Shown: positions 1 through 64,000 of the stretch, piece after piece
Layout of the letters: each line of letters begins with the position of its first letter
Numbering within the stretch: the stretch's first letter is position 1
Assembly (NCBI GenBank): GCA_000310025.1
Contig: FN649742.1
Coordinates: 3,234,343 to 3,298,342, forward strand
DNA length: 64,000 nt
Source: Ectocarpus siliculosus
Lineage: Eukaryota; Sar; Phaeophyceae; Ectocarpales; Ectocarpaceae
Direction of reading: 5' to 3'
Program-made: the position numbers and the translations under genes
The notes under the pieces: model-generated
What the model was told of the DNA's origin: nothing
What the model saw: the letters and a program-made list of their open reading frames with translations, nothing else
The model's database searches: none

Positions 1-535
1 CCCTCTGTGTTTGCCATCGGGATTGGGTTTTCGTCGCTTGGCAACGACGTTGTAAAACAAGCCAATTCACTCCGTGAACTCGGCAACCAGGTTACCGTTT
101 TTTTTTTTTACCTCTTTTTTTTTTTTGCGGTAACCATAATGGTGGTGGAGTAGATTACGTTGTGCGGGGTCGAGAACCCTCACTCCGCGCAAGGGGGATG
201 ATCGCACCACGTTGTGTTAATATGTCAAGCATCCTCGAGGCAGTTACACAGTGCTTACAACTGTCTCTGGAAGTGAAAGCACAAGAAAATTAATTAAGTC
301 ATACGCAGCTGTCATCCGTAAGCAAGGAAGTAAGCACAAGATGCCGAACACCCTTAGCAGGATGCATCGCACCCTTCATGCGACTCGCCGAATACCTCAT
401 GGCGCTTCGCGCTTGGTGATGTGAGAGCCTGGTCCGGTGAGAACCCGGCGTGCTCCGTCCCGACTTTGTAGGGATGCGAGGTCCATGGTGTAACGACTAC
501 GGCATGCACGACTATGAGTACACCCCCCCCCCTCA
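1..535 (+). repeat. Interspersed repeat family R, copy 1 (left end cut by window)
   Basis: This stretch recurs with high similarity at 14262-14792 and 22455-22999. All copies run from a TTTGCCATCGGG-like start, through T-rich tracts and a conserved block with GCACAAGATGCC and GTGATGTGAGAGCCTGG, to an end reading CATGCACGACTATGAGTAC followed by a run of C. No open reading frame is shared between copies, so it looks non-autonomous. It lies just downstream of the WDR54-like gene. I see no terminal inverted repeat; the C-run at the end could be a tail or part of the target. Confidence 0.75.
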
Positions 536-666
536 CCCCAAGTCAAAAGAAAGGGTCCCTTTCATATGGCCAATAGAAGCTGCACATTTTTTGTGAGAAG
601 TCTACAGCGAGCGGCAAAGGGCATGCTCAGTGAAAGGTCAACACCCCTTAGAATGGCCGCGATGAA

Positions 667-3600
667 TCAACCAAGCTTGTGCCAAATCTGCAAGTGGTCA
701 CAGTCGTAAGCGAGGCCGATGATTCGATGGCTGCCGTCCACCAAGAACTGCACTCCGGTCAAGAGGCGGTTGTCCACGCGTGACGTAGCCACCAATCCCA
801 CCTGATGATATGATGTTTGATATTTCATGTGCGCGTGTAGGGACGCAGCCACGAAACGGTGAAAGTATGTACATAATAGCAAATCAAGATACAACAGCGA
901 CGCACGCATGCTCCCCAATTTTGTTTTGGGCCATGTGGAAAGGGCACTAGTATTTGGCCGGCATCGTACACACAACGAAGAGAGGTCGGTCGTTGTCGGC
1001 GTACATACCACGAAGTTTCCGTCCGCTCGAGCCACTGCAACGCACGCCAGAAGCATTTCAGTTCGCACCAAGCATGGTATTAACCTTGCCCTTTCGAACA
1101 ATCGCTCAAGAATTCGCGGAGCGCACATCGCACCCCGTACTCTCCCCTGCTCGGCTAGCGTCAAAGGGGCGTGCCAAGGGCCTGAGCGATGACGGAAATA
1201 CTTGAGGTTTCGGATGTGCTCTCCCTTTCGGGGGGTGGCGTGGAGCAAGCGATAAGATCCAAGAAGCAGTCGTTACGTTTCCCCCTGGTGTCCGAATCCA
1301 CATGGGCTCCGCTCGCAGCCAGCAAGGATAGCAAGGGCACATCCCTATCCCCAACACTACGTGCCGGAAGGACTTTTTTTTGCCCGCAAGAGGGGCACTC
1401 CCCCGCACCCCCCCCCCCCCCCCCCCACCCCCGTTCCACAAACTTCCACTGTAACGTTCCTAACGCAGGTACACTCGCCGGGGAAGCCTGCATGCACACG
1501 CGAGGATGGGGGCATCCCCCACCACGCGGTAGCGAAGGAACACTTCGTGCCGCAACACCCCACACAACAACAACAACAACAACAACAACAAGCACGGGCT
1601 TTCTCTTGCCTGGCCTGATGGTCCCTCCTGGCCGCACTTGGGCAGCTCCCACACGTTGAGAAACAAATCTTCCCCGACCGTAGCCAACTGCGATAGGACG
1701 TACGAGCGGGAGATATAAACGTTATATAAACAGGCAACGATAGCATTACCGGGGATGAGTTGACAACGAACGACTCTTTCTCCTCTCTTTCTCTTCATCC
1801 GGACGGTAAGCCGATCAGATGCGGCAGCTGTATTGGTTGAAAGGGGGTCTGAGCTCGCACCGCACAAAACAAGTTACCGTTCCTACACACATCAGGCTGC
1901 CGACGCGGGCAATTGGTTCTCCTTGCCGGGAAGTATTGATTGTCCCACCACGAATGCTTCAACCGTTTCTCTCCATGCCTTGCCTTCGTCTCGCCCTAAT
2001 AGCAGGTCTCACCAGCATGCTGGAGGGATGCAGGTCCATCGCGTTGATAGTGCGGCTGTGCGCTGCGATCTCGATCGCAAGTGTTCTGCCAGCCCCGCCC
2101 CCCCCCGCGCCCGCCCGCGCGAACAGCAGAACGTCAAGGCCGTCAAGATGTGGTGAGGAGGAGGAGTAAATGGTAGCGTTCTCGAGAGCGACGGGTGCTG
2201 GTTAACGCTCGTATCACAGTTGGCAAGCGACAAAAGAATTCGCCCCCGGCGCCCGGCACCACCGCGCCGTTGCGGTGTAAACGACGCCACCGACAGCATG
2301 ACACCGGCAACATCGAAATAACGGCTAGATGTGCTGTGTTTCTGGTACCGAGGAGTAGGTATGTCCAGAAATGGAGGGCCATCGCAGTTATGTCATCGGA
2401 AAATGGGCGCTGCTTGTAGCTCTTTTGACCGCGACGTTTCGTGTGCTGTGATTGATGCCCACGTAACTCAGCTGGGTCGCGGAATCTCCCTCCCTCCCTA
2501 ACGTGCAGATGTCTTTCGTGACAAACGCAGCACCCAACACGGAATAATCAACAACGGCGACGCAACGACGAGACGCACGAAGCCTACAACCGCATGATAG
2601 GTGCAATAACTTCGGGGAACGTCCTCGGCACTCCCCCCTTTCCCCCACCGCTTCGGTCGATCCTCACTTTCTGTGGGTGTCGAAAACGCGCAGGTGTCCG
2701 GTGGCGTATGAGGCCACCACTGAGCCGTCTCGTGCACACAGGGCGGTAGTGGGGGTGCTGGACGGCAAGAGGGCGCGATTTCGGGGGTATGCATGGTGGC
2801 GAACTATGAGCACAACCCCCGGGCATACATGATCCGTCGGGAATTCGGTTCTGTCGATTGAAGAACACGGAAGAGGGAACGCTCTACTGGACAAAGGCCA
2901 GAAATACATGCTGAGTGTGAAGAAGGCATCAGCATCAACTACCCCAGGTTATCGTCTTTTCAGTGCCCGTGTGCCGTGTGACACCGGCGTTATCCTTTCC
3001 CTCCTTCGGTATCAAGTGTTTGCATTCGATTCTCTACACGATGTACCATCCCTAACTCTGACCGTAGCGCCTGTGCCATAACCTCACCCGTCGCCGTCGA
3101 AGGAACATTCCCGTTCAAGGTGCTTGGCGATACTCCACACAATGACCGTGCCCCCCCTGCGGAAGGAGGAGGAGGAGGAGGGGGAGGAGGAGGAGGAGGA
3201 GGAGGAAGAGCATTGAACAAAAAGAGACGACGCAGAACAACCGCAGTAGCGAGTGTCCCCTTGGTATAGCATTTTCACCCATTTACTCTTGATGACAACA
3301 TCGGAACCTCTCCTCGGGTGTTGACCGTCATCCTAGGGAAAAGTTCAATTCCGTTTCTCGAACACCACAAGGCTACAAATCAAACTCTGGAAGACAGAGA
3401 TCAAAGTCCCTAACGGGTCCACAATTCAACAAGAAACGAATCGCGGTGATGAAGGCACCGCCGTCCCTGGCTGCTCCACAGCACTGTGACCCCCGTCCCC
3501 TTCCCCCCGTACCACCCCAGAGTCTTGCATATTGATCGATACCGTTCCCCTTGGGTCAGTTTTTTTTCTAGGGATCAGGTTAGGGCTGCGTCCAGCATGT

Positions 3601-4796
3601 ACGGCTAGAGGAAGGTTAGGGCTAGCGATGCGTGAGGCACTCACGCGTCTCCAGAAACGCAGCACTCCGAGTCGGCCGCCGCACACGTGATCGGTTGGCA
3701 GTGCCCTCTCAGAGTAGCCGTCAGCTCGCACGCTTCCCCTTGGGGGCCGGTCTGCCCTCTCAGGCACAATTTTAAGACATATCGGTAAAACGATGAAAGG
3801 GATGGTTTTCTTTAAAACATTTCTAGACACGGCCGTGCACAATCTTGATTAGTTATGGTGTCTTCGTAAGCCCGTGCAACTTTGAAGCAGTTCCCTGACC
3901 AGATCTTCTCTTACGAGAGGAAGAATACGGTATAACATACGGCCCGTTGCGCACCTTCGGCTTTGCTCGGAACTTTGAAAAAACAAACAAACGTGTGGTG
4001 GTGGACTGACCGACTGCGCTCCCCGACCCCCCCCTAGATCCCCTGCATTTTAAGCATCCTCTAAAATCCTGCACCTTAGCTTGGAACGCAAACACGTCTC
4101 CGTCGCTGCAGCCGACGATAAAATTCCGCCCTCTCGGGACCATTGCAATGCCCTGATTGAAATGAACACGGGCAACATTCGTGGGGTCAGGGTTCAGACG
4201 TTCGGAGCACTAGAGGCAAGAATATGTGGCACGTATGTATGGGCGCAAGAAGAGGTTTGCGCTCCACGGGCTTTTGATTCAGACCCACACATCAAGCCGG
4301 AGAGCTGTTTAGACTGTCCTATCTGTTTTTTTTCTCCAAGGTGGACAACTTTGGTCTTGCACACGTATCTGCTGTTGGGCGGTTTGTCTTCATCGTAGTA
4401 TGGGCTTACATTCCAGTACCGCATATGGACGACCACCCCAACACACCTGTATGGGTGGCGTTCTCTCTCGAAAGCCTCGCGTGAGCTAGGAATGCCCTGG
4501 TCTCGTTGTGGATTTTGAAGGTTTTCTTGAGGCGATGCGGTCTACAGTAGGCCCACCGCAAAGAAACGGTCACGAGCGGCTGTTCATTATTAATGCAGTC
4601 AAGAGGCACACCATGCTTTGCTCTCTGTTCCTCTCCAACTCTATATCTTCCTTTCGCCCTTTCTTGCCACCATCGGTAACAATCCTGGCAACCAGTTGTT
4701 CGCGATGAAACACCAGGGGAGGGATAATCATGGATCTTACTCATCGGAGTAGGATAGTAGCACGACCACCACCACGCAAACAATGCCGTCACCACG

Positions 4797-4834
<38 letters not shown>

Positions 4835-7800
4835 CGTGATAAACAGCAAACAACTCAACAAAGATCGACGGCTAGTGAAGGCCGCCCCCTCCCCCTTACC
4901 TGAGTGAAGTTGCCGCCGTCGTCGACCGTGGACGAACCGGGCGCTGCCTTCGCATCGAAGAAGTAGATCAGCCGTCTCCCGTCGCTCGACCAGATCTGAC
5001 ACCACGAGGAGGATGCCGACGAACTGGCTGTGTTATGGTGAGGACGCACACCCAACATAGTTCGGTCATCGATCTGAGGGTAAAGGGGCGCATGAAGGCT
5101 TACCCCACAACCGACTCCGCACCAACAAATGTTAAGGAGTGTGGCTGCTAGCATGAATAGGGTACATTTTATTGTTGACAGGATGTGGGTCGGTCCCAGG
5201 AGGTTTAGACTACCCTTCCGACCCCTACCCTCTTAGAAATGTCTATTCTGTGTACCCCCTGAGATGAAGTTGGATCCCCGCTTCATCTCATACCCTCGCT
5301 GATCGTCTCTCAGCAATAACAAGCAACTTTCCAATCTCAACGTGGTCGTGGACAAGACTGTCAACGACAGAACCTTCATCTATCTCTAGGAGCAAGCTAC
5401 CGCCCACGGCTTCACCTCCTTTAAACAAATCTGAACTGATGTGCCTGAGCCAAGCACAAGACACGAAATCATAGGTGAAGAAGGAATGTGACGAGAGAAC
5501 AGCAGAATCACGCCGAGCTCGTACACGTAGGAGGAGAGCGGCCTCAGAACGTCTTGTGCCTGCCCAGGTTGCCGTGCATAGTCCAACAAACGCCGACAGA
5601 CCAAAAAAACATTTACCGAGGGCTATCTGTGACGACGTCTGCTGGTTGCCATGTCCCGAGCTCGCGACGCCCACCCTACTAATAATAGGTACCTAAAGTC
5701 ATTTTCCCGAGGCAGGCGTTTATCGCAAGTGGCAAGCCACAAGCCAGGTGGCACGTTCGCTGGCGCCAGGAATGACTCAAACACTCACACACTCTCTCCT
5801 GTTGGCTCTTGTATTGTGTGTGGGTTCCGTCTACGCAGAACTGCAGCCAACTCTAAACCGCCTCTCCTTCCAAATACCCTATGTTCTCCATCTTATGTAT
5901 TCGAATATGATTCTCTCTGCGCTTTGTTTTCATTTTTCTCGAGAACACAGTACAGCAAAAAGATGAACTCACACCGAGATACCTTTTTACCACTGATATT
6001 TGTTGGAGTAGAGTAGAGCAATTACCTGCACCCCCGTGTTGAGGGCCACCACAAGGAAGTCGAAGTCTTCGCCCGAGCACAAGGACACCTTGTGTGTTGC
6101 ATGCATATACGTGTACGACGTTAGCCTGTTGTCAAGCACTCCAGGAAACGTCAAACGCGCAGTAAACGTGTTCACGGGGATAAAACAAGCCACCAGGAGC
6201 CACGAGACAACATACTATGGTGTCGTCGTGGTAGAACACCATCGGCCGTGAAATTGCCCACACCAACATTCTCCACCTCCGCAATACGCAGGTATGCCTT
6301 GCTCTGTGTGCCGTGTGGCGACCGGCGTACGCAATCAATCAGGTAGAACACGTCGGCAAGAACTTTGTACAGTCATCGATGCCACGTTATTACGAAGAAT
6401 TGTGATGGCGGGGTGGTGGATGCGCTTGGGTAGTCTTGACTCATGGTTGGGATCGACAAGCCATGAGAAGTTCCGGCTATCCGCACACGGAGAATATTCT
6501 ATTTTATAGGAAGCCAAGCCGATGACGCAGTGCCTTGCCAGGCCTGACTTAGGGTGATGCTTGTTGTGTTCCACAATTTTCGACCGACTGCAACAATTGC
6601 TTCCCTTCGCCAATGGGGCTTTCTTTCGCAAGGAGCCGGCCGTGAAAGTACCGTAAGAGTCGGAGAGACGGCACAAGGTGCGATCGATTTATAAGATACT
6701 CTTTTTTCGTGTTTATTGTCGCACCTCTGTGGGATCTTTCCAACCCCGGTGCGGAAATGCACGTAAATAATCTCATTTAGTTCTTTTCAAGGCACCCCGG
6801 TGCGATCTCTCCGACCGGTGCAATGCCCAATCAAATACAGACAGCGGCCTTACTTGTAGTGCTACGGTGGTGTTGTTTGCGCGCACCCCGGTGCCATCTC
6901 CCCGACCGGTGTGTCTCTCCCCCTCTGAGTATGGTACCATGTAGGTATTCACAAGCAGACGATGTGCGGCGTACCGTACATATTCACAACGTAGGCTGGT
7001 GCATAGCAGTTTTCCATGCAGCGAATGGTCATGGGTTTGAATGCGAGTTCGGCTTTTGCATGACAAAATGACAACAAACGATGTGGTTTCCATCTGGGGT
7101 ACCGGTAAAAACGGTTATCTGTTTGCCTCCCTCTTTCGTTTCGGTCATCCTCTACGAGTACCAGTACGCAAGCAGCACAATGTATTTACTTGCTGCCGAA
7201 GGTGGGGGTAGGTTGCACTTGAGTGGTGCATGGTTTGCAACTTCCATACTGATCAGATGAAAACAACAGACGATCCCGCGTGAACTGCGCCGACCGTACA
7301 TAGATACGTAAAGGTCGCGCTCCGTTGACACCTGTGTTCACGTGTGAAAGGGGCGCAAATGTACCTCTTTACGGCAGGCCAGAAAGAGCTCAATCTTGGA
7401 TTTGAGGATCGGTGAGATCGCACCGGACCCCGGTGCGGAAGTAGAATAAAACCACGCTGTTCTTGTTTTTTTTCGCACCCCGGTGCTGTCTCTCCACTCC
7501 CACGGTATTCTACATTGCCAAGGCATGCTAGTTCGGCTTTATTGAATACTAAACCGAAAAATCTTCACCTCCATAGCCCGTACCCCACCATCGTTGACCA
7601 GAGTCTGCCTCAGCACTCCGTCAAGCCCGTAGATGAGCACATCGCCCTTGTGAATGTAGGCCTGTGGCATTCGCGAGATTGGAAGAAATGTCAAGCGCAC
7701 GACCTCCGTTCAGATGACACAGGGACAAGCATGCAGTCCGACAAGCAAGCGCCCGGTGAAACTCAAAGAACTTTGAATAGGGGAAAGCGTATTAGAGACA

Positions 7801-8599
7801 TGCAGGGGTTGTAGTCTAGGCTAGTCTCGACAAGAGCACCATTGATTTTCCATGCCACTCAACTTCTCGCACCCCACCCTTTCTAACCTTCCAGTCTGAC
7901 CTATTTTGTTAACTCTGGCCGCCTCCTGCGGGATCCAATAAGACCTTTCGCTAATCATGTTTTCGCATTCACTCTGTATCTAGATATGGCATCACCTGTC
8001 ATCCAAGACTGGCGCTATATCGCGGAAAAATGCGCGAGAAGTTGCGTCCGTGGAGTTTGAAGATACTCAAACGCCGTGGCGGCAGGGCGGTGCCACAACG
8101 CCTTTTACTACTTCGTTCGATATGAGCACATCTAGGCAGCCTTACCCAAAGAATGTATTTCCTATCACATCTGTCCGCAGTACGATATCCATGACTGTAC
8201 AAGGTACACGTGTTTGTTTGTTTTGAACCTTTGAGAAACGCGGCTGATGGGATTCAATCCATTAGCAAGATGGGGGTGTTATCTCACGTACGTTGGTCTG
8301 TACACTGTATACACCCGGTGGAGTATCCGTCTTTTCCTAACATCTGATCTCTTCTGGCCGCAAGGCCTGTGTGTTGAGCGGACAGCATCCCGACCCGTCT
8401 ACGTACGACAAAACAGCAGGATTAGTCTGTACCTAGCATTTGCTGCCGACATGTATCTTTGACGGTCGCCAGCAAAGATATTGCGCGCATGTAATGCTGT
8501 ACTCACGAAGGTGGAAACGCTAGACGTCAGGTTGTTGAATCCCAGCGAAGGTGAGAGCTTGAGGGGGAGGGGCTTACTTTCGTCCGAGACCCAAGCCAT
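667..8599 (-). CDS. WDR54: WDR54-like WD40-repeat protein, 11 exons, 324 aa
   Basis: Coding exons (minus strand, 5' to 3'): 8599-8507, 7661-7569, 6088-6026, 4995-4900, 4152-4075, 3751-3645, 3156-3088, 2757-2668, 2085-2013, 1687-1610, 801-667. All phases agree, giving 975 nt with ATG at 8599 and TGA at 667. Blades are seen as FLVVALNTGVQ/IWSSDGRRL, NFIVGCSDGDVFAFQAK, LTATLRGHCQPITCAAA/GGTVIVWSI, GSVVASYATGHLRVFDTHRK, AAHSRTINAMDLHP/EDLFLNVWEL and a final IIGLAYDCDHLQIW. Their order, spacing and total length (the animal protein is about 334 aa), including the PLPLKLSPSLGFNNL start, match WDR54 as I know it. WDR54 is a poorly characterised beta-propeller; I cannot assign a partner. The last intron (1609-802) starts GCAAGA, a GC-AG type. 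The long introns hold foldback repeats and microsatellites. The identification is by pattern; the exon chain itself is firm. Confidence 0.85.
3161..3210. repeat. (GGA)n microsatellite acting as polypyrimidine tract
   Basis: About 50 bp of GGA/GGAA units on the plus strand. On the minus (coding) strand this is a (TCC)n tract that ends directly in CCGCAG, the acceptor of exon 7 (3156-3088) of the WDR54-like gene. Confidence 0.85.
4796..4835. repeat. (CAA)n microsatellite
   Basis: About 40 bp of perfect CAA units in intron 4 of the WDR54-like gene, just downstream of exon 4. Similar CAA/TTG tracts occur at 1563-1592, 13900-13930, 15001-15017 and 19661-19693, so this triplet is favoured genome-wide in non-coding DNA. 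Confidence 0.9.
6725..7500. repeat. Cluster of small GC-rich foldback repeats (GCACCCCGGTGC core)
   Basis: The motif GCACCCCGGTGC followed by a TCTCTCC-like stretch appears at about 6798, 6882 and 7475, and in inverse orientation at about 6746 and 7425. Adjacent inverse pairs (6741-6815 and 7411-7500) could each fold into a hairpin around a short T-rich loop. All lie in intron 2 of the WDR54-like gene. They look like short MITE or foldback insertions; no coding content. Confidence 0.55.
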
Positions 8600-8853
8600 G
8601 GCGGTGTCACACCAGACTGTCTCAAGCAGGCAGCTGGGGGCGTGCTTAGCAAGGCAAGGTAAGAGGGAACGGAGCAACTGGTGTGGACACAGGGGCTCCG
8701 TCGACGCAACAAATTGTTCCGTGCATACCCCCTTCCTGCTCGCGTTGCCCCCTCGCCAAGTTGTCGCCTCCTCGAGGTCTCACTTACACATTCCGTTCCT
8801 CTTCTTCTATCGCTCCCCCTCTCTCTCACGCTTCAAGTGACCTCTGCTGCACA
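8600..8853. promoter_or_regulatory. Divergent (shared) promoter region
   Basis: Only 254 bp separate the start codon of the minus-strand WDR54-like gene (8599) from that of the plus-strand 230-aa gene (8854), so both 5' UTRs and promoters must fit here. The segment is pyrimidine-rich towards 8854. I see no clear TATA box. Calling it a bidirectional promoter is inference from the layout. Confidence 0.6.
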
Positions 8854-9917
8854 ATGTCTAACTCGTGGGCGAAAGGATCTTCTAACAACCTGGTAAGCGC
8901 CGACGACGTCACCAAAACTGCCCAATTGAAAAACACCCAAGAGCAAATATTTGCTGTGCCGACATGTGCAAATTTGCAAATTTGTAACAACCTACTTGCG
9001 GACAAACCAAACATGTCATCGTTGGCGCCAACATACATGGCACACCTCGCAGCAGTGCCTTGCACGCCGTCTAGTATTGTCGAGTTCGTGGGCTATTGCT
9101 TTCTTTGTGTTGTCCAGAAAGAATCGAACGTGGCGTTCGACGCTCTGTTCCCGTCAGCGGACTCTCCAACTGCTGTGCAACTCAGCTTTAACATACCCGA
9201 TGTACACAGCAGAGAGACGTGTCGTCTTGCATACAAGAAGCGTAGCTCCCGAGGCGGGGTTGCCAGCAGCCCGTATTCGTGTACCTGTGTTTGCACTAGC
9301 AGGTTTGTTTGCTGTTTTACATTGTTGTATGCATTGTATCCCTTTTGTACACCTCTTGTCACGGAACGTACGGCAGTACCCAGTCCATCTCTCGTGCGGA
9401 TACCGGAGCGAGGAGGCCTCTCGCCGGTGTATCCATGCCGTATACATACGGTTGCGAGTCAGCGCACAGGGGTGCGATCGATTTTCAAAACGTAAATCCT
9501 CCACAAAATTACGCTTTGAAAATCGTCCGCACCCCTGTGCGCTGACTCGAAACCTTACGGTATGCATACATGCATGGCTGTATGCTGGGCAGAGCTGTGG
9601 CAGCAACTCAACCTGTCCGTTGTCCATGGCTGCTCATGACCTAAACTAGGTATTGCAGCTAGCAGACTTGACAGCGTCTACTCGACGCCTTTTTGGACAC
9701 ATGACAACAACGTTCATTGGCGCCGAATGGATCGTTCTGCGGGTTCGTTTGATTTGAGCAGGTTGTCTCGGCGTTTGTGCTGGGTCGTCGCCTGATGCCC
9801 CACACTTCGACTGCAAGTATGTATGAATCGACATCAGGTTTGATGTACGCTATAGCCTAGTTGTTTGACACTCAAACGCGTTGATGTTACATCATATCCT
9901 CCTTGTTTTTCTGGGCG

Positions 9918-9953
<36 letters not shown>

Positions 9954-12004
9954 CCTTGCGCTTCTGCCATTCCCCGTCTCGTCTCAGTCTTGGGGGGCAG
10001 CAGCGAGCGGCAAGCCTAAGTCAACCAAGGGGAGATACGTACCCCCGCCCGCTACCGGCGGCGGCGCAGCTGGGTCTGCCGCACGAGCGGCGGCACCGGC
10101 TGGAGGGGGCAAGATGAAGTACGTGCCCCCGCCGACCAACGCCGGCGCTTGGAACCGCCCCAAGGTATGTCACACGGTGCCCCCCTGCTCACAAGAAACA
10201 TCTTCACAAGAAATCGAGGGTCACAGTTTTTCGAAATAATGGTTACCTTATACCTTAGCAACAGCCGGGCTCAATAGCGTTTCTTACGAACGGGCCGGCT
10301 ACATGTATGTATTGTTGTGCTGTTCCGACGGCCCACGTTGGTGAGAGCTAGGTGTGTGACTCGGCCATTGCTTTCTGTCGAGAGGTATGTAGCTTTAGGA
10401 AGTGTGTTTACCATCTTGGCGTCGACTGGCGGATCGTATGCATACTCGGGTGCTCCTGTTCCTGTTGCTGGCTCTCGCACTTGAGCTGGAGCTACTGGCG
10501 TCGCCAATCTCGACGCTCCTTTCTCAAAACTGTCGACGAGACTTCAACGCATGTTTGCGGTTGGGCACAGGCGGGAAGCGATTGGCTCTGTGCAAACATG
10601 CGGCGTGTTATGGTTGTCGTCTTCTTTTGGGTGTGTATCTGGTACCCATTGAACAATGAAAGTGCGTGGTTCATAACCAGCTTGCCCACAGCAGATGGTC
10701 TGACCAAGCTTGCTACATGCGACGAATTTTTCACCCAAGGTCCCCTCTCCCCCCCCCCGCCCCTATCCGTGCGTCGTGCATTCCTGCCCGGTTGTGCTCG
10801 CGCTACATGGCATCGACATCGGACATCATCTGTCCCAACACCGGCGGCCATTTCGCCGTCGCTGACAAAAGGCTACTGGGCAAGGCCCTTGTCAGTGGAA
10901 GGAGCTGGCGGATAAGGAGGTATGTTGCTTGGCGTTGTCCCTATCCTTTGTGCCCCCTTTTCCCGCTCTGCGAAACCCTAACCGGTGTTCAGATTTATGT
11001 GAAATGAACCTTGTTAGAAAAAGGTGGATCCCGGCGTTGGTGTGCCCTCCCCACCCTCCGCCCATGGTCACGTGAAGAGCACCAGATATGTTGGCGGGTA
11101 CTGCTGTTGTGTCTCATTAAGGAGTAGCACTTGCGGTTCGTCTCGAAGGAAAGCGCGCCCTATGGCCAAGCGACTGAGGAGATCAAGACATGAGTACATC
11201 CCGATAGTCATGAGGCATTCGAAGCACGACGTCATCTGTGGACAAGTCGATGAACCCCCCACCCCCTGTCCCTCAGTCCTATCCAGGCCCACGTCACTTC
11301 GTAGGCTGAATGGGTGAACATTTTGTCCGTCGCTTATGGTGATTAATGATGTGGCGACTTCGATCGTGTGGAGGCACCGTGCACCAAAATGACATACTTG
11401 GCGTTGCCCTCGCTCCGTTCCGGCGTTTGTCGCCCCTTGTTTTGGTTTTCTGTTCTCGCCAGGATGCTCAACTGAAGGCAAGCAAGAAGGTCATGAGGTG
11501 AGAAAGACAGTGGCCGACTGCGTGCAACCTATAGCAGTAGATAAGTACGCTTTAATATTGTTGGCTGTTCATGAATGATGCAAGTTCTTGGATCGATATG
11601 TAGCGGTGCCCTTTTGTTGCCAGCGCCGGCGCCGCAGCAGCAATGCGTGCTGCCGCCGTCTGTTTATCGTTGTTCCCACGCCGTATTGCGATATCTACAC
11701 GATGACGCCGAAACAAACTCTGAGAGTAACCGGCGCAATTCAAGCGGGAGGCACATTCCGTAAGAGTGCGGGTGGTCGCACATCTGTGCGATGGATTTTT
11801 AAAAGCTCGATTGTTTCACAACGAGGAAGCCGCCATTGCCGAAAAGCGCGCTTGTAGAAATATTCCGCCGAGAGCTTTCCTTGCACGTGTCGGTCGGTTC
11901 TGGCACCCTCTTGGTTGTGGAGCAATGGACGTTTTCACGCCTGTGCGTTCGTCCGGACTTCTGGGGAAGTTTTATTGCAAGGATTGCACAGGGAGTGCAC
12001 CAGC

Positions 12005-12050
<46 letters not shown>

Positions 12051-13178
12051 TCCCATCTGAGGGAGAAATAATATTGTATGATGCTGTTTTATTTCTTTTG
12101 GCACACAAAACAGCTCTTTCTTGCTGCAGTGGCGCTTAATCCTGTGCGTTGTGATCGTTGTTATGTTTTTTTCTTCAACAATCATGCTGTCAGGAGTCGT
12201 CGCTTCTGACAACTCTCGGTTCTTACCTCCGCACAGCAGTCGCTGCTTCCTGTTCTCCGAGGCTCTATGTTGTTCTAAAGCAATTCACCTTGTTTCCCGC
12301 CGTTTCGCACCATCGATTGGATCAGGGCCGAGGCGAAGCAGAACAACTCGGTCGGCATGAGCGGGAACGATAAGGCCGACATCGCCGCAACCAAGGTAAA
12401 CGCCCGGAGCAGACAGGAGTGTCTGCACGAACTGACTCCTGCGAAGGAGAGAACATACTTGTTTTTTCCTTCTTCGAGATGTGCAGGGTCGCGTGCTCTT
12501 GATCCACGAGCGTGTCGGAATGTAGGAATGGAACGCTGTTACTATTGGGGAGAACATGTTTTGCATCTCAGGGGGGTACGCAAATATCCATCCTGTTGAG
12601 GTAGGTCGGTTCCACACCCTACCCTCTTCGAGGTACGTGCTCGCAGCACTCCGAATCACTCCCATCCGTCTTGCAGGCCCCAGCCTTTTCTGTCGTTCTT
12701 CCCGTCTGTTTGGGGTAAATCTGTGGCCTTCTGGGTTTTGCTTTATCTCTGTTGTTCCGCTCCCGTTCTTCAGTTTTCTGCCTCTCCCGTTTGCGGCAGT
12801 CCACGTCCTGAGACATGGCCGAATTATCTTCGCGGTTTCTTTCGTTGTTCAGTTGTTTTTACAGTACTTTTTTGTCTCTTCTTTTGTTTTGCAGATGGAA
12901 TTCGACCTGTGGACGAAGACCGACGTGACGAAGACGAGGAACTGGGCCAAGGCGGAGGAGTGCAGGATCCCCAACAAGCGTGTCGCCAAGGGTGGCAGAC
13001 TGCACAAGTGAGAAGGGGCAAAAGACTGGCAGATGACAAGAAAAAAAAAATCGGTTGGGGAGAGAGGGAAAGTGGTTAAACGTGTGTCGCGAGAGAACCC
13101 TGGTGATCTCCGAATGGGTTGCGATTCCTTCGAGATGGACATTTTTTTGTACGTGTTCTCGAGTTGGTGTGCACCCAG

Positions 13179-13235
<57 letters not shown>

Positions 13236-14948
13236 CAGGCAGTCAGAGGGGGTAGAATACACCATTCGTTTACGAAAGAGAACTAACTCTCCATGAATCT
13301 CGGGTACTCGTTCCGCCTCTTCTCTCTCTTCAACTGTTTTCACACACGACCCAATACATCCATTGGCACACACCCCTCTTTGCCTGGTCCTTAATCGGGT
13401 GCGTGCGTGTTGCCACGGCATGTAGGTTGCCAGCCAGGTCGTCAACACGCTGCTTGAGTGGAGCAACCACGGTTTGCTGCACGTGCCCCATATTAGCCCC
13501 AATGCTCGGTACTGTGCTGCCTTTATTTTCTTGCCCCGTCGCGCTAGGTTCATCAACATCCTGTTGAACAACTGCGAGTTCATCAGTGAGCGGCTCGCCT
13601 CGGAGAAAAGGTACCAAGATGCGTGCCGAGACCCGACCTTGCCTTCCGGTCTCGACCTCAAGAGGCAGTTCGTGGCTCCCCTTGCCAAAAGAGTGAGTTG
13701 AATGTGCCCGATTTAGTCCTTGTTGTTGTTCTGTTCTTCTTGTTTGCGGCCTTCTTCTTTTTTTGCAACCCTCGTCATTGTTATTTTGACCTTTTGAGGT
13801 TTTTACTCACGATTTCTCTGTGCAAACGTGATTCCCGTGGTCACAGACTGACTTACCCAAAAAAAGATATACGAAAATACAAAAAATAACAATGTGAAGA
13901 CAACAACAACAACAACAACAGCAACAACAAACGTGAGCTTTTTGTACCAAGGGCTTGTGATGTTTGCGCCTCTGTGGAGGTGGAAGGCAATTTCGGTGTG
14001 TTTCGTCTCCGGGAAAATTGCCAAGGTGGTGCACAAAGCGAACAGCCTGACGACGTTCCTCTGCCATCCTATCTACGTTGACGCTCGTTTACCACAACGC
14101 CCTCACATGGTCCTTTTTTGGAAACCATAAATGTTTTGTGGCTTGATGTGTGTTGCGGCATCACAGCAGCTACTCGCTGGACAAGGTGTGGGAGGACGAA
14201 GAGGCCCAGCATCAGTATTTTATTTTCGAGGATGTTGATCCCTAGACCACCGTACCCCCCCCCCCCCACGGTTTGCCATCGGGGTTTTGTTTTCGTCGCT
14301 TGGTAACTACCTTCGTTGTAAAACAAGCCGATCGCTTCGTGAGCTCGACAACCAGGTTACCGCCTTTTTTTTGCCTTTTTTTTTGCGATAACCATAAGAA
14401 TGGTGGTGGAGTAGATTACGTGCGGGGTCGATAACCCTCAATCCACGCAAGGGGGATGATCGCACCACGTTGTGTTCAATTGGTCAAGCACCCTCGAGGC
14501 AGTTACACAGTGCTTACAACTGTCTCTGGGAGTGAAAGCACCAGAAAGTAAATTAAGTCATATGCAGCTGTCATCCGTACGCAAGGAAGTAAGCACAAGA
14601 TGCCGAACACCCTTAGCAGGATGCATCGCACCCTTCATGCGACTCGCCGAGTACCTCATGGCGCTTCGCGCTTGGTGATGTGAGAGCCTGGTCCGGTGAG
14701 AACCCGGCGTGCTCCGTCCCTGCTTTGTAGGGAGGCGAGGTCCATGGTCTAACGACTACGGCATGCACGACTATGAGTACCCCCCCCCCCCCGTATCCCT
14801 CGTTTTGTTGTGACCCCCCCGCGATTCGCCATTCACCCGTGCCGTGTGTGTGTCATAGGTGCTGAACAAGGTGGAGGACGAGGAGAACGAGCAGGCATTC
14901 AAGGATGACGACCCGGACTCGGACGACAGCGAGGGGCGCGCCATGTGA
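8854..14948 (+). CDS. Unrecognised 230-aa protein, 8 exons
   Basis: Exons: 8854-8892, 9988-10164, 10896-10919 (a 24-nt microexon), 11463-11497, 12326-12395, 12895-13007, 13548-13692, 14859-14948. Every junction is GT-AG and phases agree, giving 693 nt. The N-terminal part is Gly/Ala/Pro-rich and repeats (R/K)YVPPP twice (residues about 29-34 and 57-62). The middle is Lys-rich and polar. A region starting FDLWTKTDVTKTRNWAKAEE and continuing through FINILLNNCEFISERLASEK looks like an alpha-helical conserved core. The tail is acidic (DDDPDSDDSEGRAM). There is no signal peptide or membrane segment. Start: first ATG after the divergent promoter, opening a short exon. Intron 7 carries a full copy of repeat R. 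I do not recognise the family and assign no function; the exon chain is well supported. Confidence 0.75.
9455..9549. repeat. 41-bp inverted repeat (hairpin), intron 1 of the 230-aa gene
   Basis: Arms 9455-9495 and 9509-9549 are reverse complements with about three mismatches and a 13-nt loop; they start CGAGTCAGCGCACAGGGGTG. Weaker symmetry continues outward (CCGTATACATACGG against CCTTACGGTATGCATAC). It resembles a very small foldback or MITE insertion. Confidence 0.8.
9918..9950. repeat. (CT)n tract upstream of an acceptor
   Basis: A CT dinucleotide run about 37 bp before the exon 2 acceptor (9987) of the 230-aa gene; it probably contributes to its pyrimidine tract. The complementary type, (GA)n, lies at 13181-13231 in intron 6. 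Confidence 0.85.
12007..12043. repeat. (CAG)n trinucleotide tract
   Basis: About 12 CAG units in intron 4 of the 230-aa gene. It gives poly-Gln, poly-Ser or poly-Ala in open frames, but none joins in phase to a neighbouring exon, so I treat it as intronic. Confidence 0.8.
13181..13231. repeat. (GA)n microsatellite
   Basis: About 50 bp of GA units in intron 6 of the 230-aa gene. No coding role. Confidence 0.9.
14262..14792 (+). repeat. Interspersed repeat family R, copy 2
   Basis: A full-length copy, bounded by C-runs on both sides (14255-14268 and 14780-14793), inserted in intron 7 of the 230-aa gene in the sense direction. Internal blocks match copies at 1-535 and 22455-22999, including the GCACAAGATGCCGAACACCC block and the TGGTCTAACGACTACGGCAT end. 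It lies well clear of the exon 8 acceptor (14858). Confidence 0.8.
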
Positions 14949-15799
14949 TGCGGCACGACGTGATGCTGCGCCATGTCCCACGTGATGGCCGACGTTGTTT
15001 GTTATTGTTGTTGTTGTTTTCAAGAGGTTCGGTGGGCGATGTGCGTGGTCGGCCCAGCGGCGCACAGCCGGCTTCCCACCGCCGTGCGATAGGCGTGGCT
15101 GGTGAACTTGACCAAATGTGGTGCGGCGATGTTTTGCCCTGCATTTGGTGCCGGGCGTTGCAGTACAACCGTTTACTCTTTCTGCCGTGTGCATTTGTTG
15201 GCGTTAATGAGGCGTAGTTTTCAGAGTACGACGCATCTCGTTCCGTACATGTCTCGTGTAGCATACTTCTTATCTGATGGTATTTTTTTTTCTTGGAGAA
15301 ACGGAAGTCATTTACAATCCTTTTGCTACAAGTGGTCGTTGAAAGGGGTAGTTCGGGAGAGAGGCCACAAATTCATGGCCGTCCCCGAGCCGTTAGACAA
15401 CAAACCGTTAAGGGCGGAGCAGGGTTTAGGCACTCATCATGCTTGCTACACCTGACCGTTAGGGATTTCCTCTCCTTGCAAAATTGTTAAGGATAATTTT
15501 CTGGCTGTGACCACCGCTCTACTGCGAGAACCCAGCAATGGTTGATTATTCTTTGTACAGCAGTGCAGTGTTGATGGGTAAACATGTTGATCGATGCAGA
15601 AATCAGATGCACCCACCTGGAACGAATTTTGAGTGGTCAAGACTTCGCGGTGACGATATGTTCTTGATCAGTCGGTCCATGAGGTTATACTTGTATTTGT
15701 GATCTAGTCTACAGGTATTTCTTGTGTCGTCTGGGAGTGCTCTTCTTTCCTTCGTGTGTACCTAAGTGAGCGAGTTGTTTGTGATGTTGGACTGGGTGG
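14949..15799. other. Spacer after the 230-aa gene
   Basis: Contains the 3' UTR of the 230-aa gene and a (TTG)n tract at 15001-15017. I see no further gene and no clear poly(A) signal. Confidence 0.5.
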
Positions 15800-16368
15800 G
15801 CTCGGCCTCTATCCCCCCCCCTGAAGCAGTACGTTGAAGGTCTGATTGGCGGTAAGAAGGCCATCGTTTCTCTTGTTTCTCCGTTGTTTGTTTTGTGTGT
15901 TTCCCGCTCCCGCTCTATCGCTGGCGCCCTCAAGACGTACTGTCGCACCGTGTCTGTATGTCAGGCTCCGCCCATGCCCACGCGCACGCTTGTGGACCTC
16001 TTGATCAATATGCAGTCTCGCGCGCAGAGGGCGCCACGGCTCGCGGAGCACAGATATAGGTTGTAACTGGTGCCCAACCTCCCCGGGATCAGGTTTGGAC
16101 GTTGGGGATCGACCTTGGACAACATGTAGTCTACGCTGCCAGCCCGCCCTAAATCGATTGGACCAACGTTGCAATTCGTGACGCGGGGCTAGCTGCACAC
16201 GTCGGCGTACAACCTGACTCTAGGGAGGTTGTGGCGAGGTTGTGCACCAGATACAACCTGCCCTGGCCGCCCGTGCGTGAGTGTTTGGTGATAACGGTTC
16301 CGGGGTTTACCTGCGAGTATACCGTCATGGTGAAACTGAAGGGCGCGGAGCCGAACGTGCACCTGTAA
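15800..16368 (+). pseudogene. Decayed coding-like sequence, family unknown
   Basis: Two plus-strand open segments in different frames look coding. The first runs from about 15800 to TAA at 16064 and contains KQYVEGLIGGKKAIVS and RTLVDLLINMQSRAQ. The second runs from about 16067, is interrupted by TAA at 16150, and continues to TAA at 16366, containing DWTNVAIRDAGLAAHVGVQP and VVARLCTRYNLPWPP. Reading them as one protein needs one frameshift and one stop to be overcome, so it is either a pseudogene or an unrecognised multi-exon gene. I do not recognise the family. Confidence 0.35.
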
Positions 16369-17679
16369 CCAAGGACCAGGGTTGGCGGCTTCCCCGCCCA
16401 CCGGGATCACACTATTACCGTCTTAGCGCGTATATATTGTAGGTCGATTGGTTTGCAAGTACACCTGTGGGCGGTATCGTCGAAAGGGCATGGGAGGCCG
16501 TCGCGTTTCGACGAGAGCGGTCTTGTACAGTAGTGAGTGGCATTCCTCCCGCGCGTCATCATCTACGCTGTAATTCAATTTGCGGTCTGTCGATATTGAT
16601 TCTTCGAGAATCGTCTTTGTGAGGGAGGCACGCCGACGTACACCACAAGTTTAACATGGGGACGGGACAACAGTCGTGTGACGCGGTGCAACTGCTATCG
16701 TTTCACGATAGACGAGTAGACGAGGGACGAGGGAAGTTGGCGGTTGGCGGAGTAGCGGGCGGTTTGAGGTGGAACGACGATCGTTTCGCAAGAACCAATT
16801 ATTATGCGGCGTAATAGTGGTTTACTGCTGTTGGGCTGTTGTTGGTGTTCAATTGGCAGCAGGCGATGGCGTGCAAGCCGCAACAGGAGGTGACATTCCA
16901 ACCTCAACCAACTTGTAGCGACGTCTGCTGGTAGTGTGTTGATAGCATGTGAGGCCGCACGTCTGTCTACAGTATGACGCCAAACAGGGATGATACACAA
17001 ACCAGGGGCACCAACATCATTTGTCTGTGTCTCCCTGTCGCCCCCGAAGCTCCCTCCGTCACACAAAATGTCTTCTACCCCCGGCACAAATAAATATAAA
17101 GAGTGGCGACGGACGACGCCCACCTCTACTCCTCTTCCACTTCCTCCTCTAGCTTGAAAGGTGAGACAAGAAGAATTTGCTTGGCACCTGTGGGAGAGAC
17201 TGAGGGGGGAGGTGGTGAATAGAAAGTAAACAACATGGACATTGAGGTACACCAACCTCTTTGTATCCGTTCGACATAGTCTGCAGCAGTAATTCTCACA
17301 GGGGAGTGCCTTGAAGGCTTTCGAGCGTTGATTGAAACGTATTCGATACAATGCTGGGATGGCGTTCTAGGAAGAGAAAGGGCAGTGTAAGCGGCCTCGA
17401 GGACCGCGTGGTGCCCTCGTGGCTACTCGTGCTGTAGCTCTGTGCAGGTCGTTTGGCCCTCAGTTGAAACGTTACTTTTGTAACTGTCGAGGTTTGTCTG
17501 ATGTTCATGGACACACTGTGTGTCTTGAACCTCGAGAGAGACGGGGGCACACACACACGAGAGAGAAGTATGAGGGTTTTGTTTTGCTGGTGACTTCTTG
17601 CGCGCGCAGAAGCCAGCACGAGGCGCGCGCAGAAGCCAGCACGAGGATGCATGTATTATGTACTACAGAGGGGGGCCCG
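16369..17679. other. Gene-poor spacer
   Basis: No supported gene on either strand. A direct repeat of about 23 bp (GCGCGCAGAAGCCAGCACGA twice) lies at 17597-17645. The long minus-strand open frame over 16695-17351 has no domain pattern or splice context and was not accepted. Confidence 0.4.
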
Positions 17680-17822
17680 GTAGTGCAGGGGTGTGTCCAG
17701 AGATTTTACCCGCACTATAGCGGGCACCTGCACTACTCCGAAGAGTGCCTCAATAATGCAGATCCTGCACTATTGAGGTTTCGAATATCCCTCAATGGTG
17801 CAGGTCCTGCACTGTTGCGGAG
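17680..17822. repeat. Array of short palindromes, core GTGCAGG/CCTGCAC (array 1)
   Basis: Contains CCCGCACTATAGCGGG (17709-17724), a ~31-bp near-palindrome CCTCAATAATGCAG...CCTGCACTATTGAGG (17748-17778), and CCTCAATGGTGCAGGTCCTGCACTGTTG (17789-17816). The same units, and the lead-in GTCCAGAGATTTTACC, recur at 19202-19361. Confidence 0.75.
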
Positions 17823-18389
17823 ATGCTTGACTTGATGGTGTGGCGCTCACGCTTTGCGGGGCTAACTGGGTACGAAATTAAACGAATTGCAGTAGTACTG
17901 GGCCCTGTCCTAGCGTGGGCGTGGGCAGACTGTCTCGCGACGCGTTGTGGTTCCCCCCTGTCGCACACACAGAAGTGTTGTATAAAGTTTACCTGCATGC
18001 TCCACCGTTATTTTCTTCCTGCCTCAGCACTCGTACTGTACTGCACACCCTGAACTGCTGTCGCGCGAATCAACCCTTCTACGTTAATACGTAGCTAACG
18101 AAGCGAAATCTCAGTCCTCGTTGCCCTCCTTCGATGTTGCAAGACAAAAAAGACAAAAAAAAATAAGAAACACGACAGGAAGCGCACTGCAGCTGACCCC
18201 CCGCTCGCACTACCCGAAAAATCCGCTCATGTCTGCCTGGCGCACCCGCTTAGCGGAATGCGCTGCTATCATCGCCAGATCACCGTCAACTCAAGGCATG
18301 GTGCGCCTCTGCGTAGAGCTCTTCGGGTCTGCAGTAGCACGTGTACCGTCGTCTCTGTGGTGCTTTTGTCCGCTGTCCGTGTGTGTTTT

Positions 18390-20215
18390 TATTATTAGCA
18401 TCGACCGCGCTAACCCGCTCACCAATGAAAAGACGTCAGTCTCAGAGCGTTTGAAAACGCAAAACACTTCTAAATGTCATTAACTGGGACCCCGTGAGGG
18501 GGCGGCATGGGGGAGACTAACCTATTCTCCGTATCAAAGACAGAAACGGTAGCAACAGAAGAAAACTGCACGCGTCTACCCAAGGGCTGCTACCTTGCAC
18601 TTGAGTTCGTTTTGGAGTGCTTTCACCGTCATCCTCCTTCCTTCCAACTCCATCGTTCTCCTGGTCGTTTTCACAGCAACTTCTCGACATCCCTTCTCTA
18701 GCCCTGCGTCGTTTGAGGTGGGGAAGGTCCTCTGGCTCGAAGCTCTTGCTCTCTTCCATGTGTGTGTGTGTGTGTATTATTAGCATCGACCGCGCTAACC
18801 GACTGACCAATGAAAAACGTCAGCCTCGGTGCGGATAAAAACAAAAGACACTTTCTAAACGCCATTAGCGGGAACCCCGTGAGGGGGCGGCATGGGGGGA
18901 CTATGCTATTCTCCGAATGAAAGACAGAAACGGTAGCAACAGAAGAAAACTGCACGCGTCTACCCAAGGGCTGCTACCTTGCACTCTAGTTCGTTTTGGA
19001 GTGCTTTCACCATCACCATCCTCCTTGCTTTCACCACCATCATCATCATTCTCATCATCATTTGCACTGCAATTGTTTTTCGGCAGTTCTTCTCTGTGGC
19101 CCTGCGTCAATTGTTGTGGTGAAGGTCATCTGGCTCGAAGCTCGTGCTCTATTCCACGCTATGATTCCCTCCTTAGTTGTTGTGTTGGTCTTTGTGTGTG
19201 TCCAACCTGCACTACTGCGGGGCACCACGGTGCCCAACCTGCACTATAGCGGGACCGCCCGCAATAGTGCAGGACCTGCACTATTGAGGGCGCTGTCGGT
19301 GTCCAGAGATTTTACCTGCACTATACCGAGCACCTGCACTATTCAACCTGCGCTATACCGCCCCCCCCTCTGCAGTCCGCACAGACATGACCTCCAGTCC
19401 AAACGTCTAAACGACCCCTTTTCGAACAAGGTGATCCCTTCGTAGAGGACACCTTTCACTGGGAGAGAGCCGGTTCACTGCGGTTTATTGAGGCTTAGCA
19501 AGCGTGCACCGGTGGCGTTTCTTGAACATACGAGCCAGAGGTAGTAATACAATAAGTGCTGACACCAGCCAGGGACGAGAGTTACTGTAGGTTGCGCCGA
19601 GCAAGGAACGTTGTTCCCAGTGATGAGGTACTGTATCGCAGCTGAGTGTTCCCAGTGATAGGTTGTTGTTGTTGTTGTTGTTGTTGTTGTGTTGTTGTCT
19701 TCACAAAAGTAATGATAATGTACTGACGTACCTACCCTTCGACCCCCAACATTCGAAGTGTTGTGTCCACGTATCGGATCGGGGGGTACAGCCAATGTCA
19801 ACACGTAGCGCGGTTGATTTACTGCTGCAGCACATAAAACAGCAAGTTGTGCCTGCATAGCTCAGCTGAAATATCGTGTCGACCCGGTGTGTTTTTTCTT
19901 CAATTAAATTCAGCATCGACCACGCTAACCGGCGGAACCAATTCGTGTGTCTTTTATTAATAGCATCGACCGCGCGAACCGGCTGACCAATGAAAAACAC
20001 GTCAGTCTCAGTGCGGTTGAAAACACTAAACACTTCTAAGTGCCATTAACTGGGACCCCGTGAGGGAGCGGTATGGGGGAGGCTAAGTTATTCTCCGGAC
20101 GAAAAAGACAGAATCAGTAGCAGCAGAAGAAAACTGCACGCGTCTACCAAGGCTGTTACCTTGCACTCGAGTTCGTTTTGGAGTGCTTTCACCATCATCA
20201 TCCTACTCTCTCACA
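18390..20215 (+). repeat. Triplicated ~300-bp dispersed repeat
   Basis: Three copies start at about 18390, 18775 and 19960 with TTATTAGCATCGACCGCGC, continue through GACCAATGAAAA, GGACCCCGTGAGGG and GGCATGGGGG, then ACTGCACGCGTCTACC and GTTTTGGAGTGCTTTCACC. A truncated fourth start (CAGCATCGACCACGCTAACC) lies at 19911. Copies 1 and 2 are almost contiguous; between copies 2 and 3 lie palindrome array 2 and a (GTT)n tract. No shared open frame is kept. Confidence 0.75.
19202..19361. repeat. Array of short palindromes (array 2)
   Basis: Same units as array 1: CCTGCACTATAGCGGG (19238-19253), a palindrome with core CAATAGTGCAGG/ACCTGCACTATTG (19262-19287), then GTCCAGAGATTTTACC and further CCTGCACTA units. 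Confidence 0.75.
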
Positions 20216-21794
20216 CTATACTGATGTGTGTGTGCGTGTTCGTCCTGGGACGAACCGCATGTACTTCAAGATACGTTGCACATTCGAGTTAGAAAACAGG
20301 GCCGATCTTATTTTACAACACCCACAGCCCCGTTTCTTCGCCGTGTGTCTGCTTTCATTATTTCTGTTAAATTTGTGATGCGGTGTTCCTCCACCTTACG
20401 GTTTATTCTTAACCTCGGGTTCGACGATATGAATATTCTTGTGTAGCGCCGAGCATGGATGCATGATTGTACAGTCATCATGTTTCATACCCCGGAAATT
20501 CTAACACATCTAAAACAGCCTGTTGGTGCGTACTCTACACCCTAAACAACGTAGGTCTTGACCACTGAACTGTGGCTTTCACTCCTTCGCGTCTCATACT
20601 TCTACCAGGTTGTGTTGCTCGTTGTGGCGGATTCGAGCTGCACGAGTGCGCATGTAGTCGGACAAGGCAAAACAACAACGGGAGAGGCTGCAATGAGGAC
20701 AAAGGCGGGTGGAAACACGAGTAGACTCATCATCTACAAGTCCGTCTGGTCACATAGTTCCAACTGTTCAGGGAATGCAAATATCTCGGGTCAGACTTCG
20801 AATTCCCAAGGGGGCGGGTTCGAGCCCCGGCAATGCCGTCTTTTTATTGCAGTTTAAGCAATTTGTTTTTGATCATATTTTTCCCCACGTGGTTTTCCTG
20901 GCCCAAGTGGCAACGTATTCTTACATCAGTCTATTTTCACCGGTTGAGGTGGTAAAACGTTTTGAAGGTGACCAAAAGAGGTCGGAAAACAAGGTCAGAG
21001 GGCTGGAAGACATATCAATAAAAACAAGTCTTCCCCGCGCATGGGCATTTTCCTTCCCGAAAAATGTTAGGAACCTCCACAATCCCGGGGGGGGGGGATC
21101 ATAACGACCAATACCCCCTATTTTCAGTTTGGTAATTCACGTTCATTCATCACACGTAGGCTGTAGGAGTGTTGCCGTGACGTTTTCCGAGCTGAAACCA
21201 ATTCCGACACGCTGGATAGAAGAGGGAACTATATTACCGTTTTTGTTTTTTTGTTTGTTTGTCTTCACATTAAACTCGTGTCAGTTGCTAATCCCAAAAT
21301 CTAGCAAAGACTCGGCCCGTGGTCACAAAAATGCTAAAGCCATCAGAAGATCTAAAGAACACGCACACTATTAGCAAGAAAAGGGTACACAAGCCCAAGG
21401 AGGTACAGCTACAATCCCTGCAGCACGTTTACGTGCTCACAACTGACCTACACGCCCACACACTACAATTCGACTACAGCAGGCGGCATCGCCCCCCTTG
21501 TCCCGCACTTCACCAAAATGAGTGTTTGTCGACTACAGCGTACTGCTGTCTGAAGCTGTCTGCACAAAAATAACACCGTACAAGCGGTCGAACAATCGTA
21601 AATCCTAATCTTTCATAAGACCTCTAAACGTGATCCAACATGGTGCTGGCTGAACGTTTTTCTCTCGCGCAACTGAAGTCGAGATGTCAACAAGATTGGC
21701 TACCTTTGACCTTTGTTTGATGTCCAAACGGTCGCGCTTAACAAAAGCATCAACTGCCGCGCGTGAGAACAACCTCAACCACAACACGTCCAAT
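20216..21794. other. Gene-poor spacer
   Basis: No gene supported. A GGTTCGAGCCC motif followed by TCTTTTT at 20817-20851 resembles a tRNA T-arm with a Pol III terminator, but no matching acceptor stem or D-arm is present. Confidence 0.4.
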
Positions 21795-22454
21795 TTCGGA
21801 AATGTTCCCTGACCTGGTGGGAAATGGGACTCTTCAGTGGCCACTTTCTCCGTGGGAGTCACTGTACGTTGCAACCACGGGAGCCGTAACCACGAGTCTT
21901 CCAATTCCAATCAAATGATGACAACCGACACCCGAGACATGCTCCATGGTTGAAGGCAGCATGGTTGGTTGCTGCCATTTGTTCGGGACTGGATGATCGA
22001 TGTTTTTGGTGTCCTTTCGTTGGAGCGACAGGCGGTTCCTGCGTTGATAGTGGCCGACTGACGGGTGCCGTTTCCCATCAGGTCAAGGCACACTTCTCGA
22101 AAATCAGGGTACAGTGCCAACGACCGGCCCGGTTTTCTGTGACGCGACGGAGTGAACGTGGGTGTCGACGACTCAGCTAGACCCGTTTCACGCTGATTCG
22201 AAGGATGTGCTCTGAGTCGGTTCTTGACCAGCGTAGACACATACTTCGAAGTACAAAGAAAATTGTCGCTATCAAAACCCGTTCGAAATCTGTCCATCAG
22301 GTCACGATGCTCCTTTCGGGATATAGATGACTTTGTGTGGTTCATCTAGCCCATTGTCTCTCCCCCAGGGAACTTCATTGACAGTGACGAGAGGCCCATC
22401 GTTGCAGCGGGCCCACTTGCAACGCTCTCGTCCTTGAATCTCCCCCCTACCCCC

Positions 22455-22999
22455 CCCGGTGTTTGCCATCGGGGTTGGGTTTTTCGTCGCCTGGCAGCGA
22501 TGTTGTAAAACAAGCCAATTCACTTCGTGCACTCGGCAACCAGGTTACCGGTTTTGTTTTTGCCTTTGGTGTTTTTTGGTTTTGCGGTAACCATGAATCG
22601 TGGTCTGAATGGTGGTCGAGTAGATTTTGTTGTGAGGGGTCGAGAACCCTCACTCCGCGCAAACTGAATAATCGCACCGCGTTGTGTTAAATTGGTCAAC
22701 CACCCTCGAGGCAGTTACACAGCGCTTAAAGCTGTATCTGGAAGTGAAAGCACCAGAAAATACACTAAGCCATACGCAGCTGTCATTCATACGCAAGGAA
22801 GTCAGCACAAGATGCCGGACACCCTTAGCGGGATGCAGCGCATCCTTCATGCGACTCGCCGAACACCTCACGGTGCTTCGCGCTTGGTGATGTGAGAGCC
22901 TGGTCCGGTGAGAACCCGGCGTGCTCCGTCCCGGCTTTGTAGGGATGCGAGGTCAATGGTCTAACGACTACGGCATGCACGACCATGAGTACACCCCCC
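22455..22999 (+). repeat. Interspersed repeat family R, copy 3, nested in the tandem unit
   Basis: Full-length copy bounded by C-runs, inserted between the two halves of tandem unit copy 1. The corresponding point in copies 2 and 3 has no long insertion, so this copy arrived after, or separately from, the tandem duplication. Confidence 0.8.
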
Positions 23000-23806
23000 C
23001 CCCATTCTTCAGGTGTATGTTTCCTATTTGTTGTGTTGTGTAGATCGTTCGACGACAACGAACACCAGAAGAAGACATGGATATCGACATCTTGGGGGCA
23101 CGATGCATTTGTTCATAGGACCTCATGAGGTGCCCCTTTATGGTGTTTGGCGTCGGCATGATCTTCTTTCTCTCGTGCAACGGAAGTGCGACATGTGATA
23201 CAAGGACTCCTGCCCTCGGCGTTTACTTGCTGACCTACCCTTTTACGAGATGGGACTGCCTGAACGGCATTCACGCTTGAGACCAGCATCGACAGCCGTG
23301 CGTGAGCTCAGCCTCAAAGCACGTGCCGCCTGCGTTATGGCGGGGTTCATTGACAGGCTCGAATACAGCTGTATTGATATCACACTTTGCATCGTACGTC
23401 CGTTGTTAGAGTGCGTGGCGGAACTGACCTGTGTTGGGCTACGACGAGGACAAGAGCGATATCGTAGTCCGACCAGAGACTTGTTATTCATGTGGAAGTC
23501 CATGTTCCGTGCTTCGCCGATATATAGATTCTACTAGTCGTACTTACGCGGTGGCTGAGGTCTCACCCCATGTCTGTAGGAGGCCATGCCTTGCCTCGGA
23601 AGTAAACGCCTGGTTCCTCATGTGCAATGTGGCCTTACAACGCTAATCCGTCAAGATTGTGTCCTGGATTATCTACGAATAGAAATGAGTTTGTGTTGCT
23701 TCTGTAAGAAACAGCTTGCTAGATACAACCACCTTTCGACGAGTACAACAAGGGTAAACGACACGACAGGGCATGCCCAGGTCTAAAGGCGGCCGCGGGC
23801 ACATGG

Positions 23807-24315
23807 TTCTAATCAGCGTGAAATGACTCCAGGTGATTCGTCGACGCCGAGATTCACTCTTGCCGTACCGCAGAAACCCGGATACACCCCCCTACCCTCT
23901 TGAAATATGCACTGAATTTCGAAAATGTTATCTGACCTGATGGGAAATGGGACTCCCATTTTCTCCGTGGGAGTCACTGTACGTTCCAACCACGGGAGCC
24001 GTATCCACGAGTCTTCCCACTCCAAACGAGTGATGACAACCGACATCCGAGATATGCTCCATGGTTGAAGTCAGCATGGTTGGTTGCTGCCATTTGTTTG
24101 GGACTGGATGATTGGTGTGTTTGGTGTCCTTTCGTTGGAGCGACAGGCGGTTCCTGCGTTGATAGTGGCCGACTGACGGGTGCCGTTTCCCATCAGGTCA
24201 AGGCACATTTCCCGAAAATCAGGGTACAGTGCCAACGACCGGCCCGGTTTTCTGCGACGCGACGGAGTGAATGTGGGCGTCGACGACTCAGCTAGAACCA
24301 TTTCACGCTGATTCG
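23807..24315. repeat. Long foldback segment within tandem copy 2
   Basis: The left part (about 23815-23885; AATCAGCGTGAAATGACTCC, CGTCGACGCC, CGCAGAAACCCGG) is the imperfect reverse complement of the right part (about 24240-24312). Symmetry continues inward (GACCTGATGGGAAATGGGAC near 23935 against its complement near 24180). The equivalent foldback in copy 3 spans about 25165-25680. Confidence 0.6.
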
Positions 24316-24557
24316 AAGGATGTGCTCTGAGTCGCTTCTTGACCAGCGTAGACACATACTTCGAAGTGCAAAGAAAATTGTCGCTATCAAAACCCGTTCG
24401 AAATCTGTCCATCAGCTCACGACGCTTGCGGGATATAGATGACTTTGTGTGGTTCATCTAGCCGATTGCTGCCCCGGGAACTTCATTGACAGTGACGAGA
24501 GGCCCATCGTTGCAGCGGGCCCACTTGCGAAACTCTCTTGTCCTTCAGCCCCCCCCC

Positions 24558-24650
24558 CGGGTAGGAACGGTGCTCCGTCTCGAAAGGGACGCGTGGTCAA
24601 TGGTCAAATGACTACGGCAAGCAACAAATGAGTACGCCCCCCCCCCTCTC
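24558..24650 (+). repeat. Short element related to the 3' end of repeat R
   Basis: GTGCTCCGTCTCGAAAGGGA, then GTGGTCAATGGTCAAATGAC, ending ATGAGTACG plus a C-run. It matches the last ~90 bp of family R and the three minus-oriented copies in myosin introns (52118-52195, 52240-52320, 52930-52995). Confidence 0.65.
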
Positions 24651-26470
24651 TCCATGGCTGATTGTTTCCGATTGTGTTGTATAGATCGTGTTCGACGACA
24701 ATGAACGCCAGAAGAAGACGTACATATCGGCAGCTTGGGGGCGAGGATCCGTACGATTCCGTAGCGTGACCAGTTTATCTGGAAATCCATGTTCGTTTTG
24801 ATAAACAAGGTCTCGCCGACATATAGAGATTCTACAAGGTGCTTATGCAGTGCTGGAGGTCCCACACAATGACTGGAGGACGCCGTGCCTTGCCTTTGAA
24901 GCAAAAACCAAACGTCTGGTTCCTCATCTGCAATGTGGCCTGTAAGACGCGAACCCTTAATGATTATGTTCTGGGGTATCCAGGGATTTCCTAGTTGCAA
25001 ATTGGGGCTACAGTCAGCACTATCCCGAAGAGAACATGAAAGAAATCTACAGAGATGTATTTTGTGTCGCTACCGAAAGCCGATGCAACAACCATGGATG
25101 AGATGCAAAGAGGGCAACAGTCACGAAAGGGTGTACCCTGGTCAGCAGGCGACCCAGGAAACATGGTTCTAGTCCGCGTGAAATGATCCAAGGTGATTCC
25201 TCGACGCCGACGGTCACCTTGCCGTGTCACAGAAAGACCGGGCCGCTTATTGGAAGTGTACACTGTTTTTCGGAAATGTATCCTGACCTGACGGGAAATG
25301 GAGCCCTTCAGTTGGCTGAAATTTCTCCGCGGGAGTCACTGTACGTTCCAACCAAGGGAGCCGTATCCACGAGTCTTCCAATTCCAAACCAATGATGCCA
25401 ACCGACATCCGGGACATGCTCCATAGTTGAAGCCAGCATGGTTGGTTGCTGTCAGTTGTTTGGGACTGGGAGATTGGCGTTTTTGGTGTCCTTTCGTTGG
25501 AGCGGAAGGTGGTTCCTGCTTTGAGCATGGCCGACGGATGGGTGCTATTTCCCGTAAGGTCCGGGAACATTCCTGAGAATCAGCGTACAGCTCGAACGAG
25601 CGGCCCGGGTTTTCTGGGATGCGACGGGGTGAACGTGGGCGTTGACGACTCAGCTAGACCCACTTCACGCTGATTCGAAGCATGCACTCAGAGTCGCTTC
25701 TTGACCAGGGCAAACCAATACGTCCCCAACATCGCTGTACCATTTGTTCGAAGCATTTCCATCAGCTTTCCATCCGCTCGTGACGCTCGCGGGATCTGCA
25801 TGAGTTTCTTCATCTAGCTCGCTGCCCCTCTCTCTCCACCCCAGGGAACTCCATTGACAGTGACGAGAGGCCCATCGTTGCCGCGGCTTCTCTTGCAACA
25901 CTCTCTCGTCCTTCAATCCCGCCCCCCCCACCTCTCTTCATAGATGATTGCTTCCGATTGTGTTGTTTAGATCGTGTTCGACGACAACGAACGCCAAAAG
26001 AAGACGTACATATCGGCATCTTGGGGGCGCGATGCACCTGTTTGATAACACCTCGTGAGGTGCCCCTCTATGGTGTCGGCTTCGGCATGATCTTCTTTGT
26101 CTCGTGCAACGGAAGTGCGACATGCGATACAAGGATTGCTGTCGTCGGTGTGTATTTGCTGATCCCCCCTGTCACGAGATGGGACTGCCCGAACGGAGCA
26201 TCGACTGCCGTGCGTGCGGTCAGCCTCATAGCGCGTGCCCCCTGTGGTTTGGTGGGGTCAGTGACAGGCTCGAATACAGCTTTGTTGATATCACTTTTAC
26301 ATCCTACGTCCGTTGTTTGAGTGCGTGGCGGAACTGGAATTCGGAGGCCTGTGTAGGGTCACGACGAGGACGAGAGCGATTCGTATAGCATGACCTGTTC
26401 ATCTGGAAATCCATGTTCGTTTTGACAAACAAGTGCTTCGCCGAAATGCGTATGTGAGGACACTCTTCCA

Positions 26471-27708
26471 TACACGCTCCGTTTTCGAGACTTGGCTTGG
26501 TCGCTAGGCAAGACATGATTTGTAGCGGCAACCGGATCCCGAACGCTTTGCGGCGCGTCGAGTTCTTTTTTACATCCTTCTGTGCGTAATTACCTTTTTT
26601 TTTGTTGTCTTCACTTCACATCAGCGCTCCCAGCACTAGTGCCGTTTACTCCAACCCGTGGTCACACAGAAGAGCCCCTCTCTACCTTCCCCTCCTGCGG
26701 TACTGTGCCTTCGATTTTGAATGCGAGAAAAGTTCAGCACTCTCTTCCCTCTGTGTACACACGAACTAGCGCTATCCACTAGGCCAGGAACGGGAGCGAG
26801 AGAAAAAATCAGGGTCGGCTACATCCAACACATCGTCGGAAGTTCGATATGTTCGAACATCTGATTTAGATTTATAGTAACGACGCGCAAAGTACGTAAG
26901 CGGTAGATTTTCCCTCGCTATTACCCAGTTCAACGGTTCGTCAGAAAATTGTCTGCTCTCAACCGTTGTCTGTGTTTGACCCCGTTAGCTTCTTGCCTCT
27001 CGCTACCTCTATGCCCCTGTTCCGCTGTCGGCTCGCTCGATTTTGCCTTGCAGCGAAGATGCATTGAGGCTCATGAGATGGCATGAATGCACAAGGGCCC
27101 AGGAGGATCAACAGGAGAAAGGAAATCTAAAAGAAATGGCCCATGTTAAACTACGACCTACACGGAGAGGGTGGAGTACTGGCTTCATGGGGCAACGTGA
27201 GAGTTGACATTTCGTTGTGTGTTAACCCGCACATTTTCCCGTAACTGTCAGAGAAAAATTCCCATATGGGCGAATACACTGAACCCCGAACTATGTACGA
27301 CGAGCGCCATCAGGAGTGGAGTATTGCTAAGTGGAGTGCTTGTAGTCACACATTGCCTGTGTTCTGGAGGAGGCGCTGACATAGAAGCCCCGACGGCTGC
27401 TGCATATCTATGTGGCCGTTGTCGGCTACTAATGAGCGGGGTGTTATCGGAGCGCGTGCGTGCATTTGACGAGAGAGAGAGAGAGAGAGACAAGACAGAC
27501 TGACAGCGACAGATAGACAGTTTACTATGTCAGATGGTGGGTGGAAACGCTCGGCAGGTTTCCGATTTTATTTCACAGTTCCGAAACAAACGACAACACC
27601 AAACTGCTATCTTTTCCCTCCTTTTTGCCAATGACTCAGAATATCAGAGGCTGTAGAGAATCTTGTTGGGCACTGAACGCCAGCGAAAGCAATTACAAGT
27701 GCCTAGCC
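26471..27708. other. Spacer
   Basis: No gene supported on either strand; a short (GA)n tract lies at 27471-27490. Confidence 0.4.
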
Positions 27709-28645
27709 CGGATGGCGAAGAAGGTCACCAAGAGAGTGGACGTCAAAGCAGGGCCCGCGAACGGACACCGGCAGTAACAGCATCAAAAGCAGCAGCAGCA
27801 GCACCACCACCAGCAGTGAGAGTGACGCCAACGGTGGCGGATGCAAACATGAAGCCCCCGACATGTTCGACGCCACCGCTGCCTCGTCCTTGTCAGCCGC
27901 CACCACCTCAACGTCCATCAAGGAACTGAAAGGGGTCCGGGAGCCCAGCGTTTTCCCTGCTGCTGGCGCTCCAGCTTCGACTGGCGAGAGTTTCAATCAG
28001 CCGGGCCAGATAACGTCCGATGATATGGTCACCAAGCCGCGCCAGATAGCGCCAGACGACAAGGCCACTGGGGTGGACGGGAGGGTGGTGGGATCGGAGG
28101 GGGCTCTGGGGGCGTCGGTAGAGGGCGGGGTGCGCGGTCAGGCAACTTAAATTTTTTGGAACGTGACTTTAAAGATCGCAGAGCATTCTGAGGAGATGAA
28201 GGAGGGTGGCGAGGCGGAAGGCCTCTCGGAGGAGAAAGCTGAGGTGGCGGTGGGGGGTGTTTTTAGTACAGGATCAGAGGCAGGGTTGTCGCGGGTGGTG
28301 GCGAAGTGGGAGATTGAAGATGACGGCGAAAGCACTGTGGGGCTGAACAACAAGAAGGTCACTGACTCAACGGCGCCTCGTCAAGCCGGAACGAGGTCCT
28401 CTCGCTCGGATGGCACGAGCACCAGGCAAGAAGAATGGCACAGCCTAAGACCCAAACAGTATCGGCTGAAGCAATCTCGATATCGAAACATGTGGATGTC
28501 CACAAAGGTCCACACGTGTAACTCTTGTTGGCCCCCGTCAGAACCGGAGGTCAGCCGTCCAGAGACGATAAAATTGACCCCTCTCCTCCTTTGCCATAGA
28601 GTGGATGGTAGGGATTCCTTCGTGTTTGAAACCTCTTCGATATAA
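27709..28645 (+). CDS. Possible low-complexity protein, two adjacent open frames
   Basis: Frame one (27709-28148, first ATG 27863) is Ser/Thr/Ala-rich (SIKSSSSSTTTSSESD), passes AATTSTSIKELKGV and ends at TAA. Frame two (28163-28645) is Glu/Gly-rich (EEMKEGGEAEGLSEEKAEV). Its first half, up to LNNKK before GTCACT at about 28359, looks most coding-like; the rest is less convincing. Base composition suggests coding, but there is no domain, no clear start, and the join between frames would need an intron of about 30 bp. It may be a degraded gene or chance open frames. Confidence 0.25.
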
Positions 28646-29379
28646 TCAATTCTAGAGGACGTAGGTGGGGAGAATAGGCGTGTTGACTTCGCCAACCCCG
28701 ACACATCGCTCACGCCCTCTCCTCCGACATATGCCTCGGCCTACTTGCACTTCGTGCCGATTCAATTAAAAACATTGCCGTGCAGGGGGAGCGATAGAGC
28801 ACGCAGCTTAATAGCTCACCGAACCCTTCCCGCGCGCGCTCGCCAACCGAACTCACGACCCGTGAAAAGAGTCTTGGGGCCATCCACCGTCTGATATTCA
28901 AGCCAAATACAGGTTCTCACGAAGAACGAACCATTTGTCCTCTTGACCCTGTCTCATTCCCTCCCTTCGCCCGCCACCATGACGATTCGTCTGTTGCAGT
29001 GTCGACCCCAACAGGTTGGCGACCCTCGCTATCGTCATCTGTGAGCGTTTCGTATAGACCAATCATCTCCAATGCTCGTCATTGGAGCTGAACAAGGCGT
29101 GCGGACGCGTATCGACTTTTGTCGTGACAGTCGGCGAAAGTTGCACGCCGCTGGCTCGCCTGGCTCGCAGCAAGAAGCACAACGAGGTGCGAGTGCGCCC
29201 GGCTACGGCAGACAAACGATGACCGTGCCAGGCGTCATGCCAACGGCAAGAGTATCACGAATCCGACCGTGCGGTCTGCGGTGGTGCCTGGCCCTCGAGG
29301 TGCTCGGACAGAGTGAAGTTGACTTGGCTTGCGTTCGTTACCTGGGAATCCTTCCGCCGATAGACTATTCGGAGCCTCC
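28646..29379. other. Spacer
   Basis: Open frames here overlap on both strands without domain patterns. Nothing supported. Confidence 0.35.
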
Positions 29380-29610
29380 GTTGGATGGGCTTGAGTTGCT
29401 GGCGTCCCTTGAGCACCTGGAGATTGGTGAAATGCGTATCCCCGCAATCGCGAGGTGTCAAATCGCCGGCGACCCTCAAGCACCTCCAAGTCGGAATTGT
29501 TTTCTCCTGGGTTCCCGTCGGAATCGCCGAATTCGCGTGGCCGTCTTCGCTTCAGCGGCTTCAGTTGTTTCAGTTGTTCCTTCAACCACCCCCCTAACAG
29601 GAGTTGTGTT
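29380..29610 (+). pseudogene. Leucine-rich-repeat relic
   Basis: In one frame LASLEHLEIGE, in the next SPATLKHLQVG and AWPSSLQRLQLF, and in the third FNHPPN, at roughly repeat-length spacing. This is the W-P-x-S-L-x-x-L / F-N-x-P-I pattern of FNIP-like leucine-rich repeats. Reading them as one protein would require at least two frameshifts, so I call it a relic. Only three or four repeats are visible. Confidence 0.35.
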
Positions 29611-31853
29611 TGCCGCCCTCGGCGCGTATGCGATTGGTATTCTACAAGTCGATGTACGAATCTGATTCTAGCGTCGTCAGATGATGCACATCGTGCAACG
29701 AATAGCAGCCGCTCTTGACAATTGAGAAGAAAACTTTCATTGAGAAAATATGCTTTTGGTCGGGGCATACAAAACGACCGATACGTTTCTTTCCTTCCAA
29801 CACTTGACGAACAAGCCACGCCATCTCGATCGAGGAGTTGCACGCCGTGCAGGCAAAGTGGGTGGAATGCCGGAGTTGATCGCGCGATCCTCTTTGTTAC
29901 CATTTTTGGAACGTTTGTTTTGTTGTGGCCGAGATTGAACTGTGTGTTTTGCTTCTCTCTATTATTTTCTGGAATTTTTCTTGATTTATTGCGGGCCCGT
30001 TATTTCCGCTGTATATATAGCCATAGGGAGAGATGCGGCCCACGAGGTAATTTTCGGTGAACGCGTTGAAGGAAAATAACGGTAAATATACTGAACAATC
30101 GCGCGCAAGAGTAATAATCCAGGCGGGTTCGCAAGTGAAGCGTCCCTGTTGTTCAAGGGCATGTTATGATCGGGACCGAGGAGTTTGGCAATGGACGACA
30201 GGCGGTGTCTTTCCCTCCTTCTCCTTTGCTGTTGTTGCTGCGTTAGGCGGCAATGCTTCTCCACCACCAGTGGTCACACGCGCAGCAGCAGGCAGTGCTG
30301 CAGGCCTTATGACCTTGACCTTGACCTTGACCTTGCATGATGATAGCGGACACGTCCTCGAAGCAGTATTTGGGTGTACGGAGCTCGCGGAAAGCATGTG
30401 TGTGAATGTGTGAATCCATCTGTTTCTACCCTCTTCTGCGTTTTATCATCTCGGATCACGAAGATCCAGATGCTGAACCTCAAATAAATTGAAACAGAGA
30501 GCCGCCAAACGTTTGGCGGGGGTCGGATGGCTGTAAATGAAATGTTCTCGAACAAAAATACAGACCCGCCAAAAGTTGCGGCCTTCTGAGATGTAGTGTG
30601 ATCCGACCCCTGAAACGCTGTGGACCTGTAGCCATGGACCTTTTTTCACTGTTTTGGGTTTTGGGAATGTTCTACAGTCGGCAATCAACCTAAAACTACT
30701 CGTAGAAACGGCAGCGTGAGACAGAAGCGCACGACAAAAAGATGGTAAGCTATAAGTAAGCAATCGGTCAAACCAGCCTGTACATGACAGGAGAAGGTAC
30801 ACCTCGTCAGCGAGAGGTGTTCACCCGCCTACCAAAACATGACAAACAACACATGATGATCATTTTGATGACGCTGGTTTTGCGGCATGTTCACCGCCCC
30901 GCAGTGTAAGAAGAGTGTCCAGCCAGTGTAGACCTTGACAACACCACCACACGTTTTGAGTGTCTTGTCACGACGAACATTTTGTCTACCATGTGCGCCT
31001 ACAGATAAACTCGTTTCGTGGTTTGACCAACTTGTAAACGGTTCCGAGCAGTGTGTAATGCTGAATAGCGATACGAGAGCGATACCTGTTGCAGACTGCT
31101 GCAGTTCCTCATTTGGCCCCAACGAAATCTTCGTATCTTCGTCGTTTTCGCTCCTTCCGGTCTGAACAGTCTCATCAGCAATCGCTCGCCCAATCAGATC
31201 GAGACACCGCATGAAATTCACGGCACGTTCCTCCGCTTCTCTCACCAGCCGTCCAGCCGTGCGGCCTCCCTCGCACATACGCACCCCCAGACCGAGACCA
31301 ATACCAAGACACAAGAACCCAAGAGAAGGAGGCGAGGAAGACAACTCGGGCGCGTCGAAATCCAGGACAAGCGGGATACCAGACGCTGTCGTGCTGCGCT
31401 TGCAGATTCTCGAGAGGTGAGGTGTACATAGGCATATGTTGCCGCGGCTGCAGATTTTTGGCGTTGTTGCAGTCTGCCGAAGCAGCAGCAGTAACCCCTG
31501 CAGAGATGGACGCTAGTTACTTGTAGCTCGTGAGCCCTGGCGGTGTGGTTCGGAAGAAGAAGGCGGGAATACTGCCTTGGTGGCTGCCCTCAGGATGTGT
31601 GCACACTGCTACTGCAGTATTCTACGCGTGCATCATGACACAACTGGCACACACGCCCATAGTGTGCGATCGAATTTGCAAATTCGTTTTCTCAGGCCTG
31701 AACCAGCGCGCAACCCGATTTTGCCTCCGCGAGACTGCTGCCTGCTGGAAATCGTGTCAGCAAGCCACCATAATCTTGTCCTTACGCCCAAAGTAGTGTT
31801 GCCTTGATCGCAGCTATCCTATACAACCCTTTTGAATCGACCTTGTTGCCAGG
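29611..31853. other. Spacer upstream of the kinase, possible 5' exon
   Basis: Mostly without signal; an ACCTTG hexamer repeat lies at 30308-30336. One candidate exon, 31211-31418 (ATG, basic Pro/Arg/Ser-rich, ending ILE then AG before GTGAGG), would splice in phase to the acceptor CCAG at 31852, one base before the kinase ATG. The sequence is compositionally biased, so this is only a suggestion. Confidence 0.3.
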
Positions 31854-34800
31854 ATGTATGCGGATGTCTCTGGCGTGCGAATTTGCGTCTACAATGTACT
31901 GCTGTTGAACGACGCTGGTGCGAATTCGCGGCGAGGTTTGTGCGTACATACAGCAGGGCCTCCTTTTGAATCATATCCCCACATCCCCACTCCTGCTCCT
32001 GCCGTTGACTCTCACGCAGAGCTGGACAACATCATGGGTCTTCAAGTACAGCAGCAACGACAACAACAACAACACAGCTGGGAGCGATTGAACTCTCCTT
32101 TGCGCGAAAAGAGCGTCAACAACATGAGGCGTCACAGGTCGGCCCCAACGCCCAAGCAACGCACGCCGACCACGAGGACCGTTCCAGAACCAGTCCTCCT
32201 CCACCAGCCCAAACAGCCGGCTACATCGCATGCGGCGGCACCCACGGCGCCAGTGGCGGCGGGTACCAGCACCTCTGGTTCCACTGCTGACGACGATGAT
32301 GCCAGAGGCCCGCTTGGCTTTCCCGAGCCGAGCTTCTCGCCGGCCCTCAAGGTCGTCGACTGCGACAGCTTCACCCTCGTCTCACAAGCGACTGGGCGCC
32401 GCTGGAGGGCGATCGACTCCTCTAGAGAGTGCCAGTTCGGGGAGGTACTGCGTGCTGTAGAGCTGTCGGACGAAGCTGGGGCACGGCCGGGGTACTTCGC
32501 TATCAAGGTATGATGTACGTTCCAATGCAGCAAGTACCCTCTGAAAGCGCCCCATGTTGAAATAAGACAGCTTGTCTGAGGCAATTTGGTTTGAAGAGCA
32601 GTACATCTAAGTATCATGAGTCCAACTGCATGCCACGTGTGTAGCATAGTAGCCCGCAAGTCTTTGCGTGTGCTTTCCCTGGTAAGCAGGCAGAATCCGC
32701 TTGAGTTGTGATTGACGCGTTCCTGCCACCCTTTTCAATACACGCGCCGTCTGTGTCAATTGCTCACGTTTTTGTCAGGAGCTTAGCTTGGGCCATCTGC
32801 AAGAGATGCAGGGAAAGACCCTCGAGGATCCGCTGCGGGAGGTGTCCGCGCTGCAGTACCTTCCCAGCCACCCGAACGTCCTCACTTGTACCGAGGTCAG
32901 GAAGATCGTGGCGGTGCATCTGCAATATGCTGTGCTATTCGTTACCCTCCGTTCCATGTTTTCACTGAGACACTGATGCATGCAGCGCGAAGTGTTGCGA
33001 AGAGTTGACAAATTGTTGTGCTCAACAGCAGCAAGCAGTGTTTCTGGTGACGTTGTGTCCCGAAACATGCGTTTTATTTTATTTCACCCTTAACACGAAC
33101 TTCGTATTTTGATGTGCGGGCTGAGATTTTTTTTGTGGCTTCCATTTGGAACCGCTTTGAATACAGGCGCTCTTGGACGAGAACAGCATTTATATAGTGA
33201 TGCCGTTCTACAGCGGAGGCGAGGTTTTCGACGTGCTGATGGACAGCGGCCGATTTGAAGAGGACGAGGCGCGACTGCTGCTCCGCCAGGTGCTGGACGG
33301 ACTACTCCACCTCAAGAGACACGGAGTCTGCCACCGGTGAGCGGTGTGCCGTACTGTACATCGTCGCTGTGCTGTGTTTTCTTCAGCAGCAAGTAGAATG
33401 CCTTTCAGAATCGAAAAGCTGAAAGAGTGTAGTGTTGATTGGTGGCGAATCGGACAACACCAGGTTTGTAACTCGGTTCCGTAAAAATGAACATTTGTGC
33501 ATGCTGCCTGAAACTTTGAAATGTGGCCCGACATACCGGCACCGGTGACTTGTTGTGTACTCGTGCCTTCACAACGTTCTTCGCGTCGCCTCATCAAGCA
33601 CGTTCCGCCCCCGTGGCGCTTACAAAGCACATCCCACCCCAGCGGCATCAATTGTCAAATGTTGCATAACGTGTCGTTCGCCTCCCCAGGGTATGGGAGA
33701 GGATGTTGCTGTATGGGAGGACACCAGGACACCCGATTCTTCTGTAGCTTGTCTAAAGATCTTTGGTTGTGCCGCATTTTATTCTCTTGTGTGTTCTGAC
33801 ACCATCCTTGATCACAACTGTTGTTTGCTCACCTGTAAAGTTACCTACTCGCGCATTTTTTTGTCGCCGTCCCTTTTCGTTGGATGGACGCTAATATGCA
33901 GGGATGTGAGCCTGGAAAACCTAGTGTTGACCGAGGAGGGTGTGGTGAAGCTTGTTGACTTTGGGCTGGCATTGCGCATCCCCCAGAACGAGGACGGCAG
34001 AGCAAGGACTATTCCGCCCCAGGGCGTGTGCGGGAAGCCGCACTACATTGCGCCCGAGGTGTTGGCAAGTTCAAGCTCGAAGAGCGGATTTGACGGGTTC
34101 GCGGTGGATGTGTGGGCTTCTGGCATCCTTCTCTTCGTGTGAGTATTGTGTTGGTGATCCTGCTGCCAACTTGTCGGACTTGTGGGTGGCTGTTTGTGTC
34201 CTGCAGGAGTCGCTTGCTTCATTTTGGATTGAATGAACTACTCCCGCCCATCTAGTGTGCCTTGTCATGGAGAGCTTAAACCATCGAGTCGTACAAACTA
34301 ACGCCACGTTGTCGAACTTTGGCGCCTGCCCAGCAGGATAGATGTTGATTGGTGGCACGTAGTAATTGGCGACAGCCTCGCTCTAAATGACTCCCCCCAT
34401 CTCCCGAATTTTAACCCTCCTCCCCCCACCACCCCACTCCATTTCCGTGCGCCGCAGCATGCTGACGGGCGTTGCCCCGTTTGAGGTGGCTCTTCCTTCC
34501 CACGATGAGCGACTCCACACTGTTGCTGTGAAAGAGAATCTCGCGGAACTTCTGTCGACGTGGAATATTTCGTTGTCACCAGAGGTGAATGAGGGAGAGC
34601 CTCAGTCTTCCTGCCTTCGCTACATGCGCGGCTCGTGTCGGAGCGTGATTGTCTCGCTCACCCCAATTTGATGTGCCGCTGTAAGGCTGCCGTTCAGCGT
34701 TGAAAACATCCTTTCGGTGCGCTACTCGCTCGTTTGTTTGCTTTCCAGTCGAAGGTATTGTGTATGGAAAATGAAATTCCTAGCGCCTCTTCGCTGCCCG

Positions 34801-35030
34801 CCCAATCCGACAGCAGTTTTCCGTATATTTTATGGTACGCATACGCATATTTTGGTGATGTCCTGCGGACTTTGGACCCCTTCTCTAACGCGCCCTGCGC
34901 CCCCCCCTACCTCCGCTCCCCACACTCGAAACATCAGGCGACTGATTTGATTCAGTCGTGCCTGCTGTTCGCCCCGGAGAGACGCCCCAGCCTCGAGGCG
35001 CTTGCCAACCACGATTGGCTCAACGCGTGA
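31854..35030 (+). CDS. Serine/threonine-type protein kinase, 6 exons, 465 aa
   Basis: Exons: 31854-32507, 32779-32895, 33167-33336, 33902-34138, 34458-34584, 34938-35030; all GT-AG, phases agree, 1398 nt. The N-terminal ~170 residues are low complexity with a Gln-rich stretch (QVQQQRQQQQ). The kinase domain then shows a degenerate glycine loop (CQFGEVLRA), the ATP-binding Lys in YFAIK (K218), alpha-C Glu in LREVSALQ (E239), catalytic loop HRDVSLEN (H313 to N320), DFG (333-335) and APE (364-366), and ends with RRPSLEALANHDWL just before the stop. The usual Lys after HRD+1 is Ser here, a variant I associate with protist and stramenopile kinases. There is no C-terminal regulatory domain. Substrate unknown. 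The start could be this ATG, the later ATG at 32034, or an upstream exon (31211-31418). Confidence 0.85.
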
Positions 35031-36757
35031 ATCAGGCTGATGGTTGCCGTTGTACTTATGTGTGTTCCTGGCTGTGACCGATCCCACCTGCTCCACTTCA
35101 GAACCGGGCGCTAACTGAGATTGACCCGGACAAGGGGAGCAACCGGGCGACTATTTCGTAGACATCTGCTTTGTGTTGTTGCGTATGCTGATGCTACTGA
35201 TGTTGTAGGGCATGATGAAGGAAAGGGTGGTGTGTACGTTGGTGGGACAGTGTGTTTGACGCCCGGCGTGACTAATGAACCAAAAACCCCGGTTGTGCGC
35301 TGATGAGACAAAAGTAGTTACCGAAAATATGGTTACTTTACGAGTGCGTGTCGACGGGGAGGGTCTATTCGTGCCAATTTTGGCGAGGTTTTATTTCCTG
35401 TTTCGCCTCTTGCATGGTGAACGGGTACTTTGGCCATAAAGATCAACGTTGCCGGTGGATCTTTGTATGTACAAGCAAGTGTTTGAGGAGGTGCAGGTTG
35501 TTTGTGTTTAAGAGGGGGTGGAATTCGTTCCTGCTGAACCACGTTTTTGTATTATTTCACTGAACACCGTCAAGACTAGTGGAAAATAACAACCTGACGA
35601 CTCGAGTGGCGCCGCTTTGGCCTTTGATTGTTTTTGTTTCGTTTTTTCTTCGTCTCGCGTGTCAAGCGTGAGCGATAGGCTCTATCTTTACATCTCCTTT
35701 ATTGGACAGTCGCTCGCGACGTCTCGCTGTCTGGGGCCTTGTGTTAGTTTTTGATTTGATTTTTTTTCTGGCTTTTACTTACTTTTTATCGGCTGTTGAA
35801 GTATGTACATATCCTCTAGGGTAGTTGGCCCGTGACCACGGTAGGTGTCCGCGCCGGTTCGGACGTTAGAAGGTACTGATCAGAGATCGAAAGGGGTCGT
35901 GATATTAAGACAACAACAACAGATTTGCGGGAAACATGTCATGTATGAAATTTCATGTACGGTGGTAGTACCTGTGCCGCGTCTGGACAGCTCTACACGG
36001 GAGGCGGTGTGCTACGGTAGTATCTTGAGTTATTAATATCACTCATCTACCGCCGGTTGGATATAGCGGACAGCCTTAGGTCAAGACTGTTATTGGTGCA
36101 AGCGTGCGTTTGGGAGCTAAGAGATGGGATATAAAATCGACGTCGTGAACCGAGCGTGCGCGTCTACGGAACATGCGTCTTCCATCGACGACTTCGTGCG
36201 CGGGATGTTGTTTGCGTTCAAAACAATATTCTATAGCTTCGTATCTCGCTAGGGTTATCTGTCTGGTGTGAGAGTGCAAATACCTGGTTTTATGAGTGGT
36301 AGGCAATGTCCCAAGGTGTTGCCGGGCCTGGCTAATTTTTTTTTCTCTGGACACTGGTCGTACCGTACATGCTGGATGTTGATAAAAGAGTGGTATGCTG
36401 TTGGATGTTTATCAAGCAGGGAAGGGAACCGCATATTTTCAGTCAACTGGAAGTGCGCCCCAGAAACCTAAAGATGCGAAACACGTAGGGCGATAAACGC
36501 GAAAATATCGGTCCCCAACGCGTCTTAACGCTCATGCAGGAAACACCAACGGAATCCAAATGCATGTAATTATTCCATATCTGCTACAATAGTTCTACTT
36601 TCTACAACGAAACGGCAAACGGACCGAAGCTCTGAAGATCCATCGTGACGTAGTTCTAAATTAGACGGGCCGGTATCCAGCATCTGGTTTGTGGGCAGAG
36701 GATAAGGTCAGAGAACGAGTAAGGTCGACACACCCGGCTACAAATCAATTCGTTTCT
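35031..36757. other. Convergent intergenic region
   Basis: Lies between the stop codons of the plus-strand kinase and the minus-strand focadhesin-like gene, so it holds both 3' UTRs. No other gene seen; the GC content is lower than in the exons. Confidence 0.5.
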
Positions 36758-39700
36758 CTATTCTAAGGCACGATGTGCCGCCACAGACTCCACGTAGGTT
36801 GCAAACGACCTCGACAGCGTTCCGTTCAGCACGGCCGGGGCGTGCCGTAGTCCCCTGATGAAACCTTCGACGCCATACGCCACCTCTTCCAGCTCGACAA
36901 CGCGGCGCTGGTCCGTGGCCTCTTTCGCGTCGCCAATTCTTCCATGCAACAACCCCGTTAGCCTTAACAAACGCGCCAAAACATCTGTAGACACGTCCGG
37001 CGAAGTCCTGTCTACCCTCGCCACGGCTCGTGGCGCAGTCACGCTCAAGGAGTACCAAAGAGCGCAGCCGTGGGCTGTGCCCCATGCGCCACACCCCAAC
37101 AAAGCGTCCGACCTTTCACCCACAATGAGGAGTCCTGTGTTCGAAGGTTCCCAAATGTCCGTCGCGCCGCCCGCAAGCGCTGCGGCGCGCACCACGCAGC
37201 TCTCAGGGAGTTCAGCCGTGTCGAGCAGAGTCACCAACCACTTGCCCGCCGCGGCAGTGGCATTGATGCGTTTGAGCGCTTCCGCCAGACGTGGCAGGAC
37301 AGCTGCGCTAGCCTTCCTATCGGTGCGTATTCGGGTCGCCCACCGGGCCACAGAGCCGAGCGCCTTAGCGGTTACGATGGTGGCTGCGACCGACGGACGG
37401 GAGGATCGTGAAAACATTCCACCCGTTGAAAAAACGGTGCTGGCTTCACCCGGCGGTGTCAACCGGGTAGTGAGGTACTCCCGGAGGCATTCTTCGCAAA
37501 GTTGGACGGAGGCTGTTTTCGTATTGGTAGCGCCAGGTTTCGAGGCGATAGCGTCCTGTACCTGCTCCCAGGGAAGGTGAGAGAGCAAGCCAACCAACGC
37601 GTCCCAAAAGGGAGCCTCCTCGACGTCCAGATCGAAGCGCGACAGGTCATCTCTGGTGCAAAACGCATGTAGGACAGAAGGCCAAAACCTTGTCAGCGTC
37701 ATGCTCTCGACCTCGCCACGAGTCCCCGCTGCTACAAGAGTACTCATCCCAGACAAGAAAGCCGCTGCTTGACTGCTTCCTTCCTTGCCATCTACCACGA
37801 CGCCTTCCCGCTCCGGACCCGAAGCCCTCGACCAGGAGGTAAAAAAGCGGGGGGTGATGGTATCCCAGAGCTTCTTGGCTAGGTCCTTCCCTATCTCCGA
37901 TGGCAGCTTTAAAAAAATCTGATCGAAAACCGCGACGAGATGATGCTGCACGTCGCGCGGGAGATTCACAAAGAACGGCCTGTCGAACAGGCCGCGGAGC
38001 CAGGTCGAGTAAGCCTGTTCCTTGTCCGCAAGCGCAAGGCCTAACGATATGCACTTCACCTGGACCTCCACCCCGTGGCCGCCCCTGAACAGCGCCTCGA
38101 TCACTATAGCCATTTGTGGATGCGGTATTCGGAGAGTGGGGCAAAACGTTAGGCTTGCCATCGCTGATGCCGCGAAGAGTGAAGATTGAACCGGAACAAC
38201 TGCCTTGTAGTTTTCCGCCTTCGTGTCGCCATCCTCGATGTCTTCCAAACCTGTTGCGATGGACTGAAGCCCGGTCAACACCACGTTCATCAGTGTACCA
38301 TCCTGAGCCACGCGCAAAGCGCCCGGTCTGATCGAGGCGGTGGCGGGGCCACTGATACCATGTGTCCCGCCGTCCTCCGTCCACCCAAGCGACGCTTGCA
38401 AGCTCGAGTTTCCCACGGATCGCTCGTCCTGGCCGAGCGCAGATAAACACCCCCACACCCGCGCTGCGGCGTTCTTCAGGCGGATCGATGTGCCCTGCAT
38501 TGCCTCAAGCACGTCTTGCAAGAGGGTGTCCACCATTCTTCGATTCGTGATGGAGGTGACACGCAGTCGCCTTGGGACGAGCTCGCCAGGGGCCATCAAC
38601 GGGCAGCCAATCAAAGATGCAAGCGCCAACAAGGATGCCACGCGGACGCCGCTATTCGCGCCTCTCCGATGCGCCGCGGCCTTCCGCAAGCTTTCGAACA
38701 GTGACTCAGCGAAGCCAGGCGGGAGAACCACCTTACCCTCGCAGACAACAATGAGACCGGCCGCCCCGAGGGACGTGTCTTGTGCCGGTAGTTTTTCACT
38801 CCCAGATGGATTGGCGAGGCCGTCAAGACTGACACTTACCGACCGCAAGCACGTGAGAATTACCGGAGCATCAACAAGACCGCATGATATGCACTCCGAC
38901 GCAGCAGCAGCAAGGCAAAGCGTAGCCCCGCACAACCCCGCCAAAGGCTTCAAAGCGAGGGCCTGTACAATGCTGAACACCTGTTTCCGAGGGGCCGGAA
39001 GGAGTGGGGTGGGCGCAGGACGTGGTAAAGGCAGGATGACACGTTTAGACGCATGGGCACCCCTCAGGAAGGGCAAAGGGTGTTGTCATCCAAGGTTAGT
39101 TTCGGGGTGGGGTAGACCAAGAGGCAAGCATGCGAGAAAACATAAAACTTCATGGACCTTTCACAGCATAATCTCAATACTATCTTCTTTGATGTTGACT
39201 TTTCGCAGCAAAACAAACAAATAGAGTCATCCTTTCTCACCTGAAGAAGCTCCGAATGCAGGCCCGTAGCACGGAGCCCGGGTAAGGAGGAAGAAAGACC
39301 TAAGAACAGCGCCAAACAGATTGACCCCCGCGTTGTGGTGGGCAATCCTATCTCCGAGTCTTCCCAGTGAATGGCTTGCCCAATATCTACGCTCTCCCAA
39401 TCCACGACCGCAGCCCGATCTTCGCGGGCCGCTACGCTCCCGTTTCCCCCGAACCACGTCTCGACAATGGCGTGTATATGGTCCGATCTAACCGCATTCG
39501 CCAAGCCCGCGAGCAAGCACCGCACGGCACGCAAGACCGCAATCCGGGCCCCTGGAGCTGTAGGATGCCGAAGTCCCCACTCAGATGCCACGCCGACGGC
39601 CACACAGGACCAAAATGACTGAGCCTCGTTCGGAGTCATGGCCTCCCCAACTGCCGCCGCCGAATCTCGACTCGTTGTCCAACCTTCCACTGCCGTGCTG

Positions 39701-42700
39701 TGAAAGCGTTCAATCTCCTCGAGAGTACTTTCCACGAGTGTGGTAGAAGCTTCGGGAAGAGCCCGTACTGCCATTGCCGCGCAGAGAGGGAACATTTCCT
39801 CGCCATCCAATAGAGTCTGGGCACCTCCCGTACATCTGCGCAAGCGATCCACAGCGCGGCCAGTCTCTACCACGGCAACATGGTAGAATGAAGCCGGGAC
39901 GCAGCTGGCCAGGCTCGCAGAAGCAACGGCGACCAGCCCTCCTTGAACTCCGCGAATATTACCGATTGCTTGACGGCAAGCTTCCACGGCCGCCGCCGTA
40001 ACATCTGTGCCACCACGGGCCTCTCCTCGCCCGGCCGCTTCAGTGGACTCTGCCGCGACACAAGCAGCAAATAGCCGTGCCACGTATCGCTGGATGCCAC
40101 TGAGAGTACCAGCTCGCTGCCATGGGCAAAGCGCCAGCCCGCCTCCGGTTCCTTCTACCGCCATCAACTCGCCGAAATCACGAATCATGATGTCTCGGTG
40201 CGCTACAACTGCCGTCGCCTGGGGTGTAGGGTAGCTCCACAACACCGCGCCGGCTAGACCGGGACAAGACGAGTCATCCTGACGAAATCCCTGAAGAACA
40301 CTCTCCGGTTCAGGCAGAGCTGCCACGAGGCGGTTCGAGGGACCCGGCCTCACGCTCCTCTTTTGTCCACCGTCACGGCTGGCCCCGTCCCGCTTAGCCG
40401 ATACCCATGTAGACGGCTCGACACTCTCTTCGGCCACCACGATTTGCACCACTTTCCGAAGATTCGACTGAACCATAAAGCTTCCGTCGGTTGACATGGC
40501 TTGTGCAAGGAACACCCGGACGTGTCGGGCTGCAACGATGGCTTCTTCCTCCGCGTTCTTGCCACTCACAGCTCGCAGGAGTGCAGGGAGGTGAAACCCG
40601 AGAGCCTCATAAACGGCTGAACGGACGCCGTCGTCGGGATGACACCCAAGGCCCCCCGCCAAGAGAATTTCTACAGCCTTCCCCATACCCCACCCCAAGT
40701 CACTGTCCTCGCCCGACCCGTCTGAGCCCGCTTCTGCAGCTTCGGCCGCCGCCATTGCAACCGCCTCCGCGCCGGCACCGCAAAGTTGCGCCATACTTTC
40801 CATGACCCGCGGGTCTCCGAACGCATCGCTGTCGTCACGTCCAGTATGGGCAACTTTGCCCTTTTTAGTCACGATCCGAAGGGCGGCGCCAAAATCGAGG
40901 CAGTCGCTCCGGCACAAGGCAGCGATCGCTTTGAGAGCCAACGCGGTTACCGCACTCGACCCGTCCCCCAGAAACCCCTGAAGCGGTCGAACGCATTCCA
41001 AGCCAAGCTCGGGGTCGGTCTCGCAGATTTCAAGCATACCGGCGGCACGGCAGAGGCGGGACTCATCTGGCTCCGGTGACAACGGCGGAGTGTGGTCGGC
41101 AGGGGTCTCGGAGAGGAGTGACTGCAGTTGGTTGAAAGTCCTGTCAAAGAGGCGGTGGTTATAACAGGAAAGGGCTTCATATGACGTCCTCTTGCGTTCA
41201 CCCGAGCAAGTTAGACGCGTGTTGGTCTTCCAAGAATTAAAACTTGCAAAATACTAAGATGCCTGTCCTCAACGACCAAGTGTTCTGCGATAAGCAAATC
41301 AACCCACCTCGGGTTGACTTGTACCAAAGCAGCCACCAGCCGCATGCCAAGCCCTCGAACCGCTTGCTGCGGCGCCTTCGCCAATGCTTGTATTACAGCA
41401 GCGACAGGTTTAGCCGATAGCTTGTGCGCACCCAGTTCCGGCAAGAGATGAAGAAGGCGCGCAACGCTCCCACCCTCGCTCGCAACTCCCCCAAGCTTCC
41501 GAATTCCATACAAAACGAAAGGCAAGAGGCGGACCCCCAGAGAGGGCACGGCCCGAACTACGGCCACAAGAACGGTACAAACCGCTTCATGGGTCTGCTC
41601 GTGCTGTTGGAGGAGGAGTGGCGCAAGAAGACACAAGCCACACTCCAGATCTGCTACAGCCGAGGCATCTCTTCCCGCGTCAGTGACACCACCGTTCGAA
41701 CCACTGAGATCATTCGCACGTTGCTTCAGCCCCATGCACGCAACGACCATCGCCTGCTGGTCTCCATCCAGCACACCCAGTCGCCGGATACCAAGCGCAA
41801 CCGGGCTTGAAAGCCGTAAATGTTCGTTTCCGGCAGAGCTACGATCGCCCTCTACTCTCGCGTCTGCCATTGTCTCGAATTTACTCCGAGAGTACACGCC
41901 ACCTAGCGCAGCTTCAAGCAGCGGCAGTACGTTCGCTGACACTGGATTTCCCGTAGCGGCCATGCTGACCAAAGGATAAACAAGCGTTTCCAGTGACCAC
42001 GCTCTTACGCGAACATCAACGTTGTCTGGAATTACTTTGGGGTCGTGAAAGACGCGCGGTGCCATGGCGCTTAACGTGCGACCAACGATGTCGAGTAAGG
42101 CCTCGCGCTCGTCGATGCAGTGGCTCTGCAGCGCGGTTATCCCCAAGAAAGCTACTTCATCCGCGAGGCAAAGGGGGTCTGCTGCCACCAAGAACTGCAT
42201 CGAACTCAGGACAGGCGTGATCGGCACCCCACGTCCTGAACAGATACGACAAATCCAGCGTTCGGCAGTGGAGGTTCAAAGCAAAAGGCTGAGAAATTGA
42301 TCTAGACTAAAGAGTGGTGACAACCATCAGGATAGTAAACCAGAGCGGACAGCTACCACCTCTACGTTCACAAAACCTAAACAAACGATACAGTTGCGGC
42401 CCGCGAATAAGAAACGTCATTTCGGGTCGAGGCTCAAAGTCTTATTTCTGGAGCATACACCAGCATACGTTCTCATTTTTCTAAAACTAAGTTTCTTATG
42501 TTTCTGCTTGTTGAATGCTCATGATTTTTCTCAAAATACCATTTTATATAAGATCACGCGAGACGGTCGCGTGCGCGCAGCCGGGGGCGCCGCAAGTTCA
42601 CGCTCAATACCTCGCACCCCTAAGTCAGCACAAAATACAGTTGGCTGGGGGCGGGTGTACGTAGCAGGGAGTGCGCGTGTGTTTTTCTTATGATGCACGA

Positions 42701-45700
42701 TGAGCTCCGTCCCCTAGTTTCTTATATTTCGTGCCTCTGCGGGCGTGTGTTTTCTTGTTCGGGTGTTGCTTATTTTTGCGTCCGTTTTGAGGTGTGTTTA
42801 TTAGTCGCTTCTTCATAATCTACCTAAACATTTGAGGCTTATTCTCTTCAATATTGTTCTTAACGGCGGGCCGCAACTGTAGTTGCAAACGAGTACATTT
42901 GGGCAACTGGCAAGTGATCTGTTGCGCGTATGAATACCGTCAGTACCTCAATGTACGACTACCTCACCTCGAAACTCGGAGAGAAGAAAGACACCAACCC
43001 CGGCAAGCGCGCGCGACGCTCGATCCCAAGCAGGATCGCTGTCGAGGGACACAGCGGTGTTCACCAAAGAGCAAAACCACCCCGCGGCGACGTCAGCATG
43101 CGCTCCGGTATGCATCGCGCCAAACACCAGCAGCTCTGCCTGCAAGATGAGAAGGCAAAGCTTGACCGCGTCGCTCGCAGTCGCCGAGGCCATCGATAGC
43201 TTCAGCATGAAACCACTGCGGAGATTGGCATCTGGAGGATGGAAAATACCAGCGGTGCGTAAATTTACGCATGGAACGAATAGCACAAGGCGGCAGGAGA
43301 GCACGGTGGGTTGCACACAAAGCTCGGCGGCAGAGATTGAGGGCGACCTCGCACGAAGGATAAGAAAAGTGGAGCAGTCCTTGGGACTAAATCTTGGAAA
43401 ACTTGCGGGCAGGGAAGGCCCATCGGTTCCTCTAAAATACGTCTCATGCAGCGCAGACTCACATTCTGGTTGCAGGAGGAGGGCCGAAGCCAGCGGACAC
43501 ACAACACGAACTGCTTCCCGCGGATCGGTGTTCAACCGGCTCAAGAAGCAAGTGGTCTCGTGGGAAAGGGCCGGGAATAGCAAACCGCGGTTCATAGACA
43601 ACAGCATCGCCGAAACGCCGTTCCCTGCCACCCCAGCCCATACTCCCTTTTCTCCCCCGCAAGTAGGCTGCGCTTCCCGCCTTGCGCTCAACCGGGAGAT
43701 CGCCACTAGGCACCTCGTTAAGCATTGCGTCACCCCATGTTCCTGGTTATGCCTTGCTCCATCCCCTTGCTGGTTCCGTTGATCTTCTTCCCTGGCCATG
43801 GCTGCCTTCAGGTGTCTCACGAGCTCATCGCCTGACTCGATCAAGTCGATGCCACTGCTGTCTTGACTCTCGAGCAACTGCGTGAGGCCTGTTTGTACAT
43901 GTATGCAGCGAACCGACCGCGTATACCAGGGCACGTCTTGAGGCCGACAGTGTGATTCAACCATGCGAATGATACTCAGTGATTTGAGCCGGTCTTAGCC
44001 GCTGAGGGGCCTACCGTAGGTTGCATAAGATATCACACTTTCATTAGATACCACACCCCCTCAGAAAACGTACACAATACCACACCCGTGTGCTATTTTT
44101 TTCAGCCCCCCAAAAAACGTCATTTTATCACACGGTGACATAAGATACCACACCCCCTGAAGCTGGGCCGCGTTAAATCGACGGAGCCCCTGCTTATCAC
44201 ACGGTGTGACAACGTGAGGACAGAGATCACGACCACACCACCTGCTCGCAAGAGCCATGGAGGCGGACAATGTCGTGGAGGGTGGTGCAGTTAGCAACCC
44301 TGCTGAAAGCCCCGCGGCTCAGACTGCAGTGGGTAAGACTCCAGCGGCGGCCCCACGCTCCATATAGCGTCCTTCTTTCCACCCGCCCCGGGGGAACGTG
44401 GGGCTGCTCGGACGACTCCCTCAGCAGCCGCACATGACACCGCACGTACTGCTGAGGCCCGCTCAATAGAATCTACTGCTACTGAGACTCCCACAGCACC
44501 GGCTGCGCCTGCCACCGCGGGTGCCGCTGAAACCTGCGAAGCAGAACCTACTGCTGAGAATCCCGCAGCACCCACACCCACACCCACACCCGAAAAGGCA
44601 GCTCTCCCGCCAACCACCAACACCCTGAGCGCGGCTACTGCTGAGAACCCTGCAGCAGCACCGCGCTGCGGAGAACCATCGTGCACCAACAAGCCCTTGT
44701 GGGCAGAGCCAGGGAAGGATATGCCGGAGTTTGCGGCAGGCATGCGAGTCTGGCGACGTCTACATCAAAATAAGGTGTGCGCAGAGCGTCTTGCAGTTTG
44801 CAGCACATGGGTGTTTGTGAGGATTCTCATGGCTCAAGCAAACCAAAGAACATGCCACGCCTGATTGCCTGATCGATAACCAGATCGAAAAAATAATGTG
44901 ATTTTGACGTGTCGTCGCGCTCGCCTCACTGTACATTGGCATGTACACACTACATTTACATGTAGTTCAAATATTCTGGTGTGGGCGAAATGTTTGCTGG
45001 ATTGTGTTTTTCACACACACGACACGTTTCCGCATACCGTTTTTTGTGTTCGTGATGTTTCGGTAGGCAGACTGCGAAACCCGTACCCAACACGTGCAAA
45101 TATGTAAACATAACCTCGACAGCAGTTCGTGCCTGTTTGTGTGAGATACGAAATAGGTGCCGTCAGCTGCTCACCCTCTGTACCTTGCAAGCGTGGACGC
45201 CATGACTCTCAACCTGGTGGCCGTTGTCAGAGCTATCCGCTAGCCATCGTATTTTTGGTACGTTTGCCTGATGGTCGTTGGAGCGAGCGCATTGTTACAG
45301 ATACTGCACTTAACGACACGTATGCTACATGATTTGTTGCTTCCTCGAACTCATGCGCTTTTCAGGAACGTGCACCTGCCTGAAGCACCGACGACAGCAG
45401 ACGCAGCGGCGCCCGTCGGCGACGCCATGTTTCCTGGAGAGTCAGAGGAGTGGACAGATGGTTTCGGTGGGCGTCTCGACGGCACGCCGGCCGAGGGCAA
45501 GGGCAAGGGCAAGAGGAAAAGAGAGCCGCTGGAATTGGAGCCACCAAACTTCCCTATTAAGTTTGGTGGTGGCCAGAAACGCAAGCGGTACGATTTGGAA
45601 TTCAAAGTAAACGCCATTAAGTACGCGACCATGCAAAGCCCGGGGGCGCAGGGGCCTAATGGAACCATCGGTGTGTCGTATGCGCAACGAGTGCTTGGGA

Positions 45701-48645
45701 TTCCCGAGAAGATCACACTCTCTGCGTGGATAAAAGACAGAACAAAGTACGAGAAGCAGCTGGAACAGGCAGACCAGCTCGGGGCCACACGCAAGAAAAA
45801 AGCCCGGAGCGTGAAGTCGTTCATCACGGGGAGGGTTAGGTCAAACGCTGAGGCCGAGCTCGAACTTCTCGACTGGATCAACGATGTTCGTTCGGAAGCC
45901 ATCTCTGCCCGCGTCTCTACAAGGATGATCAAGAACAAGGCGGTATCGATCAACTCGCTTTGGTTCGGCCCGAGGCCTGCAGCGAACGACCTGGAGGGCA
46001 TTAGAAAGTACCGCAACAAGCAGACTCGCTGGTGCAGGAGGTTCCTTAGGAAGAACCGGTTGTCATTCCGGGCGGTTGCCAGGCAAGGCCAGAAACTCCC
46101 TTCCGGGTGGCCTGCGATTGCCATGAAAGCCGTCAAGGAATGGAGGGCACTTCGTCACGGAGGAATCGACGGTGGGGGAGGACGGAGCATGGCGGGGGCA
46201 ACGAGCAGTGCGCCTTCGAAGCCACGTCTGTTGTTCAAGGAGGAGCAGAGCTACAGCATGGATGAAACTGCTGTGTGGATGGAGCCCGCTGGCACGTCGA
46301 CCGTGGCGGTGAGTTCAATAGTGTTGCTTCGAGTCATGTGCCTGTCTGGTCGTTTCTTGGCATTCCGTGCAAACAGTGGGCATTGTGATGCAATATTTTT
46401 TGCCGTACCTACTCAGTGTCCAGCCAGTAAGGCTAGACGACGTTGGTATTGTGCTTATGCCGGGTCAGAAGTTTCTTACCATTCGCATCCATCATCGCTG
46501 TACTGCAAAACCCATACGTTACTTTGTGCGTGAAGAGCTGTCATTCTCATCTACAAAATCGACTTTTTTCGTCGCCTCTGCTTTCTCTATTGCTTTTTGC
46601 TTTTTTATTTTTGTCGTTCGCAGCACACCGGTCAGAAAGAAGTGGCCATCAAAACCGGTGGAAAGGAAAAGTTGCGGATCACTGCCGTGCTTGCAGCAAA
46701 CATGAAGGGCGGCAAACTCCCGCCGCTGCTCATCTTCAAGGGTAAGCCTACGGCGCCGGGCAAAACCCCCGCTGCCAACAGCATCGAACGAGAGTTCAAG
46801 GTGGGCAAGGACAAGAAGGGGATAGCATACCCTCAGAGCGTTGTGTACGCCGTGGACGACAAGGCGTGGCACACGCAGCGCGTCTTCAGGGATGTTTGGC
46901 TCCCCCAAGTGTGGAACCGGCGCCCGGGTCGCGAGGGGGTCCTGGGCAACTACCGTCAGCCGGACACGCTGCTATCATGGGATGATTACACCGTGCACAA
47001 GACAGCCCTGTGCAAGGAAGCGATGGACAAGTCCAACACGACGCTGTTTTTTGTCCCCGGAGGCCTAACGCCCAAGATCCAGCCTTGCGATGCACTTATG
47101 AACAAGCTGTTCAAGTCCAACATGTCCAGGCTCTACGATGACCACATGGCCTCCACCGACGCCGTGCGCAACGACCGCGGCTACCCGGATCCCCCATCGA
47201 GGGGATTGCTCGCGCAGTGGGTGAAGAAAGCGTGGGATGAAGTGGACCCTGAGAGCATCCGTTCGAGCTGGAGGAAGGCTGGCATGACCCTTGCCTTCGA
47301 CGGATCTGAGGACGAGGCGTGGGCCAACAAGGAGCTCAACTCCGACGCCCAAGGGAAACCACTTCGTGCAGACGGCGACGCGGCCGCTGCCGGCGTGGAG
47401 GAGGCTGGCCCATCGGAGGAGGGGGAGACGATGGCCGACTTGTTGGAGGTGTTGGAAATCGACGACGATGACAGCTCGGGAGATGGCGAAGGCAACGATG
47501 ACTCGGAGGTTGAGGTCATGGCAGACTTGCCGGGGGCGGACGTTGTTTGCATAGACTGAGGTGTCTTGTCTGGTATCTACCTACCGTAGTTGCATGCCAT
47601 GGTCAAGTCAACCAAAGCTGCTATTCGAGCCAATTTATCCTGGGTTTCATATGTTTCGGTAGTCGCTTGCCCTCTTGGTTTCTAGCTTTGGTTGATATGT
47701 AGCTGGCACTTGCTTGCGTCCTATGTGGTTCCAGCTTGAGTGGTGAACGCAAGTCTTGCAAGTGGTTGCGTCGTCCAGATACCTGTGTGCTGTCGTTTTG
47801 TCGCACACAACATTGGCACAACCGCTATGAGGTATCGGTTCTACGTCTTCGTTGTGTACCTATGCGAAGAATTTCCAAAGGATACTGCGAAAATGCACGT
47901 GGGAAAGCATGTACGTGATGGAGTGGTGTGAGCCATCCTAGCTATCACACCTGTTTTACACCCCTTGACGCCCTTTGTACGTGGGTGCCTCCTGTAAGCG
48001 CACCGCATCACTCGAGCGACATTATTGTCACACCCCCGTAGGTAGGGTCTTGTGGGCGCACTGCAACAACACGGGCGACATTATCACCCCCCCGTCAGGC
48101 CGGGTCCTGTGAGCGCGTATCATCACACGGGCGAAGTTATCACACCCCCTTGTTATCACACCCCCTGTAAGCCGGGTCCTGTGAGCGCGCTTCATCACAC
48201 GGGCGACGGTATCACACCCCCTTGTTATCACACCCCCTTTTGGTGAGACTCTGTGAGTACACCTCATCACACGGGTGACATAAGATATCACACCCCCTAC
48301 AGAATACCACACCCGTGTGATAACTTTCGTCCTCCCGAAAATATTATCACACGGGTGTGGTATCTTATGCAACCTACGGTATATGCTCTACTTCGAAGTT
48401 TACATAACAATTCCTCTTAGCCTGGCGGAAGTAATTAATTCACCGCACAATTTTTACACACCTTGACACCCTGAAGAAACCACCGCTAGACGAGAGCTGC
48501 CCAGGCAACCAAACAGAGCTTCGCGAGCATCCACCCCACTGCTATCTTCTGCCACAAGCTTCACCAATCGACTGATTGCATTCTGCGAAGTCTCTACTTG
48601 GTCCACCTCAGCGCGGGCCAGCAGCGCCGTGAGATCTTTCCTCAT
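36758..48645 (-). CDS. FOCAD: Focadhesin / RST1-like protein (DUF3730), 5 exons, about 2101 aa
   Basis: Exons (minus): 48645-48462, 43993-42968, 42235-41244, 41121-39241, 38980-36758; phases agree, 6306 nt. An alternative acceptor for exon 4 at 41140 does not fit the phase. The protein is all alpha-helical, of HEAT/ARM type. The stretch with [20 protein letters not shown] and [17 protein letters not shown] aligns by eye with the LPKLGVHK...TLRLLTSLWEKQ region of human focadhesin, followed by its cysteine-rich helical repeat ([19 protein letters not shown]). The N-terminus ([20 protein letters not shown]) also fits. In animals FOCAD, and in plants RST1, are linked to the SKI complex and cytoplasmic exosome; that role is family knowledge, not seen here. 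Intron 1 (48461-43994) contains a complete DNA transposon in antisense. Start chosen: the only ATG in the first exon's open frame. Confidence 0.75.
44014..44038 (+). repeat. Left terminal inverted repeat of the pogo-like element
   Basis: 25 bp, preceded by TA at 44012-44013. Differs from the complement of the right end only at one position (TATCACAC against TACCACAC). Confidence 0.9.
44257..44776 (+). CDS. Possible 5' exons of the transposon's protein
   Basis: Exon a: ATG at 44257, [20 protein letters not shown]..., ending ahead of GTAAGA at about 44332. Exon b: about 44414-44776, after CTCAG, Ala/Pro/Thr-rich with repeats of ATAENPAA and TPTPTP, then a more normal stretch [20 protein letters not shown]. 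The phase between a and b agrees. Joining b to the main transposase exon at 45366 needs a weak donor (GTGCGC at about 44777). Could be the N-terminus of the transposase or a separate short protein. Confidence 0.35.
45271..47559 (+). CDS. Pogo/CENP-B-like (DDE_1) transposase, 2 exons
   Basis: Exons 45271-46308 and 46624-47559; intron GTGAGT...TTCGCAG, phase 0; 657 aa counted from the open-frame start (the likely initiator is an ATG nearby, for example 45427). N-terminal half: a basic stretch ([11 protein letters not shown]), then [14 protein letters not shown] and [20 protein letters not shown], the psq/CENP-B type helix-turn-helix, then a second DNA-binding part ([18 protein letters not shown]). 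The catalytic domain has D331 (YSMDETAVW), the [25 protein letters not shown] core, D466 ([10 protein letters not shown]) and D502 ([10 protein letters not shown]), i.e. a DDD triad at pogo spacing. The C-terminus is acidic ([13 protein letters not shown]). It cuts and pastes the surrounding element by its terminal repeats. No stop or frameshift seen. Confidence 0.9.
48017..48345 (+). repeat. Right subterminal repeat array of the pogo-like element
   Basis: Four to five imperfect ~65-bp units of the form GCCGGGTCCTGTGAGCGCG...TCATCACACGGGCGAC...TTATCACACCCCC. Shorter related units stand at the left end (44040-44210). The ACACGGGTGTGATAA motif also forms a small palindrome next to the right terminal repeat. 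Probably transposase binding sites. Confidence 0.75.
48355..48379 (-). repeat. Right terminal inverted repeat of the pogo-like element
   Basis: 25 bp ending CCTACGG, followed by TA at 48380-48381. Confidence 0.9.
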
Positions 48646-49018
48646 GGCAACAAGGGCAGGAATGGATGGGAGACGGAAGGTACATCGCACTGCGGCGCAA
48701 ATATCCGGGGGCGCTCTGCCCAATGGTATTTTCTTGAAACGGGGTATGTGATGAAGTACAGTTGCGGTCCCCCTAAAAACCAACGGTTAGAAAACGGGAT
48801 ACACAACAGCAGCGCGAGAGACAGAGGAGAGGGACAGAGATAGCCACAGCGAACGCCGCCCCGCCCCCCACCCCCTTCTGGCGGAAGAGAGAGAAAGGCG
48901 GAAGCTGACAGCACTGGGTAACTCGTGCGTGCCACGTGGGACGTACCCGAATCGGTTTTCTGTGTGCTGGGGTTCTTGAACGGCGCGCTCTTTCTTTTGA
49001 ACGACAGCAGCGTCGAAC
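48646..49018. promoter_or_regulatory. Divergent promoter region, focadhesin-like and myosin genes
   Basis: 373 bp separate the minus-strand start at 48645 from the plus-strand myosin ATG at 49019. It includes a GC-rich stretch with a C-run near 48860 and a pyrimidine/purine-biased segment. No TATA box is obvious. Shared-promoter function is inferred from layout. Confidence 0.55.
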
Positions 49019-52000
49019 ATGGAAGAAGGGGTCAAAGTGTGGGCGAAGGGCGGGCCCCAGCTGTGGCGCAAGGGGGTGGTGAGCAAGCGCGTGCCCGACA
49101 GAACGGGCGGCAGCAGCATCGCACGGATCACGGTCGTGCTGGAGGAGGGGGGAACGGCGGAGTTCGCCGTGGCGGCGGACGAAGAGGAGGAGTGCACGGA
49201 CGTCAAGCTTCGGAACGTGACCGGACAGGCCTCCACGCTGGAGGGGGCGGGAGTGGAAGATCTCACCTCCCTCACCTACCTGCACGAGCCCACCATCCTC
49301 TACTCGCTGAGCCAGCGCTACGAGTCGGACCTGATCTACACCGGCGTCGGCCCAATCCTCCTCGCGGTGAACCCCTTCAAGAGGGTCAAGCTGTACTCGG
49401 ACGACATTTTGGCGGCCTACCGCAAGGACGGCGAGCTGCGGCACTACGACCCGAACTACGATGAGACGCTGGCCCCTCATGTGTACGCTATCGCTGACAA
49501 GGCGTACCGCAACATGACCGCCCCTTCCAACGAGTACGAGCACCGGTCTCAGGTACGGCTTTGTGTGCGTGTGTGTGGGTGCGTAAGCCTTGGTGCTGTC
49601 TACGGACGGGTAGTGCACTTTCACGTCTTCGAAGATGTCACGCCCGGCGGGCAAAGCACGCGCGCCGCAACGACCGGCGTCATAGTCTACTGCTCGGTGA
49701 TCTGATTAGTTTTCTTCTCGTATATCGCACTCCCATGATAACGGTTTGCGACGGCTCTTCTCTTCACTATCCTCGCCGTTTTGTATGCAGGGCACCTAGT
49801 TAGCACAGCACGTCGCTGGCTTCATGGTCACACTGCTGCTAGCAAATATTGTAACAGGATGACGTTTGGTAGGTAATGCCCTTGCTGTGTATTTTTGGCG
49901 CGGGCGTATACATAGGATATGAGATACGCACCCGGAAAACTCAAGCAATGTTGAATCCCCCGCTCGCATTGTAACTGCGGAGGGTGTGGATCAAAAAAGG
50001 GGCCGTTGAGGTGGATGGGAATCAAGACAGTGTTGATAACGACACAAGGTTTGCCCTCTGGCAGTGGCGGCTCGAGTGTTGGGCATTGGAAAAAAGCGTC
50101 ACACTTGCACGGAGGTGACCTCCGGTTACTAAAATATATAAGCAGTGTTGATTTTCTTCTGTTTTTCTAGAAAATATTCCGATCTCTCTTGAGTACCCTT
50201 TTGACCTCCGTACTGGCCCCAACTGACGCGGACCGAAGACGCGGACACCTTCCGTGTGGGTGTGTATGCATACTACGAAGAGAGCAAAGAGACACGGAGG
50301 ACCCAAGGCAAATCATCACACAAGCGCGATAAGAACTAAGTGTACCCCAGCAGAGCTTTTTCTACGTTGCATGCATACATGCAGGTGTACGTGGGAAAAC
50401 CACCGAAAGAGTCAAAATGACAAAACGACACACCGACCAACCCAAACCTCAGGTCGGCATGTAGGAGACATGATACTGCCGCTAAATCGGCAGCAGTAGT
50501 TCTTAGATACCAACCCACGCGGCCTTTGGTTGTGCGCACCCAGCAGTCTCCCGTACTCGTTGGTAGCAGCGTTGCAGCAAGGCAAGAGCCAGTCCAACGG
50601 GAGCCCGCTCCCTTACCTGTTGTTTCCTCTTTTGTTTGCGCAGCATGATACATGATCGTGGTCAAGACTGCTGCTGTGTTTGCGTACCGATTGTCGTGTG
50701 TCGTGTTTCGCTTTTGGATTATACTTCGAAGTATGTGTTGAATCATTCAGCATACCGCGGTGTGCATTCAAGGGGAAAAGGGGTCGCGTTTGCTCCTGCG
50801 GCCTCTTGGTGGGTCAGGTCTTCGGGAATTCTAGGTTTCTACCCGAACAACAGAATCTCACCCTCCGTCTCCTGAAATTGGCAACTCAAGATTCCAAACA
50901 ATATTCTATGTGCACGTGAAACCGCATATACACACGTACCGAAAACGTTCGGAGCAGTACTGCTGTAAGTCGGTTAGAGTATGGCACTTGCCCCTCAGGA
51001 GACAGCGTCGGACGAAGACGTCAGCCAGAGACACGACAGCCTTTTTTCTTATATACATCTACGGTTAACAACAGACGTTTATCTCGATCATGCTGTGTCA
51101 GCACCCTATTTTATTGATGTCAACCCAACATCGGACTGGTCGCGCCTCTCCTGCATCTCTCTTGCTTGGTGACTAACAACAATCGCCCCCGTTCCGCCGA
51201 ATGAATCACTTTGTGTTGCCTTTGAACGGAAAAAGTCCATCCTGGTGAGTGGCGAATCCGGGGCGGGAAAGACGGAGACATGCAAGATCATCATGAAGTA
51301 TCTGGCCATTCTCGGCAGCAAGACGGGGTCGACCGAGCTGGGCACGATCGAGCAGCAGGTGCTTGAGTCCAACCCCATCCTCGAGGCGTTCGGTAACGCC
51401 AGGACTGTCCGCAACGACAACTCCAGCCGTTTCGGAAAGTACATCCAGGTGAGAGGACCTTGTAGGCAAGCCGGTGGGACTAATAGGCGTTTGTCGATGC
51501 TGTGTGTGGCCCGTGGTTTCTCGTTGGTGAGGGGATGTGTCGCTTGGCTGTGCTGGAGATCGTTGATGTGGACGGCCATGCGTTAGCAGCCTCTCACGCG
51601 GCTTTCGACGTCGACATTAACACGGTCGGTCGGGTGGACTTGCAACTCTTGTGTTGTGGTAAAAGTGTTTGCATGCGTGTTTGCGGAAGCACCAATCCAC
51701 CACAAACGATGTGTATCTACACGATAAATAAAACACGGTCGAATAACGCCACCCGTTGAAACGACGTACGCCCTCCGGCAACACAACGCCGCGATACGCA
51801 GATCATCTTCGACAGCTACGGCAAGCTAACCGGGGCGCAGATCAAGACCTTCCTCCTCGAGAAGGTGCGGGTGGTGAAGCACTCGGCGATGGAGCGCAAC
51901 TACCACATCTTCTACATGCTGGCGGCGGGGGCTTCCCCAGAGCAGCGCGAGGGCTGGGCGATGGGCGACCTCAGGAGCCACCAGTTCACGTCGCAGTCGG

Positions 52001-55000
52001 GCTGCTACGACCGCCGCGACGGGGTGCTGGACTCGGAGCTTTACCAGGAGCTGATGGAGGCGTTCAAGGTCATGGGTTTCGAGGAGGAAGAGAAGGCGAG
52101 TCGTCCGTCCGGCGGGGGGGAGGGGTACTGATGTTTTTCATCCCGCAGCGGTTGGACCATTGACCACGCGTCCTCGAGAGGACGGAGCGTTGTTCCCACA
52201 GGACCGATCACAGATGGCCAATCGTTCCTTCCTACTTGGGGGACGGGGCGGGGGCGTACTCATGTTTTGCATGCCTCAAGTATTGGACCATTGACCACGC
52301 TGGAGGAATAAGGGGAGGAACAACACGGTTGGTGTGGGGCGGGAACGCAGCGGTGTCGGAGAATGGTTTTTCGGAGGCCAGTAAGACTGCTGCTTGGCAA
52401 AGTTGTATTCGAGACTGTCGTCTTCTACAATCGCTCCATTCGCAGAAAATGATTCGGGTTCATCGATTGCGTCAAGAGCTATGTACGCGTGCACTTGAAA
52501 CTCTTCCGTTGCCGTGGGTATGGACTGGCTTTGCTTTTGGCCAGCCGCCGGTTTGTTTTCTGAGTACAATTCCTATGAATCCATGCGAACGCGTGACCTT
52601 TGCAGTCCCGCCGACAACCCCAATAAAAATAAAACTCCACTACAACATAGCCAACACGACAGATTTTTTTGTTCAATGACGGCGTGTGAACCCCCAAACA
52701 GGCCAGCGTATTCCGCATGGTGGCCGCCGTGCTCGCCCTCGGGGACGTGGACTTCGTCGATCGGCCGGACGCCGGGGACGGCGAAGCGCTGACGGCTCTG
52801 TCGGAGCCGAGCCGTCCGCGCCTCGAGGCGGCCGCCCGCCTGCTGGACGTTAGCCCCGACCGGATACTGAACGCTCTGACCAGCCGCAAGATCAACGCGG
52901 GCATCAGTAACCAGGTGCTGTATGTGTGCGAGTAGGGGGGGGGTACTCATAGCCGTGCATGCCGTAGTCGTTAGACCATTGACCTCTGGGGGTGGTTTCT
53001 GCTCGTGCTCCCATTCCGCACAACGTAGAGGCAGCAAATGGGAGTGGTGGGTGTAAGGCCGGCGGCGCCATGTTTTTTTCAGCGCGGTCGGTGGTCGTTG
53101 TTGACTTGTTGCATTGCTATAGCTTTAGTGGGCACAGCGATAAGCGTCTGCTTTGGTTTGATTTGCGTAGGAGTGATTGTTTTGTTTCCTGGTGGGGTTC
53201 TGATGTCCACTACTAGTAGACACGAAGAGGTACTTCGACCACCAACGATGCGCTGACGTCTTGGCGCCTTCTCTCCCTCCCTCCCTCCCTCCCTCCGTCC
53301 CTCTCCCTCTCCCTCTCCCTCTCGCTGTCTCTCTTTCCGCCCGGACACGTCCGTGTACGGCACGGCGTGCTTCAACTGGTGGTTGCGCTATGCGGGGGTT
53401 CCGTGGAATGATGGGTGGTCGGGTGTGACGGGACGGACGATGGGCGGAAAACCCGCACAACAGGTGACGATCTTCCTGACGATGGAGCAGTCGAGGCACG
53501 CGAGGGACGCCCTGGCGAAGGCGGTGTACGCGGCCATGTTCGAGTGGGTGGTGGGGAGAACGAACGAGTGCATCGAGGCCAAGCAGGCGGAGGTGATGAC
53601 GGAGGACCGCATCTTCATTGGGCTGCTCGACATCTTCGGTGAGTGACGATAGTTTTGTCAAGACAAAGAGGATGTGTACAAGTAGCAAAGGAAGAAAAAT
53701 AGCAAAACCCCGCGCGATGTGCTTTGTCTACTCCCACAACCCCAAGTTACTCGCCGATTTATCACCTCCTGATTGCCGGTGTTTCGATTGTGGGAGGTGA
53801 TCGTGGTGATTGATGTGGTTTTATGTGTTGTTGTCTTGCCATTGAAAACAAGCGTGACCTCCACGAGGCACTTTGGGGACAGTCAGAGTGCCCCTCAGGT
53901 TGAGAGACACGACTTCTGTGGTCGAAGACAGCAACACCAAGCACGGTGCGCAGGTGGTGTGAATGTTTCATCGATTTGGTGATGCGAAGATAGATGGTTC
54001 GGTGTTGCCGTGTCTTGAGAAAAGCTCGTGATACTCGTGATGATGGGCCTGGACGCGGTATTTTTGGTTCGAGACGCTGTCGATGGGGGTTGTTTTCAGA
54101 CTTGCTGCGCGCGGCCAATGTGTGATGTCTTCCTCTTTTTTTTCTCTCAAGTATGGTACAGGATGGATTTCTCCCGCTGCCCTTAACAATGGAACGCTTG
54201 TGCCATGCCGATGCCCCGCGTTGTCCTACCACTCGTGGACCCTCTTTTCGAGTATAACCGCCTGCCGGCCCTCGCTCTGCCGCTGTTTCCCTCCCCTCGC
54301 CACCCGCGGTTGCAGGTTTCGAGATCTTCACGAACAACTACTTCGAGCAGTTCTTGATCAACTACGCGAACGAGGTGCTGCAGCAACAATTCAATAACTT
54401 CGTCTTCCGCCAGGAGCAGGTGCGGTGGTCTATACAGTGCCCTACGAATGTCTCTTGGTGCTCTCGTGCAACAAAAACTTAATGAACAGCAGTTCTTGGA
54501 TCGTTGAAATTGTTATTGGTATCGATCTGGTGTTTCGGCACGTTGGTAGACATGAAAGGGTGTCAAAGGGGACTGGCTGCTGTCGCCTATCCCCCCAAGA
54601 AAGCGTGTTTGAATGAAGCAGATCTAAAACTTGTTCTCTCAAACTGAAATACGGTTCGCAGGAGGAATACGAACGGGAGAAGATCCAGTGGACCTTCATC
54701 GAGTTCCCGGACAACAAGGACTGCATCGATCTCATCGACAGGAAGCCGAACGGAATCATCCCCACCCTGGACGAACAGGTGCGTTGGTCGCGGTTCATCG
54801 GGCCACGGCTAGCCCGGTGTTTTTGACGGCCGCTGTTCGTCTCGCCTCGTCTCGTCTTGTGTGAACTGCTGTCTTATTGCCTTGTGGGGAGCTTCTTTCT
54901 TCGGAAGCGTCTGCCCTGCTGTAGTTTGGTCTCCCCGCAAAACTCTCTTTGTCACCCGGATTCGTTTGTGGAAAGAAAAGAAACCCCATTGTAGGTCACC

Positions 55001-58000
55001 ACGCCCCCTCCGCCATTTTTGTGTCCGTGCAGTGCCTCCTGGGCAGGTCGACCGACGACCGCTTCGCCCGCGAGATGTACAAGAAGTGCGAGGGTCACGA
55101 CCGCTTCGAGCTGGCGCCCAAGATGCGGGTAGACCACCAGTTCTGCGTTCGTCACTACGCGGGCAAGGTGGTGTACAGCACCGAGGGAATCATCGACAAG
55201 AACCGCGACACCTTGCAGCAGGAGGGGGTTGACATGCTGCTGTCGTCTGGGTCGGAGTTCACGGTCCTCATGGGCGAGATCGAGGCCAAGTCTACCAAGG
55301 TTTGTAGACTAAGACTAGAGCCTTTCCCGTGCGGTGTACTGCTGCTGTGTTGGGACGGCCATAGGATGATCGATAACGGGGTGGTTAGGTGGGTGCCACA
55401 GCAGTGGACCTTGCAGCCACGCCATGTAAAGTTTTCGGAGGCTGGTGGGTGTACCACTGTTGAAGCGCCCAGCTTGGTGGAGTTACACGTCCTTCACGTT
55501 ACCTCCCCCGCGATTTATCATATGAACCGACACTTTCGTCTTGTTGGGTGGGAGCTTCTGTTCGGCGTGCGGTCGACCCTCAACTCTTACCCCTGCTAAT
55601 TTTGGCTTCACAAACCTCCGCCCCGCTTCTGTACAACTCAAGGGCAAGCCTCGCAGGTCGGAAAGCGGCGGCGTCCCCGGGACGGCAGGGGCCTCAAGCG
55701 CCGGCGGTGGAGGGGGTGGAGGCAGCGGCGGCGGCCGGCGTGTCGGCAGGCGCACGACCATCGGCGCCAAGTCTCTCGGCGCACAGTTCCGGGAAAACCT
55801 GAACAACCTCGTGGCCACAGTGGACAAGACGCACCCCCACTACGTGCGGACGATCAAGCCGAACGACGACCTGCAGCCCGGCAACTTCACCTACGACCGC
55901 ATCGCGGAGCAGCTGCGCAACGCGGGCGTGCTGGAGGTGGTGAGGGTGGCCCGCGCCGGGTTCCCCGTCCGCCTGGGCATCCAGGAGTTTATCGACCGCT
56001 ACGGGGTGCTCGCCCCGCTGGTGGTCGAGACGGCCTACAGGAATTGCGCTCAGGTGAGGTTGCTGCGGCGCGAGGCCTTGATTATTGGTGTTTGCGGTGG
56101 TGGTGGTGGTGGTGGTGGTGGTGGTGGTGTTTAGTGCTTGTGATTTCAGCTACATAGACCTCGACGCGCTTTCCGTGAGGTGACATAATCGCACCCCCTG
56201 GGCCGAACTTCAAGGCTAGCTTTCTCCATGGACAGCAGAGGGAGTGGTGGAGCGGAAAATGGTGGCGTTGGTAGCGTACGGTCTTGGAACAGAGACGTTC
56301 GAAGACATTTTTTTTTTTATGTCGGGATGCTCTTCATCGTGCAAGTAGTCGAGAGTTAATGGTCGGTCCACGGGGTGTGTTATCTTACGTTATGTCCCCT
56401 ACGGTACGCCGAAGGTGAGATTGTGGCGCTCTCGTGAGCGCCGCCGGTGAGGTTTGGTGTGACTCCAGCTTATTTCCCTTTTTCGTTTTGTTTTGTTTTG
56501 TTTTGGCAGGACGGCGGAGAGATCGATCAGGAGTCGGAGCGTGCGGTGTGCAAAGCCCTGGTGGTGTCGATCGTGGCCAAGGTGACGAAGGGGAGGGCGA
56601 ACGCGTCAACGGAGGAGCAATTCATGGCGCTGTGCCGCGACGTGGGGATGCAGATGGGGCTCACGAAGGTCTTCTTCCAGCAGAAGGCGTTCAACAGCAT
56701 AGAGAGGCTCAGGTAGGAGGTATTGTTGTCGTGTGGGTGAATTAATTCGTTCTGAGGTATCAGCTCGTTTGCGCTTATCTGATGCTTTTCTAACGTTTCC
56801 AATCAGTTATCGTGGTCAGTGGGTTTGATATCCCATTGGTTAGTTAGTTGGTTGATACAAGCTGGTTCACGGAAATGAAATCAAATCTGTTCAACCACAG
56901 CTGCCAGACGAATTTGTACACAAAATTGACATATGTGACATCATAGTGACCCCCATGAGCAAGGGAGCAAATCGTCATGGCCGGAATTTCGATCGGATCC
57001 ATGGCCACAAAGCTAAGGGGTTGATTGTGCCTCAGCCGAGCAAGAAGACTCCAACACGATATATAGTAAATATGAGAGCGTTGTGCAACAAAGTGCCGCC
57101 CAAACCGTTCAAGAAAAATTGAGTGAATTTTTGGACTCTTGACCGGTCAATTAGGGTCTGGGACCCCCGAAAGCCGGTGCCATATACGTAAAGTTACTTT
57201 TCATGATTTTTTCCACGTCAGAATAGTGCAATGGAGCCTACCAGTAAGTTTCGTGGGAAAACTTGTGAAGCTGACGCAACAGGGCACTTTGTAATGTAAT
57301 AGGGGCCGGATATGATTGTTTATATTAAAATGAAAAAGTGGGGGGGAGTCATCTTTCATTGCACAGAAGCTGAAAACTTCACGCCGCGTTTTTTAGTTAG
57401 ACTCTGACTCCGTTGTCGCCAGATATCCGGGGTCCCAGGAGGGACGGATGACGCCGAAACCTTCCCGGAACCTCTAGGACCCCGTATAACAGACGAAGAC
57501 AAGAAGACCCCCTCGACGCAGAGTTTCGCATGTACCCAAGTTGCACGTGTGCAAAATTTCAGAGTCTGCAACTCAACAAAACGGCGTGAAAAATTCACGT
57601 TGAACAAGTTTGTTTTGTCATTCCGTAAACCAGCGTGTATAGTCGAGATGAACATCCACCCGATTGGTACCAAACCGTAAAAAATATCCCAAAATGGCGT
57701 TGATGCACAACCGTTGTGTAGGTCTCGCCGGTTGTGATATTGTTTCCCCTGGTACACTAGGTGGAGCTTGATCACGTAGATCGTTCTGTTCCGTACATAG
57801 TGTGACCTTAATCCCCCCCTCTCTCTCGGTCTCCTGCTCTCTAGATCTCTCACTCTATGTGCCTCTCCCTCTCGTGCGTATTTGGTTTCGTTTTTCTCGT
57901 GCCCTGCAGGACGGCCATGATCTCAAACTCCATCACCAAGATCCAGACGACTCTCCGCTGCTGGCTGGCCCGCAAGAAGTTCCTCCGGGACAGGAAGGCG

Positions 58001-60339
58001 GCCGTGTCGGTGCAGGCGTGGGTCAGGGGGGAGCAGGTCCGCGCGACGGTGGGGCGAGAGATGCAGGAGCTGGTGCGGAAGCGCAAGGAGAAGGAGGCGC
58101 AGGAGGCGGAGGCGGCCAGGCTGGTGGCCCAGGAGAAGCAGAAGCACCTCGAGGAGCAGGCGCTATCCGTCAGGCTCGCGGAGGTGACTTGGGGAGGGTG
58201 CCTCGAGTTAATGCTGCTGTCCTTGACCTTGAAAAATCGTTCCGGTCTCTACTCAGTAGTACTATGCACGTCCGTACTGGTCCAACTGACTCGGGTACCT
58301 TCCGTGGTCACAGGTCAACAACCCGAAAAAGGGTGCACCTCTTGTAGAAATCAAGAGGAAGTAAATGCGGACTCACAAAAATCGGCAAACAAACGCTATG
58401 AGTGGGTGTAGTTTTATGGGCGTTTTCCCTTTGTTGAGCACCCGTTTTGCAGGCTTCCCTTGTTTTTTTTTTGTTCGTTCGACGGAACCATCGTGATGAG
58501 ACGGAGCCCTCGGGGTCATGTTTGCCCATTAGGATGAGAGTCATTCCTCGACAGCTCCGGCCATGTTTGGGACGAAAGAATCCCCCGGCCCTCCTTTCAG
58601 GAATGTCGGAGAAATGCTCTTTGACATCCGTGGAAGCCTGCTGAGGGTACTGTGGGCCATAACACCCCCCAAGTTCTGATCCGCGGTTGCTCCTACACAC
58701 AAAGTTGGACGTGGACTAGCTTCCGTTCTGGGGCGTGCTTTCTCATATTGTTGTTTGGACATAGACCGTGGGGGATGATTCTTCCACGAAGTAAAACATC
58801 GTTGGTAATATTAATATAAGTAAATAAATAACATATGGTTGGAGCGACCGCCATAGCGGAGGCCCAAGTTTTTCCCCGAGCCTTCTGTGCCACCTACGCG
58901 ATCGTAGCAAGGTGCCGCGCGAGTTCGTACGCTTGTTCGATGCGCTGACCAGGTGGGAGAAGTTTCGGTGCTATTTGTTCAAGAGCTGCGAAGCTAGACT
59001 TGCAAGTGCGCCTGGGTACGGCGTTGTTCCGTTTTTTGGACGAACAAGTTGTCCTCGCTTGCGGAGTGCTACATGCTTCCGCAGCAGTTGGTGCATGCCT
59101 CCTGCGGGTTTCGTTGCAAGCCGCGGTTCGTATGAGAAGCACCAGCGATGACAGTGATCTTTACCAGACGGTCTCACAGGCAAACAATAATGGGAAGGGA
59201 CGGGAAAATACATGCTTAGGTGGGAAAAGTGTTCGATTGCCTGCCTTCAACACCGATGCCATCGCTGATTCTAACCACCCTCCCCCCATCCGCACCCACG
59301 CCCTTGCTTGGTGTTCCTTCACACTCTTCTCTCGGCCATGCCGCGCGTCCAGCTGAGGGTCCAGATGCAGGACGAGATCGACTCCGTCAAGGCCGAGCTG
59401 AAGAAGGCCAAGTCAACCGTCAAGGCCTTGCAGGGGCTGAACGGACGCAAGGTTGCCGTGACCGGCGCCCTTCGCGGGTGCGGGCCGGCCATCGTGAAGC
59501 GCTTGCTCCAGGAGGGCGCGGCCGTCATCGCCGCCGACAGAGGCATGTCCAACGAGCAGGCAACGGCGGCCGGCCTCCGGCCGGCAGATGACGGGGACGG
59601 GGCGAGCGCGGCCGCTACTACCCCCGAGGCTGATGCCCTGGCGGAAGGCCGCCTGGTGTTCTTCGACATGGGAGGGCCGGGAGACGAGGACGGGGCGTGC
59701 CGGCTGTCCTCGCTGTGCGTGGAGTCGTTTGGAGGGATGGACGGTCTCGTGTGCAACACGTCGGCGCCGGCGATGCTGGTCGGGGACGAGGCGGGGGGAG
59801 CGCTCCCGAACGGCGGAAGCTTCGGCGCCGGCTCCGCCGGCGGCGACGGGATCGTGAACCCGCTCGAAGACCTGGAGCCGTCCGACTGGGCCGACGCGTT
59901 GACCGGAGCCCTGACAGAACCCATGCTGGCGGTGAAGCACGCGCTGCCGCTGCTGCAGGCGGCGTGCGCCAAGGGCAAGGTTTCTGCCGGGGGCATCGTT
60001 AACGTGGTGTGCACGAGCTTGCCCGCGTCCGGGCCGGGGCTGGCGGCGGTGTCTGGGGCGGGGGCGATCTCGAACCGCGAGACTCTGACGGCCGCGGCCG
60101 GGGGCCTCGCCGGGCTGACGCACGCCCTGGCCTTGAGCTCCGGCCCTCACGTGCGCGTGAACGCGGTCAGCGTGCCGGAGGGCAGCGGCAGGCCGGCCGC
60201 CGGAATGACGGCGACGGCGCGCGGCGGGCGCGTGGGCAAGGACGCGGCGTCGGCCGTGACGTTCTTGCTGTCGAACCGCGCCGGCTCGGTGACAGGGCAA
60301 AATCTTGTGGTGGATGACGGTGCGGCAAGAAGGAAGTAG
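49019..60339 (+). CDS. Myosin heavy chain with C-terminal SDR-like domain, 12 exons, 1263 aa
   Basis: Exons: 49019-49552, 51236-51448, 51802-52095, 52702-52914, 53464-53638, 54316-54419, 54662-54778, 55033-55299, 55643-56053, 56510-56712, 57910-58183, 59353-60339; total 3792 nt, all phases agree. Intron 3 (52096-52701) is GC-AG (AAG/GCGAGT). The motor (residues about 1-845) has an N-terminal SH3-like start, P-loop GESGAGKT (184-191), switch I NDNSSRFG (238-245), switch II DIFGFE (474-479), a Gly-rich loop 2 (656-675), actin-binding [12 protein letters not shown] and SH helix [18 protein letters not shown]. Two IQ-like motifs (855-866, 878-888) are followed by a coiled coil (about 893-962) that continues across the exon 11/12 junction. 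Residues 966-1263 form a Rossmann SDR domain: TGALRGCG (972-979), then [15 protein letters not shown] and [11 protein letters not shown]. The catalytic YxxxK is not present. Motor should be active on actin; the SDR part looks like a non-catalytic nucleotide- or protein-binding module. Confidence 0.88.
52118..52195 (-). repeat. Short repeat-R-related element, myosin intron 3
   Basis: G-run, GGTACTGATG, then TTGGACCATTGACCACGCGT and GAGAGGACGGAGC: the reverse complement of the element at 24558-24650. A second lies at 52240-52320 in the same intron. Confidence 0.65.
52240..52320 (-). repeat. Second short repeat-R-related element, myosin intron 3
   Basis: GCGGGGGCGTACTCATGTTT, TGCATGCC, TATTGGACCATTGACCACGC. 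The same orientation and order as the copy at 52118-52195. Confidence 0.65.
52930..52995 (-). repeat. Short repeat-R-related element, myosin intron 4
   Basis: G-run, GGTACTCATAGCCGTGCATG, CCGTAGTCGTTAGACCATTG. Closest to the 3' end of the full R copies. Confidence 0.65.
53266..53330. repeat. (CCCT)n / (CTCCCT)n tract
   Basis: Pyrimidine simple repeat in myosin intron 4, ahead of exon 5 but too far (about 130 bp) to be its polypyrimidine tract. Confidence 0.8.
56094..56130. repeat. (GGT)n microsatellite
   Basis: Perfect GGT units 40 bp after the exon 9 donor, in myosin intron 9. Confidence 0.9.
56173..56404. repeat. Possible MITE related to the pogo-like element
   Basis: The right end, read as complement, is CCGTAGGGGACATAACGTAA...GATAACACACCCC; the left end is CCGTGAGGTGACATAATCGCACCCC. 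Both resemble the CCGTAGGTTGCATAAGAT...CACAC terminus of the transposon at 44014. 232 bp, no open frame, in myosin intron 9. The right flank is TA, the left flank is not, so it is degraded or only partly related. Confidence 0.45.
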
Positions 60340-60774
60340 GGAGATTCCAGAGAGGGTTTTTTCCGTTGTCGTTTTCTTTGTGGCTTGTTTTGTTCTTGGG
60401 ACTTAAGGGTTGTTGAGTGGCTTCCGGAAAAAATGCAAGGGGCGCGCCGTTTGAGTGGCTGTAGCCTGGACATTTTGCGGTGCAGCCGTTGTTTTCATTT
60501 ACTCTCTGGATGGTTACCATAGTTTCGCTTCTGTGTGCACGTGCTTCCTTTTTTTTTGTCCGTTCTTGGCTTGCCCTCTCTCTCTTTTGCGTGGTAGGTT
60601 AAGGAGGGAGCGCGCGCTGGGGGGAGGGGGGGCGGGCGTGCTGCAGGGTGTGTTGTGCCGTGCCCTAGTTTGTGTCGATCTTCTGTCGTGTGCTCTTCCT
60701 CTGCTTACGATCTCATATCTCACTGCTGTTTGTGTTTTTGTTAGATGTGCTTCTTTTTTGTTTGAATTCCGCGG
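60340..60774. other. 3' region of the myosin gene
   Basis: T-rich sequence after the myosin stop codon, presumably 3' UTR and spacer, running into the assembly gap. No gene seen. Confidence 0.5.
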
Positions 60775-61676
60775 NNNNNNNNNNNNNNNNNNNNNNNNNN
60801 NNNNNNNNNNNNNNNNNNNNNNNNNNNNNNNNNNNNNNNNNNNNNNNNNNNNNNNNNNNNNNNNNNNNNNNNNNNNNNNNNNNNNNNNNNNNNNNNNNNN
60901 NNNNNNNNNNNNNNNNNNNNNNNNNNNNNNNNNNNNNNNNNNNNNNNNNNNNNNNNNNNNNNNNNNNNNNNNNNNNNNNNNNNNNNNNNNNNNNNNNNNN
61001 NNNNNNNNNNNNNNNNNNNNNNNNNNNNNNNNNNNNNNNNNNNNNNNNNNNNNNNNNNNNNNNNNNNNNNNNNNNNNNNNNNNNNNNNNNNNNNNNNNNN
61101 NNNNNNNNNNNNNNNNNNNNNNNNNNNNNNNNNNNNNNNNNNNNNNNNNNNNNNNNNNNNNNNNNNNNNNNNNNNNNNNNNNNNNNNNNNNNNNNNNNNN
61201 NNNNNNNNNNNNNNNNNNNNNNNNNNNNNNNNNNNNNNNNNNNNNNNNNNNNNNNNNNNNNNNNNNNNNNNNNNNNNNNNNNNNNNNNNNNNNNNNNNNN
61301 NNNNNNNNNNNNNNNNNNNNNNNNNNNNNNNNNNNNNNNNNNNNNNNNNNNNNNNNNNNNNNNNNNNNNNNNNNNNNNNNNNNNNNNNNNNNNNNNNNNN
61401 NNNNNNNNNNNNNNNNNNNNNNNNNNNNNNNNNNNNNNNNNNNNNNNNNNNNNNNNNNNNNNNNNNNNNNNNNNNNNNNNNNNNNNNNNNNNNNNNNNNN
61501 NNNNNNNNNNNNNNNNNNNNNNNNNNNNNNNNNNNNNNNNNNNNNNNNNNNNNNNNNNNNNNNNNNNNNNNNNNNNNNNNNNNNNNNNNNNNNNNNNNNN
61601 NNNNNNNNNNNNNNNNNNNNNNNNNNNNNNNNNNNNNNNNNNNNNNNNNNNNNNNNNNNNNNNNNNNNNNNNNNNN
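60775..61676. other. Assembly gap (902 N)
   Basis: Unresolved bases. Open frames running through it are artefacts. Confidence 1.
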
Positions 61677-63971
61677 TGTCTAGAGTACGTGGGTTGGGTT
61701 ATGTAATCTGGAAACGAATCGAAGGGCGCTACCCGTTAAGTTGCGGTTTGGGTCTAACTTTCGAAAGACTGGCGAACGGGGTGTCGACTGTATCTTGGAG
61801 GTCAGTCTTTGAACGGTACACAGATATTTCTTTTCGTTTTTGTTTGTCTCTGGGACCCTTGGAGTTGGGCGACCCTGACGCGTGTATGACCCTAGCGTGT
61901 AGTGTAGGGATTTAAGGGCCGCTCTGATGGATTGCGAGGCCGTTGCAGAATAACCTCCTCGGGGTGGTGCTGTTCCGCCTGTCCGTTCGATCAAGCGGAG
62001 CAGCTTCTTACAACTAAGTTTGCTTTGGGCGCAGCTATCTCCTTGTATTTTCACGGGTGTGGGGGTGGGAGTGGGGGTGGGGGGAGCAGTCGTTGTGCCT
62101 AATCTAACATCTTTCTTTGTCGCTGTTCGCACCATGCAGTTTTATGGTGTTGGCTTGGGGATTTTTGTAAGCTTCTTTCGAGCTTGAGTGTTGAGCTTGG
62201 ATTACGCGATGTGAACAAAGGAAGAACGAAACACACAGGAGAGAGCGGGAACGTTCTTCAAAAACCCGCGTGAGTGTATATTTAGACGCGTTGGTCATGT
62301 ACACGAGTGCGGCGCGGATAGATATCCGTGAGAACATCTCCATGGTCCGCTGACCCATCACGATGCTCCACGCGTTCGTACAACCACGCAGCTCCAACAC
62401 ATCGAGACGTCGCACCTGACGTCAAAAACTGACAAAGATATATATCTCCTTCATCGATGCACCGTGCTCGTTGCGTTGACCGTCTTGTCTCTGAACCATG
62501 TCAGTCATCCTTCGCCTCCAAAATTTGGGCAGTTGATCAGTCGAGAAAGGCTTGAATTGAAATATGTGTGTTTGTGTCGAAATCAGTAACGGTTTGGGCA
62601 TACTTTGGCGGCTAGATCGAGAGAGGCTGGTTTCCAAAGAACGCCATCAGTTTCGATAACGGACACAACCCACGATGTGGCCTCGAACTGCAGCAGCAGT
62701 TAGTTCCAGACTGTAATAGTTTTCCCCGACGGGGTGTGGTATGTAACGCAATCGATGCTATGTTCCACACGCAACAACCAAAACCACGGTTCGGAGAGCG
62801 GGGCATGACTTGCTCTTTGCTCACATGTTTGTTATACTTCTACCTGCGGTGGTGACGCATGATTCTGCGGCGACTGTTGTGTTTTCTGTTTTCCCTCTTC
62901 CCAAGCAATGCGTCGCAGGACGCTCCTACATGGACGGCAGTCAATGTAAATCCACTATCGCTATCAGGATAAGGACTGGAGGGGGGCTAGGCTCAGTGAT
63001 CACACGAGAAACAGAAAGTGAGCCCCCTCAACGGGTGATGACCCTCTCTCCACAGAAATGTAAAGCCCCTCTTCGGTTAATTGATGAGTTTCTCTTGTAC
63101 TACTTGGCGATCCGGATGATGAGCACATCTGCTCGCTATTAGTCTACTCTCTCACCCACCCGCATTTCTTCATTTATCTTCCGTATCAATCGTACTGATT
63201 GGTGGGAGACGACGACCAAACAAAGGAGTGCGCCCCAACACAAACAAGGAACAATTCAGCATGAAAATATAACGAACAAGTAACGAACAAAGAACGACAG
63301 AAATTCACGACCAACTGGGAAACAACTACTACTCACTGTTGCTGTAGAACGAGACAGGGGCGTGCTCCAGGATACACAAAGAAACCCAGCGCACCTGACA
63401 GCACCTCTAGCAAACACACACCGGTGACTCGTACGTACAACACCGCAACGTTTCTCCGACACAACGCATAAAAGGCGTGTGTGTGTGAGTGCACCTAAAC
63501 CAAAACGTCTTTCGTTTCACATGCCAAGCACGAACACCAACTCATTTCCAAGGTTTACAACAAGCACGCTCAGCGCACCCGCGAGGATACGAAAGCGAGC
63601 CCTTGTAGTTTCGACCCTGCTGCACCAAGCAAGACGCAATACACATACATACATACGATAGCCAGCGATACACATAGCCGCCGTCAGAACAGTGACGTCT
63701 TCTTTCAAGGGCCTCGAGGAATACGCTCCGGTGACGATGACGGATTCCTTGGGTATCTACCGAGGCGTATTGCTCGGCATTCCCCCCTGTAGCAACTGGA
63801 TAGAGACGGTGTAAAAAGGCTCGATCGAGAGACGGACACATGAAAATGAGAGGACCAGGCGGACTACATAAGGACCATGAGAGTTGAGTGCACACTACAC
63901 GCGTTGCTCGGCACCAGCTCACTGTATGTAGTATGTGTGACGATCCAATATTTTTCTTCTGCTGGTGCCAG
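61677..63971. other. Region after the gap, no recognised gene
   Basis: Open frames of 60-150 codons on both strands carry no domain pattern, and I could not chain any of them by splice signals. A (GGGGGT)n-like stretch lies at 62055-62085. Confidence 0.4.
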
Positions 63972-64000
63972 GCCGCTGTCAACGCTCTGCTCCAGGCTGG
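63972..64000 (+). CDS. Possible exon start, ankyrin-like, cut by window end
   Basis: After a T-rich tract and CTGGTGCCAG, the open frame reads AAVNALLQA, which is like the second helix of an ankyrin repeat. Only nine codons are visible, so this is weak. Confidence 0.25.

Follow-up and report, generated by a model that had tools for sequence, protein, structure and literature searches.

Does the myosin gene found in a window of the Ectocarpus siliculosus genome encode a heavy chain that ends in a short-chain dehydrogenase/reductase (SDR) domain, or does a separate SDR gene lie next to it? The window is a stretch of 64,000 nucleotides (G000:C17:3234343-3298342) from a genome assembly of 189 Mb in 492 contigs. 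An earlier note on this DNA had proposed a single protein, in which exon 11 (57910-58183) with IQ motifs is joined in phase 0 to exon 12 (59353-60339) with SDR motifs. The two exons, the phase of their junction and both sets of motifs were all found as described; the question is whether they belong to one gene.

The reconstructed myosin gene consists of 12 exons on the plus strand (49019-60339) and encodes 1263 residues, from a methionine at 49019 to a stop codon ending at 60339. Exon boundaries, here and in the paralogue described below, were placed by hand using homology and phase; the reading frame is unbroken in both models, all acceptors are AG, and all donors are GT except for one GC. 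Exon 1 (49019-49552) carries the start methionine (MEEGVKVW), the N-terminal region and the beginning of the motor. The motor continues through exon 2 (51236-51448), which contains the P-loop and NDNSSRFGK, exon 3 (51802-52095), which ends in an apparent GC donor (AAG/GCGAGT at 52095), exon 4 (52702-52914), exon 5 (53464-53638), where DIFGFE begins, exon 6 (54316-54419), exon 7 (54662-54778), exon 8 (55033-55299) and exon 9 (55643-56053), and exon 10 (56510-56712) holds the end of the motor and the converter. Exon 11 then supplies the IQ motifs together with a charged helix. Exon 9 opens with a glycine-rich basic insert (55643-55780), which presumably sits near the actin-binding loop 2 and is shorter in the paralogue. 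The stretches that we take to be the P-loop, switch I and switch II are intact in both models. Among the Pfam matches of the whole assembled protein are Myosin_head (4.5e-216, residues 79-770), IQ (1e-6, two stretches, the best at residues 850-868 in exon 11), which gives the protein an IQ lever, adh_short_C2 (4.7e-10) and adh_short (1.3e-8); exon 12 by itself matches adh_short_C2 at 4.5e-13.

The surroundings of the gene include an upstream open reading frame on the plus strand (46534-47556) whose product matches the DDE_1 transposase domain (Pfam, 2.2e-19) and a tandem repeat with a period of 72 (48081-48279), which lies about 740 bases ahead of the myosin start codon. A further open reading frame on the minus strand (39067-41253) matches the Focadhesin/RST1 family DUF3730 (Pfam, 9.4e-11). 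A run of 902 N (60775-61676) begins 435 bases past the myosin stop codon and makes the sequence beyond the 3' end of the gene unreadable.

The joint between lever and tail is the weakest part of the gene model. When the introns of both genes were compared by leaving one out at a time, the donor (58183) and the acceptor (59353) of the putative intron 11 (58184-59352) each came 26th of 28, and in-frame alternatives exist for the donor (58036, 58072) and the acceptor (59371); the exact 58183/59353 junction is therefore provisional. Splice-site strength was set aside as proof of fusion, as these ranks count against the exact junction. The earlier note had also argued for one protein from a coiled coil running across the junction. 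Heptad regularity is indeed detected in a stretch of 28 residues (shuffle p ~0.012, uncorrected, for the best of 12 stretches of the window protein), but exon 11 contributes just its final four residues to this stretch, and the same shuffle test finds no such regularity in stretches of this protein farther upstream. In the paralogue, the best of nine stretches reaches p ~0.046. Coiled-coil continuity is too weak alone as proof of one protein, and the paralogue was used instead.

These observations would also fit a pair of neighbouring genes, of which the myosin stops near 58411 and an independent SDR gene begins with an ATG at 59338. That ATG is in frame with the SDR, read-through from exon 11 reaches a stop codon at 58411, both splice signals of intron 11 are weak, and the window SDR is contained in a single exon. 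With its weak sites, in-frame ATG and marginal heptads, the window alone would be compatible with either arrangement.

With exon 12 as the query, a search of this genome identified one other place (C29:956315-956482, minus strand, E 0.001), and this led to the paralogue: a myosin motor is encoded upstream of it, likewise on the minus strand. The gene reconstructed there comprises 18 exons (C29:967575-953818, minus strand) encoding 1196 residues. Its protein begins with MEEGAKVWASGG, compared with MEEGVKVW in the window, and lines up colinearly with that of the window all the way from MEEG to the C-terminus of the SDR, with an identical domain order. It matches Myosin_head (3e-205) and adh_short_C2 (3.9e-25, positions 3-232 of 236), the latter encoded by four exons in phase; a single Pfam IQ stretch in exon 13 (0.025) scores 14.8 bits, below the cut-off of 20.3. 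Identity between the paralogues is 65.2% in the motor (439/673), 32.1% in the lever (25/78), 45.2% in the helix that follows (14/31) and 35.9% in the SDR (84/234). The N-terminal region, where class XXX myosins have an SH3-like domain, is conserved between the two proteins (33 of 74 residues identical, 44.6%); at E<=1, Pfam assigns no N-terminal domain to it.

The two genes differ in how the lever-to-SDR path is divided into exons. Exon 14 of the C29 gene runs from a stretch that looks IQ-like by eye into EELRIKMQGEINELR, which corresponds to the opening residues of window exon 12, and so spans the place of window intron 11. This exon thus holds both the IQ-like stretch and LRIKMQGEINELR, the homologue of the start of window exon 12. 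Conversely, the first part of window exon 12 (59353-59436), a helix homologous to C29 exons 14 and 15, spans the place of C29 intron 14 and continues into the SDR. At both places, an intron of one gene corresponds to exon sequence of the other, so the connection of lever and SDR stands without reliance on any single splice prediction. A 13-residue match between the two helices scores 35; the best other 13-mer, the self-match aside, scores 23 (n=111,641 13-mers, from six-frame translations restricted to the window and the 17.9-kb C29 stretch).

The comparison bears directly on the possibility of two adjacent genes. The helix is split the other way in C29, where its first half shares an exon with the IQ-like stretch. 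In the C29 SDR frame there is no methionine between the preceding stop codon and the glycine-rich motif, so that a separate ATG-started gene is impossible there. In the window, the read-through residues upstream of 59353 are unlike the C29 protein (8-mer score -7). The final residues of exon 11 do match it (+8), though this score is weak alone, being reached by 2.8% of the 8-mers of the protein. With this evidence on the other side, we consider two separate genes in the window unlikely, and a secondary split restricted to the window gene is possible. The single protein proposed in the earlier note is upheld by the colinear paralogue with its differing exon structure. The decisive evidence is that the domain order is the same and only one of the 11 window introns, at the 3' boundary of exon 6, is placed as in C29, and at the level of sequence the fusion is thus supported.

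The scarcity of common intron positions (one, between genes with 11 and 17 introns) is in itself a striking case of intron turnover, given motors that are 65% identical. Retroposition was considered as its cause and set aside, since independent intron gain accounts for the pattern equally well.

The remainder of exon 12 (59437-60339) encodes the SDR domain up to the stop codon. In both proteins adh_short_C2 scores above its gathering threshold, which assigns both tails to the SDR family. Among the NCBIfam families, none of the 25 listed, of 65 for the window protein and 165 for the C29 protein, reaches its cut-off, and neither protein has a PX or PH domain among its Pfam matches or an NmrA-type Pfam model at E<=1. 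The window SDR was compared with nine bacterial SDR rows (L020-L026, L029 and L030, of which L021 and L022 are nearly identical and L025 was taken from an internal start), a part of the 18 bacterial loci with a tblastn relative; L019 and L032, which came out in a wrong frame, were left out. Residues T37, G38, G42 and G44 of the window SDR match all nine rows. The cofactor motif reads TGALRGCG in the window, fitting TGxxxGxG, and CGGAKGVG in C29, where the first threonine is replaced by cysteine. The window SDR also has an aspartate at position 62, after the second strand, a feature that in classical SDRs points to the use of an NAD-type cofactor. The catalytic columns tell a different story: N-S-Y-K in all nine bacterial rows, they read A-A-L-A in the window, the serine column being ambiguous owing to an insert. 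The C29 SDR lacks the catalytic tyrosine and lysine in the MAFFT, phmmer and HMM alignments, and the replacements differ between the paralogues.

The fold itself appears to be retained. The AlphaFold2 model of exon 12 (pLDDT 73.4, pTM 0.77), built from a 10-row alignment that includes bacterial SDRs and so favours an SDR model, begins with a helix (residues 2-26), after which seven strands and further helices alternate; pLDDT falls below 50 at exon-12 residues 82-88, 140-167, 224-240, 278-283 and 285-289. A Foldseek search with this model returned 1988 rows, 1601 of them at E<=0.001, led by BacC with NADH (E 7.3e-17); the best 50 of the 1988 rows bear dehydrogenase or reductase titles, except for one named just 'Rv2002 gene product'. 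The AlphaFold and Foldseek analyses apply to the window tail alone. Of the full SDR domain seen in the earlier note, the fold therefore stands, and the enzyme does not, as its catalytic residues are gone.

Some proteins with an SDR fold carry out other chemistry. Accordingly, the tail could still be catalytic, as an oxidoreductase or as some other enzyme, with an active site that has been rewired, and be carried along actin by the motor. The retained fold and dinucleotide motif speak for such an enzyme, as does nepetalactol cyclase, the second PDB match of the C29 tail; the loss of N, Y and K in the window and of Y and K in C29, with replacements that differ, makes it improbable. A functionless relic, a fused domain in the course of decay, is less probable still. 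It would explain why the Pfam score of the window SDR is far below that of the C29 SDR and why the domain carries inserts, but 328 codons have stayed open in the window and four exons have stayed in phase in C29, though the motors have diverged by about 35%, and the predicted fold of the window tail is intact. These alternatives and that of two adjacent genes are not mutually exclusive, and the likelihoods that we attach to them need not add up to certainty.

The relatives of the two genes were sought within the same genome. A tree was built of 21 motor rows, all from this genome: the two models and 19 of the 20 loci fetched (L055 was dropped for low coverage, and the myosin loci on C62 and C70 were left out). 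In it, the window and C29 motors are sisters with a UFBoot value of 84, and a locus on C368 joins them next with 91; the 19 locus rows cover just 155-486 of the 842 columns. This third close myosin (L040, G000:C368:338500-348400) matches the window motor at 65.8% identity across 196 residues, and its 3' half falls within an N run (338500-344111 of the fetched stretch) that makes its tail unreadable. No third SDR-tailed myosin was found among the 5, 18, 11 and 11 candidates scored in insensitive searches: the window exon was missing from the matches of the C29 tail at E<=1, and neither the window tail nor the C29 tail came up in the SDR family search, in which 18 of 67 candidates were scored. 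Other matches of the tail searches include a place on C44, found at E 0.0016 with 31% identity and also picked up by the SDR family search, and places on C2 (E 0.5) and C464 (E 0.75). In viral contigs, 196 pattern matches yielded no relatives by tblastn.

Among described myosins, the nearest layout is that of the class XXX proteins of stramenopiles, which in the survey passages concerned carry a C-terminal PX domain in Phytophthora and a PH domain in Ectocarpus (Odronitz and Kollmar 2007, PMC2375034; Sebe-Pedros 2014, PMC3942036), in place of the SDR that ends the window and C29 proteins. Myosins linked to enzyme-type domains are described in passages of PMC3942036, with chitin synthase in class XVII, a kinase in class III and RhoGAP in class IX; the present proteins likewise join a motor to an enzyme-type domain, but the domain is another one and its catalytic residues are lost. 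The word 'dehydrogenase' is absent from the main texts of three myosin surveys (PMC5583752, PMC3942036, PMC2375034), and the legends and text passages of the 35-class survey (PMC2375034) that name the tail domains of the classes and of stramenopile orphans name no SDR. The absence of an SDR tail from the surveys applies to their main texts, as distinct from figures and supplements; figure 6F of PMC3942036, whose 13 heterokont-specific domains are unnamed in the text passages, could list it. A literature search judged from titles, abstract openings and term counts gave no match for a myosin-SDR protein among the papers listed, and one for papers pairing the Pfam names of the myosin motor and the SDR, run without a positive control, found none. 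The SDR tail would thus appear to be unmentioned in the surveyed main texts, enzyme-fused myosins as such being already known.

Compared with classical SDR enzymes (FabG, BacC, PtmO8), the window tail is alike in fold and in the TGxxxGxG, VRVNAV and VTGQxLxVDDG motifs, but lacks the catalytic tetrad, is fused to a motor and carries long inserts. In redox sensors of the NmrA/HSCARG type, the SDR fold serves dinucleotide sensing rather than catalysis. The likeness of the myosin tails to these sensors lies in the proposed way of working only, as neither tail has an NmrA-type Pfam match.

Taking the domain order and the residue losses together, we favour as the probable explanation a myosin subfamily, of which two members are seen, built from a motor, an IQ lever, a short helix and a C-terminal pseudoenzyme of the classical SDR type. 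Classical SDRs are usually dimers or tetramers, and because of this the helix and the SDR fold may bring heavy chains together. The SDR would then act as a docking module for cargo or a partner and not as a catalyst, and bound NAD(H), by way of the retained dinucleotide motif, could make the docking interaction more stable or act as its switch. The fusion would be older than the duplication that yielded the two genes. It can be speculated further that these proteins are redox-gated actin motors, in which a dead SDR tail that arose before the duplication binds NAD(H) and ties dimerisation or cargo capture to the redox state, a proposal that we regard as tentative and rather doubtful.

The comparison suggests that the architecture of a tail can be established without RNA data if paralogues differ in their intron positions. 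The tail of a myosin determines its cargo and the way in which the motor is switched. The SDR-tailed subfamily, if real, would thus add a new tail type, in which the SDR fold is retained in two diverged paralogues though the active site is lost, and it would allow a direct test of the control of an actin motor by a metabolic cofactor.
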